This document shows positions 1 to 64,000 of a stretch of DNA of 64,000 nucleotides, piece after piece. The DNA comes from Bacillus sp. Cs-700. GTDB taxonomy: Bacteria > Bacillota > Bacilli > Bacillales > Guptibacillaceae. Every line of letters starts with the position of its first letter. Position 1 is the first letter of the stretch. The notes under the pieces were generated by a model, which searched no databases, was not told the origin of the DNA, and was given only the letters and a program-made list of their open reading frames with translations. The DNA lies in contig NZ_CP041063.1 of the NCBI RefSeq assembly GCF_011082085.1, positions 620,001 through 684,000 of the forward strand, given 5' to 3'. A program made the translations under genes and the position numbers.

Positions 1-1362
1 GAAGATTCAGTTGCTGCAGTAGATGCCGAGGATAAAGTACTTGTATATCGGAACTTTCTCGGCCTAATCAAAGGCGACATTGTTGCATCCTTTTCAAAAG
101 GAACAAAGACGATATCACGAACACTGAATCCTGATCGTGAATATATCTCCCCAGATGGCAAAGAATTCTCACTTCGTGGCCGCTCACTCATGTTTGCCCG
201 TAATGTTGGTCACTTAATGACAACAAATGCCGTACTCGATCAATCAAACAGCGAAGTTCCAGAAGGTATCCTGGATACAGTCATTACAGGACTTATCGCA
301 AAGCACGACATTCTCAAGAATGGTAACTATCAAAATTCATCTAAAGGCTCCATTTATATCGTAAAACCTAAAATGCATGGTTCAGAAGAAGTAGCTTTTG
401 CCAATGAATTATTTAATCGAACAGAAGATCTACTTGCATTAAAGCGAAACACTATGAAAATAGGCGTAATGGATGAAGAACGTCGCACAACCCTTAACCT
501 TCAAAACTGTATTCGAGAAGTGAAGGAACGTGTTGTCTTTATTAATACTGGTTTCCTAGACCGTACAGGGGATGAAATTCATACTTCGATGGAAGCAGGT
601 CCTGTTATCCGTAAAAATGAAATGAAGAACGCCACTTGGTTACAAAGCTATGAGAAATCAAATGTGCAACAGGGATTGAAAACAGGCTTTTCCGGTGTAG
701 GACAAATCGGGAAAGGGATGTGGGCTATGCCAGACTTGATGGCAGACATGTTAGCGCAGAAAGGAAGCCAATTACAAGCAGGAGCGAATACGGCTTGGGT
801 ACCTTCACCAACTGCAGCTACCCTTCATGCGCTTCACTACCATGAAGCCAATGTTCCTAATATCCAAAGTGAATTAGCAAAGACCACATCAACCTATCAA
901 GATGACATTCTTCAAGTACCAATAGAAGATAAGAACTGGAGTAAACAAGAGATTCAAGAAGAGCTTGATAATAATGCTCAGGGCATTCTTGGATACGTGG
1001 TTCGCTGGGTCGAGCATGGTGTAGGTTGTTCAAAAGTGCCGGACATTCGAAACATTGAACTTATGGAAGATCGCGCAACCCTCCGTATCTCAAGTCAACA
1101 TATGGCGAATTGGCTACATCATGGCATTTGTACAGAAGAACAGGTATTTGAAACAATGAAACGAATGGCCAAAGTTGTAGACAATCAAAATGCAAGTGAC
1201 CCCGATTATCGTGCAATGGCTGCAAATTATAATGATTCTGTTGCATTTCAAGCGGCTTGCGACTTGGTTTTTAAAGGATTGGAGCAGCCAAGCGGATATA
1301 CAGAACCTATTTTGCATAAACGTCGACAAGAAGCAAAAGCAAAGTTGTATGCTAATAAGTAA
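1..1362 (+). CDS. glcB: malate synthase G (C-terminal part; 5' end outside window)
   Basis: The frame is open from base 1, so the gene begins upstream of the window; an internal ATG at 190 is not the start. The visible 453 codons are the C-terminal part of a protein that is normally about 720 residues. The segment [18 protein letters not shown] is the malate synthase signature, and the C-terminal [10 protein letters not shown] region fits the G-type C-terminal plug. The enzyme condenses glyoxylate with acetyl-CoA to give malate in the cytoplasm. It lies directly before the glycolate oxidase genes, so it probably consumes the glyoxylate they make. A short hairpin follows the stop. Confidence 0.93.
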
Positions 1363-1370
1363 CTTATCTT

Positions 1371-1397
1371 GCAAAAGTGGCCGTCGGCTACTTTTGC
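1371..1397 (+). terminator. hairpin after glcB
   Basis: GCAAAAGT pairs with ACTTTTGC around an inner GCC/GGC stem. It is followed by a T-rich but interrupted tail, so it is a plausible but not ideal rho-independent terminator. Confidence 0.6.
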
Positions 1398-1481
1398 ACT
1401 CTTTTACGAAAAATTAACTGAAAAATCTAAAAACTCGTTTCAACTTGTCTGATATGTGACTTCTGAAAGGTGGTTAATATT

Positions 1482-2201
1482 TTGGAATTTAAGCGTATTT
1501 CTTCTCAAAAAATATCTGAGAAAGTGGAAGAACAAATCGTAAAACTAATTAAAGAAGGTAGTTACAAAGAGGGTGATAAGCTCCCCTCTGTACGAGAGCT
1601 TTGTGATTCCCTTGATGTAGGTCGTTCAGCTGTACGTGATGCGCTGACAACACTAAAGGGGAGAGGATTAGTAGAAACAAGACAGGGTGAGGGAACGTTT
1701 GTGACAGGGTTCAATCCCAAGCGTTATTTTCAACATATGTTGATGCCCCATCAGAAGGAATTGGAATCTCTCTTTCAAGTAAGAGAGATTTTAGAAACGA
1801 GCATTGTCAAATTAGCTGCAGTAAATCGGAAAGAACAGGATCTCATTGCCATGAGAAAAGCGCTCAATCACATGAGTGAATGTCAATATGATGACAGCGG
1901 TTATCATGATTGTCAATTTCATATGGCAATTGCTAAAGCATCTGGAAATAACATCTTACAACAATTACTAGAATCAATCTCGTCGACGATGGCAAAATCA
2001 ATGGCTGATTTCCATTGTTTAATTGCTTCGAAACCTGAATTGATTCATGACATCCATCATCAGCACGAATTAATCATGGATATGATCGTTTGTGAAGATG
2101 TTTCAGGTGCAAATGAAGCCATGTTACTTCACCTATCCTATGTAAAAAAGCATATGAGAAAAGGATTCTCGATTCGCTCTGAATTTATTGAAACAATTTG
2201 A
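1482..2201 (+). CDS. FadR-family GntR transcriptional regulator
   Basis: The product has 239 residues. An N-terminal winged helix of the GntR type (DKLPSVRELCDSLDVGRSAVRDAL, then GRGLVETRQGEGTFV) is followed by an all-helical FCD ligand domain from about residue 90. FadR-subfamily members (GlcC, LldR, LutR) sense small organic acids such as glycolate or lactate, and the position immediately before glcEFD suggests control of glycolate oxidation. Start choice: the Shine-Dalgarno GAAAGGTGG (1464-1472) overlaps an upstream in-frame GTG at 1470, so the TTG at 1482, nine bases after it, is preferred. The exact effector is inferred from context only. Confidence 0.85.
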   Translation: MEFKRISSQKISEKVEEQIVKLIKEGSYKEGDKLPSVRELCDSLDVGRSAVRDALTTLKGRGLVETRQGEGTFVTGFNPKRYFQHMLMPHQKELESLFQVREILETSIVKLAAVNRKEQDLIAMRKALNHMSECQYDDSGYHDCQFHMAIAKASGNNILQQLLESISSTMAKSMADFHCLIASKPELIHDIHHQHELIMDMIVCEDVSGANEAMLLHLSYVKKHMRKGFSIRSEFIETI

Positions 2202-2215
2202 AGGGAGTGAAGAAT

Positions 2216-3496
2216 TTGGACGAACTGCTGATTGATGGCCCATTGACCGAATTGGCAAACCGATTTGGCAATATTACGCCTCATATACTTTATCCAGAGA
2301 CGGAAGACGAAGTTGCAATGATTTTAAAGGATGCAAATAAAGTTGGAAAGAAACTCGCTATTGTAAGTGGTGGAACTAAGCTTGGATACGGAGGGATAAA
2401 GCCTGATTACGACTTTACTCTTTCTCTAAAGAAATTAACCGGTATTGTTGAACACACAGCAGGAGATATGACAGTAACAGTAAAACCTGGTACTACCATG
2501 CAGAACCTTCAACAATTTTTGAAGCAATACAATCAGATGGTCCCATTAGACCCAGCTCACTCATCAGCTTCCACTATTGGTGGGGTCGTTAGTGCTAATG
2601 AAAGTGGACCTAAACGCTTGAAATACGGGGCTGCACGTGATCACGTAATTGGCATGCGTATTGTTTATCCTGATGGCAAGATTATTCGTACAGGTGGAAA
2701 AGTTGTAAAAAACGTGGCTGGCTACGATATGAACAAATTGTTTATTGGCGCGATGGGAACTCTCGGAGTTATTACAGAAATCACATTAAAGTTACGTCCA
2801 TTGCCAAAACACTCAAGTATAGTCACGTTAAGTGTGCAAGAGGATGCCCTTCATGATTTAAAATCATTCATTTTACAAATTCAGGACTCTACGATTGAAC
2901 CTGTGTCTCTTGAACTTGTTAACCCACCGCTATCCAAGAGTTTATTTCATAAAGATGAGTATCACTTAATAATCGCACTTGAAGATGTTAAAAAAGCAGT
3001 CCTTTTTCAAGAAGATTGGATTGATGAAAACAAACCAACAGAAGCAATGATGAACGTTTTAGAACAGCCTGAAGACTTCTGGACAATATTTAATGAGCTA
3101 ACACCAAACAGTGAAAACGATTTTCATGATACAACTTCTGGTGTAATGAAAGTCGGGACAAGCAATATGGGAGTATTCCCACTACTTCAGGAATGCGATC
3201 GATTGAATCTTGAAGGTAACGTGCAAATTCTTGCACACGGAGGAGTTGGACATGGTCTCAGTACAATTATCGTCTCAGGGCTCCCTCAAAATGTCGTTCA
3301 ATGGATTAGATACATCCAGGCATTTTCTGAGAAACATGGTGGGTACGGTATAGTAAAACATCTTCCTTTCGAACTTCGGGACCAGTTGGAAGTCTGGGGA
3401 CAGCAAAAAGGTTCTTTCTCTTTAATGAGAGGAATAAAACAGAAGATTGATCCCAAAAACACGCTGAATGAACAGCGTTTTATAGGAGGGATATAG
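2216..3496 (+). CDS. glcE: glycolate oxidase subunit GlcE (FAD-binding)
   Basis: The product has 426 residues. An FAD-binding type 4 (PCMH) domain covers about residues 25-200, with SGGTKLGYGG, HSSASTIGG and VVKNVAGYDMNKL, which are typical of GlcE. It is shorter at the C-terminus than GlcD. GlcE works with GlcD and GlcF to oxidise glycolate to glyoxylate and pass electrons to the membrane chain. Start: AGGGAG (2202-2207) lies inside the longer frame that opens with TTG at 2198, so the second TTG at 2216 is the better start. The gene follows the regulator with 14 bases between them and ends two bases before glcF. Confidence 0.88.
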   Translation: MDELLIDGPLTELANRFGNITPHILYPETEDEVAMILKDANKVGKKLAIVSGGTKLGYGGIKPDYDFTLSLKKLTGIVEHTAGDMTVTVKPGTTMQNLQQFLKQYNQMVPLDPAHSSASTIGGVVSANESGPKRLKYGAARDHVIGMRIVYPDGKIIRTGGKVVKNVAGYDMNKLFIGAMGTLGVITEITLKLRPLPKHSSIVTLSVQEDALHDLKSFILQIQDSTIEPVSLELVNPPLSKSLFHKDEYHLIIALEDVKKAVLFQEDWIDENKPTEAMMNVLEQPEDFWTIFNELTPNSENDFHDTTSGVMKVGTSNMGVFPLLQECDRLNLEGNVQILAHGGVGHGLSTIIVSGLPQNVVQWIRYIQAFSEKHGGYGIVKHLPFELRDQLEVWGQQKGSFSLMRGIKQKIDPKNTLNEQRFIGGI

Positions 3497-3497
3497 T

Positions 3498-4898
3498 ATG
3501 AGTTTAAGAGAAAAAGAACTAATGAAGAACTCACCCCCTTGTTCATCTAACAGTTTAAGTAATTACCTGTGGGAGGACCATCCTGATGAGGAAAAGTGGG
3601 CAGACTGTGTACATTGTGGTATGTGTCTTGAATCATGTCCAACCTATTTAGAGACAGGGCAGGAACAACATTCACCACGAGGACGCGTTCATCTTATTAA
3701 ATCTGTCGCTGAAGGAAAGCTTGAAGTAAATGAACAATTTATGGATCCCGTATTTCAGTGCCTGGATTGTCGTGCATGTACAACGGCATGCCCTGCAGAT
3801 GTTGATGTCGGTGGGTTGATTGAAGAAGCACGTGGTCAGGTAAGACAGGCAATGCCTTTAAAAGGAGTAAAGCGAGCCGTCAGTAGCTTCTTCTTAAAAG
3901 GTATATTTCCTCATCAAAGTCGTCTCCAAGCAGCTGGCGGGTTATTAAAATTCTATCAAAAGAGCGGAATTCAAAAAACGGTTCGATCGACTGGAGTCCT
4001 TCGTCTTATGCCTGATCATCTTGTAGAAATGGAAGCAGTTATGCCGGAGATTCATCAATCGACGCATCAAAAGTATAAAAATGTTGATATTATCCCTGCG
4101 AAAGGAAATTCGAAAGCACAAGTTGCCATGTTGAAGGGATGTATCATGGACGTGATGTTTAGTGATATTAACCAATCAACCATCAACGTACTTACGCATA
4201 ACGGAAATGATGTTGTTCTTCCTAAAAATCAGACGTGTTGCGGTGCTTTGCACATCCACGCAGGTGACCGAGAAACTGGAAAGAAACTTGCCAAACAAAA
4301 CATTGAAGCATTTCAAGATGCAGAAAAAGTCGTGGTTAACGCAGCAGGATGTGGATGTGCATTGAAGGAGTACCCGGAGCTTTTCCGACATGATCCAGAA
4401 TGGAAAGCAAAAGCAGAAGTTTTTTCTGAGAAGGTGGAGGATATTTCAAAATATCTCTATGATACAGGATATGAGAAACCGCAAAGTGCAATCAACAAAC
4501 GGATTACCTATCACGATGCCTGTCACCTGGCACATGGCCAGGGCGTTCGTCATGAACCAAGGCAGCTATTAAAAGATATTCCGGGTGTTGATTATGTTGA
4601 ACAGCCAAATGCAGATACCTGTTGCGGCAGTGCCGGAATCTATAATATTACAAATCCTGAAATGGCTTCCGCTGTTCTAGAACGAAAAATGGAAAATGTA
4701 CCTAGCGACGTTGAGATGATTTCTATGGGGAATCCAGGATGTATGCTTCAAATGGCAATGGGGGTTCAGAAATACGGCCGTGGCGGAAAAATAGTACACA
4801 CCGTTCAGTTACTTGATTGGGCCTATCAAGAAGATGAAATGAAAGGAGTGAAAGATGGTGTTATTGTCGAGAAAGAAGAAACCAACAATAGACCATGA
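3498..4898 (+). CDS. glcF: glycolate oxidase iron-sulfur subunit GlcF
   Basis: The product has 466 residues. Two 4Fe-4S motifs near the N-terminus (CVHCGMCLESCP and CLDCRACTTACP) are followed by two CCG cysteine-rich domains (CCGALHIHAG and CCGSAGIYN with upstream DACHLAHGQG). This is the electron-transfer subunit that links the FAD subunits to quinone. A good ribosome site, GGAGGG at 3485-3490, precedes the ATG. Its last 44 bases overlap glcD in another frame, which implies translational coupling. It is slightly longer than E. coli GlcF because of an N-terminal extension and a charged tail. Confidence 0.9.
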   Translation: MSLREKELMKNSPPCSSNSLSNYLWEDHPDEEKWADCVHCGMCLESCPTYLETGQEQHSPRGRVHLIKSVAEGKLEVNEQFMDPVFQCLDCRACTTACPADVDVGGLIEEARGQVRQAMPLKGVKRAVSSFFLKGIFPHQSRLQAAGGLLKFYQKSGIQKTVRSTGVLRLMPDHLVEMEAVMPEIHQSTHQKYKNVDIIPAKGNSKAQVAMLKGCIMDVMFSDINQSTINVLTHNGNDVVLPKNQTCCGALHIHAGDRETGKKLAKQNIEAFQDAEKVVVNAAGCGCALKEYPELFRHDPEWKAKAEVFSEKVEDISKYLYDTGYEKPQSAINKRITYHDACHLAHGQGVRHEPRQLLKDIPGVDYVEQPNADTCCGSAGIYNITNPEMASAVLERKMENVPSDVEMISMGNPGCMLQMAMGVQKYGRGGKIVHTVQLLDWAYQEDEMKGVKDGVIVEKEETNNRP

Positions 4899-6327
4899 CA
4901 TTCTTGCTCTCTCGAAAATTGTAGGAACCAAATCCATTCTACATCATAAAGAAGATTTATTATCCTACGATTGTGATGGATTTACGATTCATAAAGCGAT
5001 GCCTAAAGCTGTGATTTTCCCTAAAAACACAGAGGAAGTATCAGCTGCTGTTAAATATTGTGCTAGTCATAACATCCCTTTTCTCGCTCGCGGTGCTGGA
5101 ACGGGATTAAGTGGAGGAGCGATTCCCCTAAATAATGAAGTTATCATCAGCCTTGTGAAAATGAAGAATCTTTTAAGTGTCGATTATGAAAACAGAAAGG
5201 CAGTGGTTCAGCCTGGATTTGTGAACTTAAAACTAACAAACTCCATTTCTCATAAAGGGTATTACTATGCACCAGATCCTTCTAGTCAATACGTTTGTAC
5301 AATTGGAGGAAATGTAGCTGAGAATGCTGGTGGGGCGCACTGTCTGAAATACGGAGTGACTACGAATCATATTCTCGGTCTTGAAGTTGTGCTTCCAGAT
5401 GGAGAAGTGATTGAAATCAGTCCTAACGGTGTCCTTGATACACCTGGATACGATATTCTTGGAATCCTAACAGGGTCAGAAGGCACGTTAGGGATTGTCA
5501 CAAAAATCACCGTCCGAATTCTCAAAAACCCAGAATCAAAGAAAACTGTTTTGGCTTATTTTGATCGAGTGGAAGATGGGAGCCATGCTGTTTCTGACAT
5601 TATTTCAGCAGGTATTATACCTGCTGCGCTCGAAATGATGGACCAAACCGCGATTGAAGGGGTAGAAGCAGGGGCTTTTCCCGTTGGACACCCCCCTGAT
5701 ATTGAAGCTTTCTTATTAATAGAAGTAGATGGGATCGCTGAAGGGATTGCTGAACAAATTGAACAAATTCTGTCTGTTTGTGAGAACCATCATGTACGCG
5801 ACGTCAAAGTAGCACGTGATGAAGAGGAGCGCGGCCGCTGGTGGGCAAATCGAAAGACAGGATTTGGAGCGATGGGAGCCATTTCACCAGACTACCTTGT
5901 TCAAGACGGTGTTATTCCAAGAAGTAAACTTCCTGAAGTCCTTAAAGAAATAAGGGATATAAGCAAGGATTACAGCCTTCGAATAGCAAATATTTTCCAT
6001 GCAGGCGATGGCAATTTGCATCCACTTATCCTGTTTGATTCTAGAATTGAAGGAGAAACAGAAAAAGCATTACTTGCGGGTACAGCATGCCTGAAAGCCT
6101 GTGCAGATGCAGGCGGATCCATTACAGGTGAGCATGGGGTTGGAATAGAGAAAAAAGAAGAAATGCGTTTTATTTTTAGCGATGAGGAACTTGAAGCTCA
6201 AACCGCCATCAGAGACGTATTTAATCCCCATAACTTATTGAACCAAGGAAAGCTTTTCCCAACTCCAAGCAGATGTATGGATATTAAAAAGGTGGTCAAT
6301 GAAACTTCACTTACAAAATCAACATAA
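4855..6327 (+). CDS. glcD: glycolate oxidase subunit GlcD (FAD-linked oxidase)
   Basis: The product has 490 residues. The FAD_binding_4 domain carries ARGAGTGLSGGAIPL and GGNVAENAGGAHCLKYGV. The FAD-oxidase C-terminal domain carries ANIFHAGDGNLHP and GSITGEHGVGIEK, both diagnostic for the GlcD/D-lactate dehydrogenase family. It is the catalytic alpha-hydroxyacid oxidising subunit. AAAGGAGTG just before the ATG is a strong ribosome site located inside the end of glcF. With GlcE and GlcF next door, glycolate oxidase is preferred over a single-subunit D-lactate dehydrogenase. Confidence 0.92.
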   Translation: MVLLSRKKKPTIDHDILALSKIVGTKSILHHKEDLLSYDCDGFTIHKAMPKAVIFPKNTEEVSAAVKYCASHNIPFLARGAGTGLSGGAIPLNNEVIISLVKMKNLLSVDYENRKAVVQPGFVNLKLTNSISHKGYYYAPDPSSQYVCTIGGNVAENAGGAHCLKYGVTTNHILGLEVVLPDGEVIEISPNGVLDTPGYDILGILTGSEGTLGIVTKITVRILKNPESKKTVLAYFDRVEDGSHAVSDIISAGIIPAALEMMDQTAIEGVEAGAFPVGHPPDIEAFLLIEVDGIAEGIAEQIEQILSVCENHHVRDVKVARDEEERGRWWANRKTGFGAMGAISPDYLVQDGVIPRSKLPEVLKEIRDISKDYSLRIANIFHAGDGNLHPLILFDSRIEGETEKALLAGTACLKACADAGGSITGEHGVGIEKKEEMRFIFSDEELEAQTAIRDVFNPHNLLNQGKLFPTPSRCMDIKKVVNETSLTKST

Positions 6328-6340
6328 AGGAGCTATTCAT

Positions 6341-7126
6341 ATGAAATTTGGTAGATTTAATTACAAGGATAAGATTCAATTTGGTGTTATCGAAAAAGAT
6401 AATGTCACGGTAATTGAAGGAAACCCACTTACGAATTGGTCCTATACAAGTGAGAAAATCTCATTAGATGACATTGAGCTACTCGCTCCAATCGCACCAA
6501 AGAACATTATAGGAATCGGGGCGAACTACGTCGATAATAAACAATCACTCCCTAATCAAATCCCTGAAATGCCAGTGTTTTTCTTCAAGCCAGCTACCTC
6601 GGTGATTGGACCTAATGAACCGGTTATCATTCCAGATCAACTGCATGAAATAAAATTCGAGTCTGAACTTGCGGTAATCATTGGGAAAGAAACGAAGAAT
6701 ATCGACAAAGAAAACGCACTTGAATACGTTTTTGGCTACACTGTCGGAAACGATGTAACAGCACCTCAATTTTTCCATGAAAATGGTCACTGGACGCTTG
6801 GAAAATCTTTTGACACATTTACGCCGCTTGGACCCATCATTGAAACAGAATTAGACCCTTTTGACATTCACGTAACAGCGAAGGTAAACGGGGAAGTGAA
6901 ACAAAACAGTCCAACAGAGTGGATGATTGTACCGATAAAAGAAATGATTGCTTATCTTTCAACGGTTATGACATTACATCCTGGTGACGTGATCCTTACA
7001 GGAAGTCCTACAGGAGCGCATTTTGTAAAAGACGAAGATACCGTTGAATGTTTTATCGAAAAAATCGGTTCTCTAACGAATACGTTCAAGCATGCCCCTT
7101 CTCGTGTTCACGTCTCCCAGAAATAA
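6341..7126 (+). CDS. fumarylacetoacetate hydrolase family protein
   Basis: The product has 261 residues and is an FAH-fold enzyme. ESELAVIIG and GNDVTAP carry the acidic metal ligands, and GDVILTGSPTG is the conserved C-terminal segment. Family members hydrolyse or decarboxylate 2-oxo acids such as acylpyruvates and oxaloacetate. Its place in the glycolate operon suggests a role in handling oxaloacetate or a related 2-oxo acid, but the substrate cannot be read from sequence. The ATG at 6341 is chosen over an upstream in-frame ATG at 6299 because AAAGGAG ends eight bases before it. The gene follows glcD by 13 bases. Confidence 0.85.
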   Translation: MKFGRFNYKDKIQFGVIEKDNVTVIEGNPLTNWSYTSEKISLDDIELLAPIAPKNIIGIGANYVDNKQSLPNQIPEMPVFFFKPATSVIGPNEPVIIPDQLHEIKFESELAVIIGKETKNIDKENALEYVFGYTVGNDVTAPQFFHENGHWTLGKSFDTFTPLGPIIETELDPFDIHVTAKVNGEVKQNSPTEWMIVPIKEMIAYLSTVMTLHPGDVILTGSPTGAHFVKDEDTVECFIEKIGSLTNTFKHAPSRVHVSQK

Positions 7127-7278
7127 TCCTGGGAGTTCTCCTGGGTCGTGCTAAAACTAGCTTAAGATTTTACTGTCTTCAAACAGATTACATACAACTA
7201 TACGAGAATAGACAGCAGCGATGAATGAAAGGAGAAACGGGTTTATTACCAACAAATATAGCTATTGGAGGATGAGCA

Positions 7279-9066
7279 ATGAGTACAGGACTATTAGCAA
7301 TTCTTTCGTTACTCCCGATTGCTGCAGTAGGAATTTTCCTTGTAGGGTTACGATGGCCAGCAAGTAAAGCGATGCCAGTATCATACATCGTCGCGGTTGT
7401 ACTAGCTTTATTCGTATGGAAAGTTCCGGGCGCTACTGTTGCCGCAGCATCGGTAAATGGGTTAGTTGTTGCCGCTACTTTGTTGTATATTATCTTCGGA
7501 GCCATTCTACTCTTGAATACACTACAAGAAAGTGGTGGAATAAAAACGATACGAGAGGGCTTTATTGGTATTTCACCTGACCGGCGCATTCAAGTCATCA
7601 TCATCGCATGGTTGTTTGGTTCGTTTATTGAAGGTTCTGCAGGTTTCGGTACCCCAGCAGCAGTAGCAGTGCCGCTTCTTGTCGGTCTCGGATTTCCTGC
7701 TATGGCTGCCGTTATTGCAGGTATGGTGATCCAGAGCACACCTGTTTCTTTTGGTGCAGTTGGAACGCCAATTCTTGTCGGTGTTCAATCTGGTCTTACT
7801 GCTGACGCTAGCATCACGAATGATTTCCTTGCTCTTGTAACAATGGTCGGAGGGCGGGTCGCTATTCTTCATGCTATCGTAGGTACACTTATCCCTTTAT
7901 TTGTTGTAGCACTTATGACTCGTTTCTTTGGTAAAAACAAATCATTCCGGGAAGGCATTAAAGTCTGGAAATTCGCTTTGTTTGCTGCTTTCGCTATGAC
8001 GATTCCATACGTTATAGTCGCAAATGTCTTAGGTCCAGAATTCCCATCGATGATAGGAGGGCTAGTTGGACTTGCTATTGTAGTCACAGCAGCGAAAAAA
8101 GGATTCCTCATGCCACCTCCAAATGAACAATGGGATTTTGATGATAAAGAAAACTGGGATCCTTCCTGGTCAGGAAGCATTGAAATTAAAGATATTGCTC
8201 ATAAAAGTGGACATATGTCGATGGTCCGCGCGTGGACACCATATATTCTAGTTGGTTTACTTCTCGTAGCAACCAGATTGAAAGCGCTACCATTAATTGA
8301 TTGGTTTCAAGCTTGGACTGTTTCAATACCTAATATTTTCGGTACTGAGATTTCGTCGAGCTTTCAACCACTTTACTTACCAGGCACGATTTTTATACTT
8401 GTCTCACTAATCACTTTTGTCATTCATCAAATGAATACGACTGCTTATGTTCGAGCATGGAAACACTCTGGTAAAACGATGATAGCTGCTTCAACTGCAC
8501 TCGTCTTTACTGTTCCTATGGTTCAAGTATTCTTAAATTCCGGGGGTGGAGGGGCAGGATTTGATAAAATGCCGCTAGAACTCGCTAACGGTGTTGCAGC
8601 TTTAACGGGAGATTTTTGGCCTCTTTTTGCTTCATTCATCGGCGGTATTGGCGCATTTATTGCCGGTAGCAATACGGTCAGTAACATGATGTTTTCCTTA
8701 TTCCAATATGATGTAGGAGCTCAAATAGGTGTAGATGCAACGTGGATTGTCGCTCTACAAGCTGTAGGAGGCGCAGCAGGGAACATGATCTGCGTTCATA
8801 ACGTAGTTGCTGCTTCTGCAGTTGTAGGTCTAGTTGGTAAAGAAGGGGACGTTATTCGAAAAACGCTTATCCCATTTGTTTATTATGCAACGATGGCTGG
8901 TGCACTCGGTTATTCAATTGTGTGGACTTCTGAAAAGGGAATATTTAATCTCGGGACGATACTCACCACCCTTATTGGAGCTGCAGCGATTTATATTATT
9001 GCAACGAATCGTTCTAAAAGTACCGCTATTACCGTTGATAATAACCCTTATAAATCCATTAAATAA
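7279..9066 (+). CDS. lactate/glycolate permease (LctP family)
   Basis: The product has 595 residues and is a polytopic membrane protein with about a dozen or more hydrophobic segments. [21 protein letters not shown] and [13 protein letters not shown] are the repeated signatures of the L-lactate permease (LctP/LldP/GlcA) family. It is somewhat longer than usual because of a hydrophilic loop near residues 280-300. The location right after glycolate oxidase genes argues that it imports glycolate, possibly lactate too, with protons. TTGGAGGATGAGCA gives a strong ribosome site before the ATG at 7279. It ends at a strong bidirectional terminator. Confidence 0.9.
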
Positions 9067-9070
9067 TCAA

Positions 9071-9101
9071 AAGCACCTGCCACTTTACATGGCAGGTGCT
9101 T
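9071..9101. terminator. bidirectional terminator between lctP-like gene and pbuX
   Basis: A 12-bp perfect stem (AAGCACCTGCCA with TGGCAGGTGCTT) lies between two convergent genes, with A/T-rich flanks on both sides. Confidence 0.75.
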
Positions 9102-9108
9102 CTGTATA

Positions 9109-11066
<1,958 letters not shown>

Positions 11067-11102
11067 CCTGCAGAAAGAAGCATTTCTAGCACAGAAGTTT
11101 GC

Positions 11103-11174
11103 TCACTCATAGTCGGATCATTTACGGTGAACCGGTAGAAACTTGCAAGCCATATTCTTGCGGTTATATGAGTG
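11103..11174 (-). promoter_or_regulatory. guanine riboswitch (purine aptamer)
   Basis: Read on the minus strand, P1 is CACTCATATAA with CTATGAGTG, and the core has the conserved ATATGGC, GTTTCTACC and CCGACTATG segments. The base before TATG is C, the guanine-specifying position; adenine riboswitches have U there. P1 3' sequence GAGTGAGCAAA is perfectly complementary over 11 bases to the loop of the downstream terminator, which gives a transcription-attenuation OFF switch. Confidence 0.95.
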
Positions 11175-11200
11175 ATGATGTTCATAAGGTTATGAATGGT

Positions 11201-11230
11201 ATTATATACCAACACCAAAATCGTTGTAAA
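11201..11230 (-). promoter_or_regulatory. sigma-A promoter of xpt-pbuX
   Basis: On the minus strand TTTACA (complement 11225-11230) and TATAAT (complement 11201-11206) are separated by 18 bases. The aptamer begins about 25 bases downstream. Confidence 0.75.
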
Positions 11231-11327
11231 GAAAAACTTAACAATACTAGATAAAGAACACATTTACGTTCGTATTTTGCGCAATTATTCTAAGTTAACT
11301 GCTAATTATTACTATTCCATTCATTAG

Positions 11328-11354
11328 AAGGCCGGATTCATTGAATCCGGCCTT
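11328..11354 (-). terminator. terminator of the flavin-dependent oxidoreductase gene
   Basis: AAGGCCGGATTCA pairs with TGAATCCGGCCTT, a perfect 13-bp stem just beyond the stop of the minus-strand gene. The T-run is weak. Confidence 0.65.
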
Positions 11355-11367
11355 TGTTAGGTTTAAT

Positions 11368-12384
11368 TTACCCCTTCGTTATATCAGAAAGAAGTTTATA
11401 AGACTTCTTCCTTTTCTCGTGATCATAGATTGATGAAATAACCATCATTTCATCCGCTTGAGTCTCATCAAGAAACTCTTGCATTTTCTTTTCGACGGTT
11501 TCCGGTCCACCTACAATGGAAGTGGCGAGCTGTTGATGAAGAGCTGCTAATTCATATTCACTAGCATTCAATTTCTCAACTGGCGGCTGTATCGGTGCTT
11601 CGTGATTACGAATTAAGTTAAGGAACTGCTGCTGAAGCGTTGTAGCTAAGAAGTTAGCCTCTTCATCGGTATCTGCCACAATTACGTTCACGCCTACCAT
11701 TGCGTAAGGCTCATCCAATACTTTTGAAGGCTTAAAATGACTTCGATAAGTTTCTAAAGCACTAATTGTATTTTTTGGTGAGAAATGACTAGCGAATGAG
11801 TAAGGTAGACCTAGTTCTCCAGCAAGCTGAGCACTATATAAACTTGATCCAAGTAGCCAAATTGGAATATCTAATCCTTCACCAGGAACGGCTCGAACAG
11901 GAGAAGTACCCTGACTTAATGTAGGATCGAAGTAAGATCGTAGTTCAGCGAGTAGATCTGGGAAGTCTTGTCCCATTGATCCTTGTCCTCGTCTTAAAGC
12001 GAATGCAGTTCGCTGGTCAGTACCTGGTGCCCGACCTAGACCTAGATCAATTCGGCCTGGGAATAGTGATTCTAGTGTTCCAAATTGTTCCGCAATAACA
12101 AGTGGTGAATGATTCGGAAGCATAACGCCACCTGAACCGACGCGAAGAGTGGACGTTCCTGCAGCCACATGTCCAATGACGACTGACGTAGCGGAACTTG
12201 CGATAAAGGGCATATTGTGATGTTCTGCAAGCCAAAAACGATTGTAGCCTAATTTTTCTACGTGCTGAGCTAAGTCTCGTGATCGGTGAAGAGCATCTGA
12301 AATCGCACCAATTTCTTTAACAGGCGCTAAATCTAGGACAGAATATGAAATATCTTTCAATTGTTTTTTCGGTTGGTTAGACAT
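11368..12384 (-). CDS. LLM-class flavin-dependent oxidoreductase (luciferase-like)
   Basis: The product has 338 residues with a TIM-barrel luciferase-like fold. [37 protein letters not shown] and [15 protein letters not shown] are typical of the single-subunit LLM family. Such enzymes use reduced FMN; the substrate is not known. The ATG at 12384 (MSNQPKK) is preferred over an upstream TTG because family alignment begins there, although the ribosome site is purine-rich rather than strong. It is monocistronic, with its own terminator. Confidence 0.85.
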
Positions 12385-12550
12385 ACGTTCATCTTCTTTC
12401 TTTTTAATAGATTTCTTACTTCTATAAAAACCCAGTTCCAATTCTATCAGGGGTGTCTTGTAATAGAAAATAATCCGCTCATTAACACGTATGTCACAAG
12501 CATTATCTGTACATACTAATTACTAGAATTGATTAGTAGGAGGGAAGAGG

Positions 12551-12808
12551 ATGGAAGATTCTCGTTATCGAATCATGTTTACCTATCGGATGAGAAGCGT
12601 TGGGTTTCTCTGTTTACATTGTTTTGATACGATTGAAAAACAAATCGTTACTGTACCTGTTTATAGTGGTTATAATGGAGTGGAGATCCATCACGATTCC
12701 ATGCATCGGTTTCCAAAAGAATTACTTGAAACGATTCGTAATGAAAAAGAGAAGATTGATGATGGATTCTATTCCATACGTACCTGGGATGTTGAAAATC
12801 TTGGATAA
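12551..12808 (+). CDS. small conserved-looking hypothetical protein
   Basis: The product has 85 residues, is soluble, and matches no family I recognise. AGGAGGGAAGAGG before the ATG is a strong ribosome site, and a terminator hairpin follows the stop, which together support a real gene. It has a possible redox pair, CLHC, at about residues 22-25. It stands alone between two minus-strand genes. No function can be proposed. Confidence 0.65.
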   Translation: MEDSRYRIMFTYRMRSVGFLCLHCFDTIEKQIVTVPVYSGYNGVEIHHDSMHRFPKELLETIRNEKEKIDDGFYSIRTWDVENLG

Positions 12809-12810
12809 AA

Positions 12811-12857
12811 ACAAATGAGCCGATGTTGCATACACTGCACCATCGGCTTTTGTTTAT
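12811..12857. terminator. bidirectional terminator
   Basis: AACAAATGAGCCGATG pairs imperfectly with CATCGGCTTTTGTTT across a TGCA-flanked loop. It lies between the small ORF and the convergent permease gene. Confidence 0.7.
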
Positions 12858-12872
12858 TTTTTAGGTATCAAG

Positions 12873-14519
12873 TTAAAACACCATAATCGCAATCCATCCT
12901 AGTACGCCAGAAGCAACCGCATAAAATAACATTGGCCCCATCGTCATCCGAATAATCGTTCCTTCTTTCCCGACCATTCCGACAACAGAAGCAGCTGCCA
13001 CAACGTTTAAAACACAAATCATATTCCCTGCATTAGCACCTAATACTTGAAGTGAAAGGACAAGTTGTTCATTCATTTGGAGCTGATCCGCTACGCTAAA
13101 TTGAAAGAGTGAGAACATCATATTGCTAAATGTCGCACTTCCTGAAATAAATGAGCCGAGTGCACCAATGAACGGGGCAACAAGTGGCCAAGCATCCCCA
13201 ACTGCGTTCGCAACAAGTGTCGCAAGCTCCATTGGCATGCTCATGAGATTAGAACCATTAATACCAGAATTGATAAATATCCGAACCATAGGAACCGCTG
13301 TACCAAGCGCAACGACTGTCCCAACCATTGTTTTTATGGAATCCATCATTGTATTTTTCACAGCTGTTCGTGTCATTTTATGCAGAAAGATGGTAACGAC
13401 TATAACAACGATGAAAATAGTTCCAGGTAAGTACAAAGGTTCAAAAGAAGTACTGATCTCCGTTCCGAGAATGTCTTGCCAGCCTATCTTAACGGACCGG
13501 AGCCATCCTTTTATCGGAAGGAAATCTAACCTCGTAAGCACTAATAAAATCGCAACGAGCAAATAAGGAATCCAGGCTACACCTAATGATAGAGAATGGT
13601 GAGGCTTCAAGTTCGTTTGGTTTACATGGTTGAAATCCCAAGGCTCATCAGGAAGAAGAAAGCCTCTTTTAGCAGCTGGAATCACGATGGAAAGGCCAAC
13701 AAGTCCACCAATAATAGAGGGGAATTCAGGTCCTAGAAAAGTAGCTACGATAAAAGCAGGTACCGTAAAGCTAAACCCAGCAAATAAGGCGAACTTCCAT
13801 ATAGAGAGCCCCTCTTTCCAAGAATGATTTTCACCGAAAAAGCGCGTTAACATCATTACTAAGATTAAAGGAATTAACGTGCCGACAAAAAGATCAATCA
13901 TGACAGCACTTTGAGTAATGGCCTGAAGGTACTCTCCCATTGACTGACTACCAATAGAAGTTGCTACTTGATCTGCAATGGCTGGTCCCTGTCGAAGCCC
14001 CTGATCTACACCAACGATAATAGGTGTTCCAACCGCTCCGAATGATACAGGACTACTATCTGCAATAAGCGCCATCGTAACGGCGGAAAGGGGAGGGAAT
14101 CCAAGAGCAACTAGAAGCGGAGCTCCAATTGCAGCTGGCGTCCCAAACCCTGCTGCTCCTTCAATAAATGCACCAAACAACCAGGCAATAATAATGAGTT
14201 GAACCCGACGGTCCATCGATATGCCCATAAATCCCGCTCGAATCGCATCAATTGCTCCACTGTTTCGTAACGTATTTAAAAGCAGAATCGCTCCAAATAC
14301 AATCCAAATAATCGATAAAGCAATGATCAGCCCTTCCATAGAAGCTGCTACAATTTGTATAACTGGTATTTTCCAAACGAAAAAAGCAACGACTGCAGTA
14401 AGTAGTAAGCTTCCTGGCATGGCAGTAGTAGCCGGAAGACGAAGTAGGACAAGCAAGATAAATACCGCAAGAATCGGCGTTAATGCCGCAAGAAGTTGAA
14501 GTCCATTCATTTTTCTCAC
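12873..14519 (-). CDS. lctP: L-lactate permease (LctP family), second paralogue
   Basis: The product has 548 residues, with family signatures [22 protein letters not shown] and [13 protein letters not shown]. It is clearly homologous to the permease at 7279 but lacks its extra loop. It stands alone without an adjacent oxidase or lactate dehydrogenase gene. Two dyad-symmetric boxes of the TGTGA-N6-TCACA type lie just upstream, so fermentative or redox control (FNR or Rex) is likely and lactate exchange is the favoured role. Confidence 0.88.
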
Positions 14520-14536
14520 CTTTTCTACGAGGTTAA

Positions 14537-14552
14537 TGTGATCTCTTTCACA
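14537..14552 (-). promoter_or_regulatory. FNR/Rex-like palindrome, proximal
   Basis: The sequence TGTGATCTCTTTCACA is a perfect TGTGA-N6-TCACA dyad, centred 25 bases before the permease ATG. FNR of Bacillus and the NADH sensor Rex (TTGTGA-N6-TCACAA) both bind this pattern. Confidence 0.6.
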
Positions 14553-14582
14553 TATAGCTTATCTAAAATCACCTAAACATTA

Positions 14583-14598
14583 AGTGATAAACATCACA
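14583..14598 (-). promoter_or_regulatory. FNR/Rex-like palindrome, distal
   Basis: AGTGATAAACATCACA matches TGTGA-N6-TCACA with one mismatch. It lies 46 bases from the proximal box, center to center. Confidence 0.55.
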
Positions 14599-14667
14599 CT
14601 CTAAAACAAACTAGGAAAAGAAAATCTGTTAAAATAGCTTTGAATCAATAATGAAGGAGCTGATATT

Positions 14668-14898
14668 ATGTTAAAAAAAGTCGATTACTTTTTCTATCCT
14701 GTTGACGTTACCCAGCCTACCGGTGCAGAAGTGACGTATTATTGGGAAATTAGCGTGGCGGAATACGAAGGTAAAATCTACGCGTATGCGAAAGCGGACG
14801 AATTTGGAAGAAAAATTCGCTGGCACCAAAGTGATCAGCCTGATAAAGAAAGTGCCCTCACAGTTATTCAAGAAAAATGCAAATCTCAAAGCAAGTAA
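14668..14898 (+). CDS. small hypothetical protein
   Basis: The product has 76 residues, rich in aromatic and charged residues, with no membrane segment and no family I recognise. GAAGGAGCTG (14652-14661) is a strong ribosome site before the ATG, and a good terminator follows within 30 bases. This supports a real monocistronic gene of unknown role. Confidence 0.65.
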   Translation: MLKKVDYFFYPVDVTQPTGAEVTYYWEISVAEYEGKIYAYAKADEFGRKIRWHQSDQPDKESALTVIQEKCKSQSK

Positions 14899-14903
14899 GA
14901 ATA

Positions 14904-14930
14904 AAGCTAGCGAATTTCGCTAGCTTTTTT
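14904..14930 (+). terminator. terminator of the small ORF
   Basis: AAAGCTAGCGAA pairs with TTCGCTAGCTTTTTT, giving a perfect stem and a T-run. Confidence 0.85.
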
Positions 14931-15029
14931 AGCACATCGTAACCTATCCAGGTTGTTCATTTTGGCATGCGATCGATACATTCAGGGTACGATGAAGAAA
15001 AATGGCCAACAAGATAGGATGACGAACGC

Positions 15030-15632
15030 ATGAACCAGAAAATCATAATCCTCAGCACACTTTTATTAGCTCATATTCTCTTGTTTTTAAGCTTTGTTCA
15101 CTATCCAGAAACGTTTTGGCCGGTTTTTACAGTCACACTAGCGATTTTAATTTTTCTAAGTGTGAAAACAGGGACGCTTTCGTTTCAAAAAATAACAATT
15201 AGCAACTGGTGTTATATCCTGATTAGTGCCATCTTGCTTTATGCGATTTCGTATATTGGAATAGAAGGAATCAAGTGGGTTTATCCCTCATTATTTGAAG
15301 ACATGGAGCGGTTTTACGATATTGTGGAACCAGTTAAAGCTTGGCATTTTATTAGTCTTATCCTAATCGTCATCCCAGGAGAAGAGATTTATTGGAGAGG
15401 GTATATTCAGCAACAATTGAAACAGTATAAAAAAGGAGATACCATTCTCATTGCAACCATTTTATATGCGACAGCCCATCTGTACTCAGATGCCTATTTA
15501 TTAGTAGCAGCAGCAATAGGCGGAGGAATGGCGTGGGGATGGCTATATGAAAAAACAAAAAATTTTTGGGTCCCACTCCTATCGCATATTCTTTTCGATC
15601 TTCTTATTCTCGTTTTTATTCCGCTACTCTAA
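15030..15632 (+). CDS. CPBP-family intramembrane glutamic protease
   Basis: The product has 200 residues and about six membrane segments. The three CPBP (CAAX/Abi) motifs are present: EEIYWR (EExxxR) at about residue 118, then a histidine in ATAHLYSDAY, and HILFD (HxxxD) near the C-terminus. These form the intramembrane active site. Family roles include prenyl-protein processing and bacteriocin self-immunity; the substrate is unknown. There is no bacteriocin gene nearby. A terminator follows. Confidence 0.85.
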   Translation: MNQKIIILSTLLLAHILLFLSFVHYPETFWPVFTVTLAILIFLSVKTGTLSFQKITISNWCYILISAILLYAISYIGIEGIKWVYPSLFEDMERFYDIVEPVKAWHFISLILIVIPGEEIYWRGYIQQQLKQYKKGDTILIATILYATAHLYSDAYLLVAAAIGGGMAWGWLYEKTKNFWVPLLSHILFDLLILVFIPLL

Positions 15633-15637
15633 GGAAC

Positions 15638-15672
15638 AAACGACTTTTCCTAATGGGAAGGTCGTTTTCTTT
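15638..15672 (+). terminator. terminator of CPBP gene
   Basis: AAACGACTTTTCC pairs with GGGAAGGTCGTTTT, followed by CTTTTTC. Confidence 0.8.
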
Positions 15673-15782
15673 TTCACTAATTCCTGCAAATGATGTGACT
15701 ATTCTAGACTAAGCGGTTGCGACTTGGTTATACTTCTAGTAGTATTAGAATGAATGGCTAAGAATTGAAAAGAGGGTTATAA

Positions 15783-16850
15783 ATGAAAGAATCGATATAC
15801 GGATTAACGTTTGATCAGCTAACTGAATGGTTGCTAGAACGTGGTCACAAAAAATTCCGTGCCTCCCAAGTTTGGGATTGGCTCTATAAAAAACGTGTTA
15901 AAGAATTTTCTCAAATGAATAACGTAAATAAAGACTGTATCAAGCTTTTGGAAGAGAATTTTGCTATCCAGACATTAACTCAAGAAATTAAGCAGGAATC
16001 TTCTGACGGTACGATTAAGTTCTTGTTCAAACTACAAGATGGAAACGTTATTGAAACGGTACTCATGCGTTTCCATTACGGTCAATCGGTCTGTGTGACG
16101 ACACAAGTAGGTTGTAATATCGGTTGTTCCTTCTGTGCAAGTGGACTTCTTAAGAAGAGCCGTGACCTTACAAGTGGAGAAATTGTTGAGCAAATTATGA
16201 ACGTTCAGCACGCCCTTGATGAAAAGGCTAATGAAGAACGCGTAAGTCACATTGTTATTATGGGAATTGGGGAACCATTTGATAACTACGATAATATGAT
16301 GGACTTCCTTCATATCGTTAATTCTCAAAAAGGTCTTTGCATTGGCGCTCGCCATATCACGGTTTCTACAAGTGGACTTGCGAAGCAAATTTACGATTTT
16401 GCGAATGAAGATTTACAAGTGAACCTTGCGATCTCTCTTCACGCGCCTAATGATGAGCTTCGAACCAAAATTATGAAAATCAACAAAGCTTATCCACTTG
16501 GAAAACTAATGCCTGCAATTGATTACTATCTTGAGAAAACCAACCGCAGAATTACGTTCGAGTATATTATGTTGAGAGATGTTAATGATCATGTAGAAGA
16601 AGCGAAACAACTCGCCAATCTACTAGCTGATAAGCGCCATCTTTCATACGTAAACTTGATTCCATACAACCCGGTTGATGATCACTCTTATCAGCGTAGT
16701 GAAAAAGAATCGATTCTTGCGTTCTATGATACGCTTAAGAAGAACGGCATTAACTGCGTGATCCGTCATGAGAACGGCACAGACATTGATGCAGCTTGCG
16801 GTCAGCTTCGTAGTAAGCAAGTGAAAAAACTAGAAAATGCAGGAAAATAG
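15783..16850 (+). CDS. rlmN: dual-specificity 23S rRNA/tRNA adenine-2 methyltransferase RlmN
   Basis: The product has 355 residues. The radical-SAM motif CNIGCSFC (CxxxCxxC) follows the RQTLCVS-like segment [11 protein letters not shown]. The second catalytic cysteine lies in DAACGQLR near the C-terminus. RlmN methylates A2503 of 23S rRNA, and some tRNAs, using SAM in the cytoplasm. It lacks the features of Cfr-type resistance enzymes that I can judge by eye, and the length fits RlmN. It is monocistronic, with an AGAGGG ribosome site and its own terminator. Confidence 0.92.
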
Positions 16851-16857
16851 CACGAAT

Positions 16858-16893
16858 AAAAAGACGCTCACCATAAATGGTGGCGTCTTTTTA
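16858..16893 (+). terminator. terminator of rlmN
   Basis: AAAAGACGCTCACCA pairs with TGGTGGCGTCTTTTT, a long stem with a T-run. Confidence 0.88.
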
Positions 16894-16982
16894 TATGCAA
16901 AGGTAATCACACCAACCATTTTTTAATGCATACACTGAAAACAAGCTAGCTTAAGTTCAACTTGTGCGTAAGGAGACAAAAT

Positions 16983-17360
16983 ATGAAAGGGTTAATGATT
17001 GTTTTTAGTTTACTATGCATCTGGATTGGATCTGGACTATACACGGATTATCAACGTCAAAGCCTTCCTTTTGAGTTAATGGGCGAAGATACAAGCATAA
17101 AGTCTGGATATAACGATATTTATATATTTAAAGAAAATAATCAAATTACTAAGCTTGAAGTGTTCGATCAAACTAGAGAACGGGTAAAAGTATACCAAAT
17201 CGATGATTTAAAGGACCTATACCCATCAGCTTCTTTTGTAAAAGGAGAAGTGATAGAAGGAAAACTCTATCTTTTATACGATGAAGGCGGAAAAGTTGTT
17301 TCCAAAAGAGTTGTAGTTGGTGCCAGAGGATCTTTATCATTTATGTCTGAAAGAAAATAA
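16983..17360 (+). CDS. hypothetical secreted or membrane-anchored protein
   Basis: The product has 125 residues. A hydrophobic stretch at residues 3-20 suggests a signal anchor; the rest is a soluble, beta-rich-looking, charged domain. No lipobox and no family recognised. The ATG at 16983 follows AAGGAG (16969-16974) by a normal distance; an upstream in-frame ATG at 16962 has no such site. It lies between rlmN and the next gene with separate terminators. Confidence 0.6.
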   Translation: MKGLMIVFSLLCIWIGSGLYTDYQRQSLPFELMGEDTSIKSGYNDIYIFKENNQITKLEVFDQTRERVKVYQIDDLKDLYPSASFVKGEVIEGKLYLLYDEGGKVVSKRVVVGARGSLSFMSERK

Positions 17361-17367
17361 CAAATCG

Positions 17368-17394
17368 CCAATTCGTTTTCAGGATTGGCTTTTC
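17368..17394 (+). terminator. weak terminator
   Basis: GCCAAT pairs with ATTGGC and is followed by TTTTC. The stem is short. Confidence 0.5.
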
Positions 17395-17419
17395 TTATAA
17401 GAATTAAGTTGATCGGGTC

Positions 17420-17445
17420 ATTATAACAGCAATACCTGTTATAAT
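17420..17445 (+). promoter_or_regulatory. palindromic operator-like element with extended -10 promoter
   Basis: ATTATAACAG and CTGTTATAAT form a perfect 10-base inverted repeat around CAATAC. Its right arm contains TGTTATAAT, an extended -10 (TG-N-TATAAT), so a bound regulator or the dyad itself would overlap the promoter of the gene starting at 17476. Confidence 0.5.
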
Positions 17446-17475
17446 GGCGTTACTATTGCATAGAGAGGGATTTAT

Positions 17476-18483
17476 ATGACAAAGAGCCTTACGAACTCTG
17501 AGAGAGATCAATTACTGCAAGATCTTACATTTGACCAACAAACCTATCTTATGAATATTCTTAAACGAGGTAAAAAAACAGCATTTGCGAATGTGATTGC
17601 TCAAAGTAAAGGAAGAATGATTCCAAACGGAGCTACTGATGAGGAAATTGGAATGTTGCTTGACGATTGGATACTAGACGATTACCTGGATGCAGGCGCT
17701 GTCTCAGAAGATCTAAAATGCGAATGTGGTCGTGTATTACGTTATCAATATATTGTTCGACATGTAAAAACAGGTGAAGTGCGTCGTTTTGGTATTAATC
17801 ATTTCGAAGAACACACTGGCTTACCAGGTACCATCGTAAAAGAAGTTGTACAAGGTTTTACAAAAATTGATTATGAGTTAGATGAACTCTTATTAAAAAT
17901 GCAAAACGGCTCACCTACATATGACATCCCTGAAGGTTTGAAGCTACCAGCCGATATTGAAGAGCCACTATCCTTACAACTTCCGTTACTTGATCGACAA
18001 GAAAAACGGCTAAACAGTTTAATCAGAATTTATCGTGAAGAAAAAGAAGCCTTACAAAGAGGTAGTAATACGTTAGAGGCTTTAGATATCCCAACACAGA
18101 AAAAAGAAGACTTGAAACCTAAAGAAACTCTACCTCAAGATGAGTTACAAGGCTCTTTTGATTTGTTCGCTGAAGAAGCGCAAGAACCTTTACCAGAAAT
18201 AACAAGTAAGAAACCGAAAGAAACATATTTTGTGGGAGACCTTTCGTTTACAACCCAGGAAGAGGTAGACGGCTATATTCAAAATGGTACAGAGAGTGCC
18301 TTAATGATTTGCGAGCTCTTAATCAAAGAAGGAAAAGTTCAAGACAAGCGCTACTCGACAAAGAAACCGAAAATTTACTATGCAGTTTGCACGTATCTCG
18401 ATTCTTATGTGTCTGCTGGATCCATGTCTGTTGAGCCCATTGGACGTGAAGATCGCATCTATCGATTAAAAAGCGGACAATGA
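17476..18483 (+). CDS. hypothetical protein, DUF3895-like
   Basis: The product has 335 residues. The N-terminal half contains a short CxC element (CECGRVLRYQYIVRHVKTG) and looks like a small zinc-binding or nucleic-acid-associated domain. The middle (residues about 180-240) is charged and probably disordered. The C-terminal 80 residues form a compact domain. It resembles what I remember of Bacillus DUF3895 proteins, but I could not check that. The function is unknown. It is monocistronic, GAGAGGG precedes the ATG, and its promoter sits in a perfect palindrome. Confidence 0.7.
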   Translation: MTKSLTNSERDQLLQDLTFDQQTYLMNILKRGKKTAFANVIAQSKGRMIPNGATDEEIGMLLDDWILDDYLDAGAVSEDLKCECGRVLRYQYIVRHVKTGEVRRFGINHFEEHTGLPGTIVKEVVQGFTKIDYELDELLLKMQNGSPTYDIPEGLKLPADIEEPLSLQLPLLDRQEKRLNSLIRIYREEKEALQRGSNTLEALDIPTQKKEDLKPKETLPQDELQGSFDLFAEEAQEPLPEITSKKPKETYFVGDLSFTTQEEVDGYIQNGTESALMICELLIKEGKVQDKRYSTKKPKIYYAVCTYLDSYVSAGSMSVEPIGREDRIYRLKSGQ

Positions 18484-18514
18484 TCCTGACATTTCATAAT
18501 TATCAGATAAAGCA

Positions 18515-18543
18515 TTGACATTTCAATATACCAGGTCTATAAT
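18515..18543 (+). promoter_or_regulatory. sigma-A promoter of the SAM-riboswitch transcript
   Basis: A consensus promoter: TTGACA (18515-18520), a 17-base spacer, and TATAAT (18538-18543). Confidence 0.9.
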
Positions 18544-18572
18544 TTCAAACATGTTCAAAAATTAAATCAATA

Positions 18573-18682
18573 CTCTTATCAAGAGTGGCGGAGGGAATAG
18601 GCCCTATGATGCCCGGCAACCTTTCAACTTCAGTTGAAGCTGGTGCCAAATCCTACAGATGGTTTCATCTGGAAGATAAGAG
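18573..18682 (+). promoter_or_regulatory. SAM-I (S-box) riboswitch
   Basis: P1 is CTCTTATC with GATAAGAG. The S-box core elements AGAGTGGCGGAGGGA, GGCCCTATGATGCCCGGCAACC and GGTGCCAAATCC are all present. SAM binding should favour the downstream terminator at 18698 and switch off the homocysteine methyltransferase gene. Confidence 0.96.
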
Positions 18683-18697
18683 GAGGATTCTGTTAGC

Positions 18698-18740
18698 AAT
18701 CCCTCTTCTTATTTTTTAAGAAGAGGGATTTTTTATTTTA
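18698..18740 (+). terminator. S-box-controlled terminator
   Basis: AATCCCTCTTCTTA pairs with TAAGAAGAGGGATT and is followed by TTTTATTTT. It is the OFF state of the SAM riboswitch. Confidence 0.9.
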
Positions 18741-18763
18741 CAGAGAATAAGGAGCTGTTACAC

Positions 18764-19813
18764 ATGAAAAGAACACTTGAACAACGACTGCAAGATGGCC
18801 CAGTCATTTGCGGAGAAGGTTATCTGTTTGAATTAGAGCGACGTGGTTATCTCCAAGCAGGATCATTCGTGCCAGAAGTTGCCTTAGATAACCCTGATGC
18901 TCTTAAACAAACCTATCGTGACTATATGCTAGCAGGCTCTGACGTAGTACTTGCTTTTACGTATAATGGCCACCGAGAAAAAATGAGGATTATCGGAAAA
19001 GAAGACTTGCTCGAACCCCTTAATCGACAAGCCATCCGTCTTGCAAAAGAAGTAGCAAAAGAACATCCTGAAGAAGAAGCTCTTGTAGCAGGGAATATAT
19101 CAAACACAAATCTATTTGACCCTGAAGATGAAAACAGCAAAGAACAAATTCGTTCCATGTTTGCTGAAATGGTGAAGTGGAGTAAAGAAGAAGGCGTTGA
19201 TTTCATTAATGGGGAAACATTTTATTATTACGAAGAAGCGAAAATAGCCTTAGAAGAAATTCAAAAACAAGATCTCCCAGCAGTTATTACACTTGGACTT
19301 ATGAGTGAAAATATTTTAAGAGACGGCTATACCGTTGAGGAAGCTTGCCGGTTGTTAGAAGAACATGGAGCGCTAATTGTTGGAATGAACTGTTTTCGAG
19401 GACCTGCTACAATGCAGCCATACATCGAGAAAATTAGGCAGTCTGTTACTGGATATGTTGGCGCACTTCCAATTCCATATCGAACAACAGAAGAACATCC
19501 AACATTTTTTAACTTACCTGATGGCGGATGTGCCTGTACATTGCCAACAGAGACAACCTTTCCAACCTCTCTCGATCCACTTTATTGCAACCGTTATGAA
19601 CTAGCAGAATGGGCAAAAGAAGCAAAAAGTGTCGGGGTAAATTATTTTGGACTATGTTGTGGTGCTTCTCCAAGTATGTTGAGAGAAGTCGCTGAAACAG
19701 TAGGTAGAACAGCGGTGAATTCTATTTACTCTCCAAATATGGAGAAACATTTTCTGTTTGGATCAGATGAATCGTTAAAGAAAAACAATACGGCATATCG
19801 ACAAAAGGCATAG
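18764..19813 (+). CDS. homocysteine S-methyltransferase family protein
   Basis: The product has 349 residues and a TIM-barrel S-methyltransferase domain. The zinc ligands are visible: C210 in GMNCFRG, and C298/C299 in FGLCCGASP. Family members transfer methyl groups from S-methylmethionine, betaine or methyltetrahydrofolate to homocysteine, making methionine. The cobalamin and folate domains of MetH are absent, so the methyl donor is open. Direct control by a SAM riboswitch ties it to methionine supply. AAGGAG precedes the ATG. It is the only gene on the transcript. Confidence 0.88.
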   Translation: MKRTLEQRLQDGPVICGEGYLFELERRGYLQAGSFVPEVALDNPDALKQTYRDYMLAGSDVVLAFTYNGHREKMRIIGKEDLLEPLNRQAIRLAKEVAKEHPEEEALVAGNISNTNLFDPEDENSKEQIRSMFAEMVKWSKEEGVDFINGETFYYYEEAKIALEEIQKQDLPAVITLGLMSENILRDGYTVEEACRLLEEHGALIVGMNCFRGPATMQPYIEKIRQSVTGYVGALPIPYRTTEEHPTFFNLPDGGCACTLPTETTFPTSLDPLYCNRYELAEWAKEAKSVGVNYFGLCCGASPSMLREVAETVGRTAVNSIYSPNMEKHFLFGSDESLKKNNTAYRQKA

Positions 19814-19824
19814 ATGATGACAAA

Positions 19825-19853
19825 ACGGAGCGGGAAACCTCTCCGTTTTTTAC
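19825..19853 (+). terminator. terminator of the homocysteine methyltransferase gene
   Basis: ACGGAGCGGG pairs imperfectly with CCTCTCCGT, followed by TTTTTT. Confidence 0.8.
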
Positions 19854-20188
19854 TGCAATAAGAATACGCCTGTAACGTATTGGCAATAACGATAAAAAGA
19901 AAGTGAAAATGGCACCAATACAGATATGTCTGCATGTAATAAAACATCAATACATTTTACGATTGATCCCGGCCCGATTTTTGTTATAAAAGCAGCTTTT
20001 CGCAATGAAAAATCTTGCTTTTCATATCTTTAGCGTAAGATTCATTTGAAAATAGTAGCTTCTTTTGTCAAAATGATCATATTCAGACATCAGTTGTGTT
20101 ATTATTTTAAATGTGTTTGAATATGTGACACAACGAAACTCTAATGAAATCATAACAAAAAGAACTTGTTTTATAAGCGAGGTAGCCT
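19854..20188. other. intergenic region before murB
   Basis: An A/T-rich non-coding stretch of about 330 bases. It presumably carries the murB promoter and has no convincing gene or operator. A GCGAGGTAG ribosome site lies at its end. Confidence 0.5.
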
Positions 20189-21112
20189 ATGGATAATCAA
20201 AATGTAATAAATGAACTCCGCTCGATTTTGCCAGAAGCGGAATTGAAAATAAATGAGCCTTTAAATGCCCACACCTATACTAAGATGGGTGGATGTGCAG
20301 ATGTTCTTGTTTTCCCTAACACAATTGAAGATGCAAGAGCAGCGGTAGAATATGCTTATCAAAAAAACTATCCTTTAACGATACTCGGGAAAGGTTCGAA
20401 TGTAATCATTCAAGATGGTGGTATTCGCGGTATTGTTTTGAATCTATCTTCTTTAAAATCGATTGATAAAGAAGACAAAAAGGTAATTGCTCAAGCAGGC
20501 GCTCGAATTATTGATGCATCTGAATTTGCGCGTGACGGCAAACTTAGCGGTCTTGAGTTTGCATGTGGTATACCAGGGTCTGTTGGTGGAGCTGTTTATA
20601 TGAACGCAGGAGCATACGGTGGAGAGATAGCTGACTGTCTCGAAAGTGTTCTCGCTGTAACGAAAGAAGGAAAGTTAATTAAATTAACCGCTGATGAACT
20701 TGATTTATCTTATCGTCACAGTAACGTAGATGAAAAAGGTTTGCTTGTTTTAGAAGCAACCTTCGCTCTAAAAGATGGCGACTATAATGAAATTAAAGCG
20801 ATCATGGATGACCTAACTGAGAAGCGTGAAACAAAACAGCCGCTAGAATACCCTTCTTGTGGTAGTGTATTTAAGCGTCCTCCTGGACTATTTGCAGGTA
20901 AATTAATTCAGGACTCTGAACTCCAAGGTACACGAATCGGTGGGGCCGAAGTTTCTAAAAAGCATGCTGGATTTATTGTAAATATCGATAATGCTACTGC
21001 AACAGACTATTTGGATGTGATTCATCACGTTCAAAGAACAGTAAAAGAAAAATTTGATGTCGAGCTTGAACGTGAAGTACGCGTTATTGGCGAACCACCT
21101 GAGCAAGCATAA
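20189..21112 (+). CDS. murB: UDP-N-acetylenolpyruvoylglucosamine reductase
   Basis: The product has 307 residues. The FAD-binding segment [12 protein letters not shown], the [10 protein letters not shown]-like [21 protein letters not shown] and the catalytic CGSVFKRP serine motif identify MurB of the shorter type IIa. It reduces the enolpyruvyl group with NADPH to make UDP-MurNAc for peptidoglycan. It stands alone here with a terminator, rather than in the division gene cluster. Confidence 0.95.
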
Positions 21113-21118
21113 AGAGAA

Positions 21119-21149
21119 GCCAGCCACTCAATTGAGCGGCTGGTTTTTT
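21119..21149 (+). terminator. terminator of murB
   Basis: CCAGCCACTCAA pairs with TTGAGCGGCTGG (one A-C mismatch), followed by TTTTTT. Confidence 0.88.
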
Positions 21150-21274
21150 GTGATTTATTTAAGATAGACAACTTTTGATCATCCTGTGAACAAATTAAAT
21201 CTGCACGATAAGTGCACAATTTCCAGATAAAGTAGTCTTTGATGGTAAATGAAACCAATCATAGGAGGGTATTT

Positions 21275-21868
21275 ATGAACACAAAAAAAGTTATTTTAGG
21301 ATTAGGGTTATCACTATCACTTATTCTAGCAGCATGCGGGAACAATAACGAGGGCATAAATCAGGAGTCCGAAAACAATCAATCGACTTCTAACTCTTCA
21401 GCAAACTCCGAGAATCACATGGAAGAGATGGAACACTCCGGCTCTTCAGAAGTACCTGAAGGGTTAAAAAGGGCTGAAAATCCTACATATCCAAAAAGCA
21501 GTAAAGCAATCATTGAAACAGATCATATGAAAGGAATGAAAGGTGCAGAAGCCACGATCTCAGGAGCTTTTGAAACTACCTCATATGTTGTTTCCTATAT
21601 GCCTACGAATGGTGGAGAACTTGTAGAGAATCACAAATGGGTGATCCACGAGGAACTTGATCAACCTGATAACGCGCCTTTAACACCCGGTACAGAAGTA
21701 ACGCTTAATGCTTCCCATATGAAAGGAATGGAAGGAGCAAATGCAACAATTGATTCAGCCAACCAAACTACTGTTTATATGATAGACTATATGCCGACAA
21801 CTGGAGGCGAAGAGGTAACCAATCATAAATGGGTAACGGAAGATGAATTATCTCCTATTGAGCAATAA
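21275..21868 (+). CDS. ydhK: YdhK-family lipoprotein (DUF1541 repeats)
   Basis: The product has 197 residues. A lipoprotein signal peptide ends in LILAAC (Cys at about residue 20), followed by a low-complexity Asn/Ser/His-rich linker. Two tandem repeats of about 60 residues follow, each with HMKGM, YMPTxGGE and NHKWV, which is the YdhK/DUF1541 arrangement. It is exported and lipid-anchored; the Met/His-rich linker and HMKGM motifs could bind metal, which is an inference. ATAGGAGGG before the ATG at 21275 sets the start over an upstream in-frame codon. It heads a probable metal-stress cluster. Confidence 0.85.
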   Translation: MNTKKVILGLGLSLSLILAACGNNNEGINQESENNQSTSNSSANSENHMEEMEHSGSSEVPEGLKRAENPTYPKSSKAIIETDHMKGMKGAEATISGAFETTSYVVSYMPTNGGELVENHKWVIHEELDQPDNAPLTPGTEVTLNASHMKGMEGANATIDSANQTTVYMIDYMPTTGGEEVTNHKWVTEDELSPIEQ

Positions 21869-21927
21869 AGTTTACAGACGCTGCGTAATGGCGAATGAAT
21901 AAGACAACACATAAAGGATGAATTGTT

Positions 21928-22896
21928 TTGAAGAAACATTGGATAATAATTTTCGTGGCACTGCTTCTCATTCTTGCAGGATGTCAGGAAGAAAACTCAA
22001 AACCAGTTGAAAACAAAGATGCGGTAAAGGAAACCCAAAAGAAAGAAAAAGAAACGGCATCGTTATCAGAATCAAGCTTTTATAAACCGACTTCACGCAA
22101 GCAAATTAACCATGTTCATGGAATCGGGTATCCTGGCAATCAACATGAATTATTCGTAGCGACTCATCTTGGACCGCTGATTTATCTTGATGGAACCTGG
22201 TATGAAGCTAAAGCAAACAACAATGACTATATGGGCTTCCAAGCTACGTCTGATGGTTTTTATAGTAGTGGACACCCTGGCGAAGAATCCGATTTACCAA
22301 ATCCGCTCGGATTAATCAAAAGTACTGATCGAGGAAAGACGCTTGAGCAGCTAGGTTTTCAAGGAGAATCTGATTTTCACTATTTAGCGGTAGGCTATGA
22401 AACGCACAGCATTTATGCCGTAAATCAACAGAAGAACAGCGAAATGGACATAGGTGTTTATTATAGTGAGGATGCAAGTGATTGGAATCAAGTAAAATTA
22501 AAGGGGACTCCCGATCAAATTAATGGGATTTTCGCTCACCCTAGTGATGCTAGCGTCGTAGCCATAACTTCGCCAAATGGACTTTACCTTTCAGAAGATC
22601 AAGGAGAGTCGTTTACACCAATTACAGAGGGCAGTCCTATCACTTCAATGGTCTTTCTTAAAGACCGTATCATCTTCGCCAAACAGGGTGCAGCTAGCCA
22701 ACTTGTGTCCCTTAAGAACGGAGAAGAAACGCCCATTTCTATGCCGAACAAAATAAAAATGGCGATTGATTATCTCGCGGTGAATCCACAAAATGAAAAT
22801 GAGATTTCTTTTCATACATCTGATGGTAGTCTCTATCTAACAAAAGATGGCGGGGAATCTTGGGTCACTTTAATCGATGAGGGTAAAATAAACTAA
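21928..22896 (+). CDS. beta-propeller lipoprotein, F510_1955-type glycosylhydrolase-like
   Basis: The product has 322 residues. The signal peptide ends in a lipobox (LILAGC). The mature part contains BNR/sortilin-type repeats (STDRGKTLEQLG, SEDQGESFTPI, TKDGGESWVTL), so a beta-propeller is likely. Proteins of this type are annotated as F510_1955-family glycosylhydrolases, but hydrolase activity is not evident. It starts with TTG at 21928 after AAAGGATGAA. It lies 59 bases after ydhK and before a copper-binding protein gene. Confidence 0.75.
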   Translation: MKKHWIIIFVALLLILAGCQEENSKPVENKDAVKETQKKEKETASLSESSFYKPTSRKQINHVHGIGYPGNQHELFVATHLGPLIYLDGTWYEAKANNNDYMGFQATSDGFYSSGHPGEESDLPNPLGLIKSTDRGKTLEQLGFQGESDFHYLAVGYETHSIYAVNQQKNSEMDIGVYYSEDASDWNQVKLKGTPDQINGIFAHPSDASVVAITSPNGLYLSEDQGESFTPITEGSPITSMVFLKDRIIFAKQGAASQLVSLKNGEETPISMPNKIKMAIDYLAVNPQNENEISFHTSDGSLYLTKDGGESWVTLIDEGKIN

Positions 22897-23067
22897 TTGC
22901 GACATCATGTCTCCTCCTTAAACTTTCAACAGTTCCCTCAAATTATCCAGAATTTGTGCAGAATTTATGAAATTTACATTTTAACAACTTTATTTCGTTT
23001 TCACGTTTATTATCAAGTAAATAGGAAAATATGACAGTGTATTACATTATGAAGGAGGAATTTAATC

Positions 23068-23397
23068 ATGTCACATGAAAAGTACGGTTCAATGATTCAA
23101 ACACTCCACGAATGTATGACGGCATGCAATCACTGCTATGACGCTTGTTTAAAAGAAGAAGATGTAAAAATGATGGCTGAGTGTATTCGTTTGGACAGAG
23201 AATGTGCGGATATCTGTGGATTTCTCGAACAAGCCCTTGTAAGAGGAACCCCATTTGCCTCTGAACTTGCTCAAGCATGTGCTACCATTTGTGAGGCATG
23301 TGGAAACGAGTGTAAAAAGCACGATCACAAACACTGTCAGGATTGTGCAGAGTCATGTTTTAAATGTGCGGAAGAGTGTAAGAAATTAGCAGCATAA
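23068..23397 (+). CDS. four-helix bundle copper-binding protein (Csp/YhjQ-like)
   Basis: The product has 109 residues with 16 cysteines, mostly in CxxxC and CxxC spacing (TACNHCYDAC, QACATICEACGNEC, KHCQDCAESCFKC). This is the DUF326 copper-storage (Csp) pattern, in which cysteines line the core of a four-helix bundle and bind many Cu(I) ions. There is no signal peptide, so the protein is cytosolic (Csp3-like). GAAGGAGGAA precedes the ATG. It has its own terminator. It supports a copper role for the flanking lipoproteins and two-component system. Confidence 0.9.
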   Translation: MSHEKYGSMIQTLHECMTACNHCYDACLKEEDVKMMAECIRLDRECADICGFLEQALVRGTPFASELAQACATICEACGNECKKHDHKHCQDCAESCFKCAEECKKLAA

Positions 23398-23411
23398 TTG
23401 TAGAATGCGTT

Positions 23412-23447
23412 AAGAAGTCTGTTGAATCATTAGCAGGCTTCTTTTTT
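23412..23447 (+). terminator. terminator of the copper-binding protein gene
   Basis: AAGAAGTCTG pairs with CAGGCTTCTT and is followed by TTTTT. Confidence 0.85.
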
Positions 23448-23541
23448 TATCACCAATTTTGTTCATCTTGAAACAAAGCAGACAAGCTGCACACTTTCTC
23501 GATATAATGCTGATAGAATAGCTGAAGATAAGGAGAGAGAA

Positions 23542-24927
23542 ATGAGATTGAAGAGAAAAAGTAAATTAGCAACAAAATTAGGTCTGTTTTTTCTTACAAG
23601 CATCTTACTCCTTGAGGGGATTTTGTTTCTGGTACTATACTTCGGCTTTTTAAATGAGCGGATCATGGCTGAAACTGATGCCCTTCTAGCGCGGGGAAAC
23701 AGTCATAGAGATGTCCTAGAAAAACATTTCGATCGTGAAACAATGGAACACGTTGCTCTAATGGAATCTGAAGCTGAAACTCAAGTAATTATTACAGATG
23801 ATAAAAATAGCGTTCTCGTTCATTCGAATACTGTGACGTCTATGATCAGAACAACCCTTTCTTCATCATCTCCTCTTCCAGTGTCAGGAGATATAGTGGA
23901 AGGCGATTGGGGGAATAAACCTTATGTTATGACCGGTTCTCCCATCGTCGTGAAAGATGAGCTTGTCGGAAACGTCTACATGATCCTCGATACAAAAAGT
24001 ATTCGCGAAGTACGTGATCATTTAACAACCCAATTTTTGATCATTAGTGGTCTCGCACTCTTCCTCACCGTTATTACAATTATTTATCTTTCAAGGATGA
24101 TTACACGTCCATTGATTGAGATGAAAGTAGCTACGCAGCAAATGAGCACAGGGGATCATAATGTCTCCTTAAAAGTCGATCGAAACGACGAATTAGGTGA
24201 ATTAGCGAAAGGGATTCAAAGCTTATCAGATGATTTGCTCCGATTAAAAAATGATCGTAGTGATTTTTTAGCGAATATTGCTCATGAACTAAGAACACCG
24301 TTAACTTATTTGAATGGTTACGCAGACATCGCTCAACGAGAAGAGTTATCTTCTACAGAGAGAAATACTTACCTTTCAATTATTAAAGAAGAATCAGAGA
24401 ACTTAACTTCTCTCGTTCGAGATTTGTTTGATATGGCAAAAATGGACCAGCAAGGATTTGTGATTAATCGAGACGAAGTCGAATTGTGTTCGTTAATTCA
24501 TCAGGTAAGAGAGAAAGTAAGCCCTGCTTTTGAGGATAAGGGGATTGATCTTATTGTCTCCTGTCACAATAAAATCCATCTCGATATTGATTCTATAAGA
24601 TTTTCTCAAGTGATTTTAAACCTTTTGGACAATGCTTTGCATAATAGTGAGTCAGGAAAAACCGTACTTATCGAAGCTCACTCTTTTCAAAGCGACGTGA
24701 TTGTTAGAGTAATTGATGAGGGAGAAGGAATTCCTGAGAAGGATTTACCTTTCATTTTTGAACGTCTCTATCGGGTTGATAAGTCACGTTCAAGAAAGTA
24801 CGGAGGTTCGGGACTTGGTCTTGCTATCGCTAAAGAAATTATCGAGAAGCATGGAGGTAGTATAAAGGCGGAAAGTCAAAAAGGAAAAGGGACAACGATC
24901 ACTATTGTTTTGTTAGGAGTTGAATAA
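23542..24927 (+). CDS. HAMP-domain sensor histidine kinase
   Basis: The product has 461 residues. Membrane segments at about 13-35 and 165-187 flank an extracytoplasmic sensor domain of about 130 residues. HAMP follows (ITRPLIEM), then HisKA with H248 in AHELRTPL, and HATPase with GEGIPEKDLPFIFERLYR and GGSGLGLAIAK. It phosphorylates the response regulator encoded one base downstream. The ligand is unknown; neighbouring copper and lipoprotein genes make an envelope or metal signal reasonable. Confidence 0.92.
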   Translation: MRLKRKSKLATKLGLFFLTSILLLEGILFLVLYFGFLNERIMAETDALLARGNSHRDVLEKHFDRETMEHVALMESEAETQVIITDDKNSVLVHSNTVTSMIRTTLSSSSPLPVSGDIVEGDWGNKPYVMTGSPIVVKDELVGNVYMILDTKSIREVRDHLTTQFLIISGLALFLTVITIIYLSRMITRPLIEMKVATQQMSTGDHNVSLKVDRNDELGELAKGIQSLSDDLLRLKNDRSDFLANIAHELRTPLTYLNGYADIAQREELSSTERNTYLSIIKEESENLTSLVRDLFDMAKMDQQGFVINRDEVELCSLIHQVREKVSPAFEDKGIDLIVSCHNKIHLDIDSIRFSQVILNLLDNALHNSESGKTVLIEAHSFQSDVIVRVIDEGEGIPEKDLPFIFERLYRVDKSRSRKYGGSGLGLAIAKEIIEKHGGSIKAESQKGKGTTITIVLLGVE

Positions 24928-24928
24928 C

Positions 24929-25606
24929 GTGAAAAATGTGCTGATTGTAGACGATGAAGAGCGGATGGTAGAGCTAATTTCTCTTTATTTGAAACCACAT
25001 GGGTACACCATTTATGAAGCCTATACAGGAATAGAAGCACTACATAGATTGACTGAATACAAAATAGATCTCGTTTTGTTAGATATAATGATGCCCAACA
25101 TGGACGGCTTTGCAACGTGTGAAGAAATCCGAAGTAAATCAGAGGTGCCAATTATCATGTTAACAGCAAGAGAGCAAAATGAAGATATTGTTAAAGGATT
25201 CAAGTTAGGCGCAGATGATTACATCACAAAACCATTTGACGAGCGTGTTCTCCTTGCTAGAATGGAAGCTTTGGCTCGACGCCTAAAACCAGTCAATCAA
25301 CATCAAGTGATCTTCAAAGGACTAACATGGGATGCAGACAAACATCTCGTATCATATTATAGTGTGCCTATTCCTATGACTCCCATTGAATTTAAGTTGC
25401 TCGGCCTATTCTTAAAAAACCCGGAAAAGGTATTTAGCCGAGAGCACCTGATTCAGCTGATTTGGGGATATGAATCAAACACTGAAGGACGTACAATTGA
25501 TTCACATATACGAAATTTGCGTGATAAGTGTAGAGCGGTTAACTTTACTATCGATGAGTTTTTGGTGACCATTTGGGGTGTAGGATACAAATGGAAAAAA
25601 TTCTAA
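24929..25606 (+). CDS. OmpR-family response regulator
   Basis: The product has 225 residues. The receiver domain has the acidic pair D8/D9 and the phosphorylation site D52 in LVLLDIMMP, with ITKPFD as the conserved lysine. A winged-helix Trans_reg_C domain follows (PIEFKLLGLFLKNPEKVFSREHLI). A TTG three codons upstream is in frame, but TAGGAG (24914-24919) places the start at GTG 24929, one base after the kinase stop. It is co-transcribed with the kinase. Confidence 0.93.
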   Translation: MKNVLIVDDEERMVELISLYLKPHGYTIYEAYTGIEALHRLTEYKIDLVLLDIMMPNMDGFATCEEIRSKSEVPIIMLTAREQNEDIVKGFKLGADDYITKPFDERVLLARMEALARRLKPVNQHQVIFKGLTWDADKHLVSYYSVPIPMTPIEFKLLGLFLKNPEKVFSREHLIQLIWGYESNTEGRTIDSHIRNLRDKCRAVNFTIDEFLVTIWGVGYKWKKF

Positions 25607-25816
25607 TCATCCTAACGCAAATAGTCAATTGTAGTTTGTTCACATTTTCAGTATCAATGCTTTACATACAACAATAATTTTCAAATAGCATAGTGAAGTC
25701 CATTTGGGAAAACGAACCAGTATATTAGGTGAAAGTTGAATTAAACTAATCAGTGTAGCTAATGACTAACGTTAGAAACACGTCTTTTAACTTTTACCTA
25801 AGGAAGTGATTATGAA

Positions 25817-26110
25817 GTGAATTATAAAAAGCGCAACAACCAGAAAGGAAAAGGTAAAACCGCTACGGTTATGGCATTAAGTGCACTTGGTGGAGCGGCA
25901 GCCTATGCCCTTACCAATCGTATGCAAAACGGCGGTTTTGGTGGCATGCAGCAGCATTCACAGCAAAATTCCTCACATCAGGCACAATCGCATTCTCAAC
26001 AGCCTCAACATCAAGATCCTGAATCCTTGAAGCAAATGGCATCCGCTCAAGGAATCGATAATGATGCGATCGCAGAATTCACAAATGCTATAAAAGACGA
26101 TTTACGATAA
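25817..26110 (+). CDS. small hypothetical protein, Gln/His/Gly-rich
   Basis: The product has 97 residues. A basic N-terminus is followed by a moderately hydrophobic, alanine-rich stretch (VMALSALGGAAAYALTNR) that may be a membrane anchor. A low-complexity Gly/Gln/His/Ser segment and an acidic C-terminal helix follow. The start is GTG at 25817 after AAGGAAGTGA. A strong terminator follows. No family recognised; it could be a small cell-surface or spore-associated protein, but that is a guess. Confidence 0.6.
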   Translation: MNYKKRNNQKGKGKTATVMALSALGGAAAYALTNRMQNGGFGGMQQHSQQNSSHQAQSHSQQPQHQDPESLKQMASAQGIDNDAIAEFTNAIKDDLR

Positions 26111-26113
26111 GTA

Positions 26114-26142
26114 GAGCACTCCCAAATGGGGGTGCTTTTCTT
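26114..26142 (+). terminator. terminator of the Gln-rich small ORF
   Basis: GAGCACTCCC pairs with GGGGGTGCTTTTC, followed by TTT. Confidence 0.8.
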
Positions 26143-26164
26143 TAACTATTAAACCGACTTCGTC

Positions 26165-26356
26165 TCACCATCCTAGAAGAAACGATATTTCCTCGTAGTG
26201 CTTTTCAAGTATGAGCACTTCTTTAAGAGACAATCCGTGATTGTAATGATGAAAACATTTATGATTAAGAAAATGCATTTCTCGCATATTCTCTAAATAG
26301 ATCGAGTCGCCCATATCTTTTTCCGAATCTGATCCGTTAAAGCAGTGAGAGGACAT
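26165..26356 (-). CDS. small ORF, weakly Spo0E-like
   Basis: A possible 63-residue product. An ENMREM segment followed after about 20 residues by GLSLKEVLILEKHYEEI recalls the helical hairpin of Spo0E-family aspartyl phosphatases, but the SQxLD signature is missing. No ribosome site precedes the first ATG; a start at the internal ATG (MGDSIY) has only a weak one. It is divergent to the sigma factor gene. It may not be expressed. Confidence 0.3.
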   Translation of the reverse strand: MSSHCFNGSDSEKDMGDSIYLENMREMHFLNHKCFHHYNHGLSLKEVLILEKHYEEISFLLGW

Positions 26357-26370
26357 AAGGAGTGATGTAG

Positions 26371-27027
26371 ATGCATACGGAGATCGATGATGAATATTGC
26401 GATCAGAAGCAACTGGAAGAAATGATTACTAAGCTTTATCATTATTGCTACCATCTGACTCAGAACAAGTGGGATGGAGAAGAGATTGCTCAGGAGACGA
26501 TTTATAAAGCATTAAAACACTACCGAAATGAAAAGTGGAGTAATGCCCTCTTGAAAAAGATGGCCTATCATCAATGGGTTGATCGCATTCGAAAGCGTGA
26601 CAAAGAAAATCTATTTTCTGAAATTGACTTGCAAGATGATGCAACCGCTGACAAAGAATGTTGCTCCGAATGGCTAGAAAAGCTTTTAAAACAACTAACG
26701 CCAAAACAGTTTATTACTTTTGTATTGAAAGAAGCCTTTCAATACAAAATTTCCGAAATTGCCGTTCTTCTTAATATGTCAGATACCGGCGTTAAGGCAT
26801 TGTTAAGCAGAAGCCGCATAAAGGTGAGAAAATTACCTGATACAGAAATGAATTCTTTTTGGTATGAAAATATGCATGAATCGCTTCTACACACTATCGT
26901 TCATTCCATTCATACACAGAATCCAAGTGAGCTAATTAAAATGCTTCCAATCCTTCTCAATCCTAAGGTTTCATCATTTAAAACAACGTATGCTTCACCT
27001 CCTAGCGTCCTCTCACTAGCTGCATAA
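26371..27027 (+). CDS. ECF-like RNA polymerase sigma factor
   Basis: The product has 218 residues. Region 2 is at about 15-75 (YHYCYHLTQNKWDGEEIAQETIYKAL), and region 4 is at about 110-155 with a helix-turn-helix (FKISEIAVLLNMSDTGVKALLSRSR-like). A C-terminal tail of about 50 residues extends beyond region 4. It directs RNA polymerase to an unknown regulon. AAGGAGTGATG precedes the ATG. No anti-sigma gene is adjacent; instead a clpP gene follows after 25 bases, so the two are probably co-transcribed. Confidence 0.85.
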   Translation: MHTEIDDEYCDQKQLEEMITKLYHYCYHLTQNKWDGEEIAQETIYKALKHYRNEKWSNALLKKMAYHQWVDRIRKRDKENLFSEIDLQDDATADKECCSEWLEKLLKQLTPKQFITFVLKEAFQYKISEIAVLLNMSDTGVKALLSRSRIKVRKLPDTEMNSFWYENMHESLLHTIVHSIHTQNPSELIKMLPILLNPKVSSFKTTYASPPSVLSLAA

Positions 27028-27052
27028 TAAACGCGATTAGGGAGGAAATGTT

Positions 27053-27634
27053 GTGAATATACCTTATGTGATCGAACAATCTAGTCGAGGAGAGCGATCG
27101 TACGACATTTACTCAAGGTTGTTAAAGGATCGGATCATTATGGTTAGTGATGAAATTAATGACGCGATGGCAAACAGCATCGTGGCACAACTATTATTTT
27201 TAGCAGCAGATGCTCCTGACAAAGATATTTCACTCTATATTAATAGTCCAGGTGGATCCACGTCAGCAGGATTTGCGATTTTTGATACGATGCACTATAT
27301 TACGCCAGATGTAAAAACCATTTGTACTGGAATGGCTGCTTCGTTTGGAGCAATGTTATTACTTGCAGGTACAAAAGGAAAACGATATGCTCTGCCAAAT
27401 AGCGAAATCATGATTCATCAGCCTTTAGGCGGGGCCCGTGGCCAAGCAACTGATTTAGAAATCTCCGCCAAGCGCATTCTTAAACTAAGACAGCATATTA
27501 ATCACATCATCGCAGAGAAAACCAAACAATCTCTTAATAAAGTAGCACTAGACACTGACAGAGATTATTTTATGAGCGCTCAAGAAGCAAAAGAGTATGG
27601 GATTATTGACGAGATCATTCAAAAAGCAAAATAG
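27053..27634 (+). CDS. clpP: ClpP-family serine protease
   Basis: The product has 193 residues. The catalytic triad S97 (GMAASFG), H122 (IHQPLGG) and D171 (DRDYFM) is complete. The length and motifs are those of a functional ClpP, the proteolytic chamber used with ClpX or ClpC. It begins with GTG after AGGGAGGAAATGTT. Its position downstream of a sigma factor is unlike the usual isolated housekeeping clpP, so it may be a second paralogue with a specialised role. That is an inference. Confidence 0.93.
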
Positions 27635-27641
27635 ATGGTCT

Positions 27642-27667
27642 AAGGGACGGGAAACCGTTCCTTTTTC
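27642..27667 (+). terminator. terminator of sigma-clpP operon
   Basis: AAGGGACGG pairs with CCGTTCCTT around GAAA, followed by TTTC. Confidence 0.85.
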
Positions 27668-27746
27668 ATTTTACAAAAGGTTAGCGAGTCTCTGTGTAGA
27701 ATAAATAAATTGAATGTAATCGCAATAAATGAAAAGGAGTGTTGAA

Positions 27747-28133
27747 ATGATTAATCAAATCGGTCAAATTATGCTATACGTTGATAACCAGGATGAAGCA
27801 TTAGCATTTTGGACAGAAAAGGTTGGATTTCATCATATTGCAGAGGAAAACAATAGCGGGGGAATGAGATGGATCGAGATAGCGCCAACTCTGGAAGGAG
27901 CAACAAGCCTTGTCCTTCATGATAAAGCGTTTATAGCGAAGATGGAGCCTGAGCTAAATCTCGGTACACCATCCCTCATGTTTTACACGAACGATTTAGA
28001 TCGTTTATACGAAAGTTTTAAGAGTAAAAGGATAACCGTTGGGGAAATTGTGTCGATGCCTTCAGGACGCGTTTTTAACTTTGCAGATCCTGAGGAACAT
28101 TATTTTGCAGTAATGGAAAAGAACGAAGCATAA
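27747..28133 (+). CDS. VOC-superfamily (glyoxalase-like) protein
   Basis: The product has 128 residues and carries two beta-alpha-beta-beta-beta modules: IGQIMLYVDNQDEALAFW starts the first and LMFYTNDLDRLYESF the second, ending in GRVFNFADPEEHYFAVM. This is the vicinal oxygen chelate fold (glyoxalase, dioxygenase, antibiotic-binding proteins). The ATG at 27747 is preferred because AAAGGAG overlaps the upstream ATG at 27729. The substrate is unknown. It is monocistronic with a terminator. Confidence 0.85.
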   Translation: MINQIGQIMLYVDNQDEALAFWTEKVGFHHIAEENNSGGMRWIEIAPTLEGATSLVLHDKAFIAKMEPELNLGTPSLMFYTNDLDRLYESFKSKRITVGEIVSMPSGRVFNFADPEEHYFAVMEKNEA

Positions 28134-28166
28134 GAAGACTGGCTGTTTTTACTAGAATTTTATCTG

Positions 28167-28197
28167 AACATCATCATTCATTTGATGGTGTTTTTTT
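28167..28197 (+). terminator. terminator of the VOC gene
   Basis: AACATCATCA pairs with TGATGGTGTT, followed by a T-run. Confidence 0.85.
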
Positions 28198-28251
28198 CGT
28201 TAAATCCATCACTAAAATGATGATAAAATTTCAGAATAATTGAAAAAGAAC

Positions 28252-28280
28252 TAGAAATGAAGGGAATCATTCATTATAAT
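28252..28280 (+). promoter_or_regulatory. probable promoter/operator of the D-amino-acid operon
   Basis: TAGAAA (28252-28257), a 17-base spacer and TATAAT (28275-28280). AATGAA and TTCATT flank the spacer as an inverted repeat that could bind the RpiR-type regulator. Confidence 0.45.
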
Positions 28281-28326
28281 AAACGAAAAGAAGTATTAAC
28301 TTCGTAAACGCACGAAAGGAGCAGCT

Positions 28327-29181
28327 ATGAACCAGCTTTCCATTACTCAAATGATTAAACAGCATTATCCTTCCCTATCTACCGGTCAAAAAAAAGTTGC
28401 AGAGTGGCTCACCCAAAATCATGAGGAAGGAGCATTGTTGACCGCTTTTCAAATGGGAAGGAAAGTGGGAGTCAGTGAAACGACTGTCATTCGCTTCTCA
28501 TATGCACTTGGATTTAAAGGATATTCTGAAATGCAGGAATCCGTTCGAACTCATTGGTTAGGAAAAAATAGAACCAAACAACTAGGAAATTCTTCAGATG
28601 TACAGGAAGTAACTGAACACACCCTTTTTAACGATATTGTAAAGGAAGAAACGGCTGTCCTACAGCAATTGTTAACCCAAATAGACAAAGACGAGATCTG
28701 GAAGGTGATTGATTGTCTCATTAAAGCAAAATCTGTTTACATTGCTGGCTTTGGAAGTTCGTACGGAGCGGCATACTGGCTACATTATAACCTGAAGCAA
28801 TTAAGGGAGGGGATTAGTCTTTCGAATTCAAGTGGCTTCTCACCTGAAGACCTTTGTGATCTCACTCAAGATTCTATTGTCTTTCTGTTTTCATTCCCAC
28901 GTTATCGAAGAGAAGCGGTTGAGCTTGCTACGTGGTCACAACAGCAATTGATTCCTGTCATATCCGTTACAAATCGGCAATTATCTCCCATCGGCTCCCT
29001 TTCAACACTTACTTTAACAACGGAGGAGAAGATGGAGTCAGGTCACCACTCTATTTCCTCAGTGATTAGTCTTTTGGAAATGATCCTAAAAGGAATACAT
29101 TTCAAAGACAGTGACCGTATTAGTCTTCGTCAACAAAAGTTAGAACAGCTTTACAGTAAACAAAGCTGGTTTGTTGAATAA
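28327..29181 (+). CDS. MurR/RpiR-family transcriptional regulator
   Basis: The product has 284 residues. The N-terminal HTH_6 domain (residues 1-80) includes MGRKVGVSETTVIRFSYALGFKGYSEM. A SIS sugar-isomerase fold follows at about 120-260 (VYIAGFGSSYGAAYWLHYNLK). RpiR proteins usually sense phosphosugars, but some regulate amino-acid or acyl-amino-acid genes. It is the first gene of an operon for N-acylamino-acid metabolism, 26 bases before the membrane protein gene. The effector is unknown. Confidence 0.88.
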   Translation: MNQLSITQMIKQHYPSLSTGQKKVAEWLTQNHEEGALLTAFQMGRKVGVSETTVIRFSYALGFKGYSEMQESVRTHWLGKNRTKQLGNSSDVQEVTEHTLFNDIVKEETAVLQQLLTQIDKDEIWKVIDCLIKAKSVYIAGFGSSYGAAYWLHYNLKQLREGISLSNSSGFSPEDLCDLTQDSIVFLFSFPRYRREAVELATWSQQQLIPVISVTNRQLSPIGSLSTLTLTTEEKMESGHHSISSVISLLEMILKGIHFKDSDRISLRQQKLEQLYSKQSWFVE

Positions 29182-29207
29182 CACGATAAGGAAAAGGTGG
29201 AATGTTT

Positions 29208-30587
29208 ATGAACGGAATGCCTAAACCAAAAGAAAACATCAATGTTACTTCTTATGACACAAAGGATATTTTAACGTTTTTAATCCCATCCTTGATTGGA
29301 ATTCTATTGTTTATTGTTCCTATTAAGCAGGATGGAGGAATCACCATCCCCGTGGCGTTTTTGGCTGGATTTATCAATGATTCCATCGGTACACTTATCC
29401 CGGCCATAACCGTATTTATCATGGGTGCTTCGACAATCGGTTCGTTTATTGCTATAACAATGAATCCATCATTTATAACGAAAAGAACCGGTTTACATAC
29501 TTTACTTCACGTCAGTCCTTTCTGGTTAATCGCTCGATTACTCGGAACAATGCTTGCCGGAATGACGCTTTTTAAGCTAGGACCTGAAATGATTCACTCT
29601 GAAAACACTGGTGGACTTTTAATCTATGATTTAATTCCAATACTATTTTCAACGTTTTTACTAGCGGGTCTATTACTACCACTTCTTTTAAATTTCGGAC
29701 TACTTGAGTTTTTTGGAGCACTACTTATTAAAATCATGAGACCGCTCTTCACATTACCAGGTCGATCATCGCTTGATTGCCTTGCTTCATGGGTAGGTGA
29801 CGGGACGATCGGTGTCCTTCTGACAACCAAGCAATATGAAGAAGGATATTACACAAAACGAGAAGCAGCTGTCATTGCGACTACTTTTTCAGTTGTTTCG
29901 ATTACATTTACGATTGTCATTATTACTTATTTAAATTTAGAACAATATTTTCTCCAATACTACGCAACAATCATTATTGCTGGTCTAGCAGCAGCTCTTA
30001 TTATGCCACGCATACCGCCATTGTCTCGGAAATCAAACAAAGGGTATGAGCAAACAGAATTGAAGAAAGAAACAGGAATTCCAAAAAACATTTCATCAGC
30101 CAAGTGGGGGTTTGAACAAGCTGTTTCAAAAGCTCAAAAGAACAAAGGACCGTTAAGCGTAGTAAAAGAAGGAACGCAAAACGTTTTAGACATGTGGTTA
30201 GGCGTTTTACCGATTGTTATGGCGATTGGTACGATCGCGTTAATTACGGCAGAATTCACGCCTTTCTTTACTTATTTAGGAAAGCCCTTTGAGCCTATTC
30301 TAACGCTAATGAACGTTCCTGAAGCAAGTGAAGCAGCCCAAACCATGGTTGTTGGATTTGCCGATATGTTTCTGCCTGCTGTAATTGGTAGCGGCATAGA
30401 AAGTGAATTAACTCGCTTTATCATCGCTTGTGTTTCGGTTACGCAATTAATTTACATGTCAGAGATGGGTGGATTGCTTCTTGGTTCGAAACTTCCGATT
30501 AGCATTTTCGATTTGATCATTATTTTTCTCATTCGTACATGCATTACTTTGCCGATCGTTGTTGGTATCGCACACGTCATCTTTTAA
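29208..30587 (+). CDS. YjiH-family membrane protein (nucleoside-recognition GATE domain)
   Basis: The product has 459 residues and about ten membrane segments. The half around VADMFLPAVIG-like GFADMFLPAVIGSGIESELTR and the two Gate-type repeats match YjiH-like proteins. These are thought to be transporters or transporter partners. Within this operon it probably moves the substrate amino acid or an acyl derivative; this is inferred. The second ATG (29208) is chosen because AAGGTGG (29194-29200) is seven bases before it and only one base before the ATG at 29202. Confidence 0.75.
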   Translation: MNGMPKPKENINVTSYDTKDILTFLIPSLIGILLFIVPIKQDGGITIPVAFLAGFINDSIGTLIPAITVFIMGASTIGSFIAITMNPSFITKRTGLHTLLHVSPFWLIARLLGTMLAGMTLFKLGPEMIHSENTGGLLIYDLIPILFSTFLLAGLLLPLLLNFGLLEFFGALLIKIMRPLFTLPGRSSLDCLASWVGDGTIGVLLTTKQYEEGYYTKREAAVIATTFSVVSITFTIVIITYLNLEQYFLQYYATIIIAGLAAALIMPRIPPLSRKSNKGYEQTELKKETGIPKNISSAKWGFEQAVSKAQKNKGPLSVVKEGTQNVLDMWLGVLPIVMAIGTIALITAEFTPFFTYLGKPFEPILTLMNVPEASEAAQTMVVGFADMFLPAVIGSGIESELTRFIIACVSVTQLIYMSEMGGLLLGSKLPISIFDLIIIFLIRTCITLPIVVGIAHVIF

Positions 30588-30604
30588 TAGAAAGGAGCAT
30601 TCTA

Positions 30605-31735
30605 GTGGATTTTATAGATGAGCATCATGATGAAATCTTTAAAACCTATGAAGAACTGCATCAACTGGCTGAAGCAAGTTGGCAGGAAAAGAAAACAGCG
30701 CAATATTTAAAAGAAAAGTTATCACGCGCTGGATATCAAATCCACACCTTTGAAGGACACTTTGGCTTTGTTGCAGAGTTTAATCGAAAGAGCGCTCAAG
30801 TCATTGCGCTTCGTGCCGATATGGATGCATTAATTCAAGAAGTGGAGGGCATTGTGAAGCCGAACCATTCATGTGGGCATGACGCACATAGTACGATGGT
30901 GTTATTTGCTGCGCTCTCCCTTATCAACCAACCTATGAAGCACACCATTCGGTTTATTTTTCAACCAGCGGAAGAAACGGCTGAAGGGGCATTGAAAATG
31001 ATCGAGGAGCAGGTGCTAAAAGATGTTGTCTTTCTCGGAGGTATTCACTTACGTCCGGCGATGGAAATCCCTTTAGGAAAAGCAGCGCCTGTTATTTCTC
31101 ATGGATCAACAACGAGTATAAAGGGATGGATTAAAGGTGTACCTTCTCACGCTGCTCGGCCAGAAAAGGGTAATAACCCACTCGAAGCAGCCGCGGCTAT
31201 AATTCAAGCTCTAAAACAAATCCGTTTAGACGTACCAGATGCTTATTCGGTGAAAATCACTGAACTTCATGGCGGTGAAGCTGCCAATTCAATACCATCG
31301 AAAGCTCGGTTCACACTGGACCTAAGAGCAAGATCAAACGAGACGATGACACAACTTATTGAGCAAACGAATCACGTCATTACAAAAGTGGGCGAGTTAA
31401 CGAAAACAGAAATCACTTCCACCGCTGCCGAATTTTCCCCTGCCGCTGTGAAACATGCACTAGCCATTGACCTTGCGACAAAAGCAATAAGCGCCACTTT
31501 AGGTCGCGAAAACGTTGTATCAGAATGCGCATCACCAGGAGCGGAAGATTTTCATTTCTATTCGTTGAAACACCCTTCAGTCGCTTCAACTATGATTGGA
31601 CTAGGTTGTAACCTACTGCCTGGATTGCATCATCCGAACATGCATTTTAACAAGGAAGCCTTAATGGATGGAACGAAGATTCTAATCCAATTACTTTTAG
31701 AAGCTGATCAACAGAACTGGCTAGAAAGAAGGTAG
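30605..31735 (+). CDS. M20-family metallopeptidase / N-acylamino-acid deacylase
   Basis: The product has 376 residues. The amidohydrolase (M20D) motifs are in order: RADMDAL, NHSCGHDAHSTM (zinc-binding), QPAEETAEGA and a final GLHHPNMHF. Such enzymes remove N-acyl groups from amino acids or peptides in the cytoplasm. In the context of an N-acylamino-acid racemase it should be the L-specific desuccinylase. The start is GTG at 30605, eight bases after AAAGGAG; the frame also runs further upstream without a ribosome site. It lies 17 bases after the transporter gene. Confidence 0.88.
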   Translation: MDFIDEHHDEIFKTYEELHQLAEASWQEKKTAQYLKEKLSRAGYQIHTFEGHFGFVAEFNRKSAQVIALRADMDALIQEVEGIVKPNHSCGHDAHSTMVLFAALSLINQPMKHTIRFIFQPAEETAEGALKMIEEQVLKDVVFLGGIHLRPAMEIPLGKAAPVISHGSTTSIKGWIKGVPSHAARPEKGNNPLEAAAAIIQALKQIRLDVPDAYSVKITELHGGEAANSIPSKARFTLDLRARSNETMTQLIEQTNHVITKVGELTKTEITSTAAEFSPAAVKHALAIDLATKAISATLGRENVVSECASPGAEDFHFYSLKHPSVASTMIGLGCNLLPGLHHPNMHFNKEALMDGTKILIQLLLEADQQNWLERR

Positions 31736-31739
31736 CAAA

Positions 31740-32552
31740 ATGAAGACACAACCACTTATGATTCGTACCCTTCATTCTGTGGAAGAACTTGAAGAAGTTA
31801 GACGTTTAGAAACAATTGTATGGAGTTTTGATGACTCCGTTCCGGTCAATCAAAGCATGGCAGTCGTGAAAAATGGCGGATTTATTTTAGGAGCTTTTTA
31901 TGAAGAACAACTCATCGCTTTTCAATATAGCTTTCCAGGATATGATGGCAAGAAGGTCTATCTCGTTTCTCAGAGTTTAGGAATCCATCCCGATTTTCGT
32001 AAAAGAGGGATTGGCGAGAAATTAAAGATGGAACAAAGAAAAACAGCCGCTAGTATGGGCTACGATTTCATTACGTGGACGTATGATCCATTAGAAACGG
32101 TGAACGGATCGCTGAATTTAAATAAGCTAGGGGCCGTTGTAAAGTCGTATCTTCCTAACGTGTATGGCCTAATGAATGATAACTTGAACGCCGGAATACC
32201 GACTGACCGTTTTTTAGTTGAGTGGCACACGAAGGACCATAAGGGCATGCGGGAGTCAGAACTAATCCTTCCTCATGCTCTGATCACAGGTGGCGGTGAG
32301 ACTCGCTTTTACCAACCTGAAAAAGTAGATCTTTCCATCACTACAAAGAAAATGTATGTACCTGTACCTGGGAACTTTCAAGAGATAAAAAAAGCAAACC
32401 TCCCACTTGCAAAAGCGTGGAGGGAGCAAACAGGGATCGTGTTTACGCATTACCTTGAGCAGGGATGGAATGTAACGGATTTAGTAAAAAGTGAAGGCAA
32501 TCCCAATCTATATTTATACCTCTTAGAAAAAGGTGATTCAAATGAAAATTAA
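31740..32552 (+). CDS. GNAT-family N-acyltransferase
   Basis: The product has 270 residues. An acetyl-CoA-type fold is shown by [18 protein letters not shown], the Q/RxxGxG/A-type CoA loop, in the first half; the second half is a family-specific extension. Homologues next to N-succinylamino-acid racemases act as D-amino-acid N-succinyltransferases, using succinyl-CoA. That role is inferred here from the operon. It starts four bases after the peptidase stop and overlaps the racemase gene by 11 bases. Confidence 0.83.
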
Positions 32553-33654
32553 CAGCATCATCTTAAGACACATCAAAATGGACCTTTTACATCCTTTTAC
32601 GACAAGCGTTGGAACCGAGCGGGATAAAGATATTATTTTAGTTGAAGCCACCACGACATCTGGACATTCAGGTTGGGGAGAATCGGTAGCCATAATGGAA
32701 CCTATTTATAACGAAGAAACCGTTCAAACCAATTGGCATATGATGATCGATCATTTAATTCCACTTCTTTCTGGTGAAGAGTTAAACCATCCAGATGAAG
32801 TATCAGAATGTTTTAAGAAAATTCGCGGTAACTATAACGCAAAAGCAGCGATCGAATGTGCGATATGGGATCTTTATGCGAAGATAAATCACATGCCACT
32901 CGCAAAAGCACTTGGTGGAGTGAAAAAGAATATAGAAGTCGGGGTTAGTGTAGGCATTCAATCGTCACCAGATAACATTTTAAAGCAAATTGAAGATTAC
33001 TTAAAAGAGGGGTATAAGCGAATAAAAGTAAAAATCATGCCTGGTTGGGATGTTGAAATCATCAAACTGATACGTCAGCACTTTCCATCTATTCCACTGA
33101 TGGCAGATGCGAACTGTGCTTATACGTTACAGGACATTGACCATCTGAAGAAGCTCGATCAGTTTGATTTAATGATGATTGAGCAACCGCTCGCCCATGA
33201 CGACATTATTGACCATGCGAAGCTACAGTCTCAGCTAAACACACCGATTTGCTTAGACGAGAGCATTCATAGTTTAGAAGATGCTAGAAAGGCCATTGAA
33301 CTCGGTAGTTGTAAAGTCATTAACCTTAAAGTAGGGCGAGTCGGTGGACTGACTGAATCAAAGAAAATTCATGATCTTTGCGTAGAGCATCATATCCCGA
33401 TGTGGTGTGGAGGAATGCTTGAAGCTGGAATTGGACGAGCTCATAATATTGCGATCACATCATTAAGCAACTTTTCACTTCCTGGAGATACGGCTCCATC
33501 ATCTCATTATTGGAAGCGAGATATCATTAAACCGGAAGTTGAAATGAACAAGGGTAACATCCAAGTACCTGAGAAGCCAGGAATCGGATATGAACCTGAT
33601 CGCGATTACATTGACGAATTGACAATTGTTAAGAAGACCATTCAGTTTAATTAG
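32542..33654 (+). CDS. menC: N-succinylamino-acid racemase / o-succinylbenzoate synthase family
   Basis: The product has 370 residues and belongs to the enolase superfamily (MLE subgroup). Catalytic K162/K164 (IKVKI), metal ligands D189, E214 and D239, and K263 (NLKVG) are at the positions known from the Amycolatopsis N-acylamino-acid racemase. Members of this family can be OSB synthases in menaquinone synthesis, NSARs, or both. No men genes are nearby, while an acyltransferase and a deacylase are, so NSAR is favoured. The ATG at 32542 follows AAAAAGGTGATT inside the previous gene. Confidence 0.85.
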
Positions 33655-33665
33655 TGCTGTGTAAC

Positions 33666-33706
33666 AAAAAGCCACTTACCATAAATAGCGTAAGTGGCTT
33701 TTTTAT
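33666..33706. terminator. bidirectional terminator
   Basis: AAAAAGCCACTTAC pairs with GTAAGTGGCTTTTTT between the convergent racemase and MFS genes. Confidence 0.9.
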
Positions 33707-33712
33707 AAGGTA

Positions 33713-34936
33713 CTATTTGCTGACAGAATGCGATGAATGACCTTTGATACTTGTTGGTGAAAAAGATAACATCAAAAATACGATACCAAAGATAACGATC
33801 ATGATTCCTACAAGTCCATAAAGTTCACTTGCTTGAAACATAGATGGTATTGACGCAAATAAAATTCCTAAAGGCATCGTCAGTCTTAAGAATAGAAGTC
33901 TTACAGCACTTAGCTGACTTAATCGATACCGAGGTGCTTCTCGCTGAAAAACAGCTGAACTCTGGGCATTGAAAAATGGAAAGAGAAGCCCTCCAAATAG
34001 TTCACAGCACCAGGCTAGCGGAATTGAATCAACAAATAACAACAAACTGAAGGAAAGCCCGCCGCCAATTAAACCTATATACATCATGACATTCGATTTT
34101 GGTAATTTGGTTAATAGAATCATCCCTAGCACATAACCAAGTGGAAAAGCTCCTGCAAAAATGGCATACTCCCAATAGTCACCATGCAGTTCTTTTCGAA
34201 TAAATGGTACACTAAGCACCATCGTTGCACCAACAGCAAATTGCACAATTGAGGATAGAAAAGTAAGTTTCATCAGTTGGGGAAATCGAAAGAAAGCTTC
34301 GTAACCAGACTTTAGTTCATCCCACCAGAATCGTTTTGACCATATAGGAGTGTTCTTTGATATTGAAATCTTTGGAAGGTTCCTAAGTGATAAATAACTC
34401 ATTAAAAACAGTATAGAAGAAACACCATAAATAACCGGTATAGATGAAAAGAGTAATAAGAGTGATGTGACACCTGGTGCAAGAAAGCCCATCAGACGTA
34501 ATGTCCCATCTAACAGTCCGTTTGCCTCTACAAGGTCTTTATCTTCACAAAGATCTGGTAAAAGAGCGAATGATAAACTCGCATATATCGGTTGGATTAA
34601 ACCTAAAAGACATTGTAAAGCAATTAAGGATGCAATAACCACCCACTCGATGTTTATTAGATAACCAAAGAGCGGAAGTAAATACGCACCAAAGCGGATG
34701 AGCTGTGAGCGACGTAGGATCATTTCTTTTCTAACAAAGTTTAAAAAAGGTGCACTAATCCCCTGTAGTAGAAGAGAAGGTATAAAATAAACAAGCCAGA
34801 GAGCACCCATCCATTCTCGAGATCCTGTGACTTCATATAAAACCAACCCATTGATGATTCCACCTGCAGCTCCACCAAATGCGGAGATCATTTCACCAAT
34901 CCAAAGCGCATGAAAAGCACGTGAATACTTTTTCAT
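33713..34936 (-). CDS. MFS transporter
   Basis: The product has 407 residues and twelve predicted membrane segments. The pattern is that of the MFS_3/enterobactin-exporter-like group (IGEMISAFGGAAGGIINGL at the start). It overlaps the regulator gene by four bases (ATGA), which implies translational coupling, and it is probably an exporter controlled by that regulator. The substrate cannot be read. Confidence 0.85.
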   Translation of the reverse strand: MKKYSRAFHALWIGEMISAFGGAAGGIINGLVLYEVTGSREWMGALWLVYFIPSLLLQGISAPFLNFVRKEMILRRSQLIRFGAYLLPLFGYLINIEWVVIASLIALQCLLGLIQPIYASLSFALLPDLCEDKDLVEANGLLDGTLRLMGFLAPGVTSLLLLFSSIPVIYGVSSILFLMSYLSLRNLPKISISKNTPIWSKRFWWDELKSGYEAFFRFPQLMKLTFLSSIVQFAVGATMVLSVPFIRKELHGDYWEYAIFAGAFPLGYVLGMILLTKLPKSNVMMYIGLIGGGLSFSLLLFVDSIPLAWCCELFGGLLFPFFNAQSSAVFQREAPRYRLSQLSAVRLLFLRLTMPLGILFASIPSMFQASELYGLVGIMIVIFGIVFLMLSFSPTSIKGHSSHSVSK

Positions 34937-35973
34937 TCCTCAATCCTTAAATAGCTCATTAATTTCTCCGAAAAACCTTTAAGATGCGTCAGTTGTACAG
35001 AATAGACACCTTTCTCAACTCGGATAAACTTTGCTGATTTTAATAACGATAGATGATGATGCAAGGTCGTCTTTGAAATTTGGAAATTTACACTCATCTC
35101 CTGTAACGACATCGAACGCTGTAATAACTGATAAAGTAGTTTTAGCCGTAATTCTTCTCCTAACGCTTTATGACCTCTAACTAATTCAGAAGAAGGAACA
35201 CCTTGTTCAAGAAAATAGGCTTCACTTATAGGATAAAAAAAGAGCTTTGTATCAGCCGTGCGCTGCTCCAATACCCATGGACGATAAGAAACATGAGGGA
35301 TGAGCTTTACTTGCCAAATGGACGGCTCTGGGGTGTACCTCACGCCAGTAATTCGATCAATTTCCTGAGCGGGAGATGTGTGATCAATTGAGTCGTGTTG
35401 TTTTTGTTCAAGAGAAAGAGCAGCACACCACTTATTCCAATCACCCTCATCTCGAATAAACGTATACCAATCTTGTACAGTATCGATAAATAAATCACAT
35501 AACGTTTCATAGGAATAATCCTTTAAAGACTGAACATATCCTCCTAAAAACTCATGAGCTTCAAAATAACTTGCATAAGCTTTAAATACACCATCGTGAT
35601 CGTTATTCAAGGTGGCTTCCTTACGAAGTGGCTCTGTATCGCGAGTATAATAGGGGAGAAGTGCATCATAAAAATCACACTTCGAAATTCCCCTTAGCTC
35701 ATTCGAAAAATCTTGAATGCTTAGCGCTGATAGTTTATTCTGTAACATCATCAACCCATACCACGTATTATTTTCTTGAATCCAATTTAAGTTCTTTTTC
35801 AAAGAGGGAGACATACGACTTTCTTGATCCAACCAGCCCTCATTCAGTTCAAATGTATGTCGAAGTTTTCCATGCGTAAAACCTGCAATGCCAAGGATCG
35901 CTTCCCAAACAGGGGAAGATTCAACTTTAAGAGAAACAGTTTCAACAGGCTGTGGGGAATATAAACGTTCCAT
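34933..35973 (-). CDS. ArsR-like winged-helix regulator with N-terminal extension
   Basis: The product has 346 residues. The N-terminal 230 residues are an uncharacterised alpha-helical sensor region. The C-terminal 90 residues form a winged helix (ALGEELRLKLLYQLLQRSMSLQEMSVNFQISKTTLHHHLSLLK), similar to ArsR/DUF5937 regulators. No metal-binding cysteines are obvious. It probably controls its own operon with the MFS transporter. An imperfect dyad, ATTCAATATATTTCGAAT (36027-36044), lies upstream and is a candidate operator. Confidence 0.8.
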   Translation of the reverse strand: MERLYSPQPVETVSLKVESSPVWEAILGIAGFTHGKLRHTFELNEGWLDQESRMSPSLKKNLNWIQENNTWYGLMMLQNKLSALSIQDFSNELRGISKCDFYDALLPYYTRDTEPLRKEATLNNDHDGVFKAYASYFEAHEFLGGYVQSLKDYSYETLCDLFIDTVQDWYTFIRDEGDWNKWCAALSLEQKQHDSIDHTSPAQEIDRITGVRYTPEPSIWQVKLIPHVSYRPWVLEQRTADTKLFFYPISEAYFLEQGVPSSELVRGHKALGEELRLKLLYQLLQRSMSLQEMSVNFQISKTTLHHHLSLLKSAKFIRVEKGVYSVQLTHLKGFSEKLMSYLRIEE

Positions 35974-36199
35974 TATGAATACCTCCTACCAATTCTTAAC
36001 ATCATTCTAAATTAACCGAATAAATTATTCAATATATTTCGAATTATATTGCTGATTTGTAGAAATTGGCTATAAAGAAGCGTATCTGAAGTGAAAAATG
36101 CTCTTTTAACGGGTGCGGGAACGTTTGTTCTCTCTGATGTGATAACCTGATTTTTTTAATTTTATACCTTACATAACTGTAAATATTTATTGCACAATT

Positions 36200-36228
36200 T
36201 TGACAGCGCTTTCAATAAAAGGTATACT
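36200..36228 (+). promoter_or_regulatory. strong sigma-A promoter with overlapping cre (CcpA) site
   Basis: TTGACA (36200-36205), a 17-base spacer and TATACT (36223-36228). TGACAGCGCTTTCA at 36201-36214 matches the cre consensus TGWAARCGYTWWCA with one mismatch and lies across the -35 and spacer, a position suited to repression by CcpA. Confidence 0.7.
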
Positions 36229-36234
36229 TCTATA

Positions 36235-36325
36235 GAAAGTTAATAGCTGTCATGAGATCAAGAAGACACGTTACATTCTTTGAATGTTTATTCAAAGTAA
36301 TTATAATGTGTCTTCTTTTTTTACT
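36235..36325 (+). ncRNA. candidate CcpA-controlled small RNA or leader attenuator
   Basis: About 90 bases from the expected start of the promoter above to a T-run. AAGAAGACAC (36260-36269) pairs with GTGTCTTCTT (36308-36317), enclosing a second perfect hairpin, CTTTGAAT-GTTT-ATTCAAAG. Eight Ts follow. No ORF with a ribosome site fits inside. It could be a free-standing sRNA or an attenuator for the membrane hydrolase gene 170 bases downstream. Confidence 0.45.
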
Positions 36326-36499
36326 CTTAAAGCATATTGTAAGTAATAATACGCGACATTCTAACCAGTATGGAGGTGATTTAGAGTTAAGTAAGATAAG
36401 CAGATGTATCATTTTTACTGTTAATGGGTGCAAGTCTTAAATGAGATTAATCGTTACGTAACATTATTCTTGTAAAATACTTAGCTACAGGGGGATAAG
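36326..36499. other. untranslated region before the membrane hydrolase gene
   Basis: It contains GGAGGTGAT at 36371-36379, a near-perfect anti-16S match, but no start codon at the right distance after it. It may be a remnant of a lost gene or a decoy. The rest is A/T-rich; the true ribosome site AGGGGGAT is at 36488-36495. Confidence 0.45.
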
Positions 36500-38515
36500 A
36501 TGAAAAACAAGAAAACGCTCATTTGGTTAGTGGTTGCTTTGTCGTTCATTTTGATTGGTAGTTATGCAGCTTATCTATTTAACAGTTCGAGTGGAGAGGT
36601 AGATGTTTCACGTATATACTTTGATACTCCGAGGGGAGAGCTTTCAGGTTTATTGTACAAACCTGGTGGTGCTGATCAAGCCCCAAGACCAACACTCGTC
36701 ACAACACACGGCTATCTTAACTCAGGGGAAATGCAGGATGCTCAATCAATTGAAATGTCTAAGAGAGGATATGTCGTTTTAGCTTTAGATCAATACGATC
36801 ATGGACACTCAACAAACACAATGGAAAAACCTGTCCCGTTTTTCTCATTTTGGCCAAATGCGATTTATGATGCCGTGCAGTATATGTATGATCAGAAATT
36901 TGTTTTAAAAGATGAAAATGGTAACGGTATCATTGCTGCTTCAGGCCACTCAATGGGTGGATTTTCTACAACAAATGCGGTCATTTTAGATGAGAAAGAT
37001 TTTGAGACAACAGGCATTAGAAAAATTTATAGCGATCTTACGATGGGTTCTGATTATCAATGGGTACAGGCACTTGAAATAAGTGCTGAAGACATTAACA
37101 ATGCCTATGGCCCAAGAACATCAGGTAAAATTGCTGCACAATATGATGAGTTCTTCTTTGATGCTGCAGCTACAGCGGCTGGGAAATCTGTCGTAAAGAA
37201 AAATTATGTAGGCACAGAAGAGGGTGCGGGCTTCTTAGGGAATCCAGACAATCCTCAAGCCGGGAAATTTTACGAAGTGAATGAGGGAAAACGAATCATT
37301 TACCAACCAAATGAAACCCACCCATGGAATCATTTTTCAAAACAATCTACAGAAAACGCAGTAGACTTTTATGATGAAGCTTTTGCTGATTATAGTGACC
37401 TTGTCACGATTGGTAAAGATGGTCAGACATGGATGTACAAAGAATGGTTTTCGTTTGTAGCCTTAATTGGTTTCTTTTTACTCTTTGGTCCAGTCATTTC
37501 ACTATTATCAACATTACCTTTCTTTAACAGCATTTATACGAAAGTACCATCACCACTACCAGAGCCAAAAACAAATGGCGCGAAACTAACAAGCTTCTTA
37601 ATTGTAATATTTGCTGGTTTGTTCCCAGCACTCTTTTTCCCTGCATTATATAGTGGGAATGTTGATGCTATGAGACTCTTAAGACATGGCAGTATGGTTG
37701 TTATTGCCGTTTCGGCTATTGTGTTAATTTACTCATTTGTTAAAAATTCCGAGCGTGGTGTTAAATCAATTTCGTTCATTATGCTTGGATTAGGGGTTAT
37801 TCAATATATTTATTTAAGAAAACAAAACGATTTCCTTATGACAACAGAGTACTTTGCTGCGCCAACAGTAAACCCAATCGCTTACTGGGCCATTAATGTA
37901 GCAATTGTGACATTGATGATCATGGTGTGTTACCACTTCGTTTCGAAAAAACCAGAAGGGGCAACGATTGAAAACTATGGTCTTAAAGTAAGCGTGAAAA
38001 CTATTAGTGCTTCACTTCTAACAGCAGTCGTAGCTATTGTGATAGGTTATGGAGTACTTTATTTTATTGATGCAGTTTTCAAAACCGATTTCCGTCTCTG
38101 GACATTTGCTGTTAAAACATTTGAAAGTCAGCATGTCATTGCAACTTTAAAATATGCACCACTTTTCTTCATCTATTACTTTATTGTCGGTCTTTCTGTC
38201 AATATGAATACGGCTAGCGCTAAATACGAGGGACTCAAAGGATACGTGATCGCCGCATTACATTTTGTAGGTGGCCTCATTCTTTACCTAGGTTACCATT
38301 ATGGATTGTTGTTTATCACAGGAACAGCTGGTTATCCTTCAGAATCACTATCTTCAATCATTCTGATTGCTCTTGTACCAGCACTGTTGATCGCTTCAAT
38401 CTTCAATCGATACTTCTATCGAAAAACAGGTAATGTCTATGTAGGAGCCTTCCTAAATACGTTGTTAATCACTCTAATTACAATAGCAAATACAACGCTT
38501 TATTCCATCTTATAA
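36500..38515 (+). CDS. membrane protein with N-terminal alpha/beta hydrolase domain
   Basis: The product has 671 residues. A signal-anchor helix (8-28) is followed by an alpha/beta hydrolase domain of about 280 residues with the nucleophile motif GHSMGG (S151) and VTTHGY. The C-terminal half has about nine membrane helices from residue 315. The hydrolase domain should face outside the cell. Such two-part proteins are rarely characterised, and the substrate is unknown. It stands alone with its own terminator. The cre-type promoter at 36200 may also feed it. Confidence 0.75.
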   Translation: MKNKKTLIWLVVALSFILIGSYAAYLFNSSSGEVDVSRIYFDTPRGELSGLLYKPGGADQAPRPTLVTTHGYLNSGEMQDAQSIEMSKRGYVVLALDQYDHGHSTNTMEKPVPFFSFWPNAIYDAVQYMYDQKFVLKDENGNGIIAASGHSMGGFSTTNAVILDEKDFETTGIRKIYSDLTMGSDYQWVQALEISAEDINNAYGPRTSGKIAAQYDEFFFDAAATAAGKSVVKKNYVGTEEGAGFLGNPDNPQAGKFYEVNEGKRIIYQPNETHPWNHFSKQSTENAVDFYDEAFADYSDLVTIGKDGQTWMYKEWFSFVALIGFFLLFGPVISLLSTLPFFNSIYTKVPSPLPEPKTNGAKLTSFLIVIFAGLFPALFFPALYSGNVDAMRLLRHGSMVVIAVSAIVLIYSFVKNSERGVKSISFIMLGLGVIQYIYLRKQNDFLMTTEYFAAPTVNPIAYWAINVAIVTLMIMVCYHFVSKKPEGATIENYGLKVSVKTISASLLTAVVAIVIGYGVLYFIDAVFKTDFRLWTFAVKTFESQHVIATLKYAPLFFIYYFIVGLSVNMNTASAKYEGLKGYVIAALHFVGGLILYLGYHYGLLFITGTAGYPSESLSSIILIALVPALLIASIFNRYFYRKTGNVYVGAFLNTLLITLITIANTTLYSIL

Positions 38516-38532
38516 TTAATCGTAATAAGATC

Positions 38533-38579
38533 AAACAAAACCGACCAAAGGATCTAGAGCCCTATGGTTGGTTTTGTTT
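38533..38579 (+). terminator. terminator of the membrane hydrolase gene
   Basis: AAACAAAACCGACCA pairs with TGGTTGGTTTTGTTT, a long stem with one G-T pair. Confidence 0.85.
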
Positions 38580-38816
38580 ATGCACGTGTAAAGCATAGAA
38601 TTTAGGAAAACTCATTAAATAAAGTAAACAAAAAGATGGTTCATGAAGAGTATAAAAATAGATAGAAACGGTGAGATAGAAGAGAGGTAGCGGTTTTTTT
38701 AGGATGTTTCTTTAATCCAAGGTGAACTAAATTCTAAAACAAAAGTTCATTCTGAAACGAGCTTTTTACACCTAATAAAACATTTATTGGATAAAAGTGC
38801 TCAAAATCGCCCTTAA

Positions 38817-38828
38817 GAACATATGTTC
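38817..38828. promoter_or_regulatory. LexA (DinR) box-like palindrome
   Basis: GAACATATGTTC is a perfect match to the Bacillus LexA core GAAC-N4-GTTC. It lies just upstream of the decayed endonuclease. One such match in 64 kb can arise by chance. Confidence 0.35.
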
Positions 38829-38855
38829 TCATAATGAAATTGAGCTCATTCTATT

Positions 38856-40010
<1,155 letters not shown>

Positions 40011-40300
40011 ACAAATCACCCGCTTTCCTTTTTCCAGCTATCACTTAGGTGAAACCTCTTCTGCTTCACCTCTTTTATCATAACAAAATTTGAACAGAAT
40101 GCACTCAATTATGGGAGTTTTTTTATAATTTTCTTTTCACTTTTATGTTCTTTAATAGTACTATTGATTGATTTTCGAAATAACGATAACAGTTTAAAGG
40201 GGTAACCCATTATTTAGCGAATTAGTGTTATAGCCTCATAGAATCTTTACTTGTTACGTTCCTTTTATTTATCTACTGATCAAACGAAGGAGATATGCTC

Positions 40301-40849
40301 ATGCCGTTTTTTATTGCCGTCCTCCCTCCTCCTCAAGTTATGAACCAAATTCAATCTTTTCGGCAAAAATGGGATTATATTAAAACCTCTCCACCTCATA
40401 TAACGGTTAAAGCATCTAGCGGTCTTACAGCAACGGAAGATTGGGTGCCTAAAATTGAACAGATTTGTCGAGGATTTCCCGCTTTTGAATTAAAGCTAGG
40501 CGCACCAGCTACATTTGGCACATCTGTATTATTTAATACGGTCATATGCAAAGAGATTATTACTCTTCATTTGTTGTTTGTAGATGCGATTAAACCATCT
40601 CTTCATGAACAAAAACAGCACTATGAAGTAACGGACTTTATCCCGCATTTAACAATTGTACAAAAAAACAAACAAATGACAGACGATCAGTTCTTTAATA
40701 TAAAACAAGATGCCGAACACACCTTAGACGAGTTTGAACCATTTATTGTTCCATCGGTTCATATTTTCTCAATGAATAAATCTCATACATATACACCCGT
40801 ACTTGAGTTACCTCTACGCCCGTTAAAAAAAAGGAATTTTCTTATGTAA
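40301..40849 (+). CDS. 2H phosphoesterase (LigT/2'-5' RNA ligase-like)
   Basis: The product has 182 residues with two HxT/S motifs, PPHITVK near residue 30 and PHLTIVQ near residue 115, the catalytic pair of the 2H phosphoesterase fold. Members act on cyclic phosphates or 2'-5' RNA bonds. The ATG at 40301 is preferred over 40295, because AAGGAG lies only two bases before the latter. The true substrate is unknown. It ends at a bidirectional terminator. Confidence 0.82.
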   Translation: MPFFIAVLPPPQVMNQIQSFRQKWDYIKTSPPHITVKASSGLTATEDWVPKIEQICRGFPAFELKLGAPATFGTSVLFNTVICKEIITLHLLFVDAIKPSLHEQKQHYEVTDFIPHLTIVQKNKQMTDDQFFNIKQDAEHTLDEFEPFIVPSVHIFSMNKSHTYTPVLELPLRPLKKRNFLM

Positions 40850-40859
40850 CTATATTTTA

Positions 40860-40886
40860 AACGCCCTGGAATTTCCAGGGCGTTTT
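40860..40886. terminator. bidirectional terminator
   Basis: AACGCCCTGGAA pairs with TTCCAGGGCGTT between two convergent genes. Confidence 0.9.
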
Positions 40887-40892
40887 ATTTCG

Positions 40893-42068
40893 CTATTCTT
40901 TTGCTTTAATCGCTTTTTCCAATCGTTCTAATCCCTCTTGTAACACTGAACGCGGACAAGCTATATTTATCCTTTCGAATCCCTTCCCGCTTTCTCCAAA
41001 AATATAGCCTTCATCAAGCGCAAGCTTTGCTTCCCCTTGCACAAACTGCTCAAGTTCCTCATGAGACATGTCAAGTTTAGTAAAGTCTAACCAAACAAGA
41101 TAAGTACCCTCAGGTTCAATCACGTCGATTTGCGGAAGTCGCTCATTTATAAATTTAGTAAGGTAGGAAAGATTTCCTTGTAAGTAGTCCATAAGCTCAT
41201 CAAGCCATTCTTCCCCGTGGTTATAAGCCGCTTCTACCGCTGTGATTCCGAATGGACTAGGCGCAAACAAACCTAATTTTCCCATATAAGCGTTAAATTT
41301 CTCCCGCTTTTCTTCATCAGGGATAATAATTGTCGAAAGCTGCATGCCTGCTAGGTTGAACGTTTTGCTTGGTGCAATGCATGTAATCGTATTAGCTGCA
41401 ATTTCATTTGAAAGAGATGAAATTAACGTATGCTGATACCCCTTAAAAATAAGATCAAAGTGAATATCATCAGAGACGATTAAGACATTGTGAGCGAAAC
41501 AAAGCTCAGCAAGCTTCATAAGTTCTTCTTTTGTCCAAACCCTTCCTACAGGATTATGAGGATTACAAAGAAGTAGCATCTTCACTTCCGGATCGGCAAG
41601 CTTCAGTTCAAGATCATGAAAATCCATCTCATATTTGCCGTTTCTTCTTACAAGTGGGTTATCAACAACTTTCCGCTCACTCTTCTCTACCATATCTCGA
41701 AACGGATAGTACACAGGAGACTGGATAACCACTTTCTCTCCCTTTTCCGTATACGTATTAACCGCTGCCGATAGGGCAGGCACAACACCTGGTGTAAATA
41801 CAATCCAATTTTGCTGTATCGACCAATTATGCCGTCTATTCAACCAACCTTGAATCGCAGACTTTGTGTTTTCTGTTGGCATGGAGTAACCGAATATCCC
41901 ATGCTGAATGCGTGTTGTAAGAGCATCAATGACGGGTTGTGGAGCTCGGAAATCCATATCCGCTACCCACATTGGCAAAAGATCTTCTTTTTCAAAAATG
42001 GCTTCAGTATGATCCCACTTTACTGAATGTGTATCAAATCGATTAATTCGTTCGTCAAATACGTTCAT
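40893..42068 (-). CDS. patB: PatB/MalY-family cystathionine beta-lyase (C-S lyase)
   Basis: The product has 391 residues. It is a fold-type I PLP enzyme; the PLP lysine is in IAPSKTFNLAGMQ, and LPMWVADMDFRAP at the N-terminus with CNPHNPVGRVW in the middle is typical of PatB/MalY. It cleaves cystathionine or related thioethers to homocysteine, pyruvate and ammonia. GGAGG six bases before the ATG at 42068 sets the start; an ATG one codon upstream is also possible. Confidence 0.88.
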   Translation of the reverse strand: MNVFDERINRFDTHSVKWDHTEAIFEKEDLLPMWVADMDFRAPQPVIDALTTRIQHGIFGYSMPTENTKSAIQGWLNRRHNWSIQQNWIVFTPGVVPALSAAVNTYTEKGEKVVIQSPVYYPFRDMVEKSERKVVDNPLVRRNGKYEMDFHDLELKLADPEVKMLLLCNPHNPVGRVWTKEELMKLAELCFAHNVLIVSDDIHFDLIFKGYQHTLISSLSNEIAANTITCIAPSKTFNLAGMQLSTIIIPDEEKREKFNAYMGKLGLFAPSPFGITAVEAAYNHGEEWLDELMDYLQGNLSYLTKFINERLPQIDVIEPEGTYLVWLDFTKLDMSHEELEQFVQGEAKLALDEGYIFGESGKGFERINIACPRSVLQEGLERLEKAIKAKE

Positions 42069-42267
42069 CATGTGCCTCCAATTGTTCAATAGTCCATCTT
42101 TACTTTATCAAATCTTCTCTTATCTGTCAGAGTTCTTGCTTATGCATAATAGCTAAAACTCCTTTACCAAGGACAGCTGGCTACAGTGATGGTAAAATGA
42201 GAAGTAATTTATATTTCTCTTTTAAAAGAACGGATAATAGCTGACCAATAAAGTGAGGGTTTACCAT

Positions 42268-42846
42268 ATGAATACACTTCACCATGCATTTTGGAGTTAT
42301 TTCTTTTTCCGGAAAAAAAGCAGACGAACGATTAAATACATTGTCATCGGTGGCATCGCACCTGATATTATTTATTATGTGATGTTTTTATACTTATTAA
42401 TAGTACGTAGTATTCAAAAAATCACGAATCCAGAAATCAACCTCTCTGTGCATTATTTTATCCATGGGTTATTTGAACATCCTGTAGTTGTTGTACTCCG
42501 CCAATTAGGTCATTCGATTGTCATCTGGTTACTTGCCTTTATGCTCTTAATGATCGTTCATCAAGGCTTTAAGCTGACGCCTTTTTCTGGGTTTGTGTGG
42601 GGATGGTTCTTCCATGTCATTGTTGATTTTTTCACACATGTAAGTGATGCTGTTCCGATTTTTTATCCGCTCAGTCATACGATAATTCCTGGAGTTGTCT
42701 CTTATTGGAATCGTGATTATTACGGTACCGAGTTTAGTTATACACATGGCATGCTTCTCGTATCTACAATCATTTATCTTATCATGGACCGTCGACGAAC
42801 TAGGAAAGGTTTAAAACAGGCTAAAAATAAAGAAATTCAATCATAA
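42268..42846 (+). CDS. polytopic membrane protein, possible metal-dependent hydrolase-like
   Basis: The product has 192 residues and about four to five membrane segments. LHHAFWSYFFFR near the N-terminus, GGIAPDIIYY and GWFFHVIVDFFTH contain histidine/aspartate pairs in the manner of YdjM-like membrane hydrolases, but a firm family assignment is not possible by eye. The ATG at 42268 is preceded by GTGAGGGT. It ends at a bidirectional terminator. Confidence 0.6.
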   Translation: MNTLHHAFWSYFFFRKKSRRTIKYIVIGGIAPDIIYYVMFLYLLIVRSIQKITNPEINLSVHYFIHGLFEHPVVVVLRQLGHSIVIWLLAFMLLMIVHQGFKLTPFSGFVWGWFFHVIVDFFTHVSDAVPIFYPLSHTIIPGVVSYWNRDYYGTEFSYTHGMLLVSTIIYLIMDRRRTRKGLKQAKNKEIQS

Positions 42847-42885
42847 AAAGGAGCAGGCGTTGTCTTAACAGCCTGCTCCTTTTTC
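42845..42885. terminator. bidirectional terminator
   Basis: AAAAAGGAGCAGGC pairs with GCCTGCTCCTTTTT between convergent genes. Confidence 0.92.
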
Positions 42886-43542
42886 TTATTTACCTAATGA
42901 AGCGTTTTTCTTTGTCACTCTGTTGCGAATTAAGATTGGTATAACCGATAGTAAGATGAAGACTCCAACAGCGAGTGCAATAACTTTTGGATTACCTGAT
43001 ACGAGGCTGCTTCCTAAAAAATTGTAAGCAAAAGTCCCAGGTATAATGCCAATTAGCGTACCGAAAAAGAATGAAGTAAACCGTATTTTAGATAAACCAG
43101 CAGAATAACTAATTAAATCAAAGTTAAAGAGCGGAACGAATCGAAAAAAGAGAACATAGAAAAATCCATTTTTCTCAAGCTGTTCTTGTAGCTTTCGTCC
43201 TTTGCCCTGCCAATCTTTATTAGCAATTGACTTCCCAAGTTTTCTAGCGACGATAAATGATAAAACCGCTCCTCCAGTTGCCCCGATCACCGTGTATAAT
43301 GTACCGAACAATGATCCAAACGCAAGTCCTCCTGCAATCGATAAAACGGATGCCGGGAAGAAAATCAAGGGGCGTATCGTGTAAATAACCATGTAGACAA
43401 TTGGAGCAAGTATACCGAATGATAAAATCCAATCTCTGATTTCTTCCACTCTAAAATTAAGATAAGATCGACTGAACCAAATTAAGATCACGATCGTTAT
43501 TAGGATTAATGCCCATTTTAATACTGCCTTTTGACGCTTCAT
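42886..43542 (-). CDS. TVP38/TMEM64-family membrane protein
   Basis: The product has 218 residues with about five membrane segments. The VTT (SNARE-associated/DedA-like) core is visible as RPLIFFPASVLSIAGGLAFG, GATGGAVLSFIVARKLG and FFRFVPLFNFDLISYSAGLS. Family members are implicated in lipid scrambling and membrane homeostasis. It is monocistronic. Its stop lies in the bidirectional terminator region. Confidence 0.88.
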   Translation of the reverse strand: MKRQKAVLKWALILITIVILIWFSRSYLNFRVEEIRDWILSFGILAPIVYMVIYTIRPLIFFPASVLSIAGGLAFGSLFGTLYTVIGATGGAVLSFIVARKLGKSIANKDWQGKGRKLQEQLEKNGFFYVLFFRFVPLFNFDLISYSAGLSKIRFTSFFFGTLIGIIPGTFAYNFLGSSLVSGNPKVIALAVGVFILLSVIPILIRNRVTKKNASLGK

Positions 43543-43649
43543 CTCCCCATCCTCTCTGCTGGATCCTTCTCATAATAAATAAAGCATACATGAAAATGTT
43601 CAACAGGTCTGTAATATGGCTTACAACAGTAATGATAACAACCTATCCA

Positions 43650-44150
43650 TCATGAAATCATCACCTGGTTGTATAGCATAATAATAGTTAGGATAATGAG
43701 ACAACTTGTTATGAAACCTTCTCCTTTCGAAGCAGTTTTCAAATAAAGTGGGAAGCGAACGCGTAGCGGAATAGGATAAAACAATTGAATACCTCTTACT
43801 GTCATGGCATCGAGCACAATATGACTTACAATCCCTACTAAAAGACCAGTTTGAATAAGATGATCATATTGAAAGGTGAACGTTGACGTTAACCAATAAA
43901 TAAGAATAATAAAAAGGATACTGTGTGTAATCGTTCGATGACCAAAAAAACGGCTAATTCCTTTCGATAAGGCTCTAGCTCTTCTGCCTGTCCATGACCC
44001 TGGATGACAGATGTCTGGAAGTAGTCCACCGAAAAGACAGGCTCCGTAGAAAACAATCAGCTCTGGTGCATCGAGCTTGTCTGTTATGTAGTAGCTTTGC
44101 GCGGCAACACCTAAGCAAATACCGCCAATCGCATGGGTTTTCCCCTCCAT
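43650..44150 (-). CDS. YdjM-family membrane-bound metal-dependent hydrolase
   Basis: The product has 166 residues. MEGKTHAIGG, LFGGLLPDICHPGS and FFGHRTITHS are the characteristic His/Asp segments of the YdjM/LexA-binding hydrolase-like membrane family. About four membrane helices. The function is uncertain; members are linked to phospholipid or SOS-regulated metabolism in other bacteria. It has no obvious operon partner. Confidence 0.82.
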   Translation of the reverse strand: MEGKTHAIGGICLGVAAQSYYITDKLDAPELIVFYGACLFGGLLPDICHPGSWTGRRARALSKGISRFFGHRTITHSILFIILIYWLTSTFTFQYDHLIQTGLLVGIVSHIVLDAMTVRGIQLFYPIPLRVRFPLYLKTASKGEGFITSCLIILTIIMLYNQVMIS

Positions 44151-44270
44151 CTCATTCCTCCTTCATCTGTGTTTTCTTGTTTGTTTAATTGGAAAATGCC
44201 ATTTTAGAGGGGTGGCAATCATATGTTCGCATACCAATTAGTATATCACAAATTTCGTTGCTCATATATA

Positions 44271-44296
44271 AAGAAAACCCGCTTTTTAGGCGGGTC
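44271..44296 (-). terminator. terminator of parE-parC
   Basis: On the minus strand ACCCGC and GCGGGT form a GC-rich stem around a CTAAAAA loop, followed by TTTCTTT. Confidence 0.75.
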
Positions 44297-44305
44297 CTCT
44301 AGAAT

Positions 44306-46732
44306 TTATATAGGCTTATGAACTTTCTTAATTTCCACTGCATCGCCCGTTTCACTCACGTCTACGACAAATGATCCGTTGCTATACCGATCATTTGGTC
44401 GATATGTTGCTGGGTCTACCTCTATTGGTTCTCCCTTTTTTGTTCGAACTATAATGAGATCTTGTTTTGTTACAGCCGCAGCTCCAATGACACGGTGAGG
44501 ATTTGATTTCAGTTCACGTAACATCACAACACCGCGTTTTGCTCTCGTTGTAATTTCAAATTCATTTAGCTGCATTTTCTTCACAGCCCCTCGATGTGTG
44601 GCTAGGAATATGTCATGCTTTGCAGTTGGCTCATAAATAATCCCGCTCACGACGAAATCGTCATCTTTTAAGTTAATACCTTTTACTCCGCTCGCCCGTT
44701 GACCAACTAGACTAATTTCTTCTTCTTTAAACCGGAGTCCATATCCAAAGTGTGTAGCAAGGAAAACTTCTTTACTTCCATTAGTGGAGTATACGTCTAT
44801 CAACTCATCTTCTTTTTTTAACTTAAGCGCCATCAATGGTTTAGAATACCGCTGTGCTTTGTATTGAGAAAGCTCTGTTTTCTTAATCATGCCCTGTTTC
44901 GTTACAAAAACTAAGTATTGATCTTCTTTAAATTCTTTTATTTCCATGGCTTCAATAATTCGCTCATCAGACTCGATCGATACAATGTTAGCAACATGCT
45001 GCCCAAGATCTTTCCATCTGATTTCAGGTAGCTCATGGACAGGCAAATAAAGATAGCTTCCTTTGTTCGTAAATAGCAAGATTGTGTGAGTTGTATTACT
45101 ATCAAATTGACGTAGAAGCGTATCAGTTTCCTTCATTCCAAAGTCTTTCCCGTTCGATGCTGCATATGAACGAGGACTTGTTCGCTTCACATAACCATCT
45201 TCTGTCACGGTTACAATTACGTCTTCAGAAGGAATCATCACTTCAAGATTCACTTTAATATCTTCAATTTCGTCTTCTAAGACGGTCATGCGATCATCCG
45301 CGTATTTCTTGCGAATTTCAAGTAACTCTTTTTTAATGAGATTGACAAGCTTTTTCTCACTACCGAGAATCGTTTCAAGCTTATTAATCAGCTGACTTAG
45401 CTCTTCTGATTCCTTTTGAAGCGTCGTAATATCGGTATTGGTCAAACGGTAAAGCTGTAAATTCACAATCGCTTCAGCCTGAGCATCTGTAAAGTCATAT
45501 TGCGCCATTAAGTTGGTTTTAGCGTCACGCTTATCTTTCGATGAACGAATGGTTGCAATCACTTCATCCAAAATCGAAATTGCACGAATTAAACCTTCTA
45601 CAACATGTTGACGATCTTTGGCACGTTTTAAATCATATTCAGATCGACGAATGACAACTTCCTTCTGATGCTCAATGTAGGCCTTTAAGATTTGCTTTAA
45701 GCCCATTTGCTTCGGTGTCTTGTTGTAAATCGCTACCATATTGTAGTTATACGTAATTTGAAGATCTGTCGCTTTATATAGATATTTTAAAATGCCATTT
45801 GCTTCGGCATCTTTTTTTAACTCAATAACGAAACGAAGACCCGTACGGTCTGTTTCGTCGCGGACTTCTGAAATGCCTTCAATTTTGCGATCAACACGAA
45901 GCTCATCAATTTTCTTAACGAGGTTCGCTTTATTGATTTCATACGGGATTTCTGTCACAACAATTTGCTGCCGGCCTCCACGCACTTCTTCAATTTCTGC
46001 CTTACCTCGTAAAATAAACTTTCCTTTTCCTGTCTCAAATGCTTTCCGAATGCCTTCTGTTCCCTGAGCGATTCCCCCCGTTGGGAAATCGGGTCCTTTA
46101 ATAACACCCATTAGCTCTTGAAGCGTAACGTCAGGGTTCTCCATTTGCATAACGGCTGCATCAATGACCTCACCAAGGTTATGCGGGGGGATGTCTGTTG
46201 CATATCCTGCTGATATCCCAGTTGAGCCATTGACAAGCAAGTTAGGAAAGCGCGCAGGCAAAACGATCGGCTCGTTTTGCGTATCGTCAAAGTTAGGTGC
46301 AAATTCAACCGTATCTTTATCAATATCGCGAAGGAGTTCAGATGAAATGGCTGCTAATCGTGCTTCTGTATAACGCATAGCAGCCGGTGGATCTCCATCA
46401 ACACTTCCGTTATTCCCATGCATCTCTACAAGAATGTTACGTACCTTCCAATCCTGAGTCATTCGGACCATAGCATCATACACGGATGTATCTCCATGTG
46501 GATGGTAGTTACCAATAACGTTACCAACCGTTTTCGCTGATTTTCGAAACGGTTTTTCTGCTGTATTACCTTCATGATGCATTGCATAAAGAATACGGCG
46601 TTGTACAGGCTTCAGACCGTCCCTTGCATCGGGCAGGGCACGGTCTTGAATAATGTATTTACTATATCGCCCAAAAGCGTCACCAAGGACATCTTCAAGC
46701 GGTAGATCTAGAAATTTTTCTGCGTTAGCCAA
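44306..46732 (-). CDS. parC: DNA topoisomerase IV subunit A
   Basis: The product has 808 residues. The catalytic tyrosine Y121 (AMRYTEARL) and the quinolone region [12 protein letters not shown] identify ParC. The shorter C-terminal beta-pinwheel lacks the gyrase GyrA box, which distinguishes it from GyrA. Together with ParE it decatenates daughter chromosomes. It follows parE by two bases. Position 82 (the equivalent of S. aureus GrlA S80) is threonine rather than the commoner serine. Confidence 0.94.
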
Positions 46733-46734
46733 TG

Positions 46735-48705
46735 TTACGCCTCCTCTTCAATAATGGAAATGTTTTCGTTCTCGATGATATTTGTATCTTCATTTAATCC
46801 GAAGGCGACATTTGATTCAATCCATTGTCTACGCGGTTCGACTTTATCTCCCATTAAAACGGAAACGCGTCTCTCAGCACGAGCGATATCTTCAATCTTC
46901 ACACGAATTAATGTGCGGCTTTCGGGATTCATCGTTGTTTCCCATAATTGATCGGCGTTCATCTCACCAAGACCCTTATAGCGTTGAATCGTATAGCCTT
47001 TCCCAACCTTTTTCATCGCTTTTTTCATACCTTCTTCATCCCAGGCGTACTCAACTACTTCTTTCTTCCCTTTTCCTTTACTAACTTTGTATAAAGGTGG
47101 AAGGGCAAGAAAGACTTTTCCATGCTCCACAAGTTGTTTCATGTAGCGGTAGAAAAACGTTAATAGAAGCACTTGAATGTGAGCGCCGTCAGTATCAGCA
47201 TCGGTCATAATAATGACTTTGTCATAGTTTGCATCTTCAATATCAAAGTCAGGACCAACTCCCGCTCCAATCGCATGAATAATGGTGTTAATCTCTTCGT
47301 TTTTAAAAATATCCTGCAACTTCGCTTTTTCTGTATTGATTACTTTTCCTCGTAGTGGAAGAATTGCCTGTGTTCGTCGATCTCGTCCTTGCTTAGCAGA
47401 ACCACCAGCAGAATCACCCTCAACGAGGTACAGTTCATTTTTCTTCGGATTACGTGAAGTGGCCGGGGTAAGTTTACCGCTAAGAATGGTTTCTTTGCGT
47501 TTCCCTTTCTTGCCCGATCGCGCATCTTCACGTGCTTTCCTTGCTGCTTCACGTGCCTGGGCGGCTTTAATTGACTTTTTAATGAGCATCTCACTAATGG
47601 ATGGATTCTCTTCTAGAAAATACGAAAATTGTCCGGAAACAATCGCATCAATCGCTGACCGCGCTTCACTAGTCCCTAGTTTACTTTTCGTCTGACCTTC
47701 GAATTGAAGCAATTCTTCTGGAATACGGACGGAGACAATTGCTGTAAAACCTTCTCGGATGTCATTTCCTTCAAGGTTCTTGTCCTTTTCTTTTAAAAGA
47801 TTCACTTTTTTTGCGTAGTCATTGATCACACGTGTAATGGCCGTTTTCATACCTGACTCATGTGTCCCACCATCTTTAGTTCGGACATTGTTTACAAAAG
47901 AAAGGACATTTTCTGAAAACCCGTCGTTGTATTGAAATGAAAAATCCAGTTCAATGCCGTTACTCTCTCCGGTAAACGTGACAACTGGATGAAGTGTTTC
48001 TTTATCTTCATTTAAATAGTCGATAAACGCTTCGATACCGGTTTCATAATAGAAAACCTCTTTGCGGTCGTGACGCTTGTCATCTAGTTCAATTTTCAAT
48101 CCCTTTAATAAAAAGGCTGCTTCGCGCAGGCGTTCACTTAATGTATCGTAATTATAATTTAACGTACTAAACATGATGGGATCCGGTTTAAAATGAATCG
48201 TCGTTCCCGTTTTGCGCGTTTTCCCGATATTTTCAAGGGTTGTTGCTGGTTTCCCGCCATTTTCGAAACGCTGTTTAAAGATAAAACCATCTCGATGAAT
48301 CGTTACTTCTAACCATTCGGAAAGAGCATTAACGACCGAGGCTCCAACACCGTGTAACCCACCGCTCGTTTTGTAGCCACCTTGTCCAAATTTACCACCT
48401 GCATGGAGGATAGTTAATATGATTTCTGGAGTTGGTTTTCCTAGTTTGTGCATACCAACAGGCATCCCACGACCATTATCTTCGATGCTAACACTATTAT
48501 CTTCATATAAGGTAACGTTGATTTCATCTCCATGGCCAGCAAGAGCTTCATCAACTGAATTATCTACGATTTCATAAACAAGATGATGCAAGCCTCTTGA
48601 GTCAGTGCTCCCGATATACATTCCAGGGCGCTTTCTCACCGCTTCCAGTCCTTCTAGAACCTGGATTGAATCATCACTATATTCCTGCTTTTGTTTTGTT
48701 ACCAT
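46735..48705 (-). CDS. parE: DNA topoisomerase IV subunit B
   Basis: The product has 656 residues. GHKL ATPase motifs ([35 protein letters not shown]) are followed by the TOPRIM domain ([25 protein letters not shown]). The ATP-driven partner of ParC. The first gene of the parE-parC operon; AAAGGGG precedes its ATG. In many Bacillaceae the pair is likewise separate from gyrB-gyrA. Confidence 0.95.
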
Positions 48706-49008
48706 GTTTTTCCCCTTTCAACTTGCTGTATAGACTAGCCTACCATATGAGAACGGGTGTTTCTATCTTTTTTGTACCCAATCCGTTTTTTAAAGCATTG
48801 CCAGATCTGATTGTTTTTAATAGTCGGGTAGTCTTTTTACAGCCTCTTACTGCGTTCGTTTCGTTAATATAATCTCTGACTATCTTAACAAAAGGCAGGC
48901 AGTCCCACCCATTTGTAAAGCTAGAAATCCACTCATTCTTAACGTATTAAAAAATCCTGCACATTGGCAGGAGAGAAAAAAACATCGAACCGTATTGTAC
49001 CTTAATGT
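48706..49008. other. intergenic region upstream of parE
   Basis: About 300 bases with the parE leader and, at its far end, the terminator of the next minus-strand gene. No convincing promoter hexamers or ORF were found. Confidence 0.5.
48950..48973 (-). terminator. terminator of the small secreted protein gene
   Basis: On the minus strand TCCTGC and GCAGGA pair around CAATGT, followed by TTTTTT. Confidence 0.75.
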
Positions 49009-49398
49009 TTATTCTTCATCAATTGTTTTCACGACATGCACGTTACCTTCTTCATAACCAAGTGTAACGATATGACCTTCTTCAACCGACTCCCAATCAG
49101 GCTTATCGGCTAAAAAAGGAGTTTTATTAACAATAAGATAATAATAAGGTTTTTCTACCGGCGTGTTTGTCGCCTCTTCTGCATCTTCATTTGGTAATTC
49201 TTCATCATCTTCATTCGCATCTGTTTTCTGGTCCACTTCTGCTGTTACTTGTGGTTTCTCATATCGAATTAGTTTTTCTTGAACCTCTCCAGTTTCATAA
49301 GCAAGGTTCTGATCTTGTCCATTTGCAAAGGCCGTGCTTATGGCAAGTACGAAACAAAGCAATAAAACAGACAGAATGGTTCCTCTTAGCATGTTCAT
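49009..49398 (-). CDS. small secreted acidic protein
   Basis: The product has 129 residues. A signal peptide of about 25 residues ends in AFA. The mature protein is strongly acidic (a DANEDDEELPNEDAEE-like stretch) with a short C-terminal folded region containing YYYLIVNKTPFL. No family recognised. The ATG at 49398 follows AAAGGAG by a normal distance; the open frame extends further upstream without a ribosome site. It is probably exported and cleaved. Confidence 0.6.
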   Translation of the reverse strand: MNMLRGTILSVLLLCFVLAISTAFANGQDQNLAYETGEVQEKLIRYEKPQVTAEVDQKTDANEDDEELPNEDAEEATNTPVEKPYYYLIVNKTPFLADKPDWESVEEGHIVTLGYEEGNVHVVKTIDEE

Positions 49399-49583
49399 AT
49401 AGAGGCTCCTTTCAACGTACTTTCGCTCTAAGTTTACCATAGATTTTTTATAAAGTAGTACGTTTTCTAATATTCCACTGGATCGTGATGTTCTTAAGAA
49501 AGGAATTTCACTCATAAACCATTGGTAATTACTTACTCTAATCAAACAAAGCAAACAGCGTTCTTATAAATTCCCCGAACTGA

Positions 49584-49593
49584 TTAAGTTAAC
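49584..49593. promoter_or_regulatory. extra TTAAGTTAAC element
   Basis: The same ten bases as the left half of the bioY operator, about 80 bases further upstream. It may be an isolated half-site for BirA. Confidence 0.35.
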
Positions 49594-49668
49594 TCTTCTT
49601 AATTTTTTGGTGTTAAATAAGCTGGAATTCCCTATTTAAAACTTCTATTACTTTGAAATATGATTGAA

Positions 49669-49702
49669 TTAAGTTAACTTAGCTTAATTTAAGTTAACTA
49701 AA
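49669..49702 (+). promoter_or_regulatory. BirA-type operator of bioY
   Basis: TTAAGTTAAC and GTTAACTAAA form an inverted repeat with 14 bases between the arms. The Bacillus BirA site has GTTAAC half-sites at similar spacing, so biotin repression of bioY is likely. Confidence 0.65.
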
Positions 49703-49714
49703 ACGAAATATATG

Positions 49715-49743
49715 TTGACACAAATGGCTTTTTCTTTTACGAT
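49715..49743 (+). promoter_or_regulatory. bioY promoter
   Basis: TTGACA (49715-49720), a 17-base spacer and TACGAT (49738-49743). The -35 lies just after the BirA-like operator. Confidence 0.6.
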
Positions 49744-49776
49744 TCTTTATAGTGATAATGAAAGCGAGGTTCAGTC

Positions 49777-50358
49777 ATGAGGAAGATGAAAACAATTGAT
49801 TTAGTTTATGCAGGAATGTTTGCTGCATTAATGGCGGTAGGAGCAAATATTGCTCAATTTCTCGTAGTAGGCGGCGTACCCATTACTTTACAAACGTTCT
49901 TTGCGATTTTAGCAGGTTTATTATTAGGTAGTCGGCTTGGATCTATTTCCATGATCGTCTACACGCTAGTTGGCCTTGCGGGTGCTCCGGTATTTGCTCA
50001 ATTCACAGGTGGTCCTGGCGTTTTATTTAAACCAACATTTGGCTTTATTCTATCTTATATTTTAGTAGCATATATTGCAGGTAAAATTGTTGAATCAAAA
50101 TCTAGACCAACTGTCATAACGTTTATGATTGCTAGTTTCACTGCATTTATCTTGAATTATGTCCTTGGTACAAATTATATGTATTATGCGTATAAATTTT
50201 GGGCTGACGCTCCTGAAGGATTCACTTACGGAATGGCATGGTTATGGATGCTGGCCCCGCTACCTAAAGATATCCTATTATCCGTTGTAGCTGCCCTTAT
50301 TTCACCTCGTATTTACGCTGCCGTTTCTAAAACATCCAAGCGTCCACAGGTAGCTTAA
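49777..50358 (+). CDS. bioY: biotin transporter BioY
   Basis: The product has 193 residues with about six membrane helices. ALMAVGANIAQF, GGVPITLQTFFAILAGLLLG and GLAGAPVFAQFTGG are BioY signatures. It is the substrate-binding S component of an ECF-type biotin transporter, which may work with the general ATPase module encoded elsewhere. A BirA-like operator lies directly upstream. It ends at a strong terminator. Confidence 0.92.
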   Translation: MRKMKTIDLVYAGMFAALMAVGANIAQFLVVGGVPITLQTFFAILAGLLLGSRLGSISMIVYTLVGLAGAPVFAQFTGGPGVLFKPTFGFILSYILVAYIAGKIVESKSRPTVITFMIASFTAFILNYVLGTNYMYYAYKFWADAPEGFTYGMAWLWMLAPLPKDILLSVVAALISPRIYAAVSKTSKRPQVA

Positions 50359-50393
50359 TAAATCATTCCTCTATTCCCAATAGATGAATATAA

Positions 50394-50428
50394 ATGTACC
50401 GCCGGTAATTTACCGGCGGCTTTTTTAT
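50394..50428. terminator. bidirectional terminator of bioY
   Basis: ACCGCCGGTAA pairs with TTACCGGCGGC, followed by TTTTTTAT. Confidence 0.9.
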
Positions 50429-50435
50429 AATTACC

Positions 50436-51611
50436 TTATTCATTAACGGTTTGCTTTGACTTACTTGAATTTAAGAAAAGTGATACGACAAACATTAGTG
50501 CAAGGAAAACAATGACAAGACTGAATCCGCCTTTTGCACCAAATGCTTCAGAAACAATACCAATGATATACCCCGCGATACCACCACCTATACCAGAAGC
50601 CACATAAATCAACCCTAGTGCTGTACCTGGATTTTTTGAAATAGTTGTCCCAAAAGCGGTTGCGGTTGGGAATAATGTTGAGAAAAACAGTCCAGCTCCC
50701 GCAAACAAGTACGGAACTTGATTTGCAAAAAAGAAGCTAATGGCAACGATGATCACTGAACCTAATGAGAATGAAATCATAATTATGCGTTCGTTGATTT
50801 TGTTGGCAAGATAAGCGACACTTAGTCGGCCAATCATAAAGAAAACCGAAAATAGCGAAAGAATGGTAGCAACCATATCCGATTTTGCTTCATTTGAAAT
50901 CCCTCCAAGTTCAAGAGATTTTAAATAGGGTGGAAAGAAGTTTGTAAATGAAACTTCAGCAGATACTTCGAAAATCAAGAAGAACATTAAAAAGATCATC
51001 TGCGCATCTTTTAACATAGGAATAAATGCTTTCAAATTGATCTTTTCCGCTTTTCCATCTGGGAATTTGACGGACGTTACATAGAAAATCACAAGAATGT
51101 TCAGAATAGCAATCGCGAGATAGAAATAACGCCATGAAGCAAACTGGAACATGTAGTTTAGAATTTGAGGGAAAATGATCATACCAAGTCCATAAATCCC
51201 CATTGCCAAATTAAACATTTGGTTTTGTTTCTCCGGATAAGCAGCGGGTACAATCGCGTTAGACGCAACGCCCAGCGCACCCAAACCAAATCCGATTAAC
51301 ATATAAAAACCTAGAAAGAAAGTGATGTTTGGCGCAAAGCCTGTCCCCGCAAACCCGAGTCCCATCACAATTGTGGCGAAGACCACCATTATTCTTAATC
51401 CTTTTTTGTCCGTTAAATAACCAAAGATTAAACTAGCGAGCGTAAAACCCAGTTGAAAAATTAAAACAACGAGTCCAAATTGACTCATATCGAGACCAAT
51501 ATCTGTCTCAACTTTATCGAGCACAATTCCCTTTGTATTTGTTACCCCACCTGACACGAACTGGGTAAACAATAAAATAATTAATGCATGAATACTTTTT
51601 CCTTTTGACAT
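50436..51611 (-). CDS. MFS transporter
   Basis: The product has 391 residues and twelve hydrophobic segments. GYLTDKKGLRIM is the MFS loop 2-3 motif. It resembles general sugar/organic-acid MFS carriers. The substrate is unknown, and no catabolic gene is next to it. It starts at an ATG after a GGGAGGT-like site (complement near 51612-51625). Confidence 0.82.
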   Translation of the reverse strand: MSKGKSIHALIILLFTQFVSGGVTNTKGIVLDKVETDIGLDMSQFGLVVLIFQLGFTLASLIFGYLTDKKGLRIMVVFATIVMGLGFAGTGFAPNITFFLGFYMLIGFGLGALGVASNAIVPAAYPEKQNQMFNLAMGIYGLGMIIFPQILNYMFQFASWRYFYLAIAILNILVIFYVTSVKFPDGKAEKINLKAFIPMLKDAQMIFLMFFLIFEVSAEVSFTNFFPPYLKSLELGGISNEAKSDMVATILSLFSVFFMIGRLSVAYLANKINERIIMISFSLGSVIIVAISFFFANQVPYLFAGAGLFFSTLFPTATAFGTTISKNPGTALGLIYVASGIGGGIAGYIIGIVSEAFGAKGGFSLVIVFLALMFVVSLFLNSSKSKQTVNE

Positions 51612-51747
51612 TGCCCGTAACCTCCAAAAATTAATCTATGACAGGGGATTCCACGGGTATTCCGACTTAAAACTTGCAAATATTTTCCGACTTTTTTAGG
51701 TGAGCGTTTCCATCACTGCCATAAATGAGATAGCAAGCCACAAAAAA

Positions 51748-51775
51748 AGTTGTAGAGGAAATTCCTCTACAACTT
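51748..51775 (-). terminator. terminator of the Ca/Na exchanger gene
   Basis: On the minus strand AAGTTGTAGAGGAA and its complement form a 13-bp stem followed by TTTTTTT. It overlaps the last bases of the coding region. Confidence 0.88.
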
Positions 51776-52763
51776 ACTTCATTGTATACACGGTGAATGT
51801 AGCGATAAAATAGATCACTACAATTAAGATCGATGGCAACATGTAAAAAAGGGTACTCCGTTTGTTCTTTCTTGTAATGCTATACAAAATAACGAGCACA
51901 ACTACAATAGAAGAAACGGTTGTTATTACATTTGATGGACTCGCATGCTGAAAAATATTTGTTTTAAAGTAGATTGCATCCGTAAAGGAAAGTAGCATAA
52001 TGTTAAATGCGTTACTTCCGAGAAGGGAACTTACCCCCATACTATAGTTTCGTAGTTTCAACGCAGTCGCAACACTTACTGCATCAGGTAAAGAGGTACT
52101 TGCCCCGACAAGGAATGACCCCACAAAAGATGCACCAAGCCCCGTGCTTTCTGCAATTCGATCGGCTGTCAATGTAAGAACTGTTCCTACGATCATAATT
52201 CCAACAGCAGAAAGAATGAACATCGTAAGAACTCTTCGGTAAGAAAATTCGCCGTATTTTTCGTTTTTCCGGCTTTTTCTTTTTACTTTTTCTTCTGTTT
52301 GTTTATTTATCCATTTCACACCAACAAAATATACAAGCACTAAGATAACTGAGCTATATCCGATATGAAAAATACTTGCAGGAAGTGTGAGCGATAATCC
52401 AGCAACCACAATAAGCGTCATCACAATCACGAGATAAATATATAGTTTACTTCCTAGATCAGTTTGTCCCATAATCTGTTCACGACGATAAACCATGTCG
52501 AGGACTGCTAGAGCCAATAGGTTAAATAAGTTACTCCCAAGCAAATTACCAATAGCTAAATCTGGGCTATCAATGGCAATTGCGGTTACACTCGAGGTTA
52601 ATTCAGGCAAAGAGATTGCAGCACCAATAATTATTCCCATAAAAGCAGAAGATGTTTTCGTTTTTTCGCTAATGGCGTCGCCATACATGGCGAGGCGTGT
52701 TGCAACAAAATACGTTGCAATGGCGGCTAAGATAAATAGTAGGATGGATAGATATATATTCAT
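51774..52763 (-). CDS. sodium/calcium exchanger family protein (CaCA)
   Basis: The product has 329 residues with two inverted repeats of five to six membrane helices. The alpha-repeat motifs are GAAISLPELTSS in the first half and VGASTSLPDAVSVATAL in the second, as in YrbG/CaxA-type antiporters. It should exchange Na+ or H+ for Ca2+ across the membrane. The ATG at 52763 is set by AAGGAGAA eight bases upstream; the frame extends 13 codons further without a site. Confidence 0.88.
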   Translation of the reverse strand: MNIYLSILLFILAAIATYFVATRLAMYGDAISEKTKTSSAFMGIIIGAAISLPELTSSVTAIAIDSPDLAIGNLLGSNLFNLLALAVLDMVYRREQIMGQTDLGSKLYIYLVIVMTLIVVAGLSLTLPASIFHIGYSSVILVLVYFVGVKWINKQTEEKVKRKSRKNEKYGEFSYRRVLTMFILSAVGIMIVGTVLTLTADRIAESTGLGASFVGSFLVGASTSLPDAVSVATALKLRNYSMGVSSLLGSNAFNIMLLSFTDAIYFKTNIFQHASPSNVITTVSSIVVVLVILYSITRKNKRSTLFYMLPSILIVVIYFIATFTVYTMK

Positions 52764-53155
52764 TGACGTTCTCCTTCGAAAGTTCGTTATCACCTTCACC
52801 ATTACCTTCGCTCCACAAAACTAAACTACTACTTATAGAATGTATTAAAAATGTAATGGTTCAAAATTGTTGATTATTGATCAGTAAGCAGCAAAAATTA
52901 AGACGAAAAACTTTGGACCTCCATCATAGCTAGATCATTCGTATACAGCCCTTCGCTCCTTCAATCATATAAAAAGAACCCGCTCGAATGATAAGTAGTT
53001 CAATTTTGGAGTACAAAAAGTGTAATTTAGCTACCCAAACCGGCTAGAATTCTAATAACGAAAAAAGCACACAAAAATAAAACAGAAGCCCAAACTTCCA
53101 GTTAGTACCTTAAAGTAAATAAAAACCCTCTGAATGTTTTCAGAGGGTTAATCAA
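52764..53155. other. intergenic region
   Basis: About 390 bases. It contains the leader and probable promoter of the exchanger gene and the terminator of the peptide transporter. No persuasive gene or repeat seen. Confidence 0.5.
53125..53151 (-). terminator. terminator of the peptide transporter gene
   Basis: On the minus strand AACCCTCTGAA pairs with TTCAGAGGGTT, followed by TTTAT. Confidence 0.85.
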
Positions 53156-54649
53156 TTATTTTACACCTTTCATCAATACCTGAATCTTAGGTGAAAGCAA
53201 GAATAGAGCAATACTCAATACGATTGCCATACCACCGATTGCCCCGAAGTACAGCGTTTCTGTTTCTGGTGTATAGAAACGAACAAGTTGTGCATTCAAC
53301 GCCTGTGCGGCAGCTGAAGCTAAGAACCAAAGACTCATCGTTTGAGCAGAGAAAGCTTTTGGAGCTAATTTGGTTGTGGCCGAAAGACCTACAGGTGATA
53401 AGCATAGTTCACCAAGTACAACAATCAAATAGCTAAGCACAAGCCATAATGGACTTACTAGTGAATCTTCTCCACCGAAGTATGCAGGCAGTAGTATTAC
53501 TAAGAATGATAAACCAGCAAACAATAGACCGAACGAAAACTTCTTCGGGATCGATGGCTGACGATGACCCAGTTTCATCCACATCCAAGCAAACACTGGA
53601 GCTAATAGAATGATAAATAACGGATTTAACGATTGGAACCAAGCTGGAGATATACTGATTCCCATAAATTCCAGTTCAGTTCGCTTATCTGCGTAAACTG
53701 CAAGAATGGTTGAACCCTGTTCTTGAATTGCCCAGAACATAACGGCTGCAATAAATAATGGAATATAAGCGATGACTCTGGAACGTTCAGTTTGTGTTGT
53801 TTTAGGACTATAATACATTACGATAAAGTATATGGTTGGTACAACAACCCCGAAGATACCTACTAAATTAATAAATACGTTCAATGTAAATAAGCCTGCA
53901 GGAATTGTAATACCTAAAATGATAGTAAGACCAACAACAACTAATCCTGCAATTAATCCATATTTCTTCTTCTCAACTGATCCAAGCGGATTTGGCACAT
54001 AAGTACCAGCAAGCCCAAGGTTCTTTTTCTTTGTGATCAGGAATACAACAAGACCTATGAACATACCGACGGCTGCAACCGCAAATCCCCAATGGAATCC
54101 TTTTGTTTCCATAAGTTTACCAACGATTAGGGGAGCTATGAATGCACCAAGGTTGATACCCATATAGAAAATACTGAAAGCTGCATCGCGGCGGGTGTCA
54201 CTTTCGCTGTACATTTCACCGACAACAGTGGAAACATTCGGTTTTAATAATCCTGTTCCGATAACGATCAACACCATGGAAACAAAGAACATGGCTAAAC
54301 TTCCAGGAAATGATAAAGCAATATGACCAAACATGATGAAGATTCCACCGTAGAAGACGGCTTTCGACGTTCCGAATATTCTATCTGCCAACCAGCCTCC
54401 GATTACTCCGGACATATATACAAGTGAGCCATAAATCGACATGATGGCTAAAGCTGTGTTTTGCTCTAGACCCAGACCGCCTTCTGAAACCTCATAATAC
54501 ATGTAGAATACGAGAATGGCGCGCATTCCATAATAGGAAAAGCGCTCCCAAAATTCTGTGAAGAATAAAGTGAATAATCCCTTCGGATGTCCAAAGAACC
54601 CTTTTTGAGGCACGCTATCCACAATTTTCTGTTTATTCATTGATGACAT
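53156..54649 (-). CDS. POT-family peptide transporter (DtpT-like)
   Basis: The product has 497 residues with about fourteen membrane segments. FTEFWERFSYYGMRAILVFYM is the ExxERFxYY signature of proton-dependent oligopeptide transporters, and the PTR2 motif continues with GGWLADRIFG. It imports di- and tripeptides with protons. GGGAGG seven bases before the ATG fixes the start. It is monocistronic. Confidence 0.92.
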   Translation of the reverse strand: MSSMNKQKIVDSVPQKGFFGHPKGLFTLFFTEFWERFSYYGMRAILVFYMYYEVSEGGLGLEQNTALAIMSIYGSLVYMSGVIGGWLADRIFGTSKAVFYGGIFIMFGHIALSFPGSLAMFFVSMVLIVIGTGLLKPNVSTVVGEMYSESDTRRDAAFSIFYMGINLGAFIAPLIVGKLMETKGFHWGFAVAAVGMFIGLVVFLITKKKNLGLAGTYVPNPLGSVEKKKYGLIAGLVVVGLTIILGITIPAGLFTLNVFINLVGIFGVVVPTIYFIVMYYSPKTTQTERSRVIAYIPLFIAAVMFWAIQEQGSTILAVYADKRTELEFMGISISPAWFQSLNPLFIILLAPVFAWMWMKLGHRQPSIPKKFSFGLLFAGLSFLVILLPAYFGGEDSLVSPLWLVLSYLIVVLGELCLSPVGLSATTKLAPKAFSAQTMSLWFLASAAAQALNAQLVRFYTPETETLYFGAIGGMAIVLSIALFLLSPKIQVLMKGVK

Positions 54650-54817
54650 GTTACTACCTCCCTTATTCCTTTACTATAATATTTTAATATTTTAATAAAG
54701 TCAAAAAGAGTTTATGAACCGTCAATATAACTACTATACGAGTCTTGTGTTTCAATATTTAATTATTTTAAAATAATTAAAAAATTACAAGGGTGTTAAA
54801 CATGAACATAATAAAAT

Positions 54818-54846
54818 AGCATGCCGTCCAATTTGAACGGCATGCT
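54818..54846 (-). terminator. terminator of the helicase gene
   Basis: AGCATGCCGT pairs with ACGGCATGCT (10-bp stem, nine-base loop) directly after the minus-strand gene; an interrupted T-run follows. Confidence 0.8.
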
Positions 54847-54863
54847 TATCAATATCATGTACA

Positions 54864-57161
54864 TCATTGAAGAAACATAGAAGGCTCCTTCAAGACTTTG
54901 TAATGTTGCCATTCATAAGGTAGTAATTGGTGATATCGTTTTTCTAAATAGCGATTATCAACTAGGAGTAATAGACCTTGATCCGATTCAGTACGAATGA
55001 GCCGTCCCCCTGCCTGGAGCACACGATTCATGCCAGGATAAACGTACGTATACTCGAACCCATTTTTCCCATCTTGATCAAAGTAGGTTTTCATTAATTG
55101 CCGTTCGGTATCAAAGTTTGGCAATCCAACCCCGACCACCACTACACCTGTTAAACGTTCGCCTTTCAAATCAATTCCCTCAGAAAAAATTCCACCCACT
55201 ACAACAAACCCAACTAAACTTGTCTCACGATCAGACGAAAACTCGCTTAAAAAACCTTCTCGCTCTTCTTCTGTCATGCCGCTTTTTTGTATCATCGTTT
55301 CTGATTGAGCGGGAGCGGTAAATGCGCTATACACTTCTTCCATGTACCCATATGAAGGGAAAAAGAATAAGTAATTCCCTGGCTTCCTTTTAACAACATT
55401 CTCGAGAAGGGAAACAAGTGATGGCAACGTTCGTTCTCTGTCCCGATATTTCGTGGACAGGGGGGCGATCAATACTTCCGCATGCTCACGCGGAAATGGA
55501 GATGGAATTCGTACCGCATAATCCTCTTCTCTCCAACCGAGCATATTTTGATAATACGAAAAAGGACTAAAAGTAGCTGAGAAAAAAACGTTCGCTCGAA
55601 ATCCTTTCCGCATTTTTTGAAGCAGGTTGGAAGGATCAAAGCAAAAAAGCTTGATTTTCACCTCTAACTTTCCCGCCTCCACATAGGTAATAAAGCGTTC
55701 GTCGTAAAGCTTTGCAATCCGAATAAAGTTCTGCGCTAAAAAGTACGTTTCTAAAAGAAGCTCATCACTTCCTTGTTGCAACAACTCTTTCTCACTTTCT
55801 TGTACAAACGTATCCAGTTGAACAATAAGTTCTTCATCCACTTCTGACAAAACGAGAGATCCATTTTGAGTCGATTTCCGATAATCCAGGAACGTACGGT
55901 TAAGCTCAGCTGCAGCATCCGAAATAGCGTTATTATGATTTTTATAAGCGCGCTTCAGGTCTAGAAATGGGGATTTCGTTAATTCTGCTGAATACATTTC
56001 TCGCGCCCGATCGACAAGATTATGTGCTTCATCAACTAGTACGGTCGTTTGCTTCTTTTGTTCATCAATTAACCTTTTTAGCGAAACGCGAGGATCGAAT
56101 AAATAATTATAATCACAAATAACCACGTCTGCTGTATAAGACAAATCAAGGGATAGTTCAAAAGGACATAAGCGATGCTTCTCTGCATATTGTTCAATTA
56201 CGCTTCGGGTAATACGCGTTTCACTGTTTAAAAGATCAAGCATTCCTTCGTTTATTCGATCGTAATATCCATCGGCGAATTCACAATAATCCTTTTGACA
56301 GATTGTTTTTTCTTTAAAACAGATTTTATCTCTTGCTGTGATGGTTACGGAAGAAGTGTGGAGGCCTTTCTCCTCCATAAGTTGAAAAGCTTCCTGTGCT
56401 GTTTCCCTCGTAATGGTTTTCGCGGTAAGGTAGAAAATCTTTTTACCAAACCCTTCCCCCATTGCTTTCATAACAGGAAATAGCGTACTGATCGTTTTCC
56501 CAATCCCAGTCGGCGCCATCGCAAACAGCGTTGCTTTCTCCTGTACCGTTTTATAGACGCTTCCTGCTAACTTTCGCTGACCTTCTCTGTATGTATCGAA
56601 AGGAAACGAAAGAGCTTTACAGCTTTCGTTTCGCATCATAATATGTTTCTGCTTCCACTTAGCAAACGGGGCATATTGCTCAATCATGCGCAGCATGAAG
56701 GCTCGTAGATCGCTTGCTGTTAGATCATGTTGGAATCGAATGATGTCATTAGATTCTGACTGAATATACGTCAATTGAATGGTAATCTGATCAAGGTTAT
56801 ATTTCTCAACAGCCATATACCCATAACATTTCGCTTGTGCCCAGTAAACGGGGTGTGTCTGTTCATTCACATCAGAGAGCGGAAGTGTTGTCGATTTAAT
56901 TTCATCAATCATATAGTTTTCATCGTTCATTAGGAGACCATCGCACCGTCCTTCGATATGAAAGGTCATTTCTTCGTAATGGAACCTGGTATCAAATGGC
57001 ACTTCCTTTTTATCCAATTCACCATACGTTTTTTGAACCATCTGATGAAGTCGCGTTCCTTCGGTCATGGTTGTCGCTGTTCGAAAACGATGATCAATAC
57101 TTCCACTTCGTAATGCATACTCAACAAGCGGTCGTACTGACACATTAATTATTTCATCCAT
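54864..57161 (-). CDS. XPD/DinG-type DNA helicase with N-terminal PD-(D/E)XK domain
   Basis: The product has 765 residues. The N-terminal 170 residues show a nuclease-like PD-(D/E)XK arrangement (EGRCDGLL, IDEIKSTT, WAQAKCYGYM). A superfamily 2 helicase follows: Walker A APTGIGKT, DEAHNL, and four cysteines (DKICFKE, TICQK, YCEFA, LCPFE) of an XPD-type iron-sulfur cluster. The C-terminal motif VVGVGLPNFDTERQL and QAGGRLIRTESD complete it. The role is likely DNA repair. It is the only such gene in the window. Confidence 0.88.
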   Translation of the reverse strand: MDEIINVSVRPLVEYALRSGSIDHRFRTATTMTEGTRLHQMVQKTYGELDKKEVPFDTRFHYEEMTFHIEGRCDGLLMNDENYMIDEIKSTTLPLSDVNEQTHPVYWAQAKCYGYMAVEKYNLDQITIQLTYIQSESNDIIRFQHDLTASDLRAFMLRMIEQYAPFAKWKQKHIMMRNESCKALSFPFDTYREGQRKLAGSVYKTVQEKATLFAMAPTGIGKTISTLFPVMKAMGEGFGKKIFYLTAKTITRETAQEAFQLMEEKGLHTSSVTITARDKICFKEKTICQKDYCEFADGYYDRINEGMLDLLNSETRITRSVIEQYAEKHRLCPFELSLDLSYTADVVICDYNYLFDPRVSLKRLIDEQKKQTTVLVDEAHNLVDRAREMYSAELTKSPFLDLKRAYKNHNNAISDAAAELNRTFLDYRKSTQNGSLVLSEVDEELIVQLDTFVQESEKELLQQGSDELLLETYFLAQNFIRIAKLYDERFITYVEAGKLEVKIKLFCFDPSNLLQKMRKGFRANVFFSATFSPFSYYQNMLGWREEDYAVRIPSPFPREHAEVLIAPLSTKYRDRERTLPSLVSLLENVVKRKPGNYLFFFPSYGYMEEVYSAFTAPAQSETMIQKSGMTEEEREGFLSEFSSDRETSLVGFVVVGGIFSEGIDLKGERLTGVVVVGVGLPNFDTERQLMKTYFDQDGKNGFEYTYVYPGMNRVLQAGGRLIRTESDQGLLLLVDNRYLEKRYHQLLPYEWQHYKVLKEPSMFLQ

Positions 57162-57172
57162 CTTATCACCTA

Positions 57173-58456
57173 TTATTTTCGTTTATGCACTTTCATTAAG
57201 AGACCACCTTTAATCCTTAGGGAAACAAGTGGCTCAGCTTGTACAGGGCGATTGTGCAGTTTTTGAAGATGAAAGCTTTTTCCTATTGTTGAAAATATTA
57301 ATTGAGCCTCATAAGTAGCGAATTGACTTCCGATACAGCTTCGAGGTCCTCCACCAAAAGGGAAATAAGCAAATGAGGCATGCTTCTCTTTCATTCGGTA
57401 TAGGGAAAACTGCTCCGGATTTTCAAAGAATGAGGGATTACGATGCATAACGTAGGGACTAATCAAAAAAGATGACCCCGATTTAAATTGATACCCCATT
57501 AGTTCAACTGGTGCAATTGCTTCTCTTAATATGACCCAGGCTGCAGGGTAGAGTCTTAACGTCTCTTTAAAAAACAGATGTGTAAGATCGTGTTGGTGAA
57601 TACCTGATTCTCCTGCCACTTTCCATTCCTTTAAAAGCCGCTGTTCAATTTCCTCATTTTTGGAAAGTTCATACCACATCCATGATAGCACGTTTGCAGT
57701 TGTTTCATGGCCAGCAATAAGCATTGTTAAGATTTGACTTCTCACTTCTTCACTCGAAAGAGGAGATCCGTCAGTATACGTTGATTCTTGAAGGAGTGAA
57801 AGTAAATGATCACCTTTGGGTGTGTTTTGAATTAGCTGATCTGCCAGTTCATTTAAGCGGTTTTTTCCTAATTTGTATTGTTTGTTCCGCTTTGTAGGCA
57901 CAAACTCTGGTGATGGGAAAGGGAGAAATAAGTCAGCTGCAGATTTCTCGATAATATGGGTCACCGCTGTGACAAGTTCGATACTTTCTTTCTTTGAGAT
58001 ATCTTGACCAAACATGGCTTTCATAATAATTCTTAGCGTTAACCTCATCATTTCTGAGCTAATACAAATGACTTCTCCATCATCCCACCCATCGATAAAC
58101 CGTTTTGTTTCTTCGAGGATGATTGAGATATATTGCATCATTTTCTCTTTATGAAAAGCAGGCATCATCATTTTTCGCTGCCGCGCATGTGTTTTGCCTT
58201 CTGAGGTTAATAGCCCCCGCCCAATCGTTTGGCTCAATAACGAAGCAGAGCTCCCTTTTTGAAAAGATTCTGCATCCGTAACAAGGATTTGTTTAACTGC
58301 GTCAGGTTGATGCACGACAAAAGAAGAAGCACCGAGCTCTACGAAATCCGCTATATCACGGGTTTTTGATAAAAAACCTAATGGATCCTTACGAAAGGAG
58401 ATATAATTCTTCAAACGTATACCAGATAACTTTTCTACACTCACGTAAACCACCAC
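57173..58456 (-). CDS. cytochrome P450
   Basis: The product has about 427 residues. The I-helix AGHETTA, the K-helix KETLRL (ExxR) and the heme-binding FGGGPRSCIGS are complete. It is a soluble class I-type P450 whose redox partners are not encoded nearby. The substrate is unknown. The start is uncertain between two GTG codons, 58456 and 58444; the GTGGTGG-like sequence before 58444 slightly favours the shorter form. Confidence 0.92.
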   Translation of the reverse strand: MVVYVSVEKLSGIRLKNYISFRKDPLGFLSKTRDIADFVELGASSFVVHQPDAVKQILVTDAESFQKGSSASLLSQTIGRGLLTSEGKTHARQRKMMMPAFHKEKMMQYISIILEETKRFIDGWDDGEVICISSEMMRLTLRIIMKAMFGQDISKKESIELVTAVTHIIEKSAADLFLPFPSPEFVPTKRNKQYKLGKNRLNELADQLIQNTPKGDHLLSLLQESTYTDGSPLSSEEVRSQILTMLIAGHETTANVLSWMWYELSKNEEIEQRLLKEWKVAGESGIHQHDLTHLFFKETLRLYPAAWVILREAIAPVELMGYQFKSGSSFLISPYVMHRNPSFFENPEQFSLYRMKEKHASFAYFPFGGGPRSCIGSQFATYEAQLIFSTIGKSFHLQKLHNRPVQAEPLVSLRIKGGLLMKVHKRK

Positions 58457-58521
58457 TCACTATTTTTCTCTATTATAGAAAGAACTGGATAGTACTTGCA
58501 ATTTATAAGAGGTTACGATGC

Positions 58522-58556
58522 AAAAAATGCTCTCGCTAATCAGCGAGAGCATTTTT
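58522..58556 (-). terminator. terminator of the aminopeptidase gene
   Basis: AAATGCTCTCGCT pairs with AGCGAGAGCATTT, a 13-bp stem; flanking A and T runs could serve either strand. Confidence 0.9.
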
Positions 58557-58558
58557 GC

Positions 58559-59800
58559 TTATTTGACATTAATTGCCCAGTTACCGTTTCGGAAAATCGC
58601 TTCCGTCGTTCCATCTGCTTTGACGCCGTCAATATTGAGTTCTCCAGAACCCATCATAAAATCAACGTGAGTGATGCTGTTATTTACACCATGAAGATCC
58701 AATGCATCATCATCCATATCTGCTCCGCCTTTAACACTACTCGGATAAGCTTTTCCAAGCGCTAAATGACAAGAAGCATTTTCGTCGTATAACGTATTAA
58801 AGAAAATAAGGCCTGATTGAGAGATAGGCGATTGGTGCGGAACGATCGCAATCTCACCAAGTCTCCGCGAACCATCATCCATGTTCAATAGATTTTCAAG
58901 CGTTTCATAGCCTTCTTCCGCTGAAAAATCCACAACTTTACCATCCTTAAATGTTAATGAGAAGTTATTGATTAAGTTACCGCCATAACTTAACGGTTTC
59001 GTACTAGAAACCGTACCATTCACCCCATATTTATGTGGTAACGTAAAAACTTCTTCGGTTGGCATATTTGCATTAAATTCAATGCCCTGTTCAGAAAGGG
59101 AAGATCCGCCCTTCCATATATGCCCTTCAGGTAGTTCAATTTCCAGATCAGTACCAGGTGCCTTATAGGAAAGTTTCTTGTAGTTTCGATCATTCAGAAC
59201 ACCTCTTGCTTTAGCAAGAGTAGCGTTGTGATCATTCCAAGCTGCAATTGGATCTGTGTGATCGACACGCGTAATGGTAAATATTTGGTTCCAAAGCTTT
59301 TCAATAGCATCTTCTTCTGATGATTCAGGGAAAATTTTCTTTGCCCATTCTCCATTCGGGATCGCAACGATGGACCATGTGATCTTGTCGTTCATCGTAT
59401 ACTTACGGAAATTTTTCATTGCTTCGCCACTCGCTTTATTTGAAGCAGAAATGCGTGATGAAGCAATTCCTTTTAATAAATCAGGATTGGTGGAGCGGAT
59501 TGAAAGAATAGCAGCGCCATCTTCAGCAAAGTGATCGTACATTTTCACACGCCATTCAGGGACATTTCCAAGCACATCTTGGGCGGCATTCTCATACCAT
59601 AAACGGTCAAGATCGTCGTCACTCCAGTTAATATGTACTGTCTTCGCGCCTATTTCATAAGCTTTTTTTACAACGATTCGAGTAAATTCTGCACCTTCAA
59701 TAGAGGAGTTAATTACAAGCATTTGATCTTTTTGTAAATTAACCCCTCTTTTAAGAGCAAGTTCAGCATACTTTTCTAACATGATTTGTTCTGGCAACAT
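58559..59800 (-). CDS. ampS: M29-family aminopeptidase (AmpS-like)
   Basis: The product has 413 residues. The thermophilic aminopeptidase (M29) pattern is seen in GHIWKGGSSLSEQGIEFNANMPTEEVFT, ENLLNMDDGSRRLGEIAIVPH and HVDFMMGS, containing the Glu/His metal ligands. It removes N-terminal amino acids from peptides in the cytoplasm, with a Co/Zn cofactor. GGAGG before the ATG at 59800 sets the start. It is monocistronic. Confidence 0.93.
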   Translation of the reverse strand: MLPEQIMLEKYAELALKRGVNLQKDQMLVINSSIEGAEFTRIVVKKAYEIGAKTVHINWSDDDLDRLWYENAAQDVLGNVPEWRVKMYDHFAEDGAAILSIRSTNPDLLKGIASSRISASNKASGEAMKNFRKYTMNDKITWSIVAIPNGEWAKKIFPESSEEDAIEKLWNQIFTITRVDHTDPIAAWNDHNATLAKARGVLNDRNYKKLSYKAPGTDLEIELPEGHIWKGGSSLSEQGIEFNANMPTEEVFTLPHKYGVNGTVSSTKPLSYGGNLINNFSLTFKDGKVVDFSAEEGYETLENLLNMDDGSRRLGEIAIVPHQSPISQSGLIFFNTLYDENASCHLALGKAYPSSVKGGADMDDDALDLHGVNNSITHVDFMMGSGELNIDGVKADGTTEAIFRNGNWAINVK

Positions 59801-59908
59801 AATTCCTCCTTCGTATCCTTACGATCACTTAAAATTTTAACAAAACAGACTCTTTCTGTCCTCTTAATCCTGATGATTTGTTTAAACTATTGGAAAGTAG
59901 GGTGAAAA

Positions 59909-60547
59909 ATGACAAATATGACGTTCAATGATCAATGTGTTTGCGATCATACCATTACGGTATTTGGAATGGGAGAAGTAAGTGCTGCACCGGATAGAGC
60001 GGTCGTTGTTACAGGAGTTACAACAACTTCAGAACAAGTAGCAGAAGCTCAAGAAGAAAACGCTGCTCTCATTTCCTCCATTGTATCGTCTCTTCATCCT
60101 CTAGGTATTCCATCAGAGAATATTCAAACAATCGATTATCGGATTGAAGAAAACATACGCTATGAAAACAACGTAAAGATTTTTCTTGGTTACAAAGTAA
60201 CGCATCTCCTTAAAGTATACGTCGAGCCAGTGAGCAGAACTGGAGCGGTGATTGATGCAGCTGTAGCCTCAGGAGCAAACGTAGTGTTGGATACTCGTTT
60301 TGAGTTAAAAGATCCAACGATCGCCTACCAAAAAGCTTTAGCCATTGCGATCAAAGATGCAAAGCAAAAAGCTAAAACAATTGCACACACGATTAACATT
60401 GTCCTTCCACTTTCACCACATCAAATAGTTGAGCTTAGTTCATTATCGCCTTCCCCACGGATGTTTAGTGACGTTCAAGCAACTCAAATCCAAACAGGTC
60501 AATTAGTGATAACCGCTCAATTAAAAATGTGTTATCTTCTTAAATAA
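59909..60547 (+). CDS. SIMPL-domain (DUF541) protein
   Basis: The product has 212 residues. ITVFGMGEVSAAPDRAVVVTGV starts the DUF541/SIMPL domain, and YKVTHLLKVYVEPVSRTGAVIDAAVASGANVV is its conserved core. There is no signal peptide, unlike many secreted members. The role is unknown; the family has been linked to channel-like oligomers and stress tolerance. TAGGGTG lies before the ATG. Its stop is just before a shared terminator. Confidence 0.85.
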   Translation: MTNMTFNDQCVCDHTITVFGMGEVSAAPDRAVVVTGVTTTSEQVAEAQEENAALISSIVSSLHPLGIPSENIQTIDYRIEENIRYENNVKIFLGYKVTHLLKVYVEPVSRTGAVIDAAVASGANVVLDTRFELKDPTIAYQKALAIAIKDAKQKAKTIAHTINIVLPLSPHQIVELSSLSPSPRMFSDVQATQIQTGQLVITAQLKMCYLLK

Positions 60548-60572
60548 AAAAAGGGCGTTCTAAACGCCCTCA
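60548..60572. terminator. bidirectional terminator
   Basis: GGGCGTTCTAAACGCCC is a compact GC-rich hairpin flanked by A/T runs between convergent genes. Confidence 0.85.
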
Positions 60573-60574
60573 TC

Positions 60575-60988
60575 TTACTTTGTCATCGCATGTTCAACTT
60601 TAATGCAACGATCCATGATGACTTTAATATCATGTTTCTTTCCATATTCATATGCTTCTTCATTCATCACGCCGAGTTGGGCCCAGAAAACATCCGCGCC
60701 AATATCAACGGCATCTTTCATAATATCTGGAAGAAACTCACTTCGTCTAAAGACGTTAACGATCTCAACATGACCTTCAATTTCTTTCAGAGAATCTACC
60801 GCTTTTACTCCAAGTGCATCATCAATTGTTGGATTAACTGGGATAATGTCGTAACCAGCATCCATCATCGCCTGAGATACCATAAAAGAGGTACGATTAG
60901 GGTTGTTCGATAAACCTACAACAGCAATTCGCTTCTTCGTTTTTAGGATGTTACCAATCTCTTCTCTTGATGGGTTTTGAATCGTCAT
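60575..60988 (-). CDS. CoA-binding domain protein (YccU-like)
   Basis: The product has 137 residues and a Rossmann-like CoA_binding fold: IAVVGLSNNPNRTSFMVSQAM near the N-terminus and DVFWAQLGVMNEEA further on. Members bind CoA or a CoA-like nucleotide; the cellular role is not known. It is a monocistronic housekeeping gene of the YneT/YccU type. Confidence 0.87.
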   Translation of the reverse strand: MTIQNPSREEIGNILKTKKRIAVVGLSNNPNRTSFMVSQAMMDAGYDIIPVNPTIDDALGVKAVDSLKEIEGHVEIVNVFRRSEFLPDIMKDAVDIGADVFWAQLGVMNEEAYEYGKKHDIKVIMDRCIKVEHAMTK

Positions 60989-61268
60989 TTACGCTCGCCC
61001 CTTTGTTTTTTTGTATAAGTCCATTATAAAAGATGTCCGACTACAGCAACACCATTTCGCTCAAATGCGGAAATAGAACCATTCCTCTTATGATTAGCTC
61101 GGGGCACACAGGGCATATTTTATCCTGCATCCTTGTCCTTTATGTAAGCTGAACGAAGAGAAAGTTATCTAAAGAAAACAGAGTATGGAGAATTTCTATC
61201 TGGAAAACAGGGTATAATTATTCGCCTCGCACCATACTAATTTATTCCAATTAGGATAGAGTCGCATA

Positions 61269-61485
61269 TCACTCAAGGGTTGCTTCTCCAACTATACCTT
61301 CTCTTGTAACAGACTTACTTTTCACATACCCTGCTCGGTTATAGGCTAAAACAGTAAGTTCACTAGTCATTCTTTCCTTCCACTCATAAAGTGAGCCACC
61401 AATTCCCGATAACAATACAATTGTCATAGCAGGGTAATTAGAAAGAAAATATTTAGTAATCCCATGTTTGGAGGTTACAACGATC
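61269..61485 (-). pseudogene. relic of an alpha/beta hydrolase
   Basis: On the minus strand a frame reads PAMTIVLLSGIGGSLYEWKE and then LTVLAYNRAGYVKS, the first strands and oxyanion region of an alpha/beta hydrolase, before stopping at 61269. The nucleophile and histidine parts are missing. A further piece upstream (to about 61553, RSTYRFKVRQPEGMEMR) is in another frame. This is a truncated and frameshifted remnant. Confidence 0.6.
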
Positions 61486-61594
61486 CCTCATTTCCATTCC
61501 CTCAGGTTGTCGCACCTTAAAACGATAGGTAGATCGAACAATATTTAGATTTATTCTTTTTTTCAAAAAATGAGTCGTGTCACGAGAATAGTTT

Positions 61595-61603
61595 TGCTAT
61601 AAT
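61595..61603 (+). promoter_or_regulatory. extended -10 promoter before the MFS leader
   Basis: TGCTATAAT is a TG-N-TATAAT extended -10 element (TATAAT 61598-61603), with no good -35 hexamer. Transcription should begin about 61610, close to the leader ribosome site. Confidence 0.6.
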
Positions 61604-61634
61604 TTCTCTTAACTAATGGAAGGGAGAAGGTAAT

Positions 61635-61682
61635 ATGTTAAAAATTCTGGAGCTAATGTCAATACACAGGAGGGACGAATGA
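61635..61682 (+). CDS. 15-codon leader peptide ORF before the MFS gene
   Basis: ATG at 61635 follows GGAAGGGAGAAGG (61618-61630). The encoded peptide is MLKILELMSIHRRDE. Its last codons lie in the left arm of a strong hairpin. A second mini-ORF of four codons starts at 61679 behind AGGAGGG (61668-61674), which is sealed inside the hairpin. The arrangement resembles leader peptides that control drug-efflux or resistance genes. Confidence 0.5.
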   Translation: MLKILELMSIHRRDE

Positions 61683-61708
61683 CTTTAATGTAAATGACTC
61701 CCTCCTGT
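61666..61708 (+). promoter_or_regulatory. leader hairpin (candidate attenuator) before the MFS gene
   Basis: ACAGGAGGGA (61666-61675) pairs perfectly with TCCCTCCTGT (61699-61708). No T-run follows, so it is not a simple terminator. The right arm could instead pair with the ribosome site GGAGG (61740-61744) of the transporter gene, giving two exclusive structures. Confidence 0.6.
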
Positions 61709-61747
61709 CTTTCCATTGTCAGAACTTACAATGAAAGTTGGAGGATC

Positions 61748-62950
61748 ATGTCTTCTTTATCAACACGTAATCTGACCCTATTGTTCTGGGTACACTTTTT
61801 TGGAACGATTAGTTTCTTACAGCCCGTTTTAACCTTATTCTATGTAAAAAATGGATTAAGTGAGGCAAATATTCTTCTTCTTTTAATATGCTGGAGCGGC
61901 GCTGTTTTAATAGGAGAAATTCCAACAGGTGTTTTCGCAGATCGGTTTGGGGCTCGAGTGTCATTTCTAACAGGTTCCATTATTAAACTAAGTAGTATTT
62001 GTATCCTTTTACTTGCTAATAGCCTCGAAATGTTTATGCTATTTAGCGTTTTAAACGGATTATCCGTTACTTTTTTCTCCGGAGCGGACGAAGCGCTAAT
62101 ATACGAGTCATTAAAAAAAGATAATAAACAGCAAAAAATGGATGAAGCTATGGGCAAAATCCAATCAGCAGGGTTTATCGCTATGATGATCGCTGTTCTG
62201 TTCGGCTCATTTTTTGCAAGAGACCTTGAACAAGAACAGTTTCAGCTGCTGATTCTATTAAGCATGGTCTCCTATATCGTTGAATTCGTTCTTTTGTTCT
62301 TTATTCAGGAGCCTTCTGGTAAAGTGAATATACCCGGAACTTCGATCGAGAATGTTTTGGAAGGTGTACGAGTGATAAAACAAGCACCGCGGCTGTTAGT
62401 TATGTTTATGAACGTAACACTCGTCTTTATCCCGACAGTTGCGGTTTTTCAGAAATTTGACCAACCTCTTATGATCGGTTCCGGACTACCTGTATACCTT
62501 ATCGGACCAGTTTACGCGGTAGGTGCTTTACTCGCATTCTTTTCTTCAAGAAGTATCGGTATGTTAAATAAAAATCTTTCTTATTCAGTTTTAATGTACA
62601 CGTCCGGTCTTCTTTCCGCTTTCGGGCTGTTGTTGGCTGCTCTATTTCAAAATCAGCTATGGATAATCTTGTTTCTAGTATTGTTTTTGAGGTGGGTTGG
62701 TGCTATTCGCTATCCGATCTATTCCAAGTTAAGCAACAACATCATTCCATCTCATGTAAGAGCGACAACGATCTCACTCCTATCTATACTTGACTCGTTA
62801 TTTGACCTTGTGATTTTTTTGTTATTAATTTCTTTTGCTGCGGAAGGTATTCAGGGTATTTTATTTGGCGGAGCAGCGGTAGCCCTAATTGGATCAGTAC
62901 TTCCAATTCAGCACCGAGAAAAATTGCACTCCAGCCCGATAAATCGGTAA
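61748..62950 (+). CDS. MFS efflux-type transporter
   Basis: The product has about 400 residues and twelve membrane segments. The MFS loop motif is GVFADRFGARVSFL in the first half. It resembles multidrug or macrolide-type efflux carriers. The start at ATG 61748 has GGAGG three bases before it; a longer frame opens at 61694 without a ribosome site. Its expression is probably controlled by the preceding leader ORF and hairpin. Confidence 0.82.
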   Translation: MSSLSTRNLTLLFWVHFFGTISFLQPVLTLFYVKNGLSEANILLLLICWSGAVLIGEIPTGVFADRFGARVSFLTGSIIKLSSICILLLANSLEMFMLFSVLNGLSVTFFSGADEALIYESLKKDNKQQKMDEAMGKIQSAGFIAMMIAVLFGSFFARDLEQEQFQLLILLSMVSYIVEFVLLFFIQEPSGKVNIPGTSIENVLEGVRVIKQAPRLLVMFMNVTLVFIPTVAVFQKFDQPLMIGSGLPVYLIGPVYAVGALLAFFSSRSIGMLNKNLSYSVLMYTSGLLSAFGLLLAALFQNQLWIILFLVLFLRWVGAIRYPIYSKLSNNIIPSHVRATTISLLSILDSLFDLVIFLLLISFAAEGIQGILFGGAAVALIGSVLPIQHREKLHSSPINR

Positions 62951-63175
62951 ATAAATTTCCAGAATGGTTTGCAATTTAGAAGAGCCGGTGCTATTATATA
63001 TTTAAACCATTTTACTATTAATATATTTAGGATTTAAATTAGCTGTAGCTTCGAAAGAGGGTAACAAAGTTAAATCCTCTTCCAAAAGCTGCAGTTTTTT
63101 AATGTAAACGTATTACAATGGTAAATGGTGAACTTTAAATTATGTACGATGAGGTACATTAGGAGGCAATTTTTT

Positions 63176-63376
63176 ATGCAAAACGGTAAAGTAAAATGGT
63201 TCAACGCTGAAAAAGGTTTCGGTTTCATCGAAGTTGAAGGTGGAGACGACGTATTCGTACACTTCTCTGCAATCAACGGCGAAGGTTTCAAAACACTTGA
63301 CGAAGGCCAAGAAGTTAACTTCGAAATCGTAGAAGGTAACCGCGGACCACAAGCAGCTAACGTAACAAAAGCATAA
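63176..63376 (+). CDS. csp: cold-shock protein (CspA/CspB family)
   Basis: The product has 66 residues. RNP1 (GFGFIEVEG-like KGFGFIE) and RNP2 (VFVHFSAI) are complete, as in Bacillus CspB. It binds single-stranded RNA and DNA, and melts RNA structure. AGGAGG six bases from the ATG at 63176 fixes the start; longer frames upstream are ignored. It has a strong terminator. Base composition is more G/C-rich than flanking non-coding DNA, as usual for a highly expressed gene. Confidence 0.96.
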
Positions 63377-63384
63377 ATCGCTTT

Positions 63385-63420
63385 ACAAGCCCCCGACGAA
63401 ACGTTCGTCAGGGGCTTGTT
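63385..63420 (+). terminator. terminator of the csp gene
   Basis: ACAAGCCCC and GGGGCTTGT enclose GACGAA/TTCGTC, a long strong stem, with a T-rich tail. Confidence 0.92.
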
Positions 63421-63896
63421 TATTTACTATTAATAACGAGTGTGGAACTCTTCAGAGTGTTCATAACGTCAGATAGCGGTAGACATTGATAAGGATGAAA
63501 CATCGTTTTTCCATTTATGTTTAGGACGTGTGCTTCGCCAATAGCATAACAACCATGAACAGCTTGATTATTTCGAAACACACAAGAACTTCCTGAGGCG
63601 CTACATGATTTCTTATCCTAGCCTGATAGCCATAACTGTTGAATGAAGAAAGAAACTCCCTCCCTTTCACCCACGTTTTGGTATATGTTTGAGCGGCTTC
63701 CTTATCAAGATTCATTAATGTAAACGAAAAGCAATTAGGTCCGTTACTACTGATAAACGTGTTAATCAATTCGCTACTCCCCATCTCCTCACCAACTTGT
63801 AAAGAAGACGTCTTTTCTAGAAATGATTTTCAATTCCCTAGGCTCTTCCTTAAAGAAAATAAGATCATATCTCGGTACAAATCGTTTATCCCACAT
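63420..63896 (-). pseudogene. frameshifted gene of unknown family
   Basis: Three consecutive minus-strand segments look like one protein split by frameshifts. The first starts at 63896 (MWDKRFVPRYDLIFFKEEP) and stops near 63790. The second is the frame 63784-63521 (FSFTLMNLDKEAAQTYTKTW). The third, from about 63610 to a TAA at 63420, reads AVHGCYAIGEAHVLNINGKT and MFHPYQCLPLSDVM. I recognise no family. It could be a decayed gene or reflect sequence errors. Confidence 0.45.
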
Positions 63897-64000
63897 TTCT
63901 AAGACCCAACTCTATAATCGGTTATTTTCTATTCATACCACTTCGATTTATTCCTTTCTCCTTTTGTTAACAAAACTTTTCAATAAGATGAAAGTTGTTT

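Follow-up and report, generated by a model that had tools for sequence, protein, structure and literature searches.

A five-gene cluster in a 64,000-nucleotide stretch of contig NZ_CP041063.1 of Bacillus sp. Cs-700 (the whole stretch is called the window here) probably forms a regulated operon for the conversion of D- to L-amino acids. Its enzyme route was already known; what appeared to be new, judging from the sequence, was a dedicated regulator with a candidate operator, an exchangeable transporter slot, and a separation from vitamin K synthesis. An earlier note on this DNA had proposed the conversion with N-succinyl intermediates. A recurrent gene set, a racemase clade, genomes that lack menB and menD, and added peptidases argued for such a conversion via N-acyl intermediates.

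Sakai et al. are said to have described the route in Geobacillus kaustophilus in 2006 (Biochemistry 45:4455): a D-amino acid is N-acylated, the product is racemised, and the L-form is deacylated. The activity of each window enzyme and the direction of the pathway were predicted from the protein families and from this published route. Specifically, the Gate-domain protein would import D-amino acids, which is the weakest step of the proposal, and the GNAT enzyme would then acylate the D-amino acid at the expense of acyl-CoA, probably with a succinyl group. The racemase would interconvert the N-acyl-D and N-acyl-L forms with K162/K164 and K263 as catalytic lysines and with a metal bound by D189/E214/D239, and the M20 enzyme would hydrolyse the N-acyl-L-form and thereby draw flux one way. 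The RpiR protein may repress the unit via GAAGT-N4-ACTTC just past the -10 box, and its inducer may be a compound of the pathway and not a sugar phosphate.

An excerpt from one paper, which credits Sakai et al. 2006, has a GNAT enzyme making N-acetyl- and N-succinyl-D-Phe/Tyr/Trp (PMC8762209); excerpts from two others tabulate GkNSAR/OSBS as racemising N-succinyl-S-phenylalanine (PMC8142540) and mention an NSAR/L-succinylase system from G. kaustophilus (PMC7431475). As far as these excerpts describe it, the G. kaustophilus pathway has enzyme types in common with the window operon (GNAT acyltransferase, NSAR/OSBS racemase, and L-deacylase), whereas in the window unit an RpiR gene and a gene for a Gate-domain membrane protein are added, and menC is a separate gene in the men operon. 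The titles and abstract openings listed for the racemase, RpiR, and YjiH, a scope that lay mostly outside subscription journals, yielded no operon with such a regulator and transporter.

Pfam matches placed the RpiR, membrane protein, M20, GNAT, and racemase genes at the positions, on the strand, and in the order given by the earlier note, and the coordinates are listed in Table 1. The spacing had been given as 17 to 26 bases or overlaps and had to be corrected: the gaps were 20, 17, and 4 bases, followed by an 11-base overlap.

Table 1. Features of the operon and its flanking signals (window positions)
Feature	Position	Strand	Basis or remark
Sigma-A-like promoter TAGAAA-17-TATAAT	28252..28280	+	10/12 consensus matches
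Candidate RpiR operator GAAGTATTAACTTC	28290..28303	+	9 bases 3' of -10 hexamer, 23 bases 5' of rpiR
RpiR-family regulator	28327..29181	+	Pfam HTH_6 + SIS
Gate-domain (PF07670) membrane protein, candidate transporter	29202..30587	+	Pfam; nine hydrophobic segments (simple scan)
M20 amidohydrolase, candidate N-acyl-L-amino-acid deacylase	30605..31735	+	Pfam, TIGR01891; GTG start
GNAT acyltransferase, candidate D-amino-acid N-acyltransferase	31740..32552	+	Pfam, conserved linkage
Enolase-superfamily NSAR/OSBS-type racemase	32542..33654	+	Pfam, structure matches, residues, tree; ATG start
Intrinsic terminator, stem-loop + T run	33667..33702	+	Folding of 33655-33712

The five genes (28327-33654) probably form one transcription unit. 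Promoter-like sites were not enriched in the region (11 found versus 13.9 in shuffles), so it was position that carried the weight of the promoter call. The terminator fold had a stability of -21.3 kcal/mol (z -4.45) that was equalled in 0 of 200 shuffles, and it was missing from a separate motif scan with a loop limit of 8. The GC content of the operon was 0.407 versus 0.386 and 0.365 in the flanks. In G252, a genome of the same genus with no GNAT match, the flanks were kept and the M20 gene alone remained at the syntenic site, which suggested that the operon had been lost there rather than recently gained, as a horizontally acquired island would have been.

The racemase gave full-length matches to solved NSAR/OSBS members (1sja, 1r0m, 2zc8, and 1wuf among them) with E values of 1e-97 to 1e-103, and the alignments showed that it shared their catalytic lysines and metal ligands. 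Residues K162, K164, D189, E214, D239, and K263 were present as claimed, giving the catalytic Lys pair and the D/E/D metal ligands that mark the subfamily, and each was invariant in 78/78 aligned family members. We also considered R266, a reported marker of NSAR activity, and rejected it as a discriminator between racemases and MenCs because it was R in 78/78 aligned proteins. Since the catalytic residues and R266 were shared with MenCs, none of them proves racemase specificity. The men-operon MenCs formed one side of a 104-row tree (SH-aLRT 98), with the operon racemases separate. Unlike Bacillales men-operon MenCs, the GNAT-linked racemases had S136 and T317 (57/57; V/A and I/L in 15/15 MenCs), N64 (55/57), and H243 (53/57). 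Racemase pieces below 300 bits (L056, three ORFs) were excluded.

As for the other two enzymes, the GNAT protein scored 23.7 bits against a Pfam cut-off of 20.7, a weak match but above the threshold, and the M20 protein scored 243.5 bits on TIGR01891 (cut-off 153.75). The CGHD, PAEE, and HHP motifs of the M20 family were conserved in 51 aligned proteins, leaving the metal-site motifs intact.

A survey seeded with the GNAT protein, and hence biased toward GNAT linkage, gave 93 matches in 86 of 299 sampled Bacillales genomes. The racemase lay in the same gene string at 84 of the 93 loci, an association that exceeds chance, followed by M20 at 69, RpiR at 54, and the Gate protein at 16; M20, GNAT, and racemase occurred together at 68. 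There was no M20 in the string at 16 of the 84 racemase-linked loci, and G071 and G028 had the Gate protein with no M20 or RpiR in the string. At nine loci the string contained no racemase, and at four of these nine the GNAT gene adjoined a biotin-synthase-like gene. Conversely, racemase genes with no neighbouring GNAT were found in G006, G011, and G205 and as second copies in G035 and G235. A scan of genome contigs gave 7 loci at 57-96% identity. Four Geobacillus-like genomes (GC 51-54% in the loci) had M20-GNAT-racemase and a single NSAR/OSBS copy, one locus being cut by a contig start; the three informative loci (GC 51-53%) had no RpiR or Gate protein, which indicated that these two genes are extra in the window operon. 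Loci L041-L044 and L047 duplicated other sampled loci and were dropped from family alignments, operator counts, and trees, and L045 and L046 were additionally dropped from the second tree.

The membrane protein, 461 aa with a Gate domain, had been called YjiH-like, a name that fits loosely: the domain was there, but phmmer matched neither YjiH nor YjiG of E. coli, and the best BLASTP alignment with them was 24% over 95 residues. The yjiH-yjiG-iadA locus of E. coli K-12 likewise has Gate-type membrane proteins adjoining a peptide hydrolase gene; however, YjiH and YjiG are two short proteins, and their similarity to the single window protein is marginal. At other loci the transporter slot was occupied by unrelated families, several of them for amino-acid transport; the occupants included TRAP transporters, amino-acid permeases, an amino-acid ABC system, and a sodium-alanine symporter. 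Extra genes at a few divergent loci encoded an M55 D-aminopeptidase (one locus), an M19 dipeptidase (four), an Amidohydro_3 protein (one), or beta-lactamase-fold hydrolases.

One alternative casts the racemase as a second o-succinylbenzoate synthase (menC) in an operon for menaquinone synthesis. Such racemases are labelled o-succinylbenzoate synthase by the standard menC model: TIGR01928 matched the operon racemase at 399.9 bits (cut-off 200.65). Relatives have both activities. The same model gave 398.8 bits to a second NSAR/OSBS gene, 58% identical to the first, and therefore cannot separate the two. This second copy lay in the men operon and adjoined menB and menD, both of which passed family models, so the genome is not without menC. 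The earlier note would have given up its reading had the racemase shown only OSBS activity in a genome lacking another menC, and the men-operon copy answered the menC half of that statement. The operon racemase was thus neither the sole copy in the genome nor beside menaquinone genes, and MenB, MenD, and MenE had no match in window positions 20001-45000. Extra NSAR/OSBS copies were examined in 15 genomes, including this one, picked non-randomly among the matches listed. Among the linked single-copy genomes (n=33), the menD test took in 31 and left out G054; menD was present in 25, whose operon racemases probably double as o-succinylbenzoate synthases, and absent in 6, as confirmed by family models. 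Of these six, G156 and G197 had the full five-gene set. The racemase was retained in eight tested genomes with no menB or menD above family cut-offs, including the single-contig genome G071, and was in pieces in one, G132, which stood outside the 31 and was checked for menB and menD by family models only. Together with the separate clade of the operon racemases, this retention made a dedicated role in menaquinone synthesis highly unlikely. Three kinds of genome can now be compared directly: those that have a single NSAR/OSBS gene, those that have both menC and an operon racemase, and those that have the racemase but no menB or menD. The operon offers a physiological setting for this promiscuous family.

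A unit that scavenges foreign N-acyl-amino acids, with import by the membrane protein, processing by the racemase and M20 enzyme, and a side role for GNAT, seemed unlikely, though less so. It would account for RpiR-Gate-M20-racemase in G006 with no GNAT of the same family, for M20 and racemase with no GNAT alongside in G011, for the racemase-RpiR-M20 second copies in G035 and G235, for the lone M20 gene in G252, and for the Amidohydro_3 gene. Against it stood the GNAT-racemase linkage, albeit from a GNAT-seeded survey, and a 231-aa gene beside the G006 racemase, which belongs to no Pfam family and had a faint local GNAT-like match (probability 17%), so that a replacement acyltransferase is possible. 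An identical enzyme set would also serve to detoxify D-amino acids such as D-Tyr or D-Trp, with the Gate protein exporting them or their N-acyl forms. ThrE-exporter-like gene pairs lay upstream in three Geobacillus-like loci, L085, and L102 (assigned by Pfam on one protein and otherwise by size, position, or clustering). The slot proteins that could be named by family were mostly of the uptake type, the ABC and TRAP systems having binding proteins, and we regard detoxification as very improbable. The preferred reading remains D- to L-amino acid conversion.

The regulator had the HTH_6 and SIS domains of the RpiR/MurR family. The SIS loop of phosphosugar-type proteins is of the S-x-S-G-x-T type; the corresponding loop was [FLY][PHS]R in 46/46 aligned proteins, with no sugar-type member in the alignment. 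Both a candidate operator and a proposed type of inducer can be tested for this RpiR protein, which would act outside sugar metabolism. We give about even chances to a broader proposal, in which Bacillales have a modular salvage system for D-amino acids and D-peptides. It would consist of an acylate-racemise-deacylate core, an RpiR-type repressor responsive to an N-acyl or D-amino acid instead of a sugar phosphate, and a set of uptake proteins and D-peptidases exchanged from species to species, and the window version would have a racemase freed from menaquinone duty.

The Cs-700 genome contained four exact GAAGTNTTNACTTC sites. The three outside the operon fell within ORFs, and at one mismatch a backward control pattern was commoner than the real one in this genome; we therefore claim no regulon beyond the operon. 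Upstream of rpiR genes, GAAGT-N4-ACTTC was exact in 19/46 regions and present with at most one mismatch in 31/46 (0.3 in shuffles). A later set of 18 rpiR genes, which included L196, previously counted as a miss (as L119) among the 46, had the site with at most one mismatch in 7 (0.17 in shuffles).

All five genes that the earlier note had described were found at the positions listed in the table. They were separated by gaps of 20, 17, and 4 bases, and the GNAT and racemase genes overlapped by 11 bases. A promoter-like site was located before rpiR and a terminator-like hairpin was located 3' of the preceding gene, and neither kind of site was enriched relative to shuffled sequences in the region. 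Downstream of the racemase gene was a stable terminator hairpin (-21.3 kcal/mol, z -4.45). Based on the spacing, the promoter-like site, and the flanking terminator hairpins, the five genes can be read as a single transcription unit. The operon adjoined a small sigma-factor-like gene lying immediately 5' of a ClpP-type protease gene (26371-27634), and this pair adjoined the operon in relatives as well.

Genes and predicted signals of the operon (window coordinates)
Feature	Position	Strand	Remark
Terminator-like hairpin	28166-28193
Promoter-like site	3' end at 28280
Candidate operator GAAGT-N4-ACTTC	28290-28303		9 bases 3' of the -10 box, 23 bases before the rpiR start codon
RpiR regulator	28327-29181	+
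Gate-domain membrane protein	29202-30587	+
M20 hydrolase	30605-31735	+
GNAT	31740-32552	+
Enolase-superfamily racemase	32542-33654	+
Terminator hairpin	33667-33702

Judged by protein families and gene linkage, from which the enzyme identities are predicted, the window operon is a member of the known pathway that converts D-amino acids to L-amino acids. In the literature, a GNAT enzyme is reported to produce N-acetyl- and N-succinyl-D-Phe, D-Tyr, and D-Trp (PMC8762209, citing Sakai 2006), GkNSAR/OSBS appears in a table (PMC8142540), and the G. kaustophilus NSAR is accompanied by an L-succinylase (PMC7431475). Compared to the known pathway, the window operon adds regulation, a candidate transporter, and a racemase separate from menC; the regulator and candidate transporter had been proposed by the earlier note.

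Searching 299 sampled Bacillales genomes with GNAT (matches up to E 1e-10) yielded 93 matches in 86 genomes. All 93 loci (the window and 92 others) were inspected, and the run, or string, of same-strand neighboring genes was scored. The string contained a racemase gene in 84 loci, an M20 gene in 69, and an rpiR gene in 54, and these three genes accompanied GNAT in 46 loci. A separate count among the matches listed linked at least 82 of the 93 GNAT loci to a racemase. Nine strings had no racemase gene. In one of them (L196), a racemase gene was located about 8 kb upstream within the same cluster, and another (L200) was a 4.9-kb contig from a genome that was 62% complete. Four others (L090, L092, L093, and L103) adjoined a biotin-synthase-like (radical SAM plus BATS) gene, as named by Pfam in the one that was run, and had no M20 gene in the string; here, relatives of the operon GNAT would serve another purpose.

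The curated menC model TIGR01928 identified the operon racemase as MenC (399.9 bits) and gave 398.8 bits for the protein in the men operon of the same genome. Thus, the model fails to separate the two proteins, and gene context does separate them. The second protein, which was 58% identical to the racemase, was located in a men operon ordered menF-D-H-B-E-C (names from ORF reading), whose menB and menD passed family models; the case raised by the earlier note, a genome without another menC, does not apply here. Two remaining matches in this genome were distant (28% and 25% identity). The gene for the 28% match, which is epimerase-like, was near transporter genes and an M55-like gene (L006, G000:C1:433000-447000; names from ORF reading), a locus that is probably for murein peptide recycling and distinct from the window operon. 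Among 11 sampled genomes of the genus, all five with GNAT had two family members and all six without GNAT had one.

Catalytic residues and R266 were common to operon racemases and MenCs; S136 and T317 were invariant in 57 of 57 GNAT-linked racemases and present in 0 of 15 MenCs. In a 104-row tree, a branch with an SH-aLRT of 98 (quick method) separated the 15 men-operon MenCs from all other rows. An earlier 79-row tree, rooted with one distant protein, required two changes for the MenCs, so the root position is unsure.

Among the matches listed, at least 31 genomes with GNAT and racemase linked in one string had one NSAR/OSBS copy and at least 48 had two or more; G046 and G132, found to be linked when all loci were inspected, brought the single-copy genomes to 33. 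Fifteen copies outside the GNAT string (one from the window's genome and 14 others) were placed, 12 in men operons and 3 elsewhere. menD was present in 25 of 31 tested single-copy genomes and absent in 6. When 14 genomes were tested with menB and menD family models, 6 passed both and 8 were below both cut-offs, namely the six single-copy genomes lacking menD and the operon-bearing G028 and G132. These copy counts and model tests suggest a three-way reading: most single-copy genomes probably rely on the operon racemase for both activities, a further copy in a men operon can leave it free for a dedicated role, and the classical menaquinone route can hardly be its role in genomes without menB and menD. 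Among the genomes below the cut-offs, G156 and G197 (the latter with 8% contamination) had the full five-gene set, and the single-contig G071 had a string of Gate protein, GNAT, and a racemase 73% identical to the window's, with no M20 or RpiR. In G132 (L056, G132:C13:100000-119000), RpiR, Gate protein, and GNAT were open and the racemase was split over three ORFs, which would reflect either a draft error or decay.

Some loci lacked parts of the operon. The congener G252, which had no GNAT match, kept both operon flanks (82-86% identical), and its site, between glyoxalase-like and MFS-like genes (L169, G252:C4:605500-620500), held one open M20 gene alone (77% identical DNA over 1105 bases); the other four operon genes were missing from the site. 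G006 carried RpiR-Gate-M20-racemase without a GNAT of the operon's family, and its extra 231-aa gene had no Pfam family and only a faint local GNAT-like match. In G011, racemase and M20 likewise occurred without GNAT, as they did at the second racemase copies of G035 and G235. Loci of this kind would be compatible with the use of ready-made N-acyl-amino acids.

For the regulator, dyads were counted upstream of 43 rpiR genes, and the top dyad, GAAGT-N4-ACTTC, scored 95 versus 25 for the best of 20 shuffles. In 46 rpiR upstream regions, it was exact in 19 and had at most one mismatch in 31, a count inflated by near-identical genus members; the remaining 15 had two to four mismatches. Fifty shuffled sets had no exact sites and 0.3 sites per set with one mismatch. 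In 32 later loci, a site with at most one mismatch was upstream of 7 of 18 rpiR genes (shuffles, 0.17), and the 11 without it were mostly in rearranged loci or were second rpiR genes. A repressor bound at the candidate operator would block initiation. The SIS loop was [FLY][PHS]R in all 46 operon RpiR proteins. Because sugar-phosphate members of the family have different residues at this loop, we propose that the inducer may be a non-sugar compound.

The transporter slot varied: the Gate protein was in the string at 16 of the 93 loci, an AA_permease relative at 6 (one without a racemase), AA_permease_2 at 1, a sodium-alanine symporter at 1, TRAP genes at 3, and two protein groups without a Pfam or NCBIfam name at 10 and 8. 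None of these seven types was in the string at 48 loci, two of which (L198 and L201) carried an ABC system, that of L198 being of the amino-acid type by Pfam. Divergent loci contained extra hydrolase genes: M19 dipeptidase in four (Pfam run on one), M55 D-aminopeptidase in L196 (name from Pfam), Amidohydro_3 in L199, M81 in L119, and beta-lactamase-fold hydrolases in L183, L187, and L196. M19 enzymes cleave dipeptides containing a D-residue. L119 and L196 belong to one large cluster (G028:C47:38000-62500) with genes for an M81 peptidase, racemase, oligopeptide ABC system, RpiR, beta-lactamase-fold hydrolase, GNAT, M20, and M55 D-aminopeptidase. By gene content, this cluster looks like one for D-peptide catabolism, in a genome below the menB and menD cut-offs.
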